Shown here one piece after another: positions 1-35,261 of a stretch of DNA of 35,261 bases. The translations under genes were made by a program, and so were the position numbers. Under the pieces are notes generated by a model. The model was not told where the DNA came from. It made no database searches and saw nothing but the letters and a program-made list of their open reading frames with translations. Source of the DNA: a virus; the IMG/VR virus record IMGVR_UViG_3300010885_009282, positions 1-35,261 of that record; one strand, given 5' to 3'. The first letter of the stretch is position 1, and every line of letters begins with the position of its first letter.

Positions 1-411
1 AAATATCTTAGATGGATTGCTATAGATATTACGGATGATATGTGTGTAACTACGACTGTGAATAGTTTCACTAAATGTCCAAGTTTGGAACCATGTTTCA
101 AGTTCTGGCAACGAACAAATTGGTCCAAAGGCGGCGGTAGGAGCACGGCCTTGAACACTATCTAACAATATCTGACGTTTTAGATTACTTGTGAAAATGT
201 GCTTCTCGTGATCAGTTAGATCCTTAAAGTCTTTTGCGTCACGGAGAATATCAATTTCTTCCGGACGCCAAAAGAATCCCAACTGCTTGTCAGTTAGTTT
301 ATCAAACTGACGATACTTCATAGTGTCGTAACGCTGTATGGTCACTGGTTCATCAAAGAAGGCTTTTGCCTTAGTATGATCCTGACGGCTATTGGTATCA
401 AATACACTCAT
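1..411 (-). CDS. nrdB: Ribonucleotide reductase beta subunit (class Ia), 3' part outside window
   Basis: Small (radical-carrying) subunit of aerobic ribonucleoside-diphosphate reductase, which supplies dNTPs for phage replication together with NrdA. The 137 visible codons begin MSVFDTNSRQDHTK. They include the family-typical LPELETW and SETIHSRSYTHIIRNI stretches, which carry the first iron-ligand Glu and the helix around it. The C-terminal half, with the remaining ligands and the tyrosyl radical site, lies beyond the window edge. An AGGAGA ribosome-binding site sits just before the ATG. The gene follows nrdA after a 45-base gap on the same strand, the usual T4-type order, so the two are probably co-transcribed. 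Confidence 0.96.
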   Translation of the reverse strand, partial: MSVFDTNSRQDHTKAKAFFDEPVTIQRYDTMKYRQFDKLTDKQLGFFWRPEEIDILRDAKDFKDLTDHEKHIFTSNLKRQILLDSVQGRAPTAAFGPICSLPELETWFQTWTFSETIHSRSYTHIIRNIYSNPSKIF

Positions 412-456
412 TTTAATTCTCCTGTAACTTAATTATACAATCTTATTAAAAATTAA

Positions 457-2757
457 TCAAATTGTACATGACTCACAGGCTTCTAGACTGGGAAATTCTT
501 CTGGCAAGTCTTCCATAAACTTAGCAACATTGATTTCACCCTGCCCATCATATGTATTAAAATAGTAAAGTGTCTTACCACCTAACTTATAATGCAATAG
601 CAACAACTTAAGCATGTCACTCATTGGCAACTTCTCGTCAGGATAGAACTGAGGATTATATGAAGTATTGACTGAGATTGCCTGATCAATATACTTCTGC
701 ATAACAGCACAAATCTTGATATAACCTTCAGGATTTGGTTGATCCCAAAGCAATTCATACTTGCTTCTAAGCTTCTTAAACTCAGGAACAACTTGCTTTA
801 GAACACCATGCTTGCTTTGCTTAATACTAATATAACTGCGTGGCGGTTCAATGCCATTGGTTGCATTGGCAATCTGAGCACTGGTTTCTGCGGGCATTAA
901 GGCCATCAAAGTGCTATTACGAATGCCATATGCTTTTGCTGCGGCACGAAGACTATCCCAATCCATTCTTTCACTATAAGCAACAACCTCATCAATGTCC
1001 TGCTTGCGTGTATCAATTGGCATGATACCCTGTGCATACTTTGTCTCATTTGACTTAGGGCAAGCACCTTTTTCAATAGCAAGATCAACACTTGCTTTGA
1101 TTAGATAGTAACTCATTGCTTCCATGTATTCATCTAACTTAGGAAGGCTGCTGTCATCACTATACTTAAAGTCATTCTTAGCAAGCCAATACGCAAGATT
1201 AATGATACCAACGCCTAAAGGGCGACGGTTCATTGTACTAATACGAGCAGCAGGTACTGGGTAGTCTTGATAGTCAAGCAGTTCATCTAATGAACGAACT
1301 GCTAACTTACATGGACGTTCAAAATCTTTAGGATCTTTAATATTACCCCAGTTAATTGCTGATAATGTACAAAGACTGATCTCACCTTCCTCATCAAAAA
1401 TATGAGTAAGTGGCTTAGTTGGCAATGTAATTTCACAGCACAAGTTGCTCTGTTTAATTGGAGCAATGCTTTCAATAAAGGCACTATGACTATTTGCATT
1501 ATCAACATTCATAAGATAGACACGCCCGGTATCCTTACGCTCAGTCATAAATGCTGAGAACAAATCTATTGCGGCAATTGACTTCTTTCGAAGATTGGGA
1601 TTACGTTCGTATTTTTCATAGAGGTTCCTAAATGTATCGGTATCACTATAAAAAGCGTCATAAAGATCAGGAACATCATTAGGGCTAAAAAGAGTAATAG
1701 TTGATCCCGTAAGTAACCTTTCATACATCACCTTATTAAACTGTACACCATAATCCATATGACGGACACGGGTATCTTCAGTTCCCTTATTGTTCTTTAA
1801 CACAAGAAGGTCTTCAACTTCAAAGTGCCAAAGTGGATAGTATAGTGTAGCCGCACCATTACGGACACCACCTTGACTGCAACTGCGAACAGCACTTTGA
1901 AACATCTTATAAAACGGAATAACACCAGTGTGGCTTGTATCACCATTTCTAACTGGAGAACCCAATGCACGGATACGTCCTGCGCCAATACCAATGCCAG
2001 CCTTCTGACTGACATATTTTACAATAGCACTAGTTGTGGCATTAATCGAATCCAATGAATCATCTGTTTCGATAAGCACACATGAACTAAACTGGCGCTG
2101 CGGAGTGCGTAGTCCAGCCATAATCGGTGTGGGTAAAGAAATATCATGCTTACTAATGCACTCATAATAATCCTTTACCCAACTAAGACGAGAACTCTTC
2201 TCGTACTTACTAAACAGCACTGCGGCAACCAATGCATAAAGCATTTGAGGAGTTTCCATAATTTGCCCAGTGACTCTATTCTGTACTAGATACTTGCCAC
2301 GTAGTTGCTCCATAGCAACATATGTTAGTGTCATATCTCTTTCGTGATCAATGATTGAATTGATCTTATCCCATTCCTGTTCAGTATAATATTCTAGTAG
2401 TTCAGCATCATACCATCCCTGTGCAACATTACGTTTAACAAGATCTAGAATATGACAGGGCTTGTAGTTGTTGTATACTTCCTTACGCAAATGATAATTG
2501 ACTAAGCGACCAGCAACATATTGATAGTTGGGATTTTCTTCACTGATAAGATCAGCAGCAGCCTTAATCATAGTTTCTTGAATATCAGTAGTTTTGATAT
2601 CGTTATAGAATTGAATTTGACTACGGATTTCAACTTCACTCACACTGACGTTCTTAAGGCCTTCGGTAGCCCAATATATAACTTGGTGTAGCTTTTCAAC
2701 ATCTAAAGATTCTTTGTGGCCATCTCTCTTGATGACCATAATACGATTTGCGTTCAT
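457..2757 (-). CDS. nrdA: Ribonucleotide reductase alpha subunit (class Ia)
   Basis: Large catalytic subunit of ribonucleoside-diphosphate reductase, 766 aa, a normal length for the family. An N-terminal ATP-cone region (MVIKRDGHKESLDVEKLHQ) is followed by the ten-stranded barrel. The active-site signature N-L-C-C-E matches the NxCxE loop. The cysteine of SSCVLI and the one of SLCTLS fit the redox pair. KTLYYFNTYDG carries the Tyr-Tyr radical-transfer pair, and the C-terminus CESCTI holds the shuttle cysteines. The start is placed at MNANRIMV because an AAAGG site lies 7 bases upstream; an in-frame ATG 36 bases earlier would overlap the preceding gene and lacks a site. No intein or intron interrupts it. 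Confidence 0.97.
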   Translation of the reverse strand: MNANRIMVIKRDGHKESLDVEKLHQVIYWATEGLKNVSVSEVEIRSQIQFYNDIKTTDIQETMIKAAADLISEENPNYQYVAGRLVNYHLRKEVYNNYKPCHILDLVKRNVAQGWYDAELLEYYTEQEWDKINSIIDHERDMTLTYVAMEQLRGKYLVQNRVTGQIMETPQMLYALVAAVLFSKYEKSSRLSWVKDYYECISKHDISLPTPIMAGLRTPQRQFSSCVLIETDDSLDSINATTSAIVKYVSQKAGIGIGAGRIRALGSPVRNGDTSHTGVIPFYKMFQSAVRSCSQGGVRNGAATLYYPLWHFEVEDLLVLKNNKGTEDTRVRHMDYGVQFNKVMYERLLTGSTITLFSPNDVPDLYDAFYSDTDTFRNLYEKYERNPNLRKKSIAAIDLFSAFMTERKDTGRVYLMNVDNANSHSAFIESIAPIKQSNLCCEITLPTKPLTHIFDEEGEISLCTLSAINWGNIKDPKDFERPCKLAVRSLDELLDYQDYPVPAARISTMNRRPLGVGIINLAYWLAKNDFKYSDDSSLPKLDEYMEAMSYYLIKASVDLAIEKGACPKSNETKYAQGIMPIDTRKQDIDEVVAYSERMDWDSLRAAAKAYGIRNSTLMALMPAETSAQIANATNGIEPPRSYISIKQSKHGVLKQVVPEFKKLRSKYELLWDQPNPEGYIKICAVMQKYIDQAISVNTSYNPQFYPDEKLPMSDMLKLLLLHYKLGGKTLYYFNTYDGQGEINVAKFMEDLPEEFPSLEACESCTI

Positions 2758-2770
2758 TGATGTGCCTTTT

Positions 2771-3211
2771 CTAATTTTTAATTGGTAATTCATTTACCGT
2801 TATAGTGTACTTTGGACTGGGCAATGCCGCAATCGTATGGATATTTACTGCTTGCCCACGATGGTAATTAAGCATATATTTCCCACCTTCCAAAGAGACT
2901 AAATTAAGTGTTTGGTGTTCGGTTGGAATATGATAATGTTCAATCTTCATTGTGTCTTTATTATTATAAGAACTATAGTATAGCGTATAGAACATTCCTA
3001 ATGCAATAGAAATATCACAATAGATGCCTTCATTTATCAAGGTCCACGCATCTGGCCATGCATTGGTATTCTCATATGTTAGATATCCTTTAGAAATGGG
3101 AGCATCTCCCCATTTCTTAGTAACAACATGAATGTCGTCAGGCCAAACTATTAAACTTGACCTAAATTCTCTCCAATCGAGAATTTTTTGTTCAGCGCGA
3201 TTGTAAAACAT
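2771..3211 (-). CDS. Conserved-looking orphan downstream of the tail spike
   Basis: 146 aa, no family recognised. The protein is rich in Tyr, Trp and His, without a signal peptide or membrane segment. Its ATG shares a base with the stop of the preceding gene (TGATG), so translation is probably coupled. It is the last of a three-gene run that starts with the large tail spike, which hints at a tail-fibre accessory or assembly role. That is inference from position only. The next gene, nrdA, starts 13 bases after its stop and has its own ribosome-binding site. Confidence 0.7.
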   Translation of the reverse strand: MFYNRAEQKILDWREFRSSLIVWPDDIHVVTKKWGDAPISKGYLTYENTNAWPDAWTLINEGIYCDISIALGMFYTLYYSSYNNKDTMKIEHYHIPTEHQTLNLVSLEGGKYMLNYHRGQAVNIHTIAALPSPKYTITVNELPIKN

Positions 3212-3648
3212 CAATAACGCTGATCTTGCTGTACTTCCGTTGTTTTTATTTCGTCAGTTGGTTTTAATTGTTCTAAACGATAGTTAATTGGGGTTGCACT
3301 ATTAACCATTATTGTTCTGCCAGTTAGCAATTCTCTAAAAATCAATTTGAATTTATCTTTCTGTTTAAAATCGTCAATGTATACTATTACTTCTTCGTCA
3401 GCAAGCCAATATGTTAATTTGGCTTTAGGCTTTAACACATAAGAAATTTTCTTTATTAACCCAGCCTTTTTAATAACAGGTTTATCTACTACTTCTTTCT
3501 TTTTAAATTTTATGTTACCCAATAGACTCCATATCCATCTAAATGGTTTGCTTATAAAATTATAGAGCCATGGAAAAAATGTTACTACTTTTTTAAAAAA
3601 GTTAAAAACATTTATCATTGCTATGTATAAATCTTGTATCACTGTCAT
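3211..3648 (-). CDS. Small protein with hydrophobic aromatic N-terminus
   Basis: 145 aa, no family recognised. The first 45 residues are rich in Phe, Trp, Ile and Leu (VFNFFKKVVTFFPWLYNFI) and could form one or two membrane-associated helices. A Lys-rich linker follows, then a mixed soluble part. The ATG is inside the TAATG junction with the tail-spike stop, so it is translationally coupled to the spike; a GTG two codons earlier is possible. Its position suggests a role in spike maturation or attachment, but nothing in the sequence proves this. Confidence 0.65.
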   Translation of the reverse strand: MTVIQDLYIAMINVFNFFKKVVTFFPWLYNFISKPFRWIWSLLGNIKFKKKEVVDKPVIKKAGLIKKISYVLKPKAKLTYWLADEEVIVYIDDFKQKDKFKLIFRELLTGRTIMVNSATPINYRLEQLKPTDEIKTTEVQQDQRY

Positions 3649-6600
3649 TACCACACCAATTTTACATAACTTTCAGATATGGCCATTGTGAAATTACCAT
3701 CTGTTCCCGAAGTGCAAGAATATTGAAGAATTAAGTAAGTAACCCCATTTAAATTAACAGTAGTACCTAAAGTAAATGTAACACCGACATCGCCATTTTC
3801 AGTACTTTCATCGTCTATACTATGAGTGTTATCTGCAGGATTATAACTTATTTGCAAAACTCCTGATCGGGTTTTACCTACACGTTTAATCATGTATTGA
3901 ATTCGTTGATTAAACGCATTATCATTGATAATATAAGTTAATCCAGTACTTGCACCAATTGAACCAGGAGTTAAAGTATGAGTTTCGCCACCTTGACGAC
4001 TCCACAATCCTATCTTAAATTCATGTCCACCAAACCAAGCACCAGTATGACTATTGCCATTTACCCAAGGAAAAGTTAACGCTTCATCTGTATTTCTATC
4101 AAATTCATCATTGATACTTGCACATCCAATACTTTCTGTGCCATAATCAATGATATAATTAATGGCGTTTCCAATTCCAAGATAATTGTTGGCAACGTCT
4201 CTATAACTGTTAAATGTGCTTGTAATATTTTTAGCATAGTTAGTATCTATTGCTTTAAAAGCAATTAAATCAAATACACAATTACTTACAGTCATAGTAT
4301 TAACTATGCCGTTGTTCTTATTCATTAGCATACCTGTGTAAAGATTAATAAATGTTGTACTATTAATAATAATATTTCTACTATATTCAGTATCCGGTTG
4401 GTATATACCTATATTAAATTTCTCAATATAGCAGTCAATGATATTAATATCAGTTGGGGTTGCCAATGACGATCCTATAATATAAATTCCAACATAATAA
4501 CTACCCAATGTACTTGGAAGATTTTGAGCACCAGTCATTTTTATTCTTTGCAATGATAATCTGCTGCTATTTGTTAACCAAATGCCATCACCAGGACTTT
4601 CCAATCCTATATCTTCAATGACAATATCTGATGGTAAACTAGCGCCATTAAAACCAATTTGACTTTCAATCTGCTGTTTACTATCAGCAGTGATCATTAC
4701 ATAACTCATTAATGCTGGATCAGCAGTTTGCTGAATAATTGTATTCCCACTTCCTTCGCCACGTAGTATTGCATTAGTTGGTACTCTAATACCATCACTG
4801 ACAATATATCTACCTGCAGGAAAATGTAATATCTTTCGTGATGTTGGTGTTAAAACACGACAATATATTTCATAAAGTGCTCTGTTAATGGCTTCGGTAT
4901 CATCTGTAATACCATCGCCTTTAGCCCCAAAATCTTTAATACTTACAAAGTCATCTAATTTATTTTGTAATGTTCTAATAGTAGAACTTGCACCATAGAC
5001 ATAACTTATACCACTCCAAACTTCACCATCTACACTTTGTAAAATTAATCCTTTATTACCAACAGCAATAAATTTTTCACTTCCTAATATAATTTTAGAA
5101 ATATCAGCAGTATTTAGATTATCCAAAGTAAAAGTGCGCTCAGTTTGACTGTAGAACGATTGACCATCAACACTGGTCAATATTGTATCATATTGGCCAG
5201 CAATTACATAATAATCAAATCCGTATGAAATGCTATTTAAAGTTGGGCCATTGTATCCTGTACTTGTATTATAAAGTATATTAAGCGATTGGCTAGTTAG
5301 TGTTTCGATATCAAGTATATGATCTCCGTACACTGTGGTATACCCAATACTGCCCACTGTCCAAAATCTATTACCGAAAAAGTAAAGATTAAAAAGATGC
5401 GAAACTGTTGGAAATTCTAATATCTGCCAAGTTAAACTATCATCACTATAGATTAAAGTACCATTATTACCTATTGCGAAATATCCAGTATATGCATTAG
5501 AATTATAAGTCCATGAAACATATTTTACACTGTGTAAATCTTCATTACTAGGATTAGTACGACTGTTCCAGTTTAACCCTGTATTATCACTAGTTAAAAT
5601 AATACCATTTGTTCCAACTACAACTGCTTTAAAAGTTCCGCCACCAAGATTAGCAACATTTACACTTTCTAAATCATTTGTTTCACCTGATACCCTGGAT
5701 GTCCATGTAATTGAGTTTGGACTTGTTATAATCTTTCCATTTGCACCAACAGCAATGTATGTTGCACTATTCCATATATCAATACTATAAAGATTTTGTG
5801 TTGTTCCACTAGTTTGGCTAGTCCATATTAATCCACTGCCGCTAGTCAACACAGTACCATGATTACCAACTATAACAAATCTATTAGTACTAGTATTAAA
5901 AATAATTCCGTTTAAATCGTAACTTGTGCCACTAGTTCTAGCAGTCCAGGTTATACCATTTACGCTATCTAAAATAGTTCCATTTGTTCCAACTGCAATG
6001 AATTTACTTGACGCAAAGATAACATCGTATAAATTTTCAGTTGTTCCACTACTACATACTGTTAATGCAGTATCACTGGTTCTATAAATTACGCCGCCAT
6101 CACCAACAAAAACATTAATATTTGAACTAGATCTTGCTGCTGCTCTAAAAGTATCAGTGTATCCATATCCCCAATTTTCTCCATCTAAACTTATTAGAAC
6201 TACACTTACTTCACCAGCAATGATCCATTGGTCATTGGTATATTGAACTGATCTTAAATTGTAACTAGTTGGGCTATCTTGTGAAGTCCAAACTATTGAA
6301 TCATCGCTGGTTAAAATTGTTCCATCATCGCCAACAGCAACTATAAAATTATCATAATAAGCAATACTATGTAGATTTACACTTACTCCACTAGTAGCAG
6401 TAACCCACGCACTAGCATCAGGACTAATAATAATTTGCCCAGTTGTACTAGTAGCCACGAAGTTATTAATAGAACTGCCAGGAGAATCATCTCCTGCAAA
6501 TACAACTGAAGTAATATTTACTAACACAGTACTAGTAGATTTAGTCCAAGTTGTTCCATCTTCACTATATAAAATAATACCATCTACACCAACAGCAACA

Positions 6601-7016
6601 AATAATCCGTTACCATAACAAATATCGTTTAATGTTTTGTCTGTATTAGCATATACAGGAGACCAAGTAGTAGCATCGTTACTAATTAATACTGCACCGT
6701 TATTACCAACAGCAACATATAGATTAACACCATCAAATGCAATACCATTGAATTTACTAGTTTTGCCGCCAGTAGTTGGATTATATCCAGCGTCTAGGTT
6801 CTTAAAAGAATATGTCTTAGCAAGTGTTAAAACATCACTATATTCAGTTAATATTTCAGTATTTCCAAGTCTTGGAGACCCTTCACTAATCGTACCATTG
6901 CCAATATAAAGCTTTTGTTGATCAATGCTCCACCCCAACTCTGCACTTGACAAAGTTGGTAAATCTTGTTGCAAACCTCGACGATGTTGAATTCTTGAGA
7001 TACTTACGATAGCCAT
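3648..7016 (-). CDS. Tail spike/fibre: beta-propeller repeats plus pectate-lyase-type beta-helix
   Basis: 1122 aa. Residues 1-63 resemble the virion-attachment module of many tail fibres (RIQHRRGLQQDLP, AELGWSIDQQKLYIGNGT). Residues about 70-690 hold some 14 copies of a 40-45-residue repeat of the form xxAVGxNGxIxxSxDGxxW, as in Ycf48/BNR-type propellers. Residues about 700-1000 begin with DFVSIKDFGAKGDGITDDT, the hallmark of the pectate-lyase-3 superfamily right-handed beta-helix used in phage depolymerases. The rest is a C-terminal beta-rich tip. It probably binds or degrades host surface polysaccharide. The propeller inserted between anchor and helix is uncommon. A 10-bp inverted repeat lies in the gap just before the gene. 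Confidence 0.85.
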   Translation of the reverse strand: MAIVSISRIQHRRGLQQDLPTLSSAELGWSIDQQKLYIGNGTISEGSPRLGNTEILTEYSDVLTLAKTYSFKNLDAGYNPTTGGKTSKFNGIAFDGVNLYVAVGNNGAVLISNDATTWSPVYANTDKTLNDICYGNGLFVAVGVDGIILYSEDGTTWTKSTSTVLVNITSVVFAGDDSPGSSINNFVATSTTGQIIISPDASAWVTATSGVSVNLHSIAYYDNFIVAVGDDGTILTSDDSIVWTSQDSPTSYNLRSVQYTNDQWIIAGEVSVVLISLDGENWGYGYTDTFRAAARSSSNINVFVGDGGVIYRTSDTALTVCSSGTTENLYDVIFASSKFIAVGTNGTILDSVNGITWTARTSGTSYDLNGIIFNTSTNRFVIVGNHGTVLTSGSGLIWTSQTSGTTQNLYSIDIWNSATYIAVGANGKIITSPNSITWTSRVSGETNDLESVNVANLGGGTFKAVVVGTNGIILTSDNTGLNWNSRTNPSNEDLHSVKYVSWTYNSNAYTGYFAIGNNGTLIYSDDSLTWQILEFPTVSHLFNLYFFGNRFWTVGSIGYTTVYGDHILDIETLTSQSLNILYNTSTGYNGPTLNSISYGFDYYVIAGQYDTILTSVDGQSFYSQTERTFTLDNLNTADISKIILGSEKFIAVGNKGLILQSVDGEVWSGISYVYGASSTIRTLQNKLDDFVSIKDFGAKGDGITDDTEAINRALYEIYCRVLTPTSRKILHFPAGRYIVSDGIRVPTNAILRGEGSGNTIIQQTADPALMSYVMITADSKQQIESQIGFNGASLPSDIVIEDIGLESPGDGIWLTNSSRLSLQRIKMTGAQNLPSTLGSYYVGIYIIGSSLATPTDINIIDCYIEKFNIGIYQPDTEYSRNIIINSTTFINLYTGMLMNKNNGIVNTMTVSNCVFDLIAFKAIDTNYAKNITSTFNSYRDVANNYLGIGNAINYIIDYGTESIGCASINDEFDRNTDEALTFPWVNGNSHTGAWFGGHEFKIGLWSRQGGETHTLTPGSIGASTGLTYIINDNAFNQRIQYMIKRVGKTRSGVLQISYNPADNTHSIDDESTENGDVGVTFTLGTTVNLNGVTYLILQYSCTSGTDGNFTMAISESYVKLVW

Positions 7017-7020
7017 TTAT

Positions 7021-7051
7021 TAATCTCACTTTGATATATTTAGTGAGATTA
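7021..7051. other. Perfect 10-bp inverted repeat between exonuclease and tail spike
   Basis: TAATCTCACT (7021-7030) and AGTGAGATTA (7042-7051) are exact complements around an 11-base A/T-rich loop. The right arm covers the stop codon of the exonuclease gene, and the left arm ends 5 bases before the spike ATG. There is no T-run on either strand, so it is not a classical terminator. It could control spike translation, act as an attenuator or be a protein-binding site. Confidence 0.6.
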
Positions 7052-7738
7052 GATGTTAGAATAGTATTCCCAAACTCTATCCCACCATTTGTTTGTGTGT
7101 TCAGTGAGATCAATAACCCAATGTTGGGGTTGAAAATCTTTACTACACATTAAAATAACACCTTGCTTAATATCAGTCCCATGAACAGCATTATGAGCAG
7201 AGGCATACGCAGAAGCCTGGAGGAAATAGTCTTCAATCCATTCTGTCTTCTTAGGTTTATTAGTTTGCTTAAAATCAATAATACTGGGTACGCCATCATA
7301 GACACCAACAAGATCAGTTGTGCCCGCATATAGTTGAGGATAATACAAACCAACTTCACTTCCCCACCATTCGTTAAGATGAGGACTCAAATACTCTTCA
7401 ATTATCCTCGTTGCCATCTGGCCACTTTGTTGATGTACTAAATTACTTTTATTTTGAATTTCTCCAAATGCAAGCCAATGTTCTAAATGGCTATGCATAC
7501 TTGTTCCACGATTGGCTGCTTCAGTTGTAATTGCCTGGGCTTGTTCAACACCTACACGCTTACGCCATTCCTGTAGAGCCTGCTTCTTTTCTTCTGGTTT
7601 TGTTTTATCCAGAATAGTTGTTACACTTGCAACAGCATCGCCAGTTGGAGTAACATATTTACGACCTTCGTTTGTCTGTTTTCTGTTGATTGGTGTGTAG
7701 TTAAATTGTTCTTTGAATCTTACCAGGTTATCTGCCAA
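7049..7738 (-). CDS. PD-(D/E)XK nuclease (RecB/MGME1-like exonuclease)
   Basis: 229 aa. Motifs appear in the order expected for a RecB-type PD-(D/E)XK nuclease: RGTSMHSHLE (residues 78-86), a conserved Glu in SEVGLYY (128), AGTTDLVG with the metal-ligand Asp (142), IIDFKQ with the D-x-K pair (155-157), and QASAYA (Q174, Y178). Related T4-type phage proteins are predicted exonucleases in DNA processing or recombination. The reading frame opens at a TTG that overlaps the preceding gene; no ATG occurs before residue 81, which lies inside the first nuclease motif, so the TTG start is accepted with caution. Metal-dependent nuclease activity is a family inference. Confidence 0.8.
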   Translation of the reverse strand: MADNLVRFKEQFNYTPINRKQTNEGRKYVTPTGDAVASVTTILDKTKPEEKKQALQEWRKRVGVEQAQAITTEAANRGTSMHSHLEHWLAFGEIQNKSNLVHQQSGQMATRIIEEYLSPHLNEWWGSEVGLYYPQLYAGTTDLVGVYDGVPSIIDFKQTNKPKKTEWIEDYFLQASAYASAHNAVHGTDIKQGVILMCSKDFQPQHWVIDLTEHTNKWWDRVWEYYSNI

Positions 7739-8058
7739 TATAAGTGTTCCATATCAGTGGTTTTACGACTTATAGTATACCCTAATTGTGTGTATCTGTC
7801 AATGACTTTCTGCATTTCAAGAGTCAATCGATTATCAACAGTTATACCTTGCCAAACACTGTAATAAGCAGCATTAGTAGTCATTGGAGAACCAGTAACT
7901 AAGATTTCATTTACAGGAAGTTCAATATCCTTGTTCAAAATAAATGTTGAATTGCCCATGTCACGAGAAGTTAAAATACCAACATAGAGAAGATATATCT
8001 CTGTTTCGACGAAATAATTATTTTGTATTTGTGTTTTTAAATCAACCGCTGTTAGCAT
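7720..8058 (-). CDS. Orphan, probable structural or accessory protein
   Basis: 112 aa, not recognised. It is predicted to be mostly beta-strand with a helix near the C-terminus (LEMQKVIDRYTQLGY), and has no signal peptide or membrane segment. GGATGATGCC before the ATG includes a weak ribosome-binding site and the stop of the previous gene, 4 bases away. Its end overlaps the exonuclease start by 19 bases, so the three genes 9037-7049 read as one late transcript. The context next to scaffold-like genes suggests a virion-related role. Confidence 0.65.
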   Translation of the reverse strand: MLTAVDLKTQIQNNYFVETEIYLLYVGILTSRDMGNSTFILNKDIELPVNEILVTGSPMTTNAAYYSVWQGITVDNRLTLEMQKVIDRYTQLGYTISRKTTDMEHLYWQITW

Positions 8059-8062
8059 GGCA

Positions 8063-9037
8063 TCATCCGTTTGTATTATTTAACTCTTCTTGCTCACGCT
8101 TGCGTTTCACCTCAGCCCAATATTCATCATCGTGTTTTTTGTAAATTGGCGCCCACTTCTCACGCATTGCATCAACATATTGATTGCTGCTTGATATACC
8201 CATCTGTTTGAAAATTTTTAGTAATTTAATTAATCCTGGATCAGCTTTGGCTTTAACATTGTGTATGTCCGCACTTAATCCACTGTAAGCATCTCTGGTG
8301 CTATATAGAACTTTGTCAATCACACGTTTAGCTTCTTTGCTTAACTTGGGCTTCTCTTTACCAAAGTATATCTCACGCCAGCCCTTTAAATAGTCTGTTG
8401 TTAGTCTCGGCCAACTTGAGCCTAATTTTTCTATGTTTGGATTAACTAACCCTTGGATGAACTCGCTTGTTATTGGTATTGCTTTGCGTGTATCTTGTAA
8501 TAAAAATGCTGCTTCATCTTCATAAACATAATGCGGAATGCCTATTTGTTTTACGCGGGTCAATAACAAACGCATCCACTGATTACGTCTTGTATCCGTA
8601 TCTGGTTTGAAAAGTATGTGAACTGCTTTTATTAGTTTTTTTGGATCTTTTGGAAATGGTATGAATGGTTCATTACTGAACACACGATCTTCCATTTCAC
8701 TATATCGACCTTTTAATCCTACTTCGCTAGTTTTAAATCCATTCCCGGCCCAGTAATCAACAGGACCGCCTTTATAATTGTGATTAAACCAATCACCATT
8801 AAGAACAAATACAACACCATCAGTATGGAAATTGTGTAATGTATAATCACCAACTTTACTGCGTGTTGTACTCAGATAATATTGTTTATTTCCACGTTGT
8901 AATTTACGTTCTGTATCAGTTCCTGGACTTGCTGTAAGCCTAAAACGTGCATCATTCATAATTTGAGCAGCATTATATAATCGTGTGGAGTGATACACGA
9001 TAGATGACACTGATTCAAAAAGATCTATTAATAGCAT
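8063..9037 (-). CDS. Candidate ADP-ribosyltransferase-like protein with capsid-targeting-like N-terminus
   Basis: 324 aa. The first residues, MLLIDLFESVSS, resemble the start of T4 Alt (MELITELFDE), where such a leader targets proteins into the prohead. Next come YHSTRLYNAAQIMND (H16), KQYYLSTTRS (Y54, S56) and YSEMEDRV (E114/E116). The order His, Tyr/Ser, Glu-x-Glu recalls the H-Y-E or STS/ExE logic of ADP-ribosyltransferase folds. The C-terminal 150 residues are Lys-rich and helical. An AATAAATA motif lies directly upstream and scaffold-like genes precede it. I infer an Alt-like enzyme packaged in the head and injected. The match is motif-level only; a non-enzymatic head protein is the alternative. 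Confidence 0.5.
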   Translation of the reverse strand: MLLIDLFESVSSIVYHSTRLYNAAQIMNDARFRLTASPGTDTERKLQRGNKQYYLSTTRSKVGDYTLHNFHTDGVVFVLNGDWFNHNYKGGPVDYWAGNGFKTSEVGLKGRYSEMEDRVFSNEPFIPFPKDPKKLIKAVHILFKPDTDTRRNQWMRLLLTRVKQIGIPHYVYEDEAAFLLQDTRKAIPITSEFIQGLVNPNIEKLGSSWPRLTTDYLKGWREIYFGKEKPKLSKEAKRVIDKVLYSTRDAYSGLSADIHNVKAKADPGLIKLLKIFKQMGISSSNQYVDAMREKWAPIYKKHDDEYWAEVKRKREQEELNNTNG

Positions 9038-9041
9038 ATAT

Positions 9042-9049
9042 TATTTATT
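9042..9049 (-). promoter_or_regulatory. Late-promoter-like AATAAATA
   Basis: Minus-strand AATAAATA differs from the T4 late consensus TATAAATA at one base. It overlaps the stop of the preceding gene and lies 4 bases before the ATG of the ART-like gene, which would give a very short leader. It may therefore be chance in A/T-rich sequence. Confidence 0.3.
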
Positions 9050-9395
9050 GTGCAGGCTGGTTAATGTTTTGAGCAGCGGATTGAGCCATTGCATCTACTT
9101 TAGCATCGCCTGCTTCTTCACCATCACCTTGTACATCAGTAACTGGTTCGCCAATGATAATTTCACCATCGCTGGGAGTACCTGATATTAGTTTCTGTAT
9201 ACGTGGATCATTATTATACATTGACATAAATTCATCAAATGTTATAGCAAAGCCAACATTACGCATAAAGTTTGCAATAGGTTGAAAGGGCACTTTAGCA
9301 CCCTTTCCTAATTTATTCTCAATATGTTGGAGAATCGTCATTAATGTGCCGGCTTGGCCCATTACAAAGTTTGGCGCAATCTCCAAAAGTTTCAT
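9045..9395 (-). CDS. Small late protein next to scaffold-like gene
   Basis: 116 aa. The start MKLLEIAPNFVMG is followed by helical sequence, and the C-terminal 40 residues are acidic and low-complexity (GDGEEAGDAKVDAMAQSAAQ). No family is recognised. The ATG follows the stop of the 312-aa scaffold-like gene by one base, so translation is likely coupled. The acidic disordered tail and the position are what one expects of a prohead core or internal protein, but the sequence does not establish it. Confidence 0.65.
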   Translation of the reverse strand: MKLLEIAPNFVMGQAGTLMTILQHIENKLGKGAKVPFQPIANFMRNVGFAITFDEFMSMYNNDPRIQKLISGTPSDGEIIIGEPVTDVQGDGEEAGDAKVDAMAQSAAQNINQPAQ

Positions 9396-9396
9396 A

Positions 9397-10335
9397 TTAT
9401 GCTCTTAGCCCGCGGCCCATAGTTTCTGTTCCGCCTGCTGCTGCATCGCTAGTTGCCATGTCATCAGCACGTGGAATTTCAGCCCCAGCATCAGGAGCAG
9501 GTGCTTCTGCACCCATGTCTGGAGCAGGTGCTTCTGCACCCATGTCTGGGGTTCCGGGAGGAGTACTAAGATCAGTACCTGGCTGCATAGGAGCAGCAGC
9601 AGATTCTTCACCAGCAACTGTACGAGCAGCACCATCCATGCCTTCACGAGCAGCACGTACAGCATCAAGTAGTGGAGTTAGTGTCTGTGTAGCAGCAGCA
9701 CCAAATGCAGCAGCCTGATCAGCACCAACACGGTCACGGATAGTATCCATTAGTGGGGGAAGTTCTTCGTTGACCATTCCACTGATCTTCTCTACCATCT
9801 TCTGAATCTCATCTACCATGCCACGAGCAGCAACAATTGCAGATGCGTGATCAACTTCACCTTCGTTCAACTGCATTGAACCTGTTAGAACACTCTTTAG
9901 AATGTTCATTGCTTCGTCAACAGATTCCTTCTTTGCCATTTTAGTAGCAGTAGCGTACATAACATCTTTGCCACGCTTGCCATAACGCTCTTTAAAGTCT
10001 TCTTCAACTTTTTTCATGCCCTTAACATACTTCTCACGCTTCTTAGTTTCGCTAGGTGATAAAGTACGTTCTGCAAGCATAGTACGACGCTCATTTAACC
10101 ATGTTTCAAGAACTTGGCTTACAAGCAATGCTTCCATATACTGTGGATTACGCTCTGCTTGATGTGCTAGGCTACTAGTCTTAATAGCTCTAATCTTATT
10201 AGAAACTTTATTTAAAGTATTATGAGCATCCATTTCGCTCATCTCTCTTAAATTAAGGCGCCACTTATAAACACCCTGCAATTGGTTGTTTAAGTCTCGG
10301 CTTGTTATGTTTTTGCCAAATTCATTGACGATCAT
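9397..10335 (-). CDS. Scaffold/prohead-core-like structural protein
   Basis: 312 aa. The N-terminal half is a charged helical domain. It contains LSPSETKKREKYVKGMKK and ERYGKRGKDVMYATATKMA, a motif I associate with T4-type cyanophage head-region proteins. The middle is coiled and acidic; the C-terminal 100 residues are Ala/Pro/Gly-rich with a repeated GAEAPAPDM unit. GAGGA precedes the ATG, and an AATAAATA motif lies 20 bases further up. It is probably a prohead core or internal virion component, with the low-complexity tail as a flexible linker. Exact function is not recognised. Confidence 0.6.
   Translation of the reverse strand: MIVNEFGKNITSRDLNNQLQGVYKWRLNLREMSEMDAHNTLNKVSNKIRAIKTSSLAHQAERNPQYMEALLVSQVLETWLNERRTMLAERTLSPSETKKREKYVKGMKKVEEDFKERYGKRGKDVMYATATKMAKKESVDEAMNILKSVLTGSMQLNEGEVDHASAIVAARGMVDEIQKMVEKISGMVNEELPPLMDTIRDRVGADQAAAFGAAATQTLTPLLDAVRAAREGMDGAARTVAGEESAAAPMQPGTDLSTPPGTPDMGAEAPAPDMGAEAPAPDAGAEIPRADDMATSDAAAGGTETMGRGLRA
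9494..9547. repeat. Two tandem 27-bp repeats inside scaffold-like gene
   Basis: A 27-base unit starting GGAGCAGGTGCTTCTGC occurs twice back to back. It encodes the repeated M-G-A-E-A-P-A-P-D segment of the C-terminal tail. The copies are identical, which suggests recent slippage. Confidence 0.85.
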
Positions 10336-10355
10336 GATTAAATCCTCGTTTAGTA

Positions 10356-10363
10356 TATTTATT
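10356..10363 (-). promoter_or_regulatory. Late-promoter-like AATAAATA before scaffold-like gene
   Basis: Minus-strand AATAAATA matches the T4 late motif TATAAATA at 7 of 8 bases. It is followed 20 bases later by the ATG of the 312-aa gene, with a GAGGA ribosome-binding site between, so the geometry fits a late promoter. Confidence 0.5.
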
Positions 10364-10790
10364 GCAAGCCGACAGATTTCTCTAATTCCGATATTTGTGA
10401 ATTTAGCAAATCCAAGTCATTTAATGTTCTACTTAAACGATCTTCAAACAATTCAGACTTATAATTGTTCAAAATCTTACTCTCAAACAACTTTTTATCA
10501 TGTTTCAGCAACTGCAATCTTGTATCATAATGCTTGGTAAATTGTACATGCCCGGGCTTCTTCTTAATATACAATGCAGCAGAAAGGATAGCCATCCTAA
10601 CAGAATTAAAACTCGAGATTTCCTTACCTGAAGAATCAGTAATTAGCCATACTGAATCCTTTTGTAGAATATTAAAGTTATTCACTTTATACCCTTTCTT
10701 GTTCTCAATCAAAACTATGGAAGATTTTGTTGCTTTTACTTGGTCTTCAACAAAAGACTCAATCTTGTTCAATTTGTGTTTTGTAGCCAT
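10359..10790 (-). CDS. Orphan helical protein with own sigma70-like promoter
   Basis: 143 aa starting MATKHKLNKIESFVED; no family recognised. The protein is Lys-rich. Its C-terminal 60 residues are predicted coiled coil (ESKILNNYKSELFEDRLSR, LNSQISELEKS). An ATG 30 bases further upstream is in frame but sits inside an inverted repeat without a ribosome-binding site. The chosen ATG lies 6 bases after a TATATT -10 box, so a leaderless mRNA is predicted. This promoter style is shared with replication genes in this window, which suggests an early or replication-linked role rather than a structural one. Confidence 0.65.
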   Translation of the reverse strand: MATKHKLNKIESFVEDQVKATKSSIVLIENKKGYKVNNFNILQKDSVWLITDSSGKEISSFNSVRMAILSAALYIKKKPGHVQFTKHYDTRLQLLKHDKKLFESKILNNYKSELFEDRLSRTLNDLDLLNSQISELEKSVGLQ

Positions 10791-10796
10791 ATTAGT

Positions 10797-10825
10797 AATA
10801 TAGCACAAAGTTTTCCTCATTGCAA
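10797..10825 (-). promoter_or_regulatory. Sigma70-like promoter, predicted leaderless start
   Basis: TTGCAA, 17-base spacer, TATATT, then 6 bases to the ATG of the 143-aa gene. A start point 6-8 bases after the -10 box would fall on or next to the ATG. The -35 box overlaps a 9-bp inverted repeat. Confidence 0.55.
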
Positions 10826-10838
10826 GATTAATGAGGAA
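10813..10838. other. 9-bp inverted repeat over the promoter
   Basis: TTCCTCATT (10813-10821) and AATGAGGAA (10830-10838) are exact complements with an 8-base loop. The repeat spans the -35 region and the end of the previous gene. It lacks a T-run on the minus strand, so an operator or mRNA hairpin is more likely than a terminator. Confidence 0.55.
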
Positions 10839-11112
10839 GTTTAATTATATAAAGTGCCATTCCCAGTAGTGTTGTTAATAATGAGCCAATGATTGTGAAG
10901 CCAATTCCCAGTAGTTTTTTATAAGCCTGATTTTCTTTCTCTGCCAACATATCTTTTATTTGTTTGACAATATTTTCTACGTTGGTGAGACGATCTTCCA
11001 TTCTCTCCATATTGTCCTTCATAGCGTCGTACCTTTGAGAACACAATTCGACATGAGCCTCCAGACTCTCTTTTTCGATGTCAGTAGGGATTATCTTATG
11101 GTTGTTACTCAT
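10828..11112 (-). CDS. Coiled-coil protein with C-terminal membrane anchor (possible holin-type)
   Basis: 94 aa from MSNNHKIIPTD. A long charged coiled coil (MERMEDRLTNVENIVKQIK) is followed by one membrane segment near the C-terminus (GIGFTIIGSLLTTLLGMAL) and a short tail. The layout resembles XhlA-like phage membrane proteins, so a lysis or membrane role is possible, but no specific family is certain. An ATG 18 bases upstream is rejected: AGGA lies 6 bases before the chosen ATG. A perfect TATAAATA lies 23 bases before the start, so the gene is late. Confidence 0.7.
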   Translation of the reverse strand: MSNNHKIIPTDIEKESLEAHVELCSQRYDAMKDNMERMEDRLTNVENIVKQIKDMLAEKENQAYKKLLGIGFTIIGSLLTTLLGMALYIIKLPH

Positions 11113-11135
11113 TGTTTTCCTGTCCGCCATGCTAT

Positions 11136-11143
11136 TATTTATA
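11136..11143 (-). promoter_or_regulatory. T4-type late promoter TATAAATA
   Basis: Exact TATAAATA on the minus strand, 23 bases before the ATG of the coiled-coil membrane protein, with an AGGA ribosome-binding site in between. Confidence 0.65.
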
Positions 11144-11537
11144 AAGCAATGCTTATATTGTAATCATAGTATATGTTGCAGGTATTACCTGAAGAACGTA
11201 AGCAGCATGGATGTACAATTAAACTATTATGATCTATCATTGGAATTAGATCTGTGTCCTCTAATAATTTTGCAATTGGATTGCCGTCGTTGACAAAAAG
11301 GTCAGGATGCTCTACTTCAAATGAAAAACTCCAAACTTTTGCATCACCTTGATATATCTTACCAAATTTATATTTTGATAAGTTATCAATCTTATATGAA
11401 GGAAAATTAATTATGAATGGCTGAGTTTTTAAACTCAGCATCTGAACCAGAGTGTTCCAATTTCTAATTGCAGATCGTGTGCCTGTATTTGGAATATCAA
11501 ATAATGTGTAACAAGTGTATGTTGGAGAATGTATCAC
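11139..11537 (-). CDS. Orphan late protein
   Basis: 132 aa, beginning at a GTG (MIHSPTYTCYTLFDIP); no in-frame ATG lies nearby. It is beta-rich (KVWSFSFEVEHPDLFV) and ends with a Cys-containing segment. It lacks signal and membrane features. I recognise the general style of T4-type cyanophage orphans but no function. It is preceded by a terminator hairpin and followed by the late promoter of the coiled-coil membrane gene, so it may be expressed alone. The ribosome-binding site before the GTG is poor, so the start is uncertain. Confidence 0.55.
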   Translation of the reverse strand: MIHSPTYTCYTLFDIPNTGTRSAIRNWNTLVQMLSLKTQPFIINFPSYKIDNLSKYKFGKIYQGDAKVWSFSFEVEHPDLFVNDGNPIAKLLEDTDLIPMIDHNSLIVHPCCLRSSGNTCNIYYDYNISIAL

Positions 11538-11563
11538 TACTTACTTATTTGCAAGAAATTCAG

Positions 11564-11593
11564 TCAAAAAGAAAGGGCATTACTGCCCTCTCT
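11564..11593 (-). terminator. Intrinsic terminator after third small cassette
   Basis: Minus strand: GAGAGGGCA, loop GTAA, TGCCCTTTC (one G.T pair), then TTTTTG. A strong GC stem with a T-run, just downstream of the gene ending at 11616. Confidence 0.85.
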
Positions 11594-11615
11594 ATGATAT
11601 AGATATATTTAGGTA

Positions 11616-12023
11616 TTAGATGCCAAAATTGTTAGTACCGACCCAACGACCATTAGCACTTAATCCTGTTGCATCGCCAGTGATACTAAAGTTACCAGCA
11701 GCATAACCAAGTTGGTTTGCTAATGCGTCCTTCAATGCACCCCAAGTTCCAGCAGTTGTAGCACCAGGACCATCATTAACTGTTGCGCCATCGAATACAG
11801 CAGTGAAATAATCGTAATCGCTAGTATTACCTAAAATAATGATTGAACCAACTTGTGAACAGGCCTTAACTGCCTTATCGTAACCGTCTTCAGTAACTGG
11901 ATTAACACCGCTAACTCGAGTAAAAGGTGAATCGCCACTGTTATGAATTTGTACTGCACGGGGCTGATAACCATAAAAAGTTGCAGCATATGCCTTTCCA
12001 TTAACTCTATCTAAACTTGCCAT
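11616..12023 (-). CDS. Small late protein, cassette 3
   Basis: 135 aa, rich in Gly, Ala, Asn and Thr (MASLDRVNGKAYAATFYGYQ), probably beta-rich and soluble. No family recognised. It is one of three consecutive small genes, each with its own late motif, near-identical leader and terminator. Such monocistronic, strongly insulated late units fit abundant virion components such as head decoration or tail proteins, but this is inference. Sequence similarity to the other two proteins is weak beyond composition and the VNG/RTNG/RANG start region. Confidence 0.75.
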   Translation of the reverse strand: MASLDRVNGKAYAATFYGYQPRAVQIHNSGDSPFTRVSGVNPVTEDGYDKAVKACSQVGSIIILGNTSDYDYFTAVFDGATVNDGPGATTAGTWGALKDALANQLGYAAGNFSITGDATGLSANGRWVGTNNFGI

Positions 12024-12067
12024 GTTATATCTCCAAATATTTGCGTATTACGCTGCTTATATTTATA
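12024..12067 (-). promoter_or_regulatory. Late promoter and conserved leader, copy 3
   Basis: Exact TATAAATA (12060-12067), then CAGCGTAATACGC with a small GCGT/ACGC hairpin, then AAATATTTGGAGA with the ribosome-binding site, then the ATG. The same block precedes the genes starting at 12522 and 12954. Confidence 0.75.
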
Positions 12068-12083
12068 TAATAACACAAAAGAA

Positions 12084-12105
12084 GAAAGGGCATTTCTGCC
12101 CTTTC
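12084..12105 (-). terminator. Intrinsic terminator after cassette 2
   Basis: Minus strand: GAAAGGGCA, loop GAAA (a stable tetraloop), TGCCCTTTC, then TTCTTTTG. It ends the transcript of the gene 12522-12133, just before the next late promoter. Confidence 0.88.
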
Positions 12106-12132
12106 CTAAACACAAAAACTGTGTTACTACTA

Positions 12133-12522
12133 TTATGAGTATGCTAGTTTGAAACCAGTATCAGTTACAAGTGTTGAACTTGCATCAAATGCACCAGTAT
12201 TACCATACCAACCGCCGCCATTTCCGCCATTACGGATCATGTCACGTATTTCAGTTGCAGTGAAATGACTTGGTGCTTCAAGCATAATGCTTACATTTGC
12301 AGTTGTATTATTTTCAACTTGATAAGCCAGAACAGTTGCATTTGATGTAATCTGACGTAGAATACCAGCAAATGCTCCATTTGTTCCCATTTCCGCTGCT
12401 AGATTTGCGGCGCCTAGGGCACCGGCTAACTTAATGCCATAGCACTTTGGTGTTTTGCCAATAAAACTAACAAAAGTACCTAGTGAGCCAGCATCGCCAT
12501 TTGTGCGATAAAATTCTGCCAT
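12133..12522 (-). CDS. Small late protein, cassette 2
   Basis: 129 aa (MAEFYRTNGDAGSLGTFV), Gly/Ala/Asn-rich, mixed alpha/beta with a helix at TATEIRDMIRNG. There is no signal or membrane segment and no family is recognised. It has its own late motif CATAAATA, the shared leader with GGAGA ribosome-binding site, and a tetraloop terminator. It is likely made in large amounts late in infection. A structural role, such as a capsid decoration protein, is a guess from the regulation. Confidence 0.75.
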   Translation of the reverse strand: MAEFYRTNGDAGSLGTFVSFIGKTPKCYGIKLAGALGAANLAAEMGTNGAFAGILRQITSNATVLAYQVENNTTANVSIMLEAPSHFTATEIRDMIRNGGNGGGWYGNTGAFDASSTLVTDTGFKLAYS

Positions 12523-12569
12523 TTTAATTCTCCAAATATTTGCGTAAATTAACGCTGCTAGTATTTATG
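12523..12569 (-). promoter_or_regulatory. Late promoter and conserved leader, copy 2
   Basis: CATAAATA (12562-12569), CAGCG, a variant hairpin GCGT-TAATTT-ACGC, then AAATATTTGGAGA and the ATG. The hairpin stem is kept although the loop differs from the other copies. Confidence 0.7.
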
Positions 12570-12582
12570 AATTTTTGTCAAA

Positions 12583-12610
12583 AAGAAAGGGTGGTTTTGC
12601 ACCCTTTCTT
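12583..12610 (-). terminator. Intrinsic terminator after cassette 1
   Basis: Minus strand: AAGAAAGGGTG, loop CAAAAC, CACCCTTTCTT, then TTT. A perfect 11-bp stem between the gene ending at 12628 and the next late promoter. Confidence 0.9.
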
Positions 12611-12627
12611 CAATAAGTTAACTGTTA

Positions 12628-12954
12628 TTAGAAAGTTGCTGCTGTTACAGTAACACCAGTTAGTTCACTTAGACGTTCTAGATAAGTTCCAGTTGTACCA
12701 TCTGCCAAAGGATAAACACCAGTTGTGTCTAGACCATCAACAACCATATTAACCGAAGTACTCGATGCAACAGTAAAGCTGCTACCGATAACAAGTACTG
12801 AACATATCTGCTGAATTGTCTGAATATAAGTTTCTAGGTTTGCTGCTGAAATTGCAGAACCCTTGCTTACATTTAGGAATACTAGATCCTTACCAACAAA
12901 TTCACCCTTAACTACAGAACCATTTGCACGTTCTAATTTTAGATCTGCTGCCAT
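12628..12954 (-). CDS. Small late protein, cassette 1
   Basis: 108 aa (MAADLKLERANGSVVKGEFV), Thr/Ser/Ala/Val-rich, with the pattern of a small beta-sandwich or alpha/beta protein. No family is recognised. It is the first of the three small late cassettes. Its ATG follows GGAGA in the shared leader, and CATAAATA lies 38 bases upstream. A perfect stem-loop terminator closes the unit. An abundant virion protein is the natural inference; nothing shows which. Confidence 0.75.
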   Translation of the reverse strand: MAADLKLERANGSVVKGEFVGKDLVFLNVSKGSAISAANLETYIQTIQQICSVLVIGSSFTVASSTSVNMVVDGLDTTGVYPLADGTTGTYLERLSELTGVTVTAATF

Positions 12955-12999
12955 TTTAATTTCTCCAAATATTTGCGTATTACGCTGTTAATATTTATG
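12955..12999 (-). promoter_or_regulatory. Late promoter and conserved leader, copy 1
   Basis: CATAAATA (12992-12999), CAGCGTAATACGC with a GCGT/ACGC mini-hairpin, AAATATTTGGAGA, then the ATG. The leader is identical to copy 3 from CAGCG through GGAGA. Confidence 0.7.
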
Positions 13000-13021
13000 A
13001 CTGTGAATCAAAATTGTACGA

Positions 13022-13756
13022 TTACTTGTTAACCGGAGTGCCCAAATCACTTAGTAATTGAGTTAAAACTTTCTGCTTTTCTTTCTTTGATAACCCTGCA
13101 ACTGATTGCTTTACAGCATCAAATGTAACTGGGGCCGTAGGTGCTGCTGCTGGGGCGCCGCCTGCTGCTCCTGGTACTGGCGCTGGCTTACCTGCTACTG
13201 GCTTACCTGCTACTGGCTTACCTGCTACTGGTACCGGCGCTGGCTTACCTGCTACTGGTGCTGCTCCTGGTACTGCTGCCGGCTTACCTGCTACTGGTGC
13301 TGCTCCTGGTACTGCTGCCGGCTTACCTGCTACTGGTGCTGCTCCTGGTACTGCTGCCGGCTTACCTGCTACTGGTGCTGCTCCTGGCGCCGATCCGGCG
13401 GGTACTCTTACTCTTGGTTTAACAGCAGGTACTGCTCCTGGTACTGATGCTGCTGCTACTGGCGGTGGCGCTGCTCCCGGCTTACCTGCCACTGGTACTG
13501 GCGCTGCTGCTCCGCCTTTTGCTGCTGCTCTTGAATTACGTTGACGAATGGCGTTTGGAGTGTTACTAGTTTGCCCTGCTACTTTTCCTCCTGTTTTCTT
13601 ATTAGCAGTAGCAATTACATTTTGCGGGGTCATTCCAAGTTCGGCGGCCTTGCGCTTGATATAATCATCACGACCACTAGTATAGGCAGTTTTAATATCA
13701 TCCCAGAAGCCTTCATCTAAAGTGTTTTCATTTAAAATTATATCACTGGTCTTCAT
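13022..13756 (-). CDS. Low-complexity Ala/Pro/Gly/Lys repeat protein, candidate internal head protein
   Basis: 244 aa. The N-terminus (MKTSDIILNENTLDEGFWDD) resembles T4 capsid-targeting leaders such as MKTYQEFIAE. A Lys/Arg-rich helix follows. Residues about 80-205 are almost only A, P, G, V and K, built from VAGKP and a 13-residue unit PGAAPVAGKPAAV repeated at least three times. The C-terminus is a compact helical domain (KKEKQKVLTQLLSDLG). The basic disordered middle recalls histone-H1-like tails, so a packaged DNA-binding protein is possible; a flexible linker is the plainer alternative. It overlaps the preceding gene by 14 bases. Confidence 0.65.
   Translation of the reverse strand: MKTSDIILNENTLDEGFWDDIKTAYTSGRDDYIKRKAAELGMTPQNVIATANKKTGGKVAGQTSNTPNAIRQRNSRAAAKGGAAAPVPVAGKPGAAPPPVAAASVPGAVPAVKPRVRVPAGSAPGAAPVAGKPAAVPGAAPVAGKPAAVPGAAPVAGKPAAVPGAAPVAGKPAPVPVAGKPVAGKPVAGKPAPVPGAAGGAPAAAPTAPVTFDAVKQSVAGLSKKEKQKVLTQLLSDLGTPVNK
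13185..13229. repeat. Three tandem 15-bp repeats
   Basis: GGCTTACCTGCTACT occurs three times exactly in tandem (13185, 13200, 13215) and encodes three V-A-G-K-P units on the minus strand. The same 15-mer also starts each 39-bp repeat next to it. Confidence 0.9.
13242..13387. repeat. Three perfect 39-bp tandem repeats plus a partial fourth
   Basis: Identical 39-base units start at 13242, 13281 and 13320; a fourth copy from 13359 keeps 29 bases. Exact identity, even at third codon positions, points to recent slippage or recombination, so copy number probably varies between relatives. Confidence 0.92.
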
Positions 13757-13994
13757 TGCGAAATTTCCTTAAGCCTCTAATAAATTTGTTGGGATCTCTG
13801 CCACGTATACTATTAATTAATCGACGTTCTAATTCATCTGCACTTTCATCGTCGAAAGATTCATGTAACTGCTGAATTAAATTTATAGCACTGTTAATGA
13901 TATGATTAGCACGACTTTCAATTACCAAATTTCTATCATGATTTGGTACCATTGTACTAATTTCATCAAGAATGCTACGAGTAGACTTACGCAA
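13743..13994 (-). CDS. Small helical orphan
   Basis: About 83 aa, entirely helical and charged (STRSILDEISTMVPNHDRN, ERRLINSIRGRDPNKFIRGL); no family recognised. No ATG is available near the N-terminus. I choose a TTG at 13994 because GGGGA lies 5 bases before it; a TTG at 14006 is the alternative. An AATAAATA late-like motif lies 15 bases upstream. Its stop overlaps the repeat-protein start, so the two are probably translated together. Confidence 0.6.
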   Translation of the reverse strand: MRKSTRSILDEISTMVPNHDRNLVIESRANHIINSAINLIQQLHESFDDESADELERRLINSIRGRDPNKFIRGLRKFRNEDQ

Positions 13995-14008
13995 ATTAAT
14001 CCCCAAGT

Positions 14009-14016
14009 TATTTATT
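14009..14016 (-). promoter_or_regulatory. Late-promoter-like AATAAATA
   Basis: One mismatch to TATAAATA. It lies after the gp41 stop region's upstream neighbour and before the TTG-started small gene, with GGGGA between motif and start. Confidence 0.45.
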
Positions 14017-14054
14017 GTATCTATACTGTAAAGATAATCAATACGTTTTAGCAG

Positions 14055-15443
14055 TTAATTTTGTTTAATACTGGCTAACATTTGTTTTAACTTACTGCTG
14101 TTTATCTCAGCATTAATCTTAGGAGTATCCACTGGTTTTTCTACCGGTCTTAATATATTCTGTTGTTTTATTTGACTCATTATGCTACTGGGTTTCTTTG
14201 CAATGCCGCCTTCATCTTCGGGCGCATCCATAATACGCAATGTATCGATGTCAAATTGAAGTTCAACTTTTTGTCCCACACCACTACTACTACGAGTTTT
14301 CATACACTGCAATTGATAACGCCCATGCTCTCGCATTGCTCTACTGGTAAAAATACCAAACAAGTTATCTGCTGTATTAATCTTACTAATGCCACCACTA
14401 ATATGACTGTGATCAAATTCAATTTCTTCAACAGCAGCACGATTTAACTGACTTGCAGTGACCAACAACATCTGCAATTCTTTTGCAAGATTACGAACCT
14501 CTTCTGCAACGTATTTGTCCTTAACAAACAAATCACTTGGACTTACCTTAGCACTAACTGGCATTAGCAGATCCATATAATCCAGCATAATAAAGTCTAA
14601 CTTAGTGTTAGTTTTAATCTGTAGTTCTTTGAGATATGCTCGGATGTCGTTTACATTGCTTTGTGCTGGCATGTATTTGATTTGTAAGTTGCCGGCTTTC
14701 TTACCAACCATGCGAATCTTCATATCAACTGTATCAATTTCTTTGAAGATATCCTTACTACTGATATTTGCAAGCATACTATCGATACGCATCGATGTAA
14801 GTTCTTCACTCAATTCTAATGTTATATAAACACCATTAAGTCCCATAAGCATCCAGTTAACAGCAATGTTCTGCATGAATAGTGACTTACCGCTACCAGA
14901 ACCGCCAGCAAAGATATTAAGTTCGCCCCTGTTAAAGCCACCATATAGCAACTTATCCAGAGTAGTCCATCCTGTACTTACTTGCCCGTTATTATCTTTA
15001 ATCCTCATCAATCTCCCTTTGGGATCAGCGAAGTAATCTGTACCCATATCCTTAGTAAGGCTAATTTGCACTGCATCTTTGATTAGTTTTTCAACTGGAT
15101 CATACTCACCTTTTTCTAGTAGATCTGCTGCTTTTAGAATTGCACGTTCAAGTTCTTTCTGTCTGGTGAATCCTTCAAACTCTTCAAGAAACCAATTATA
15201 ATGCTCTTCATGTAGCCCAGGAGCAGGTTGTAAATCACTCTTACATACAGCATTAATCTGTTCAAACGTGGGCATAGAGTTATGCTTTTCACAGTGAGTT
15301 TTAATAAACTCAGCAGGAATTCGCAAACTTCTATCAAAGTTCTCGATGTTATAGATATTTTGAACACGGACAAAACTCTGAGAGTCTTGAACCATCATCT
15401 CCAAAAATAACTTCTGTATACCGGATTCGTAATTATTTGCCAT
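14055..15443 (-). CDS. 41: Replicative DNA helicase, T4 gp41 type (DnaB family)
   Basis: 462 aa, close to T4 gp41 length. It is a hexameric 5'-3' helicase that unwinds DNA at the fork and works with primase gp61. The N-terminal helical domain is followed by a RecA-type core. Walker A is GGSGSGKS (about residues 180-187), the Walker B strand is FIMLDYMD, and LVTASQLNRAA and GGISKINTADNLFGIF are typical DnaB-family H3/H4-region motifs. The ATG lies 7 bases after a TATAAT box with no ribosome-binding site, so a leaderless message is predicted. The divergent radical SAM gene starts 63 bases away. Confidence 0.93.
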   Translation of the reverse strand: MANNYESGIQKLFLEMMVQDSQSFVRVQNIYNIENFDRSLRIPAEFIKTHCEKHNSMPTFEQINAVCKSDLQPAPGLHEEHYNWFLEEFEGFTRQKELERAILKAADLLEKGEYDPVEKLIKDAVQISLTKDMGTDYFADPKGRLMRIKDNNGQVSTGWTTLDKLLYGGFNRGELNIFAGGSGSGKSLFMQNIAVNWMLMGLNGVYITLELSEELTSMRIDSMLANISSKDIFKEIDTVDMKIRMVGKKAGNLQIKYMPAQSNVNDIRAYLKELQIKTNTKLDFIMLDYMDLLMPVSAKVSPSDLFVKDKYVAEEVRNLAKELQMLLVTASQLNRAAVEEIEFDHSHISGGISKINTADNLFGIFTSRAMREHGRYQLQCMKTRSSSGVGQKVELQFDIDTLRIMDAPEDEGGIAKKPSSIMSQIKQQNILRPVEKPVDTPKINAEINSSKLKQMLASIKQN

Positions 15444-15450
15444 TGCTACT

Positions 15451-15479
15451 ATTATACACTTATCATGAAACGTAAGTCA
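15451..15479 (-). promoter_or_regulatory. Sigma70-like promoter of gp41, predicted leaderless
   Basis: Perfect -10 TATAAT (15451-15456), 17-base spacer, weak -35 TGACTT. Only 7 bases separate the -10 box from the ATG, so transcription should start at or next to the start codon. Confidence 0.6.
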
Positions 15480-15488
15480 TTATATATT
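15460..15488 (+). promoter_or_regulatory. Possible promoter of radical SAM gene
   Basis: TTATCA, 17-base spacer, TATATT, 17 bases before the ATG at 15506. It overlaps the opposite-facing gp41 promoter, so the two could interfere. The -35 match is modest. Confidence 0.35.
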
Positions 15489-15505
15489 ACTACAATAAGT
15501 ACCTA

Positions 15506-16627
15506 ATGCATATAGTTGAACCAGCAATTGATCCACAGAATAAAATTAGTTTCTTATTGGATTGGGAAATTACTTTACGTTGCAATTTAGATTGCAGTTA
15601 TTGTACATCAATGTATCATGATAATAGCACCCAACATCCGCCACTCAGTGACTGTTTAAAAACTATAGATTTTATGTTTGAATATGTCAACATCTATATG
15701 CAAAATAAGCCAAAATGGGGTAGAGAAGTTATACTAAATGTCTACGGTGGGGAAAGTATTTTTCATCCCGATATTATAACCATATACAAGACGATACGAG
15801 AGAAATATAAAAAGTTTGAAAATGATTGGGGATTGACAGTACAAACCACTACAAATTTAGTAGCAGGTAAATCGCTTATTAATAAGTTAAAAGATACCAT
15901 TGATTATTGGACAGTAAGTTATCATACAGAAGCCAATCAAAAACAAAAATCCCAATTCAAAAATAATGTACTAAGTCTTAAAAAATATGGGAAAAAAGTT
16001 AAAGTCATTGTATTAATGAATCCACATAAATTTGATGATGCAATCAATATGATTGAATTCTGTAAAGAAAATAATTTAGAATTCCTTCCGCGGCAATTAG
16101 ACAAGTTTGATGATAAGCACACATACTCCAGCGAACAAATAAATTGGCTTAATAACTTGTATAATAACAAGAGTTATAAAACAGAAGAAATTCAAATTGA
16201 TGACAGTAAAGATCTCAACATGTCTAAAGTTGGAAGAGCTTGCTGTGGTGGAAGACAACTATGCACAAATGGCAATTTTAAAGAACGCAACTTCTTTATA
16301 AAAAATAATTTTGAAGGATGGAGTTGTAGTGTTAATTGGTTCTTTCTTTATATTAGACAGATTTCTAAAGAAGTTTATCACAACAAAGATTGTCGTATGA
16401 AATTAGATGGAACTGTTGGACCATTTGGACATCTAGATCAAGCAGATTTAATCTTATCAGAATTGAAAAGTATGATGACTAACGGAATGCCTACTATACA
16501 ATGTGCTAAAAAATCTTGTTTATGTGGACTATGCTCCCCTAAGGCAAGCAATCAAATTGATTTTCAAAAGATGTTTTCAAAATATGTTAGTTATCAACCC
16601 AACGCTTCATCATCAACTGAATCTTAA
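15506..16627 (+). CDS. Radical SAM enzyme with SPASM-like cysteine-rich C-terminus
   Basis: 373 aa. CNLDCSYC (C26, C30, C33) is the CxxxCxxC signature that binds the [4Fe-4S] cluster cleaving S-adenosylmethionine; VYGGES is the GGE SAM-binding motif. The C-terminal third carries extra cysteines (RACCGGRQLC, WSCSVNW, CAKKSCLCGLC) that suggest auxiliary clusters, as in SPASM or Twitch domains. The substrate is unknown; peptide modification or a sugar/base change are options. It is on the plus strand between the primase and helicase genes and overlaps the primase 3' end by 41 bases. No clear ribosome-binding site precedes it. It looks like an added cargo gene. Confidence 0.85.
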   Translation: MHIVEPAIDPQNKISFLLDWEITLRCNLDCSYCTSMYHDNSTQHPPLSDCLKTIDFMFEYVNIYMQNKPKWGREVILNVYGGESIFHPDIITIYKTIREKYKKFENDWGLTVQTTTNLVAGKSLINKLKDTIDYWTVSYHTEANQKQKSQFKNNVLSLKKYGKKVKVIVLMNPHKFDDAINMIEFCKENNLEFLPRQLDKFDDKHTYSSEQINWLNNLYNNKSYKTEEIQIDDSKDLNMSKVGRACCGGRQLCTNGNFKERNFFIKNNFEGWSCSVNWFFLYIRQISKEVYHNKDCRMKLDGTVGPFGHLDQADLILSELKSMMTNGMPTIQCAKKSCLCGLCSPKASNQIDFQKMFSKYVSYQPNASSSTES

Positions 16628-17603
16628 GATTGCTAGTCTCAACACTATCCAGGATACTACGCATCGTAAATAACTGCCCATATTGAGCAACAGCATCGGA
16701 CGAATCTTTGATATTTTGACCCCAATCTGGAAATGCAACATTCCACCCATATTCCATTGCGTCTCTAATTAAAGACATTCCTGCTTTATCTCTGTCGGGG
16801 ACAACAATAACTTCTCTATTCAAACTATCAATGATATTTGCTTGAGATTCATTGCATTCGTTTGTAAGGATAGAAAGCCCATCAATTGCAATAGCATCAA
16901 ATACACCTTCAACAACTAGACAGAATTTAGCATCCTGTTGTTGCTTATCGTAATTGAATACAAAATGTGGTGGATGTTCTGTATAATACTTTCTCTTAGC
17001 AGGAATTATACTTCTTCCAGTGTACCCCATTGGTTGTCCGAGCCAAGTAAATGGAGCAAGCACACGATTGTATATGTGTGTGTTTTTATCGTTATGCCAT
17101 TTAAAGTAATCTACTTTGTTCTCAAGTCCTCTTGAATCTACATAATCAAGTATTTTTATTGCTTGATCTAAATCATCAGCAGTTATATCCTGCATGACAA
17201 ACCAATCTAGTAGATCATGCCCTGGGCAAACTTCTTTACATTCAAATTTAGGAAGTTCTTTAATAACTTCTTTCTTAACATCTAAACTTGTATCTAGATT
17301 ACTAAGAGCAAATAAACTAAGACGACGTATATCATCTTCGCTTACTCCCATCCATCCCAGTAGTTTACGCATCTTAAGAGTAATGCGTCGTCCAGGTTGC
17401 CAGCCAGCAGTAAAGCCACAGTTAAAGCAATGGTAACTAACCCCACTTTCTCGAGTGGGTAGCATGCCGCCTCTGCCACGCTGATCAGTATTTTGCCCAT
17501 TATGGTGGCAGCATACAGCATTAGCACTAATCCAACCAGCAGCAGTACCCTTGGTTCTACGACCATTAGTCCATGCTGATAGTATTTCCTGTTGGATAAA
17601 CAT
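16587..17603 (-). CDS. 61: DNA primase, T4 gp61 type
   Basis: 338 aa, matching T4 gp61. It makes RNA primers for the lagging strand and binds gp41. The N-terminal zinc-binding part has CCHHNGQ (residues 31-37) and YHCFNCGF (C59, C62). The Toprim part shows CLVVEGVFDAIAIDG (the Glu motif) and VIVVPDRDKAG (the D-x-D motif). A TATAAT box ends 5 bases before the ATG with no ribosome-binding site, implying a leaderless message. The 3' end overlaps the convergent radical SAM gene by 41 bases, so antisense pairing of the two mRNAs is possible. Confidence 0.92.
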   Translation of the reverse strand: MFIQQEILSAWTNGRRTKGTAAGWISANAVCCHHNGQNTDQRGRGGMLPTRESGVSYHCFNCGFTAGWQPGRRITLKMRKLLGWMGVSEDDIRRLSLFALSNLDTSLDVKKEVIKELPKFECKEVCPGHDLLDWFVMQDITADDLDQAIKILDYVDSRGLENKVDYFKWHNDKNTHIYNRVLAPFTWLGQPMGYTGRSIIPAKRKYYTEHPPHFVFNYDKQQQDAKFCLVVEGVFDAIAIDGLSILTNECNESQANIIDSLNREVIVVPDRDKAGMSLIRDAMEYGWNVAFPDWGQNIKDSSDAVAQYGQLFTMRSILDSVETSNLKIQLMMKRWVDN

Positions 17604-17608
17604 AGTTT

Positions 17609-17637
17609 ATTATAGCAGATTAATTATGGTCTGTAAA
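17609..17637 (-). promoter_or_regulatory. Sigma70 promoter of gp61, predicted leaderless
   Basis: TTTACA (17632-17637), 17-base spacer, TATAAT (17609-17614), then AAACT and the ATG. Five of six -35 bases and all -10 bases match consensus. The -35 lies inside the end of the previous gene. Confidence 0.75.
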
Positions 17638-18424
17638 GTATCTTGTTAAGTGTGCCCTGCTGGGTTTGAATCTTAAATCTAATTAGACCAAACTTACCAT
17701 TGAAATTTTCAAAGTAACAACCTGTATTACCACCAAAGTAAATGTAAGTAATATCAAACCAATCATCTGGATACGCAGTTAGAGTAGCACTTAAACTACC
17801 CTGTATCCAAACCTGTCCAACAAAGTCTGAGACACTATACTGTACTGTTTGCTGTACATCACGTGCCTTGACACGATCAAAAACATTTAAGACATCGCTG
17901 TAAGCATATGTGCCATCACTATACCCATTGAAGTTAGGATTGTTATTATAGAATGGTCCCAACTTTGGTTCTAAACTTGGTTGAAAAGTTGGATAAACTC
18001 CTTCAACAATACGTGCTTGTCCTTGTGCATTGTAGTTGTCATCTGCATAGACTATTTTAAATTCGCCATCGCTCGAAATAAGTTGAATACTGTAATTATA
18101 AATTCCAGCAGTTAGATCATTTAGTTCTGTTCTATCCAATCTAAGATAAGCAGATCCTTTTTTATCACTGTAAGGAATAACTCTACTGGAGAATATTAGT
18201 TCCTTAGAAGCACTATCTATTAAATTAAAAATAACAGTTGTATCTAATAAACTCTGGAGTTTTTGATCTTGGTTCTTAACCAATAACTTGATCTTATTAT
18301 CGATACCTTTGAAAATTTGTAAAGGCTTTGCATACACCAGAGTGTTCTCCCTGTTGGGTAATGAGTCTGAATTAAATACCATGTCAATGGTTTGGTTATA
18401 TAAATATCCTGAGATTGATTGCAC
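17624..18424 (-). CDS. Probable virion structural protein
   Basis: 266 aa, beta-rich with many Tyr, Asn and Gly residues (GSAYLRLDRTELNDLTAGIY, FDITYIYFGGNTGCYF). The look resembles baseplate or fibre-associated proteins of T4-type marine phages, but no named family is assigned. It begins at a GTG after GGGG, about 20 bases downstream of CATAAATA, so late expression is expected even though replication genes flank it. The divergent plus-strand gene starts within this promoter. There is no signal peptide or membrane segment. Confidence 0.65.
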   Translation of the reverse strand: MQSISGYLYNQTIDMVFNSDSLPNRENTLVYAKPLQIFKGIDNKIKLLVKNQDQKLQSLLDTTVIFNLIDSASKELIFSSRVIPYSDKKGSAYLRLDRTELNDLTAGIYNYSIQLISSDGEFKIVYADDNYNAQGQARIVEGVYPTFQPSLEPKLGPFYNNNPNFNGYSDGTYAYSDVLNVFDRVKARDVQQTVQYSVSDFVGQVWIQGSLSATLTAYPDDWFDITYIYFGGNTGCYFENFNGKFGLIRFKIQTQQGTLNKILYRP

Positions 18425-18443
18425 TTTGAACCCCGTCTCCCAA

Positions 18444-18451
18444 TATTTATG
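18444..18451 (-). promoter_or_regulatory. Late-promoter-like CATAAATA
   Basis: One mismatch to TATAAATA, in the same form as two cassette promoters. It lies 19 bases before the GTG start of the structural-like gene and overlaps the ATG of the divergent plus-strand gene. Confidence 0.55.
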
Positions 18452-18823
18452 CCATTGAGTTTAGAACATTTGTTAGAGAATTATCCATTCCTTAGTTTTA
18501 TCAAATACACACATAGTGACTATGTAGGTGTTATACAAAATCACGACGGTGATATTGTTAGCATATATGCATTTAATAAACTTAGAACAGAAGAACACAA
18601 AAGATTATTTTTGGAACAAGCAGATATATGGTGGTGGGAAAGTAATAGACTTATCCCCATTAACATTTTTCTAAAAGATTCCTGGAGTGATTTTAGATAT
18701 AGTTTAGTAACATTAAATGTTAAAGATATTAAGGAACAACAAGGGCATGTTGTTAGTCTTTCTAACTTAGCAAATAAAAGAACTAAACGAAGAGTTGTTC
18801 AACTGGTTCGTAAATTAAGTTAA
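18449..18823 (+). CDS. Plus-strand orphan
   Basis: 124 aa from MPLSLEHLLENYPFL. It is a mixed alpha/beta protein with a Trp cluster (ADIWWWESNRLIP) and a basic C-terminus (ANKRTKRRVVQLVRKLS) that could bind nucleic acid. No family recognised. There is no good ribosome-binding site. The ATG overlaps the late motif of the opposite gene, and the stop overlaps the mini-DnaE gene end by 9 bases. A start 30 bases upstream is in frame but lacks support. Confidence 0.6.
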   Translation: MPLSLEHLLENYPFLSFIKYTHSDYVGVIQNHDGDIVSIYAFNKLRTEEHKRLFLEQADIWWWESNRLIPINIFLKDSWSDFRYSLVTLNVKDIKEQQGHVVSLSNLANKRTKRRVVQLVRKLS

Positions 18824-19393
18824 TAAGTTCATATGAACTGCTACTAATTGTGCATATGAAACTGCATGACTTTTCTTAAAGAAATACCCGTCATCAGATG
18901 GCTTATCCCATATTGTCTTGGCAACCTCTTTCCAAGACAAACCTATGAGATGCCGTTTCGCAGGGCGAATAATAGAAAGAAACATAGCCATGCGAGGTAT
19001 GGAAGTAATGGGATCAGGCATACGATTAATAAGATCGTAATGATTGCCGATATGAATAAGTTTCTCCACGAAGGATCTATCATTTAATAATTCCCAATTT
19101 GGTTCATGAGCAATCATTTCATTCAAATGATTTTCGTCTTTGATCAAACTGTACACATGTACATTTAATAAATCAAGTTTAATATATCCAAGTTCTTCAG
19201 CAGTAATATAATCAATATTAGATAACTTTGTAAATGTATTAGATGGTATGGGATTAACATAGATGCCAGTATTGTGTTTTGACCATTCATTATTACGATT
19301 TATACTAGCAGGAATGTGTCGAATATGTTTTAACACAGCATCTCTATCTGCAAAGTCGATGTCGATATCAGCATTAAACTTTTTCATAGGCAT
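18815..19393 (-). CDS. Miniature DnaE-like (C-family DNA polymerase alpha) palm protein
   Basis: 192 aa, against roughly 1100-1200 for DnaE. Segments match conserved DnaE blocks in the correct order. NADIDIDFADRD (D9, D11) corresponds to the LPDFDVDF loop with two catalytic aspartates. WSKHNTGIYVNPI matches the KHAGGVVIAP block. LGYIKLDLLNVHVYSLI (D74) matches VKFDFLGLRTL, holding the third catalytic Asp. SIPRMAMFLSIIRPA matches the ALxRPGP block, and FFKKSHAVSYAQLV matches FNKSHxxAYALVSY. The PHP, most fingers and C-terminal parts are missing. It is last in the gp62 operon. It could be a tiny polymerase or primer extender, or a repurposed non-catalytic palm. Activity is untested here. Confidence 0.75.
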   Translation of the reverse strand: MPMKKFNADIDIDFADRDAVLKHIRHIPASINRNNEWSKHNTGIYVNPIPSNTFTKLSNIDYITAEELGYIKLDLLNVHVYSLIKDENHLNEMIAHEPNWELLNDRSFVEKLIHIGNHYDLINRMPDPITSIPRMAMFLSIIRPAKRHLIGLSWKEVAKTIWDKPSDDGYFFKKSHAVSYAQLVAVHMNLLT

Positions 19394-19616
19394 CTTTCTG
19401 TATCAGATCAAACACATCGACTGCATATTGGTATTCAAATTGTTCTTCACCAAGTCCTGGAGCCCATGATATCATACGAAATCGTTCATGAACGTATCGT
19501 AACCAGTATATTTTTTTGTCAATGATCTTAGGCAACCACAGAAATTTCTTTCTCCATGGATGCCATTTCTGAGAAGGTTTTGGATTTGGATATGCATCTA
19601 TACCACCCCAGTTCAT
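19374..19616 (-). CDS. Small Trp-rich orphan upstream of mini-DnaE
   Basis: 80 aa, basic and aromatic (NWGGIDAYPNPKPSQKW, WRKKFLWLPKIIDKKIYWLR), no family recognised. Its start overlaps the preceding stop (ATGA), with GAGG 7 bases upstream. Its end overlaps the mini-DnaE start by 20 bases, so the two proteins are tightly coupled and may act together. The basic aromatic N-terminus could bind nucleic acid; this is only suggested by composition. Confidence 0.7.
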   Translation of the reverse strand: MNWGGIDAYPNPKPSQKWHPWRKKFLWLPKIIDKKIYWLRYVHERFRMISWAPGLGEEQFEYQYAVDVFDLIQKDAYEKV

Positions 19617-20329
19617 AGTCCAGCCTCTTTTAGAATATACTTTGCCATCTCTGCATCAGCAGGATAATCTTTAATCTTCTTTTGCCATATATCACTATCT
19701 ATATATGGCCACACTAACGTAATCTGTTCTGGATTTAGCCCAGCCAGAGCCAAAACACCACTGTCGCAGCAGTACAAACACCAAGCACTAATGCGACCGT
19801 TTCTAATATCACTGACGAGTCGGTTGGATGAAATGCCTTTGAAGTAATCATTGAATGGTTCTCCTGTTGCTTCAGACCACTCTTGCATATGCTCAATTGC
19901 TCTAGAAAGTGCGTCCTCAGTTGCTTCACTTGTTAGCAACTGCAACAGATATATATCATATATCTTTTCACGACACCAATGATCTATCTTTATATTATTC
20001 TTAATAACATAGTCAATGAAACGTGTTGCATTAATAGCACGTATACTATGACAATATCTTCCAAACTTGACAAATGCTGCATAGAACTGACTCTTGCAAA
20101 AGTCATCATATGTCTTTAATTTGGCACTACCTTGACTCAACTCATAAAAACGTATCCAAGCTTGGTATGCAAGACTTACTCCAATTTCAGTTTTCTGCTG
20201 TGCTCTGCGTTTTGGTTCGCACTGATGCGCAATAAGAGTAGTTTCCCTTACAAAGCCTTTGCCACAATACTGGCATTTGCAATCGCCTTCTTTAGCGTTT
20301 GCAACTGCTTCGGCAATAAAATTGGACAT
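19613..20329 (-). CDS. Zinc-finger protein of gp62 operon
   Basis: 238 aa from MSNFIAEAVANA. Residues about 17-40 form one zinc-finger-like unit (CKCQYCGKGFVRETTLIAHQ; Cys-x2-Cys, then His and Cys). The remainder is a helical domain with many Trp and Tyr residues and internal Cys pairs (AWCLYCCDSG). No named family. The ATG lies one base after the preceding stop (TGACATG), so coupling is likely; a TTG 12 bases earlier is the alternative. Operon membership suggests a DNA-replication accessory that contacts nucleic acid. Confidence 0.7.
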   Translation of the reverse strand: MSNFIAEAVANAKEGDCKCQYCGKGFVRETTLIAHQCEPKRRAQQKTEIGVSLAYQAWIRFYELSQGSAKLKTYDDFCKSQFYAAFVKFGRYCHSIRAINATRFIDYVIKNNIKIDHWCREKIYDIYLLQLLTSEATEDALSRAIEHMQEWSEATGEPFNDYFKGISSNRLVSDIRNGRISAWCLYCCDSGVLALAGLNPEQITLVWPYIDSDIWQKKIKDYPADAEMAKYILKEAGL

Positions 20330-20330
20330 G

Positions 20331-21095
20331 TCATTTTTCAATTTCTAAATAATCATCAATTGTTGTTAAGGTATCTATTTTTGTATAACTTTTATATTTT
20401 GCAATACTTCTATCTAGTAGGTCAATATATTTGTTTAATCGATCATCATATATAAAATATGGGTCAATTTTTTGGCAAAACATCCATAACAATTTACTGT
20501 GGTTCGGTATATAAACGCTATCATGTTGAACCCTGAGGTTATTCCAGGTAAAAGAATTTGTGTCATTGGGCAAATCTATATAGAAATCATAATTAATTTT
20601 CTTATCAATTGGATCTAATGTTAATTTTAATGTTTGCATAGGATTATCGTCATATAACATTATACGCAGTGTTACTGGTGCATCAATCAATGGGGATTGA
20701 TCTCTATGTTTGAGTATGTCTGTTCGCGTTGACCACATAGACCAATCATTTAGATCAGGATTTATGAATGAAAAGTATTCCATAAACTGTTCAAATAATT
20801 CAGGTGCTATTTTCTGTATTAATTTTTTAGAATTAGATTTGATAATTTTTTGATTATAATTGTTTTGTCCCCACATCTCTGCTTCATCATATGTTTTATC
20901 TTCTTCTTTTTCTGCTGGAATTCCGCATTTATTATGAAAATCTTTAAATTTCTCAATGTCATGAATAATAAATTTAGGGACGTCTAATGGAACATAAAGA
21001 TATGTTCCATAGGCTTTTTCAAATTCTTTTACTTTACCATTGGGCCATCTTTTACGATTTTCTGTTAAGATCGACTTGTTTATAACACAAACCAT
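20331..21095 (-). CDS. Possible 2OG-Fe(II)-type oxygenase-like protein
   Basis: 254 aa. The N-terminal half is helical and Lys-rich. The second half has beta strands with ILKHRDQSPL (H130, D132), TLRIMLYDD, and LRVQHDSVYIPNHSKLLW (H191, then K201). An HxD followed by a distal His and a basic residue is the metal- and 2-oxoglutarate-binding logic of double-stranded beta-helix dioxygenases. Spacing is plausible, but this is motif reading only. It lies third in the gp62 operon, 14 bases after the preceding stop, with AGGA about 10 bases before its ATG. A non-enzymatic role is equally possible. Confidence 0.4.
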   Translation of the reverse strand: MVCVINKSILTENRKRWPNGKVKEFEKAYGTYLYVPLDVPKFIIHDIEKFKDFHNKCGIPAEKEEDKTYDEAEMWGQNNYNQKIIKSNSKKLIQKIAPELFEQFMEYFSFINPDLNDWSMWSTRTDILKHRDQSPLIDAPVTLRIMLYDDNPMQTLKLTLDPIDKKINYDFYIDLPNDTNSFTWNNLRVQHDSVYIPNHSKLLWMFCQKIDPYFIYDDRLNKYIDLLDRSIAKYKSYTKIDTLTTIDDYLEIEK

Positions 21096-21109
21096 ATAAG
21101 TTATTCCTA

Positions 21110-21370
21110 TTATAAAGTAGTTTCAGTCCAACTATAAGTTTTAGGTTGGCCATCTTGCTCTTTACTTAGTTCATGCAATATCTTAGTTTGTACTAAAGAA
21201 TCCTTAACAGTATCATTCATACTTGTAAAGATTGGCCCCCATTCCCTCCACCATTGAAGAAGTACTATCAATTCAGGATTGGCTTGAATATGTAATTCTT
21301 GCCCGCCATATACTTCGTTAGTATTACCATATCCTAAAGTTGTATCTATCCTAACCATCTTAATTGTCAT
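21110..21370 (-). CDS. Small orphan of gp62 operon
   Basis: 86 aa (MTIKMVRIDTTLGYGNTNEV), mixed alpha/beta with a Trp-rich centre (LLQWWREWGPIF). No family recognised. The start overlaps the gp62 stop by 4 bases, so it is translationally coupled to the clamp-loader subunit and is likely expressed with it. There is no signal or membrane segment. Confidence 0.7.
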   Translation of the reverse strand: MTIKMVRIDTTLGYGNTNEVYGGQELHIQANPELIVLLQWWREWGPIFTSMNDTVKDSLVQTKILHELSKEQDGQPKTYSWTETTL

Positions 21371-21852
21371 TTGTCTAACGCCTCTTTTATCTTTTTATCG
21401 TCCCATCCCAATGATGATAGAAGTTCTTTCAAATCTGCATCAGTTAACTGGTCACTTAGCAACTCTGCTTCATCTAATTTCATAGCAGGATATAAATTAG
21501 CAATTAATTGTGCTCGTTTGTTTTTTGCTGTCTTTCCTTTAAATGCAATCCATTCATGTTTAGTTACACCAAAATTAGGACTTACAGTGGTCATTAATAA
21601 CCACTGTAGTTTGGGATGCTTATTCAAAGCCCAAAAGTTTTTGTTTACAAGTTGATTCAGTGCTTGAACGTAATAACTAGCCATTTCATCATTGGCTATA
21701 TCTTTATTATTGCTAAGTTTAATAGCACTTCCCCATCGAAGCATTAGATAGTTACTAAACTTCTTTCGTTCATCATCTGTCAACTCGTCGTAGAATGTAC
21801 GATTTTTTGTATCGAACTGACGCATTTCATTATCAATAGATAATTTGTTCAT
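21367..21852 (-). CDS. 62: Clamp-loader small subunit, T4 gp62-like
   Basis: 161 aa, somewhat shorter than T4 gp62. The helical layout fits (DELTDDERKKFSNYLMLRWG, LQWLLMTTVSPNFGVTKHEW, then a Lys-rich stretch). I recognise the gp62 form of marine T4-type phages. Gp62 partners the AAA+ subunit gp44 to load the sliding clamp gp45; those two genes are not visible here. It is the first gene of a six-gene operon with a perfect sigma70 promoter whose -10 box lies 5 bases before the ATG. The family match is by eye, so gp62 is probable rather than certain. Confidence 0.65.
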   Translation of the reverse strand: MNKLSIDNEMRQFDTKNRTFYDELTDDERKKFSNYLMLRWGSAIKLSNNKDIANDEMASYYVQALNQLVNKNFWALNKHPKLQWLLMTTVSPNFGVTKHEWIAFKGKTAKNKRAQLIANLYPAMKLDEAELLSDQLTDADLKELLSSLGWDDKKIKEALDK

Positions 21853-21857
21853 AGTTT

Positions 21858-21886
21858 AATATACTACACAATCTTTTGTATGTCAA
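21858..21886 (-). promoter_or_regulatory. Consensus sigma70 promoter of gp62 operon, predicted leaderless
   Basis: TTGACA (21881-21886), 17-base spacer, TATATT (21858-21863), then AAACT and the ATG. The AAACTATG junction is identical to that of gp61. No room remains for a ribosome-binding site. Confidence 0.8.
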
Positions 21887-22364
21887 TACACTCGCTTGCG
21901 CGACTAATGTCTTTTACAAAATAAGCACAAATTGGATTTGGACCACTGCTGATTGGAACACATAGCAGTTGCCCATTTCTTAACTTTGGAAAAAACCATT
22001 TAACATCTTGATAGACATCTGTAATCTCGATTGGGAAGAATTCTGCCCTGAAACTCTTAAGAGGATTAAATGTAAATGCTTCAAATCCTCGATCATTTAG
22101 TTTGGTAAGTGGCAATGCTTCGAGATCACCAATTTCTGCTTCTCCAATTAATATACGCCAATTATAAGGCATCTTAATAGTATGTGGCCCAATCTTTAAG
22201 ACAAGTGCAGGATCATTGAATGATTCTAAAAAGACTAGTGGAAGGAAGAAATAATCCGGGTCTGCTGGATTTGAATTATCTAATACACAAAATCTTAAGT
22301 CCGTAATCTCATCAGGCAGTTGTGTCATTTCAAATACAGTATTTTCTACAGTTAATATACGCAT
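21864..22364 (-). CDS. Conserved T4-type marine phage orphan
   Basis: 166 aa, soluble and beta-rich (LRFCVLDNSNPADPDYFFLP, LNDRGFEAFTFNPLKSF, VKWFFPKLRNGQLLCVPIS). I recognise the sequence style as a conserved orphan of T4-type cyanophages near replication genes, without known function. AAAGGA lies before its ATG, which overlaps the preceding stop by one base (TAATG). Its own stop lies inside the gp62 promoter, so transcripts from uvsW would run into the gp62 operon unless terminated. Confidence 0.7.
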   Translation of the reverse strand: MRILTVENTVFEMTQLPDEITDLRFCVLDNSNPADPDYFFLPLVFLESFNDPALVLKIGPHTIKMPYNWRILIGEAEIGDLEALPLTKLNDRGFEAFTFNPLKSFRAEFFPIEITDVYQDVKWFFPKLRNGQLLCVPISSGPNPICAYFVKDISRASECIDIQKIV

Positions 22365-23095
22365 TAAGATTCCTTTAATTTCATTAAATTTAAGTATTGT
22401 TCGGCTATATTTTTTTGCTCGTCGACAGGAGTATGATATCCTACATCAAATGGTTCTTTCTTTACTAGTTCATCTACAAATTTATTGAATAAATCTAATA
22501 GATTAAACTCAAATGGCAAGAAATACTTTTCCGTAAACCAAATTGGTAAATCATGAAAAGGCATATTCTTATGATTGATTACCCAAGGGTTATATAAAAA
22601 TTTAATATTGAGATCATGCAATTTCCATAATCCACTGTTCAAAAGCCAATTGTCTTTTTGCTGTTGCCAATGTATTTCGTATATCAGTGCTGCATGAAGT
22701 GATACTGCATCTCTAATTGGTTTTGAAACTTTGTCTCGACGATATTCATGTGGATGATTGTCAATGACAGAAAACATAGTTTCACTAATTAGTTTAACAT
22801 TATCATCCTTAAAATAATTAAAATTTTTCAAACCAAGTTTTTTATTATATCTATTATTATCAACAGGAAATTCAATCCTATCGGGAGTTGTTGCATTAAT
22901 AAAAACCCAATCTGGTTTGATTTTAATTGCTTCTTCAATTTGTAATCGTATTACACTATTACTAATACCTTGCCTTGCATAATTGTGTAATTCTGCACCT
23001 AAATTTTTAGCAAGTATTTCAGACCAGTGAGTTCCAGAAAAATTTTGAAGATGTGAAACTGCACTAAAACTACAGCCACAGACCGCTATTTTCAT
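22364..23095 (-). CDS. SGNH/GDSL-hydrolase-like protein
   Basis: 243 aa. The first strand ends in VCGCSFS (S9), matching the GxS nucleophile block of SGNH hydrolases. ARQGISNSVIR fits the Gly block, FINATTPDR the Asn block, and DVGYHTPVDEQKNIAEQYL the C-terminal catalytic His block, although the usual D-x-x-H spacing is one residue longer. Phage members may trim acyl or acetyl groups from glycans, but no substrate is visible. Its ATGA overlaps the uvsW stop by 4 bases. Cytoplasmic, with no signal peptide. Confidence 0.6.
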   Translation of the reverse strand: MKIAVCGCSFSAVSHLQNFSGTHWSEILAKNLGAELHNYARQGISNSVIRLQIEEAIKIKPDWVFINATTPDRIEFPVDNNRYNKKLGLKNFNYFKDDNVKLISETMFSVIDNHPHEYRRDKVSKPIRDAVSLHAALIYEIHWQQQKDNWLLNSGLWKLHDLNIKFLYNPWVINHKNMPFHDLPIWFTEKYFLPFEFNLLDLFNKFVDELVKKEPFDVGYHTPVDEQKNIAEQYLNLMKLKES

Positions 23096-24543
23096 TTATA
23101 GTTAACCTTTTCAGTTGTAAATGGATAATTTGCTTCTTTATAAAATTGCTTGCGTTTATTTAAATGTCGCTTTGCAAATTTACAATTACCAGTTACATCC
23201 CAAATTTGAACATGCTCTTTGTCAGCCGCTTTACGGATGCCTCTGCCGATGCTTTGGATGACTCTAACAAAAGACTTACCGGGCTCAATAAGAACAAGAT
23301 TAAAAATACGAGGTATATTGATCCCAACAGCAGCAACACCATATGTCGCAATAATAGTCCGATCCATAGTATCTGCAATCTCATCATAATGCCCTTTACG
23401 ATCTGCTGTCTTCATATCACCTGAGATAAAAATACTGTTGGGAATTCTTGCAGCAAGTTCTTCGCCTGCTGAAATACGATCAACTAAAATAAGTGTATTA
23501 CCAGTGTTAATAATTTCGCTTGTTAACTTGGCAACATAATCTAATCTCTCAGGATTAGTAGTTAGATATTTTAATTCTTTCTGATAGTCTGTGAACTCAC
23601 TATGTTCTTCAGTTTGAATAATGTTAACATGGCATTGTGCTAAAACACCTCTATCTTGAAGTTCACTCGCACTAAGTTTATTAATTACATCACCAATGGC
23701 AACTTTTAAACTGACAAACTCAAACTGTTCTTTTGGAATAGTTCCTGTTAATCCCCAACGGATTGGGATATGCCCCATGTGTTCTGTTAGCAACGCTTTA
23801 AGAACATCGGCTTTAGCCATATGTACTTCGTCAACGATAACAGCAACAACATCTTCAATGAATTCAGCAATAGTAAAGTCTGTTTCCTTTTCCTTCTTGA
23901 TGATGTTATTCAAACTCTGCCATGTGCAAATAGTGTGTGTTTTGCCATAGTCCTTACGATCACCAAAGTAAACCCCAACATCAAGTCCCAAGTTGATATA
24001 GTCTTCTTCCGTCTGTGTTACCAAACTCTTGTTAGGCACAATAACAAGTGTACGCCCATATTCTTGGCACTTGTAACTAAGGGCAGCAGTCATAATTGTC
24101 TTGCCGGCGCCTGTTGCTACCTCTTGTAGGCATTGTGGATTGGCAAGAAAATTATTGATAATTTCAACTTGATAGTCCCGTAGCATTACAGATTGGCCAG
24201 ACGCGGGATGACCCTTAGGCCATTTAAAATCACTAAATGCCTCTTCGTCAACTTCAATAAAGTCAAATTGTGGCGCTGGTGGACGCTGATCATCCAAATC
24301 AATATGTACGTTGCGGTCAGTCAGCCATTCAATGATATCTGGTAGTAAATTAACATATGTTGTGCCACTTAGTTGGAAGTAAGCAACCTTACCATCCCAG
24401 CGTCCCAATCTAACAGCAGGAAGATATCTTGCATAAGGCACTTCATATTTGAATTTTGCAACAAGGCGACGTCGCATATCAACATCAAGCCCTTCAACCT
24501 TACAGTTTACTTCGTCATGAATTACTATCTTACAACTTGCCAT
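23092..24543 (-). CDS. uvsW: UvsW-type DNA/RNA-DNA helicase
   Basis: 483 aa, near T4 UvsW length. This SF2 helicase unwinds branched DNA and R-loops and drives the switch from origin- to recombination-dependent replication. The N-terminal double-strand-binding domain (KIVIHDEVNCKVEG, GRWDGKVAYF) is followed by motif I ATGAGKT, motif II VDEVHMAK, GLTGT, and motif VI QSIGRGIRK. The start is placed at MASCKIV: a TATATT -10 box lies 6 bases upstream, and the earlier ATG at 24558 would lie upstream of that predicted start point. A leaderless message is therefore predicted. Confidence 0.92.
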   Translation of the reverse strand: MASCKIVIHDEVNCKVEGLDVDMRRRLVAKFKYEVPYARYLPAVRLGRWDGKVAYFQLSGTTYVNLLPDIIEWLTDRNVHIDLDDQRPPAPQFDFIEVDEEAFSDFKWPKGHPASGQSVMLRDYQVEIINNFLANPQCLQEVATGAGKTIMTAALSYKCQEYGRTLVIVPNKSLVTQTEEDYINLGLDVGVYFGDRKDYGKTHTICTWQSLNNIIKKEKETDFTIAEFIEDVVAVIVDEVHMAKADVLKALLTEHMGHIPIRWGLTGTIPKEQFEFVSLKVAIGDVINKLSASELQDRGVLAQCHVNIIQTEEHSEFTDYQKELKYLTTNPERLDYVAKLTSEIINTGNTLILVDRISAGEELAARIPNSIFISGDMKTADRKGHYDEIADTMDRTIIATYGVAAVGINIPRIFNLVLIEPGKSFVRVIQSIGRGIRKAADKEHVQIWDVTGNCKFAKRHLNKRKQFYKEANYPFTTEKVNYK

Positions 24544-24549
24544 TCTGTT

Positions 24550-24578
24550 AATATACATCCTATTGCTTTTGAAATCAA
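24550..24578 (-). promoter_or_regulatory. Sigma70-like promoter of uvsW, predicted leaderless
   Basis: TTGATT (24573-24578), 17-base spacer, TATATT (24550-24555), then 6 bases to the ATG. It lies just downstream of a terminator, which marks a transcription-unit boundary. Confidence 0.65.
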
Positions 24579-24585
24579 AATAAAA

Positions 24586-24612
24586 ACAGGCAACACATTA
24601 CATGCTGCCTGT
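24586..24612 (-). terminator. Intrinsic terminator before uvsW
   Basis: Minus strand: ACAGGCA, 13-base loop, TGCCTGT, then TTTTATTTT. It ends the early-type unit whose last gene stops at 24650. Confidence 0.8.
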
Positions 24613-24649
24613 CTAAATTACTAATAGTTAGTGGTGATAATATTAGTAA

Positions 24650-24949
24650 TTACTCTAATGTAGCCTCTACAATTTTCTTTAAATCATCTGATCTGCCAGT
24701 AAGTTTGAATTCGTTATAAGTGTCGCTTTTAATAATATAAACAACAACATCACTTGCTGATGCAGGCTTACCAGTATCTTTATTTTCACATTCCAATGCT
24801 TGGTTTTTCATTAGCCACGCTACAGCATGATACATGCCAATGGCATATCCGCCTTTAGAACCTTGACTAAATCCAAATCTAAACTGAAAAATAGTGTTAG
24901 CAATGAATAGTAGAAATAGTATACCAATCATCCAATAATCCAAGTACAT
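24650..24949 (-). CDS. Small membrane protein
   Basis: 99 aa from MYLDYWMIGILFLLFIANT. One N-terminal membrane helix (about residues 4-22) is followed by a soluble part of about 70 residues with a helix and strands (DVVVYIIKSDTYNEFKL). GGAG lies 7 bases before this ATG; a TTG two codons upstream is less likely. Family not recognised. It is the last gene before a strong terminator. A host inner-membrane target is plausible for such an early small protein. Confidence 0.7.
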   Translation of the reverse strand: MYLDYWMIGILFLLFIANTIFQFRFGFSQGSKGGYAIGMYHAVAWLMKNQALECENKDTGKPASASDVVVYIIKSDTYNEFKLTGRSDDLKKIVEATLE

Positions 24950-24963
24950 AAACAATCTCCTTA

Positions 24964-25167
24964 TTATTTACGCTGGAGTTCAGCACAAAGATCTTCTACC
25001 CATTTAGTATCACGCATATTCACAACATTCTCTAACCTATCCAGTCGTTCTAGTTCCAACTTAACTGGATCTGGCTTTTTATCAGTGTTATGATAAAAAG
25101 GCTGCATATGCTGTATCTTTAGACTAAACCCATACTGCCACTTTTTGAAATCGTCTTCACTGTTCAT
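24964..25167 (-). CDS. Small charged orphan
   Basis: 67 aa (MNSEDDFKKWQYGFSLKIQ), helical and highly charged, no family recognised. Its start overlaps the end of the preceding Cys-containing gene by 11 bases. It belongs to the run of small early-type genes downstream of the AAA+ ATPase. Confidence 0.65.
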   Translation of the reverse strand: MNSEDDFKKWQYGFSLKIQHMQPFYHNTDKKPDPVKLELERLDRLENVVNMRDTKWVEDLCAELQRK

Positions 25168-25387
25168 CTATTTCATCCTTCTTGATAAACTTACCGCATG
25201 TCTGACAGAATGCACCAACGTAAGTTTCAGTTTCGATCATTAGTTCTGCGAATGACAAAGGTATCTCCCATGCCATATCAACATGTCGCTTAAGAGCTTT
25301 GCTAGGACCTTTATAGTCATAGCAGGTAGTCCAATCACATGGACGATACCATTTACCTACACGGTCACAAAATTCAAAGTCTTTCAT
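25157..25387 (-). CDS. Small protein with CxxC zinc-ribbon-like motif
   Basis: 76 aa. The N-terminal cysteines (EFCDRVGKWYRPCDWTTC) and the C-terminal FCQTCGKF could bind a metal together. The middle is helical. No named family. Its ATG overlaps the stop of the 42-aa gene upstream (ATGA), indicating coupling. A small zinc protein that binds a host factor is possible but only inferred. Confidence 0.65.
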   Translation of the reverse strand: MKDFEFCDRVGKWYRPCDWTTCYDYKGPSKALKRHVDMAWEIPLSFAELMIETETYVGAFCQTCGKFIKKDEIDEQ

Positions 25388-25512
25388 GCCGCTTCCCTAT
25401 AGATCTCGAGATCATCATAGTCTCGCACAAGATCAACAACTTTAAAACGAGTATCGTTGACCCAGTAGCCCACTTCCCACACACGAAGTTCAGTGTTATA
25501 CCGACGCACCAT
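25384..25512 (-). CDS. 42-aa small protein
   Basis: A short frame, MVRRYNTELRVWEVGYW to the end EIYREAA. It has a GGGAG ribosome-binding site 9 bases before the ATG, and its stop overlaps the next start in an ATGA junction. The neat fit between two genes and the coupling at both ends support a real gene. It is charged with a predicted beta hairpin; function unknown. Confidence 0.65.
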   Translation of the reverse strand: MVRRYNTELRVWEVGYWVNDTRFKVVDLVRDYDDLEIYREAA

Positions 25513-25524
25513 TTTTAGTCTCCC

Positions 25525-26520
25525 TCAGAAAGCGTTCTTCATCAGCGTAACCTCTGCGGTACGCTTCCAGTTCATAGGCATAGTCTTACGAAGATCTGCA
25601 AGCTTAACAGCACAACGCAAGCTCATCTCACGCAAGCGAGTCTGGCACTCTTCCATGAAGGTCAAAATCTCAACGTCCTCACCATTCTGGAAGTTATATC
25701 CCTTAAACAGTTCGCCAGTATGAGCAATCTGCTTAATACGCAGAAGCTTGTCACGCATGGTATTCATGCTAAGGTCAATGTAGTGGCTACGAGACTCCAG
25801 CGCACTGAGATGGTCACGCAACTTGGCACTGCGAACATTTTCAAACTTAATGTTAGTAATAAAGATACACGCACCCTTAAAGTCAAACTTGTTGGGGATG
25901 CCCTCACGCTGAAGCAGCTTGCTGTCACTGTTCCAGTGGATGGTGCGCTTCTTGTTGGTGTCCAGCGCAGCCTTGAGAATGTTGAGACTAAGCTCGTCCA
26001 TCAAGATGCTATCGCAGTCGTCAAACACAAGTACATCGCCTTCCTTACTATACTCGTACAGTTTAGCATAAAGACCCAGCGCAGTAGTAGCACCCTTGAC
26101 CACTTCGAAACGGATGTCGCCGCCAATCATATTAAAGAGGTTAGCCTCTTCAAGTTTCTTAACGACATTAAAACTCTTACCAACACCCGGGGGTCCGACA
26201 ACAATCATTGAGCGCACAACACCGTCAACAACTGCCTGCGTCATTGAATCCATAATGTCAAAGCGTTCGCCGATACGCTCCATAACTGCCTCGTCGCTTT
26301 CCTCTACCTTAGCAGCAACGATAGGCATAGTAACTTCGCCGTCAATTTCATATTCTGTAGGGTCCACTGTAATGCGGATGCGATCACGACCCATTGAAGT
26401 TCCATCTACTGTCACGTAACCTCCCTTAGCACCTTCTTGGTAGTCCTTAACTAGCGGAAAGGACATGTTAATGATGGGAGAATTGCGATACGTTCCCGAC
26501 TTAATAAGCACATTAGCCAT
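25525..26520 (-). CDS. AAA+ family ATPase
   Basis: 331 aa. VVGPPGVGKS (Walker A, about residues 107-116), DVLVFDDCD (Walker B, about 161-169) and FITNIKFENV (sensor-1-like) define an AAA+ core. The C-terminal part is helical (MEECQTRLREMSLRCAVKLADLRK). The N-terminal 95 residues have no known motif. It is not gp44: the arrangement and N-terminus differ, and no clamp-loader signature is seen. Its codon use looks more G+C-rich than its neighbours. It has its own TTGACG/TATTAT promoter. Possible roles include host takeover or remodelling of a DNA or protein complex. Confidence 0.85.
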   Translation of the reverse strand: MANVLIKSGTYRNSPIINMSFPLVKDYQEGAKGGYVTVDGTSMGRDRIRITVDPTEYEIDGEVTMPIVAAKVEESDEAVMERIGERFDIMDSMTQAVVDGVVRSMIVVGPPGVGKSFNVVKKLEEANLFNMIGGDIRFEVVKGATTALGLYAKLYEYSKEGDVLVFDDCDSILMDELSLNILKAALDTNKKRTIHWNSDSKLLQREGIPNKFDFKGACIFITNIKFENVRSAKLRDHLSALESRSHYIDLSMNTMRDKLLRIKQIAHTGELFKGYNFQNGEDVEILTFMEECQTRLREMSLRCAVKLADLRKTMPMNWKRTAEVTLMKNAF

Positions 26521-26551
26521 TGTGTACCTCGTTTGTTTGGATTACAATTAT

Positions 26552-26579
26552 ATAATAGCATCGTATACTACGACGTCAA
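26552..26579 (-). promoter_or_regulatory. Early-type sigma70 promoter of AAA+ gene
   Basis: TTGACG (26574-26579), 16-base spacer, TATTAT (26552-26557). The ATG is about 32 bases downstream. It shares the 16-base spacer with the three neighbouring promoters. Confidence 0.75.
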
Positions 26580-26818
26580 CCTACTTGTTGGAAGAATCCA
26601 TCAACAAGTTCCTGCATATCCCGGTCCAAAGATGCATACATCTTTCCCGTTGTATCATTTACTGCTTCCACAAAATCTTGGTAGTCCATCTCATCTAAGT
26701 GAGTAGCAACACAGTGAATATAACTTTCTTTAGCATTTAAGAACGTACGACGTTCCAAAAAGTTCACATGGACTACATTGTCCAAAAACTCATTTACAGA
26801 GGAAGTTTCAAAAGTCAT
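26576..26818 (-). CDS. Small acidic early-type protein
   Basis: 80 aa, acidic and helical (ESYIHCVATHLDEMDYQDFV, DRDMQELVDGFFQQVG); no family recognised. It is a single gene between two sigma70-like promoters, and its stop lies within the next promoter's -35 region. GGAGCC precedes the ATG. Early host-takeover proteins often have this size, charge and placement; this is inference. Confidence 0.7.
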   Translation of the reverse strand: MTFETSSVNEFLDNVVHVNFLERRTFLNAKESYIHCVATHLDEMDYQDFVEAVNDTTGKMYASLDRDMQELVDGFFQQVG

Positions 26819-26843
26819 GCTTGGCTCCTTTGTTTGTATTACT

Positions 26844-26871
26844 ATAATACGCTCAAACTAGTATACGTCAA
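26844..26871 (-). promoter_or_regulatory. Early-type sigma70 promoter
   Basis: TTGACG (26866-26871), 16-base spacer, TATTAT (26844-26849). A copy of a 25-base repeat with a GTAAC/GTTAC inverted repeat lies directly upstream. Confidence 0.75.
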
Positions 26872-26891
26872 CTGGAATTTTGTAACAAATT
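26867..26891. repeat. 25-base direct repeat upstream of early promoter, copy 1
   Basis: Identical to 27232-27256. It joins the -35 box to an A/T tract and ends in GTAAC, which with GTTAC at 26894-26898 forms a 5-bp inverted repeat with a 7-base spacer. Confidence 0.85.
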
Positions 26892-26894
26892 GTG

Positions 26895-27182
26895 TTACAT
26901 TGACCAGTATGTCTCACTGGCGGGACTGCAACACATGGGAGTATTAACGCTCTCTTGATAGGTTTTGCCCGTCATCAAATTAGTGCGTGTAACAGTAGCA
27001 GCAATGTTCTGCGTATAAAAAGCAACTTCAGCAATGGCAAGTTGATTGGGATCATACTTGATACGTTTGATCATGCGAGTGCGAGCAGCCTTAGCAGCAG
27101 CCTCAGTCTTATAAGTCTCACGACCCCAACGCTTCTCATTAACAGTTTGGGTAGTTCCAACATTGTAAACGACGTAAGACAT
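26895..27182 (-). CDS. Small basic early-type protein
   Basis: 95 aa from MSYVVYNVGTTQTV. Strand-rich N-terminus, a Lys/Arg-rich helix (AAAKAARTRMIKRIKYDP), then strands. The pattern suggests a small nucleic-acid-binding fold, but no family is assigned. GAGGAG lies 7 bases before the chosen ATG, so the ATG 36 bases upstream is rejected. Its stop lies inside a repeated inverted-repeat element, so transcription ends or is regulated there. Confidence 0.7.
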   Translation of the reverse strand: MSYVVYNVGTTQTVNEKRWGRETYKTEAAAKAARTRMIKRIKYDPNQLAIAEVAFYTQNIAATVTRTNLMTGKTYQESVNTPMCCSPASETYWSM

Positions 27183-27208
27183 GCTGCTCTCCTCATTCCC
27201 TATAATAC

Positions 27209-27236
27209 ATAATAGCATGGACTACATATCAGTCAA
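27209..27236 (-). promoter_or_regulatory. Early-type sigma70 promoter
   Basis: TTGACT (27231-27236), 16-base spacer, TATTAT (27209-27214), with the second copy of the 25-base repeat directly upstream. Confidence 0.75.
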
Positions 27237-27256
27237 CTGGAATTTTGTAACAAATT
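27232..27256. repeat. 25-base direct repeat upstream of early promoter, copy 2
   Basis: Identical to 26867-26891; GTAAC here pairs with GTTAC at 27259-27263. Arms, spacer length and distance to the -35 box are the same in both copies. Confidence 0.85.
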
Positions 27257-27450
27257 TAGTTACGATTAAGCCAATCTTTTGTGTATTTAATAAGCAATTC
27301 GACGATCTGACCGGCGTCATGATTACCAATCTTGTCAGGATTTAGCATGGATTCTAGATAGCAATCCACATCTAAGTTTCGTGAAATTGCATACTCAGTT
27401 GCAAGTGTAACAAGATACATTACACGCTCTTCGGTAAGTTCTGTGTGCAT
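27256..27450 (-). CDS. Small acidic early-type protein
   Basis: 64 aa from MHTELTEERVMYLVTLATEY, a helical acidic protein without recognised family. GAGAGA lies 6 bases before this ATG; an ATG 15 bases earlier is possible. It is the first gene of the early-type block in transcription order, with a TTGACA promoter 22 bases upstream. Confidence 0.65.
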   Translation of the reverse strand: MHTELTEERVMYLVTLATEYAISRNLDVDCYLESMLNPDKIGNHDAGQIVELLIKYTKDWLNRN

Positions 27451-27471
27451 TTGTTTCTCTCTCATATTGCT

Positions 27472-27499
27472 ATAGTATACTCAAACAAGATGCTGTCAA
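27472..27499 (-). promoter_or_regulatory. Early-type sigma70 promoter
   Basis: TTGACA (27494-27499), 16-base spacer, TACTAT (27472-27477). It faces away from the plus-strand adhesin gene, whose late-like motif starts 4 bases beyond it. Confidence 0.7.
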
Positions 27500-27502
27500 C
27501 CT

Positions 27503-27510
27503 GATAAATA
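27503..27510 (+). promoter_or_regulatory. Late-promoter-like GATAAATA for adhesin gene
   Basis: Plus-strand GATAAATA, one mismatch to TATAAATA, 20 bases before the ATG at 27531, with GGAA between. Confidence 0.5.
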
Positions 27511-27530
27511 TTATAAAATGGAATAGAAAA

Positions 27531-28271
27531 ATGACAATACATGCTTCTGGTACTCCACTTACAATGACTCAGATTGCTGCTGAATTTACTGGTTACAATT
27601 TAGGCAGTAAAAGAGGTGGTGGTTGGTATGTAGATGGTGCTCTAACAAACGGGACATTTGGATCAACTAATTTAAAATTTAGTGATTTTTATGGGAAAAG
27701 ACTTACAGATCCAGCAGGGGCAAGTAGTACAACAATTGGACCAACAGCAACAATCTCATGGCCAGTACCTCTTTACCGTAATTCAATAACTTTTAATGCA
27801 TGGGCAGGGGGAGGCGGTGGAAGTGATAATGCTGCCGGAACCACTGTTACATTACCTACTACTACATTATCAGCAAATCGAGGTAGACCATATGGTAATG
27901 GCGTAGGCACTGCAACAGGCGGTGATATAAACGAAAGTGGTGCGCCAGGTACTTATTATAACGGCGGAAATTCTGGTGGAATGGCATATGGTGGCGGCGC
28001 TGGAGCAGCACAGCCGGGAACAAATAACGGTTACGCAAACGGTAGTACCCCAGGTGGCGGAGGTAGTGGTTATTATTACAACGATGGATCGCCCTATCCA
28101 GCTATTGGTGGAACTCCGGGCGCAAGTGGAGGCGGATTTGCAAGAAAAACCTATACACCTGCCGAGTTACCATATGGTAGTAACATACCCATTACAGTTG
28201 GTGCAGGTGGTACAAATAGTGCTACTGCAGGTGCTGGCGGCGCTGGACGAGTTACTATTTCTTGGACTTAA
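27531..28271 (+). CDS. Glycine-rich fibre/adhesin-like protein
   Basis: 246 aa. The N-terminal 60 residues (MTIHASGTPLTMTQIAAEFT to FSDFYGK) form a small module seen in fibre-tip and structural proteins of marine T4-type phages. After a linker comes a region of Gly-rich motifs (AWAGGGGGS, YGGGAGAAQPG, GGGGSGYYY, GASGGGF). These resemble the polyglycine sandwich of T4-type adhesin gp38. It ends in beta-strand sequence GRVTISWT. It probably binds a host receptor at the fibre tip. It is a lone plus-strand gene with its own late-like motif. Confidence 0.65.
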   Translation: MTIHASGTPLTMTQIAAEFTGYNLGSKRGGGWYVDGALTNGTFGSTNLKFSDFYGKRLTDPAGASSTTIGPTATISWPVPLYRNSITFNAWAGGGGGSDNAAGTTVTLPTTTLSANRGRPYGNGVGTATGGDINESGAPGTYYNGGNSGGMAYGGGAGAAQPGTNNGYANGSTPGGGGSGYYYNDGSPYPAIGGTPGASGGGFARKTYTPAELPYGSNIPITVGAGGTNSATAGAGGAGRVTISWT

Positions 28272-28963
28272 TCATCTCTATATAATTCTCGAGGCCATGG
28301 CTGTGTATAATGCATACCGCCTTCTTCAAAACTACGAGCAATTTCAAAAGCAATTGGATTGCCACTACCTAACCATGCTTCGTGATCAAACCTCCAATGC
28401 CCATGTCCTTTAAACTGAGTTGCATTTGCAGATAATAACTTATGTGGATGAACTAATGGTTGAAGTTTAGCAACATAATTGCTATTAGCCCACCAAAAAT
28501 TACTTGAGTGATGAGGCCAAGGTTCAACTTCCCAATTTGGGGCACTTGTATCATTTACTTCCAATGCCTTAAGATTATCTTCCCAGCGTTCAATGATACA
28601 CCAATTAAGCCAATTACGCCAATCTTCAACATTAGGGTTTCCCCATCGAGTTAGGCCCTTCATATGAATATAGCAAATTGCAAATGGTTCTTCTGCTTCT
28701 TTGCATTGTTCTTGCATAAAAGTAAGAGCAGGATATTCCCAAAGAGCAGCACTATCGCAAACACTAGTAAAACATAGATTTTTATATTCAGGGCGTGCAT
28801 CTATAAGTGGAGTAAATGTACGCTTACGTCCGTTACCCATGAGGATAACTTGATCTGCTGCATCCATAAGACCGCTTTTAACTATACATTCCCACTGCTG
28901 GTCAAATACTTCACGCCAATGTGCTAGTTCGTTTAAATTCCAGAATACCTTAATCTTTTTCAT
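28268..28963 (-). CDS. Glycosyltransferase-like protein
   Basis: 231 aa. FAICYIHMKGLTRWGNPNV and HHSSNFWWANSNYVAKLQPL match the YxHxKG and NFWWA patterns of glycosyltransferase-like proteins found in phages and surface-polysaccharide loci. No DxD is obvious, so donor and acceptor are unknown. AGG lies 6 bases before the ATG. The tRNA-Ala gene ends 22 bases upstream on the same strand. It overlaps the convergent adhesin gene by 4 bases. With the nearby epimerase and methyltransferase it may modify virion or host glycans. Confidence 0.5.
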   Translation of the reverse strand: MKKIKVFWNLNELAHWREVFDQQWECIVKSGLMDAADQVILMGNGRKRTFTPLIDARPEYKNLCFTSVCDSAALWEYPALTFMQEQCKEAEEPFAICYIHMKGLTRWGNPNVEDWRNWLNWCIIERWEDNLKALEVNDTSAPNWEVEPWPHHSSNFWWANSNYVAKLQPLVHPHKLLSANATQFKGHGHWRFDHEAWLGSGNPIAFEIARSFEEGGMHYTQPWPRELYRDD

Positions 28964-28985
28964 TGAAACCTATTTTCTAATTGAT

Positions 28986-29060
28986 TGGTGGAGGCCCGGG
29001 GAATCGAACCCCATAGACAATTTCCGTGCAAGGGAAATCCGTACACCCACTACTGCCCCC
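28986..29060 (-). tRNA. tRNA-Ala (anticodon UGC), CCA encoded
   Basis: 75 bases including an encoded 3' CCA. The acceptor GGGGGCA pairs with GGCCTCC and contains the G3.U70 wobble, the key alanine identity element, with one A7/G66 mismatch. The anticodon stem TTTCC/GGAAA encloses CTTGCAC, so the anticodon is TGC, reading GCA. The T-arm is GGGG-TTCGATT-CCCC. Only about 16 bases lie between acceptor and anticodon stems, giving an unusually short D-arm, and the variable region is 7 bases. It probably boosts GCA decoding. Confidence 0.85.
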
Positions 29061-29077
29061 ATTTGTTATATTATATA

Positions 29078-29383
29078 TCACTTTACCTGAGCCGCCGCAA
29101 TAATATTCTTGGTTCTACGACGTTCAATTTGAGCAATAATATCATCACAGAATTCAGTTTTAATATCGATGTCAGCAGTTGTCATGCTGCTTTCGAGATT
29201 ATCTCTTTCATCTTTAATTAATTGTACAACATACTTCATCTCTTTGTCAACAACTTCAGCATGTTTCCAAGCTTGAAATTCTTTCATTAACGCTATCATT
29301 TGACGCACAACATAAATTAGACAACCCAGCAAGCCAATATTACAGATTAGCAGCCACATATCCATCACAGTGACAAATTTCAT
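29078..29383 (-). CDS. Small membrane-anchored helical protein
   Basis: 101 aa. One N-terminal membrane helix (MWLLICNIGLLGCLIYVV) is followed by a long charged coiled-coil-like helix (KDERDNLESS, IIAQIERRRTK). The layout resembles Rz-like spanins and phage-host membrane proteins, but no lipoprotein partner is seen next to it. AGGA lies about 6 bases before the ATG, directly after the stop of the 74-aa gene. Co-transcribed with that gene from the promoter at 29657. Confidence 0.7.
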   Translation of the reverse strand: MKFVTVMDMWLLICNIGLLGCLIYVVRQMIALMKEFQAWKHAEVVDKEMKYVVQLIKDERDNLESSMTTADIDIKTEFCDDIIAQIERRRTKNIIAAAQVK

Positions 29384-29608
29384 TTAATCCTCCAGGAAGT
29401 AAGTTTTACGAATAGCAGGATACTCATCAATAGCAGCACGAACAGCCATATTAAACGCTTCTCTCATACGCAGTTTAGCAGGCTCTGCCCTCGAATCAAT
29501 TATTTCGATTGCTTGTTTATAATTATGATTTTCTTCTTCCATCCACGCATCGTCACGGGCATCAACAAACTCTTCAAGTGCTACTAGAAACTTATCAAAA
29601 TGATCCAT
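29384..29608 (-). CDS. Small acidic helical protein
   Basis: 74 aa (MDHFDKFLVALEEFVDARDD), fully helical and acidic, without recognised family. GAGGTAATAG lies before its ATG as a ribosome-binding site. It has a strong TTGACA/TATATT promoter. It is adjacent to the membrane protein gene and may act with it. Confidence 0.7.
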   Translation of the reverse strand: MDHFDKFLVALEEFVDARDDAWMEEENHNYKQAIEIIDSRAEPAKLRMREAFNMAVRAAIDEYPAIRKTYFLED

Positions 29609-29629
29609 ATCTATTACCTCAATATTGCT

Positions 29630-29657
29630 AATATAACAGAATTAAAAACATTGTCAA
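29630..29657 (-). promoter_or_regulatory. Sigma70 promoter, consensus -35
   Basis: TTGACA (29652-29657), 16-base spacer, TATATT (29630-29635), 21 bases before the ATG, just downstream of the terminator of the outer-membrane barrel gene. Confidence 0.78.
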
Positions 29658-29671
29658 ATAAAAGTCGTGAA

Positions 29672-29701
29672 AAAAGGTGCTACAAATAAGCAGCACCTTT
29701 T
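29672..29701 (-). terminator. Intrinsic terminator of outer-membrane barrel gene
   Basis: Minus strand: AAAAGGTGCT, 10-base loop, AGCACCTTTT, then TT. A 10-bp stem with T-run 14 bases past the stop codon. Confidence 0.88.
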
Positions 29702-29714
29702 CACCCAGTTCTAA

Positions 29715-30290
29715 TTAGAACTTGTAGTTTACACCAAGTGTAACAACATGGTTGTTGTCAAACTTCTTACCGGTTAGCCCGTCGATGTAACGATAACGAC
29801 TGTCAAGTTCGAAAGACTTAGTGATGTCATAACGAAGACCACCACCGATATTGTATAGGACACGATCGTCATTCTTGCCAACGACCTTATCCCATGCACC
29901 CCAACCATATCCTACACCTGCTAGGACATACGGAGTTACCCCAAAACCTACTGGGTAACTTACTACTGCGTTGGCAAAAGCAGTTTCGCCAGTCTTAGTA
30001 GCAGTTGGAGCAGCCTTAGTGTTATAGTCTAAAGTTGCTTCAGTGCGTAGGTACTTGTTCCACTGATATCCAGCAACACCGCCAAGAACCTTGGGAGTGT
30101 TGTCGTACTTGAACTTGTTGGTATCGTCAAAGTTTCCACCGACGTAACCACCTGCGTACCATCCACTTAGGTTAAAAGCACTTGTTGAAACTGCTGGAGC
30201 AGCGGCTGCACTCTTGGATGGTAGATCAGCAGCAACGGCCACTGATGCGCCTGCCACGAGGGCAAACATTGCTGTAAAAAGTTTCTTCAT
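29715..30290 (-). CDS. Outer-membrane beta-barrel protein (Omp25/31-like) with signal peptide
   Basis: 191 aa. MKKLFTAMFALVAGASVAVA is a classical signal peptide with cleavage expected before ADLPSKS. An 8-stranded barrel follows, with YAGGYVGGNF, VLGGVAGYQWN, PYVLAGVGYGWG and RYRYIDGL strands. The last residue is Phe, the signal recognised for outer-membrane insertion. The opening ADLP and small barrel recall alphaproteobacterial Omp25/31-family proteins. In the infected cell it could block superinfection, alter the surface or replace host porins. Monocistronic, with a strong promoter, a 105-base leader and a terminator. The host-like character suggests capture from the host. Confidence 0.85.
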   Translation of the reverse strand: MKKLFTAMFALVAGASVAVAADLPSKSAAAAPAVSTSAFNLSGWYAGGYVGGNFDDTNKFKYDNTPKVLGGVAGYQWNKYLRTEATLDYNTKAAPTATKTGETAFANAVVSYPVGFGVTPYVLAGVGYGWGAWDKVVGKNDDRVLYNIGGGLRYDITKSFELDSRYRYIDGLTGKKFDNNHVVTLGVNYKF

Positions 30291-30399
30291 TTCTCTTTCC
30301 TTTTGTTCTGCACTGACACACTATTGTATCAGCTGGGTTGTATAAAATAGATAGTGCTAAGTGTTTTGATGCACAATAACAACCGTCTATTATTTATCT
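30291..30399 (-). other. Structured 5' leader of barrel gene
   Basis: About 105 bases of leader. CTGATACA and TGTGTCAG (plus-strand 30313-30332) pair over 8 positions, one a G.U pair, around ATAG. GTGC and GCAC may form a second, longer hairpin. A GGAAAGAG ribosome-binding site precedes the ATG. A late-like GATAAATA lies at 30391-30398. Confidence 0.5.
30391..30398 (-). promoter_or_regulatory. Late-like GATAAATA behind the barrel promoter
   Basis: One mismatch to TATAAATA, placed 1 base after the -10 box of the sigma70 promoter. If used, the gene would be transcribed both early and late. Confidence 0.35.
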
Positions 30400-30428
30400 A
30401 ATATACATTACATGGTTAGTAAAGTCAA
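30400..30428 (-). promoter_or_regulatory. Sigma70 promoter of barrel gene
   Basis: TTGACT (30423-30428), 17-base spacer, TATATT (30400-30405), about 110 bases before the ATG. Confidence 0.7.
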
Positions 30429-30449
30429 CACTTTTTATAGTTTTTAAAC

Positions 30450-31202
30450 TCATATTGACAACATATATTGTGTCCTATCAATCCATTCTACCACAATATC
30501 TATGTCATTAAAATTTCCATTTTGTCTAATAGAGTTTTCAACAGTAACAGGAAGCATTTTTTGGTCACACATATCATACCAATTCATATACGGATCTGGT
30601 TTCTCCGTAAGTTTATATACAGCAGCCTGCAAATAATTACTTTCTTTATCAATTTTAAAATGTCCAAATCTACAATCAAATCCAGATGCTGCTAATATTA
30701 AGATTAAGTTGCCCATTGTCCAATTAAAATAGCATCCATTCGAGTAAGTTGAATTAACATTTAAAATCTCTTTATTATTGTATATACTAAAATTATATGG
30801 AACAGTAATAAGCAACATCCCATCATCCTTTAACAAATCCCACCAATGCATCAATGTAACGAATGGACTTAAACTGTACTGTAAACTGCTATGCGCCCAA
30901 ATTAAATCTTGAGTTGATGCAACAATGGAAGTGTTGTTAAAATCTGCATGATGATACTTAATATTTGGGTGCGATAATAAACGTGTAGTATCTAGATTGA
31001 TATCTACTGCATTGACATTTATGTTGCGATGAGTGTCATCGTCTTTCATTAAATTAGCAAACCAAAAAGCATCTAATCCTATGCCACATCCCATATCGCA
31101 AACATTCTTTATATTGTCCACATAACTCTGATAACGATTTAAGATTTTTAAAGTATTAACAGAATGAATATGACTTTGTTCGTATGATAAACTAATTGAC
31201 AT
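30450..31202 (-). CDS. Class I SAM-dependent methyltransferase
   Basis: 250 aa. NVCDMGCGIGLDAFWFANLM is motif I (the glycine-rich SAM-binding loop), VNAVDINLDTTRLL is motif II with the acidic ribose ligand, IWAHSSLQYS is motif post-II/IV, and LKDDGMLLITVPYNF is motif VI-like. No target-recognition domain or DNA-methylase NPPY is present, so a sugar or small-molecule substrate is more likely than DNA. It diverges from the epimerase gene 72 bases away, suggesting a shared glycan pathway. No signal peptide. Confidence 0.82.
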   Translation of the reverse strand: MSISLSYEQSHIHSVNTLKILNRYQSYVDNIKNVCDMGCGIGLDAFWFANLMKDDDTHRNINVNAVDINLDTTRLLSHPNIKYHHADFNNTSIVASTQDLIWAHSSLQYSLSPFVTLMHWWDLLKDDGMLLITVPYNFSIYNNKEILNVNSTYSNGCYFNWTMGNLILILAASGFDCRFGHFKIDKESNYLQAAVYKLTEKPDPYMNWYDMCDQKMLPVTVENSIRQNGNFNDIDIVVEWIDRTQYMLSI

Positions 31203-31273
31203 GATATATCCATAATCTTTTATAGTAATTATGATATTAATAAGTACTTAGAATATTTTAAATTTGGATTATC

Positions 31274-32089
31274 ATGAAGATTTTAATAACAGGAAGCAAT
31301 GGATTCATTGGGAGTTTTCTTTGTTCTTATTACAAAGAAATTGGTCATCGTATTTTTGAATGTAATCGAAATACTTTAGATCTATTAGATACCCAAGCGG
31401 TAAATGCTTTTTTCAATAGTAATTATTTTGATATTGTTATACACACAGCACTTGTGGGCAGAGAAAATATTCAAGCACTTAAAAACGAATTAAATGATGA
31501 TATTGTTCGCAATAATCTAAAGATTTGGGATAACTTAGTACGAAATAGACATAAATTTAAACGCCTAATCAACTTTGGTTCTGGAAACGAATTTAATATT
31601 GACCAAGATATCATAATGGCACAAGAAATTGATATATTTGATTATGAGCCAGTATACAGTTATGGTTATGTAAAAAATCAAATTAGTAAAGATTTACGAC
31701 AATACGAAGGATTTTATAACCTGAGATTGTTTGGGGTATTTCACTATAGCGAATCGTCAAAAAGATTCTTTAAGAAAATATACTCACATGGCAGACAAGA
31801 TTTTCATATTGGCGAAGATAGATTCTTTGATTTTATTAATTTAGAAGATCTAACTCCAATGATTGACATTGTAATGAATGGTGAATCAAAACATCAAGAC
31901 ATAAATGTTGTCTATAGAGAAAAATTAAAATTAAGTGAAATGGCTAGCATGTTTAATGCTATAACAATGAGCAACACTAATATTATTGTTGATAATCCCA
32001 ATGGCAATTCATATACTGGTGATTTTTCTAATTTTTATAGTTATAATACTTCAAAAATGGGACTGCCATTGGGATTTCTTAGATACTAA
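31274..32089 (+). CDS. NAD-dependent epimerase/dehydratase (extended SDR)
   Basis: 271 aa. MKILITGSNGFIGSF is the Rossmann GxxGFIG loop; FDIVIHTALVG is the second strand region; NFGSGNEFN holds the catalytic Ser/Thr position, and YSYGYVKNQI contains the YxxxK catalytic pair. These are features of extended SDR enzymes that act on nucleotide sugars. The protein is slightly short for the family, and the exact sugar is not readable. GGAT lies 6 bases before the ATG. It sits on the plus strand, and its end overlaps the UvsY-like gene by 11 bases. Confidence 0.87.
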   Translation: MKILITGSNGFIGSFLCSYYKEIGHRIFECNRNTLDLLDTQAVNAFFNSNYFDIVIHTALVGRENIQALKNELNDDIVRNNLKIWDNLVRNRHKFKRLINFGSGNEFNIDQDIIMAQEIDIFDYEPVYSYGYVKNQISKDLRQYEGFYNLRLFGVFHYSESSKRFFKKIYSHGRQDFHIGEDRFFDFINLEDLTPMIDIVMNGESKHQDINVVYREKLKLSEMASMFNAITMSNTNIIVDNPNGNSYTGDFSNFYSYNTSKMGLPLGFLRY

Positions 32090-32531
32090 AATCTTCCATT
32101 CCAGCAACTTTCAATTTGACTAGATTACTAAGTTGCCATTGTTTACTGTCGATACCTTTCATGATTCCCAACCATTTGTTTCTTAGAAGCGCAACTTCAT
32201 TGATGATTGTTTCATAATCAACAACTTCTTGCTCTCCTTCAACATATTTGTTGGCATCACTACTGCTTAAAGCACGAGCATAATGCTCAAGATATTTTTG
32301 AAAATGCTTTCGTCTAATAACTCGAATTTGAATATTTAAATAGTTTAGAACTGCTTCAATTTCTTGAAGTTGATTAAATCGCTGTTCGGTAATCCCTGGT
32401 AAAGCAGCAATGTTCTTTTCAACATTGCCCTTTACCGAGATATCATTCTTTGCTTGTAATAATTCATTCTCATAGTATGCAATGAAGTCTGGTATATTTC
32501 CCAAACTTGATACTACCTTAGAATACCACAT
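32079..32531 (-). CDS. uvsY: Recombination mediator, UvsY-like
   Basis: 150 aa, similar to the 137 of T4 UvsY. It is all-helical with a Lys/Arg-rich centre (IQIRVIRRKHFQKYLEHYAR), then LLRNKWLGIMKGIDSKQWQLSNLVKL, which aligns with the C-terminal helices of UvsY by pattern. UvsY helps UvsX displace gp32 from ssDNA. The gene follows uvsX with only a 72-aa gene between, and gp32 is upstream, which supports the call. Sequence identity to T4 is low by eye, so a related helical protein cannot be excluded. Confidence 0.6.
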   Translation of the reverse strand: MWYSKVVSSLGNIPDFIAYYENELLQAKNDISVKGNVEKNIAALPGITEQRFNQLQEIEAVLNYLNIQIRVIRRKHFQKYLEHYARALSSSDANKYVEGEQEVVDYETIINEVALLRNKWLGIMKGIDSKQWQLSNLVKLKVAGMEDFSI

Positions 32532-32749
32532 TATTCATCATCTTCTTCATCTGCATCTTTAACTGTAATATGTTCTTTTATAGCACTCAACATTGCTTTA
32601 TCAACTGCTAAATCTTCAAGATCGTTGTCGTCAATTCCTAAATCAACTAATTCGTTAATTACATGATCAGCAGCAGCCTGTCTATCTTTACTAGGTATAT
32701 ATTCCTTAACAGTTTGCCAAAAAGCAACAAGAAATTCTGTATCACTCAT
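32531..32749 (-). CDS. Small acidic orphan between uvsX and uvsY-like
   Basis: 72 aa (MSDTEFLVAFWQTVKEYIP), helical with a strongly acidic tail (DADEEDDE). No recognised family; similar small acidic proteins sit next to uvsX in marine T4-type phages, by my recollection. Its start overlaps the uvsX end by 8 bases and its stop overlaps the next start by one base, so all three are coupled. The acidic tail might contact gp32, UvsX or DNA-binding surfaces. Confidence 0.7.
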   Translation of the reverse strand: MSDTEFLVAFWQTVKEYIPSKDRQAAADHVINELVDLGIDDNDLEDLAVDKAMLSAIKEHITVKDADEEDDE

Positions 32750-33806
32750 CTATCACTTCCTCTAGTTGTACATCAACAGTGGACTTAGCAGAAGTTTCAT
32801 TCCATTCGTCAATGATTACCATTAATTTATCATCTGTCCATCCCTTACGGAATTCCTTGATAATCTCACCAGTTGTTGAACTTGTATAAGCAAGCCTATT
32901 GCCTTCCTTAATCAGAATGCCCTTTGCTTCAAACATGTCAAGCAACCCACTAGTTGGACTCATTCCAGTCTCATAAGGGATTTCAACTTGTACTGACTCA
33001 AATGGTTTACTATACCGTGTCTTCATAACCTTACAAGCACTGCGAATACCATGGACCTGACTAGTCTTATTGCCATCAGCATCAGTTTTTAGTTTAAGTT
33101 TACGCATTGCTACAACAATGGAACTTGCGTAGATAAAGCCCTGCCCGCCGCTGATCTTGTCGTCTGGATCAAACATATCTTGTGATGCATACGTATGATT
33201 GGTACAGACCATACCTACATTTGCTGCGCCAAACATGTTAACACAATTACGAACAAGTGCTGTCAATGCCTTAGGCTTACGACCCATGTCGCCTTTCATC
33301 TCGCCTGCTTCGAACTGATTAACGTCAGTTGGAGTTAGCAACATGCCTAGTGAGTCAATAACAAACAATACTTTTGGCTTAGTTTCGCCATCCGGGATAG
33401 TCTTATACTGCTTCATAAACTCGCTAATAGTACGAGCAACGTCATCAATCATTGCCATGTTTAACTTTAGAAGTTTGTCTTCGCCAGTATCAACACCCAA
33501 CGCATGTAACCAAGCTTCGTCCAATGCGTTTTCGCTATCAATTAGAATACAAAAAATATCCTGCTTTTGTGCGTTCTTAATAATGTTACCGGAGCAAATA
33601 TAAGATTTGCCAGCACCCGATTCACCTGCAAATACTGTTACCTTACCGAGAGGAATACCTCTGTGAAAGTCACCACTAATGAGATAATTGAGTGTATAAT
33701 TGCCTGTTGAGATCCAATCTGTTGGATCATTGAACCCAAAACTAAGTCCGTCAATGCTTTTAGTTAGATCCTTACGGAATCTTGAAATATCAAATGGTTT
33801 TGCCAT
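32742..33806 (-). CDS. uvsX: Recombinase UvsX (RecA family)
   Basis: 354 aa. It catalyses strand exchange in recombination-dependent replication and repair. Walker A is GESGAGKS (residues 61-68), the Walker B strand is KVLFVIDSLGML, and MVCTNHTYASQDMFDPDDKISGGQGF matches the RecA/UvsX L2 region and following glycine loop. The length is close to T4 UvsX (about 390). AAGGAAA lies 6-7 bases before the ATG, unlike the leaderless replication genes. A weak promoter lies in the end of the preceding gene. It is followed by the acidic orphan and UvsY-like gene. Confidence 0.95.
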   Translation of the reverse strand: MAKPFDISRFRKDLTKSIDGLSFGFNDPTDWISTGNYTLNYLISGDFHRGIPLGKVTVFAGESGAGKSYICSGNIIKNAQKQDIFCILIDSENALDEAWLHALGVDTGEDKLLKLNMAMIDDVARTISEFMKQYKTIPDGETKPKVLFVIDSLGMLLTPTDVNQFEAGEMKGDMGRKPKALTALVRNCVNMFGAANVGMVCTNHTYASQDMFDPDDKISGGQGFIYASSIVVAMRKLKLKTDADGNKTSQVHGIRSACKVMKTRYSKPFESVQVEIPYETGMSPTSGLLDMFEAKGILIKEGNRLAYTSSTTGEIIKEFRKGWTDDKLMVIIDEWNETSAKSTVDVQLEEVIDE

Positions 33807-33815
33807 AATGTTTCC

Positions 33816-34571
33816 TTATTGTGTGAATATAACATCGTTATTGCTTAGAACAAAATTCTTCATGAACAATGATCTATATGTGTCTTGCTTATTTTCTAAA
33901 TCTATAAAATTAGCCAGTAATAAAGTATTTGGTTTAGGGGTTGCACCCTTAGATAATGCCCAGTTAACATAATCATTTGGTGGTTGACTTATGAAACTTC
34001 TGTTTAAGTTAATGGATAATATATTATAAATTTCATCATAATCATTTGTATCTGGGGTATCTAAACTTTCATCAAAATTTATCCATTTATTATAACTACT
34101 TCTTCCTAAATTCTCATAGGGTATTTTTACATTTGCTTGCCCGAAGTAATTAGGTAATGTAGTAATAGATAATGGATCGTTTTGATTAGTTAATCTTAGA
34201 AACCAAGCCTCTTCTAATTCGTGCAATGCTTTATTGATACGTTCCATATCTCTTCTAAATTCATCTCCGAATAAATTTGAAATAGTTGGATAGTTCAAAT
34301 GTAATTGAACCCAATTTCGATGAATTGTGTTTAATGTACTCTGACAAACAAAATCTGCTGGAGTATTAATTAAACTAATTTTAAACTTTTTCAAATTAAT
34401 GTGTACTTTATCTATTAGTAGAGATAATTCAGTGATCAATTCTTGTTGTGGCAAGCAACTTGTAGTATTCCAAACAAAGTTATTTTGATTATTAAGCCAA
34501 AACTCTACAAAACTGTAATCAATGGGAACACAGTTAATATAGTCACCTGTTTTTTGCCAAATTAATTTCAT
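33816..34571 (-). CDS. Orphan downstream of gp32
   Basis: 251 aa from MKLIWQKTGDYIN, no family recognised. It is helical with many Asn, Trp and Leu residues (STLNTIHRNWVQLHLNYP, RINKALHELEEAWFLRL). An in-frame ATG at 34601 is rejected because it lies in the terminator hairpin of gp32; the chosen ATG has GGAA 8 bases upstream. No signal or membrane segment. Lying between gp32 and uvsX, it may take part in DNA metabolism, but nothing in the sequence shows it. Confidence 0.65.
   Translation of the reverse strand: MKLIWQKTGDYINCVPIDYSFVEFWLNNQNNFVWNTTSCLPQQELITELSLLIDKVHINLKKFKISLINTPADFVCQSTLNTIHRNWVQLHLNYPTISNLFGDEFRRDMERINKALHELEEAWFLRLTNQNDPLSITTLPNYFGQANVKIPYENLGRSSYNKWINFDESLDTPDTNDYDEIYNILSINLNRSFISQPPNDYVNWALSKGATPKPNTLLLANFIDLENKQDTYRSLFMKNFVLSNNDVIFTQ
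33826..33853 (-). promoter_or_regulatory. Weak sigma70-like promoter before uvsX
   Basis: TTGTTC (33848-33853), 16-base spacer, TATATT (33826-33831), 19 bases before the uvsX ATG. The -10 box is good and the -35 poor. Confidence 0.35.
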
Positions 34572-34589
34572 GGTAAGTTTCCAATAAAA

Positions 34590-34616
34590 AGTGAAGGGCA
34601 ACTAGTACCCTTCACT
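34590..34616 (-). terminator. Intrinsic terminator of gp32
   Basis: Minus strand: AGTGAAGGG, 9-base loop, CCCTTCACT, then TTTTATT. It lies 11 bases after the gp32 stop. T4 gene 32 mRNA is also abundant and terminated nearby. Confidence 0.88.
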
Positions 34617-34626
34617 AACTTTTAGT

Positions 34627-35261
34627 TTAGGAAGTCTTACGATTGCGAATCATTGCCAGAATGTCTTCTGCACGTTGATTTGACTTAGGTGTGTCAGTTA
34701 CAACTGGCGCACTAGCAACTGTCTCATTGTCTTCCCACGGTGCAGTCTCTACCTTGGGAGCGGCTGCGGCAGGTGCGGGACGAGCAGCAGGTGCCGGAAC
34801 ATCGTCAGCATCGGGATTGCTGTTACCTGAACCAGGAGGCTTGTAATACTGACCCCAACGATCAGCATCATAAGTCTGTCCATCAACAGATGCTTCAAAC
34901 ATCTCCTTGATGATACGTAGTTCTGTTTCACCTGGCTTCTTTGGAAGGAAGTCTTTTAGGTTAAACAATCCATGTGTATCAATTGCAGCACGTTCTGTTG
35001 CTGACAGTGCAGACTCCTTACGAGCCCACTTGCTAGTGCTATAGTCTGCATACTGACCTTTCGTAGTCTTGGTAATGGAGAAATCCAAGCCACGATCATA
35101 ATCAGTAGGCATCTCTTCAACCTCAGTATCTTTCAATACTGCGGTAATCACAGGGTAAATGCTGGGGGACACTACGAACCTGCGAATTGGGTTCTCAGGG
35201 GTGGAATCTTCAATTGAAGTTGATTCACGTACAAAGCCCTGGAATAGATAAGAACGCTTCT
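34627..35261 (-). CDS. 32: Single-stranded DNA-binding protein gp32, 5' end outside window
   Basis: The frame stays open to the window edge; 210 residues are visible. They begin within the OB-fold core: KRSYLFQGFVRES, then ENPIRRFVVSPSIYPVI. A GTG inside this core is not the true start. DYSTSKWARKESALS follows, then an Ala/Pro linker and an acidic region, ending RAEDILAMIRNRKTS. Gp32 coats ssDNA and coordinates replication, repair and recombination proteins. The zinc-binding and LAST regions expected nearer the N-terminus lie beyond the window. A strong terminator follows. Confidence 0.88.
   Translation of the reverse strand, partial: KRSYLFQGFVRESTSIEDSTPENPIRRFVVSPSIYPVITAVLKDTEVEEMPTDYDRGLDFSITKTTKGQYADYSTSKWARKESALSATERAAIDTHGLFNLKDFLPKKPGETELRIIKEMFEASVDGQTYDADRWGQYYKPPGSGNSNPDADDVPAPAARPAPAAAAPKVETAPWEDNETVASAPVVTDTPKSNQRAEDILAMIRNRKTS

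What the first reader, a model, noticed from the sequence alone, without database searches (positions are those of the whole stretch)
18815..19393. Miniature DnaE-like polymerase palm of 192 residues
Five conserved DnaE blocks occur in order within 192 residues. All three catalytic aspartates (D9, D11, D74) are kept, along with KHNTG, the ALxRPGP-like block and the KSHAVSYA block. DnaE enzymes are about six times longer, and T4-type phages are expected to use a B-family polymerase (gp43). Kept active-site residues argue against a decaying fragment. It may be a minimal C-family polymerase, primer extender, end-filling enzyme or decoy of the host polymerase.
Basis: partly seen in the sequence, partly recalled or inferred. 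Interest (0 to 1): 0.87.

Follow-up and report, generated by a model that had tools for sequence, protein, structure and literature searches.

The report
Half of a split miniature DNA polymerase
The gene encodes the metal-binding half of a tiny bacterial-type replicative DNA polymerase that large phages keep as two separately encoded proteins alongside their main polymerase; the split enzyme was predicted in a 2021 paper, and I found no report that it has been tested in the laboratory.

Summary
ORF 18815-19393(-) belongs to phage family phrog_11778. Its D9, D11 and D74 align with E. coli DnaE D401, D403 and D555 and are invariant across 16 diverse phages. It is under purifying selection (dN/dS about 0.06-0.18).

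It is not a self-contained 192-residue palm. It lacks the DnaE segment carrying the GRGS nucleotide-binding motif. That segment is a second protein (phrog_11127, about 170 aa), encoded 11 kb to over 200 kb away. The two models tile C-family structures without a gap: E. coli 279-393 then 394-776, PolC 825-965 then 966-1291. Joined N-then-C, the profiles align collinearly to DnaE with a much better score; joined C-then-N, they gain nothing. Of the 60 phage records listed for the C-half, 59 also hold the N-half. A B-family polymerase is present in 16 of 17 large records tested.

Most likely it is one subunit of a two-chain, thumb-less C-family polymerase serving the phage replisome. Iyer et al. 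2021 (PMC7824862) already described this split enzyme in jumbo phages. New here: this member, the residue-exact seam, the fixed gene contexts and a complete 141-kb non-jumbo phage carrying it. The N-half lies outside this 35-kb fragment. Activity is untested.

The parts
18815..19393 (-). C-half of the split minimal Pol III alpha (phrog_11778), 192 aa, palm metal site plus reduced fingers
19355..19369 (-). DIDID (D9, D11, D13) = E. coli DnaE D401, D403, D405; catalytic metal ligands D9 and D11
   Evidence: hhalign of the joined profile; E. coli numbering and invariance in 16 phages
19259..19276 (-). HNTGIY block (H40, G43) = E. coli H511, G514 (KHAGGV)
19163..19180 (-). KLDLLN block: K72 = E. 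coli K553, D74 = catalytic D555
18953..18970 (-). IRPAKR block (R143, P144) = E. coli R639, P640 in the fingers
18851..18880 (-). FKKSHAVSYA block (H176, Y180) = E. coli H760, Y764
18419..18823 (+). convergent small gene (phrog_11637, unknown function) overlapping the 3' end of the C-half; conserved in 27/27 testable relatives
17624..18424 (-). phrog_14467 'virion structural protein', next gene on the same strand in 27/27 testable relatives
16587..17603 (-). DNA primase (phrog_47)
   Evidence: (17/27 C-half loci)
14055..15443 (-). DnaB-like replicative helicase (phrog_19)
   Evidence: (16/27)
23092..24558 (-). UvsW-like DNA helicase (phrog_16), upstream
   Evidence: (22/27)
19374..19616 (-). 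80-aa gene overlapping the start of the C-half gene, weak match to phrog_11031/18133

Best explanation
The protein is the Mg2+- and template-binding half of a two-chain miniature DNA polymerase III alpha. Shown here: it starts where the other half (phrog_11127, with the GRGSS nucleotide-binding loop) ends, as if one small DnaE had been cut in the loop just before the catalytic DxDxD strand; relatives keep both halves, far apart in the genome, each within a replication gene neighbourhood. Inferred: the two proteins associate without covalent joining (no intein is present) into one composite palm, in which the N-half holds the incoming dNTP triphosphate and the C-half supplies D9, D11 and D74 for the metals plus a reduced finger. 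Lacking thumb, PHP, clamp-binding and OB parts, it would be a low-processivity second polymerase working with the phage's B-family replicase, clamp and primase-helicase, for example extending primers, filling gaps or serving one strand or repair.
For: Family and breadth: phrog_11778, 63 phage records, 260 IMG/VR stretches encoding a relative with 80 kept. Metal ligands and other DnaE residues invariant over 16 diverse phages; dN/dS of the window gene against six relatives 0.06-0.18. Structure: C-half Z up to 9.1, N-half Z up to 10.5, only C-family polymerases above the noise; chain ranges abut: 2hnh 279-393 / 394-776, 3e0d 293-455 / 456-833, 3f2b 825-965 / 966-1291, 5lew 307-413 / 413-803. hhalign local score: N 88, C 60, joined N+C 144 (E 1.5e-17), joined C+N 90. 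Fixed seam: the N-halves end within about two residues of EF[LFIM][KR], and most C-halves start five residues before the DIDID run. Co-occurrence: 59 of 60 listed records with the C-half also list the N-half; of 19 large records, all have one N-half and 18 have one C-half. Context: N-half beside the clamp loader 52/52, C-half beside UvsW 22/27, primase 17/27, DnaB 16/27.
Against: No activity, complex or expression data exist in anything I read. The N-half is not in this 35-kb fragment, so for this particular phage the partner is assumed from relatives. The thumb, which holds primer-template in DnaE, is missing, so real polymerase activity could be poor or the substrate different. Foldseek E-values for both models are weak (best 4.5e-3 and 3.3e-2) and pTM is moderate (0.66, 0.70). 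The first 70 residues of the N-half have no tested match. The C-half profile finds no PDB sequence at E up to 1. I could not fold the two halves together, nor measure distances between the aspartates.
Confidence: 0.7

Rival explanations
1. The two proteins form a complex with an intact metal site but act as a different nucleotidyltransferase (end-filling, template-independent addition, primer or RNA-end processing) rather than as a templated DNA polymerase.
For: No thumb is present (26 residues between D13 and H40, against 105 between D405 and H511 in E. coli) and the fingers are about half size. C-family palms belong to the Pol beta nucleotidyltransferase superfamily (established knowledge, also stated in PMC7824862).
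Against: Finger residues R143, P144, H176 and Y180 and the whole DnaE order of blocks are kept; the genes sit beside clamp loader, primase and helicase genes, which suits templated synthesis.
Confidence: 0.15
2. The C-half alone is a minimal stand-alone polymerase or primer extender.
For: All three catalytic aspartates are in this one protein.
Against: The dNTP-triphosphate-binding Gly-Ser half of the palm is in another protein that accompanies it in 59 of 60 listed records; the model matches only the part of C-family enzymes after residue 393 (E. coli numbering).
Confidence: 0.03
3. A decoy or inhibitor that poisons the host replicase by mimicking DnaE.
For: Resemblance to the host enzyme; phages often target host replication (general knowledge).
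Against: The regions of alpha that bind epsilon (PHP), the clamp, and tau (C-terminal domain) are absent; catalytic residues would not be needed but are invariant; the family spans phages of many host groups and lies in phage replication gene clusters.
Confidence: 0.05
4. The halves are rejoined, by split-intein protein splicing or RNA trans-splicing, into one continuous short DnaE.
For: Split DnaE joined by split inteins is known in cyanobacteria (established knowledge); the two proteins here abut exactly.
Against: The N-half ends within about two residues of the seam and the C-half starts a few residues before the DIDID run, leaving no room for intein halves; each has its own start and stop codon; no intron family is found in the window.
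Confidence: 0.04
5. A conserved but catalytically idle structural part of the replisome.
For: No biochemical test exists; neighbours include a gene annotated as virion structural.
Against: Invariance of the three metal ligands and of GRGS in the partner would be unexpected.
Confidence: 0.03

Closest known systems
Split minimal DNA polymerase III alpha of group 2.2 jumbo phages (Iyer et al. 2021, PMC7824862)
   Same: [quoted passage not shown] its phage set includes Atu_ph07, whose copy is in the same family as this ORF.
   Different: I saw no residue-level seam in the passages read; the window copy is only about 33-47% identical to the cultured jumbo phage copies; the arrangement also exists in a complete 141-kb Alishewanella phage, outside the jumbo class.
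phrog_11778 / phrog_11127
   Same: The window ORF is a full-length phrog_11778 match; phrog_11127 is the partner half.
   Different: PHROGs labels both only 'DNA polymerase' and does not connect them.
Bacterial DnaE / PolC (C-family) alpha subunit
   Same: Catalytic aspartates, KHAGG-like, K.DFL, RP and KSH..YA blocks in the same order; same fold by model.
   Different: Two chains instead of one; PHP, thumb, clamp-binding, OB and C-terminal domains absent; fingers about half size.
Cyanobacterial split DnaE
   Same: A C-family polymerase encoded as two distant genes (from general knowledge).
   Different: There the pieces are spliced together by a split intein at another site; here no intein is present.

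Membership tests
Split minimal Pol III alpha of jumbo phages (phrog_11778 + phrog_11127) | C-terminal protein of about 190-215 aa matching phrog_11778 | tested here: met
   E 2.1e-56 over residues 4-191 of 192
Split minimal Pol III alpha of jumbo phages (phrog_11778 + phrog_11127) | Metal-binding aspartates kept | tested here: met
   D9, D11, D13, D74 present and invariant in 16 phages
Split minimal Pol III alpha of jumbo phages (phrog_11778 + phrog_11127) | Separate N-terminal GRGS protein in the same genome, at a distance | tested here: inconclusive
   Not in the 35-kb window; present in all 19 large records tested, 18 of which also have the C-half, and in 59 of 60 listed phage records
Split minimal Pol III alpha of jumbo phages (phrog_11778 + phrog_11127) | B-family polymerase in the same genome | tested here: inconclusive
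   16 of 17 relatives; most of the window phage's genome is not available
Split minimal Pol III alpha of jumbo phages (phrog_11778 + phrog_11127) | Genome over 200 kb (jumbo) | not testable with these tools
   Window record is a 35,261-base fragment
Full-length C-family polymerase (DnaE/PolC) | Palm with three catalytic aspartates | tested here: met
   Alignment to D401, D403, D555 and fold match
Full-length C-family polymerase (DnaE/PolC) | Gly-Ser (GRGS) nucleotide-binding loop in the same chain | tested here: not met
   Absent from the ORF and the window; found in the separate phrog_11127 protein
Full-length C-family polymerase (DnaE/PolC) | PHP, thumb, clamp-binding/OB and C-terminal domains | tested here: not met
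   192 residues align to E. coli 394-776 only, with 26 residues where DnaE has 105 for the thumb region
Full-length C-family polymerase (DnaE/PolC) | Template-directed DNA synthesis | not testable with these tools
   Needs purified proteins
Split-intein DnaE | Intein halves flanking the seam | tested here: not met
   N-half ends and C-half starts at the seam itself

The most novel reading that the evidence does not exclude
An obligate two-chain, thumb-less C-family DNA polymerase of about 360 residues in total, smaller than any C-family enzyme I know of, is an active second replicative enzyme beside the B-family replicase of large phages, so one replisome mixes bacterial-type and T4/eukaryote-type polymerases.
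Probability: 0.45. Interest if true: 0.75.

Novelty: new member of a known kind. Interest (0 to 1): 0.45.

Why it matters
If the two halves make an active enzyme, it would define how little of DNA polymerase III is needed for catalysis and show a replisome that combines two unrelated replicative polymerase families. It would also bear on Iyer et al.'s idea that such phages preserve early forms of the replication machinery. The exact, conserved seam and the near-perfect co-occurrence make the prediction directly testable with two small proteins.

Tried and rejected
Pfam on the ORF: no match. PDB sequence profile search with the C-half: no hit up to E 1, so structure and profile-profile comparison were needed. 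Megablast of the window against phage records: no close relative. Search for a fused or adjacent N+C gene in the fetched loci: none. Partner inside the window: none. Intron or other Rfam family in the window, as a sign of trans-splicing: none. Swapped-order control (C+N) gave no gain over N alone. Hope that the 141-kb Alishewanella phage lacks a B-family polymerase, which would make the split enzyme its only replicase: rejected, it has one, in two reading frames. Papers after 2021 testing the split enzyme: none found in the library. Distances between aspartates in the model could not be measured (coordinates not provided). The rows of fold searches outside the C-family were low-scoring and not pursued.

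Full report
Observation. The ORF at 18815-19393 on the minus strand is a real 192-aa gene. It is a full-length member of phrog_11778, 'DNA polymerase' (E 2.1e-56), and weakly matches full-length phage DnaE, phrog_405 (E 6.9e-5). Pfam has no match. tblastn finds it in 63 phage records, nearly all from large phages (RaK2, GAP32, CBB, 121Q, PA5oct, Atu_ph07, SCTP-2, XacN1 and relatives), and one IMG/VR scan gave 260 stretches that encode a relative, of which the best 80 were kept. The window gene against six relatives has dN/dS 0.06-0.18, so it is not decaying.

Which residues. In an alignment of the window protein with 15 diverse relatives the invariant residues include D9, D11, D13, H40, G43, K72, D74, R143, P144, K146, H176 and Y180. 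Profile-profile alignment to DnaE places D9, D11 and D74 on E. coli D401, D403 and D555, and others on H511, G514, K553, R639, P640, H760 and Y764.

What is missing. The protein has only 26 residues between D13 and H40, where E. coli DnaE has 105 between D405 and H511, so the thumb region is gone; fingers are about half size; PHP and everything after E. coli residue 776 are absent. Most importantly the GRGS loop that binds the dNTP triphosphate (E. coli 361-364; role from general knowledge of the family and from PMC7824862's 'NTP-binding' label) is not in the ORF nor anywhere in the window. The ORF alone is therefore unlikely to be a minimal polymerase.

The partner. Searching large relatives with PF07733 gives, in 14 of 15 records, a second short protein of about 170-180 aa that matches only positions of about 13-98 of 260 and carries a GRGS motif. 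It is phrog_11127, also labelled 'DNA polymerase', and is CBB_328, the 'truncated' alpha subunit noted in the CBB paper (PMC5259590). Records listed for the C-half and for the N-half agree in 59 of 60 listed cases; the exception, PP728206, is a 109-kb record from a group with genomes near 350 kb. In a set of 19 large records all have exactly one N-half and 18 exactly one C-half, and 16 of 17 tested have a B-family polymerase. The one large record without a C-half (G007) and the one without a B-family polymerase (G003) may be incomplete. The halves are never in one ORF nor together in any fetched locus, most of which reach up to 8 kb to each side where the contig allows.

Structure. AlphaFold2 with family alignments gave good models for the window C-half (pLDDT 89.3, pTM 0.66) and for an N-half from contig L115 (pLDDT 88.8, pTM 0.70). 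For both, C-family polymerases fill the top of the list by VIA-align (C-half Z up to 9.1, next unrelated Z 3.4; N-half Z up to 10.5, next unrelated Z 2.1), although Foldseek's own E-values are weak. The aligned ranges abut: E. coli 2hnh 279-393 and 394-776; Taq 3e0d 293-455 and 456-833; PolC 3f2b 825-965 and 966-1291; 5lew 307-413 and 413-803. Only residues from about 71 to 170 of the N-half are covered; its first 70 residues are unexplained.

Joining test. Against an alignment of eight DnaE sequences the N profile scores 88, the C profile 60, and N followed by C 144 (E 1.5e-17), running collinearly through the seam EFLK/MKFKSDIDIDF opposite ERFLNPERVSMPDFDVDF. C followed by N scores 90, no better than N alone. 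The seam is fixed: the N-half ORFs end within about two residues of EF[LFIM][KR] and most C-halves begin five residues before the DIDID run. This leaves no room for inteins, and no Rfam family is present in the window, so the two chains most likely associate as such.

Context. In IMG/VR loci with enough flank, the N-half has the clamp loader downstream on the same strand in 52 of 52; the C-half has the convergent small gene and the 'virion structural' gene in 27 of 27, UvsW upstream in 22, primase downstream in 17 and DnaB in 16 of 27. The window shows this layout: UvsW 23092-24558, C-half, convergent gene, phrog_14467, primase 16587-17603, DnaB 14055-15443. Both halves therefore live among replisome genes, though in different clusters.

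Beyond jumbo phages. The complete circular 141,644-bp Alishewanella phage Slickus01 has a C-half (68346-68957) and an N-half (79796-80308) 11 kb apart, both matching their PHROG, with the catalytic residues, plus a B-family polymerase in two frames. The published account concerned jumbo phages.

Literature. Iyer et al. 2021 (PMC7824862) state that group 2.2 jumbo phages accompany their B-family polymerase with a phage-specific minimal Pol III alpha split into an N-terminal NTP-binding and a C-terminal Mg2+- and template-binding protein encoded at distant loci, and that the two probably reconstitute an enzyme for one strand or for repair. The finding is thus a new member of a known kind. I found no experimental test; the library does not hold most subscription papers.

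Mechanism and confidence. That this is the C-half of the split Pol III alpha: about 0.95. That the halves form one active nucleotidyl-transferring enzyme: about 0.7, inferred from invariance of residues on both sides of the composite site. That it is a templated second polymerase of the replisome rather than another nucleotidyltransferase: about 0.5-0.6. Steps not shown: association, activity, substrate, role.

Noticed in passing
L106:520-2190 (-), on the 167-kb IMG/VR contig that also holds L060 and L109: The same contig encodes a third C-family piece: a compact single-chain DnaE of about 556 aa with palm (PF07733) and finger (PF17657) matches and no PHP domain match, beside both split halves.
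   Followed up: partly
OQ508957.1 3596-5100 (L208, L209); also NC_071039.1 and NC_042013.1: The B-family polymerase itself appears split over two open frames in some of these phages (578 + 322 aa frames in the Alishewanella phage; 825 + 379 in PA5oct; 418 + 578 in Atu_ph07).
   Followed up: no
18419-18823 (+): A 134-aa gene of unknown function (phrog_11637) converges on and overlaps the 3' end of the C-half gene; this convergent arrangement is conserved in 27/27 testable relatives and in most annotated large phages; in XacN1 an extra gene lies between.
   Followed up: partly
15506-16627 (+): A radical SAM gene on the plus strand sits between primase and DnaB and overlaps the primase 3' end; it is not annotated at that place in the relatives inspected.
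   Followed up: no
N-half proteins, residues 1-70 (e.g. L115:8001-8510): The N-terminal 70 residues of the partner are confidently modelled but not covered by the C-family matches; their fold was not searched alone.
   Followed up: no
19613-20341 (-): A 242-aa protein (phrog_11058) two genes upstream of the C-half has a C2H2-like zinc finger near its start (E 0.0016, below the Pfam cut-off).
   Followed up: no
28986-29060 (-), 457-2793 (-), 32742-33806 (-): tRNA-Ala(tgc), ribonucleotide reductase large subunit and UvsX-like recombinase genes in the window.
   Followed up: no
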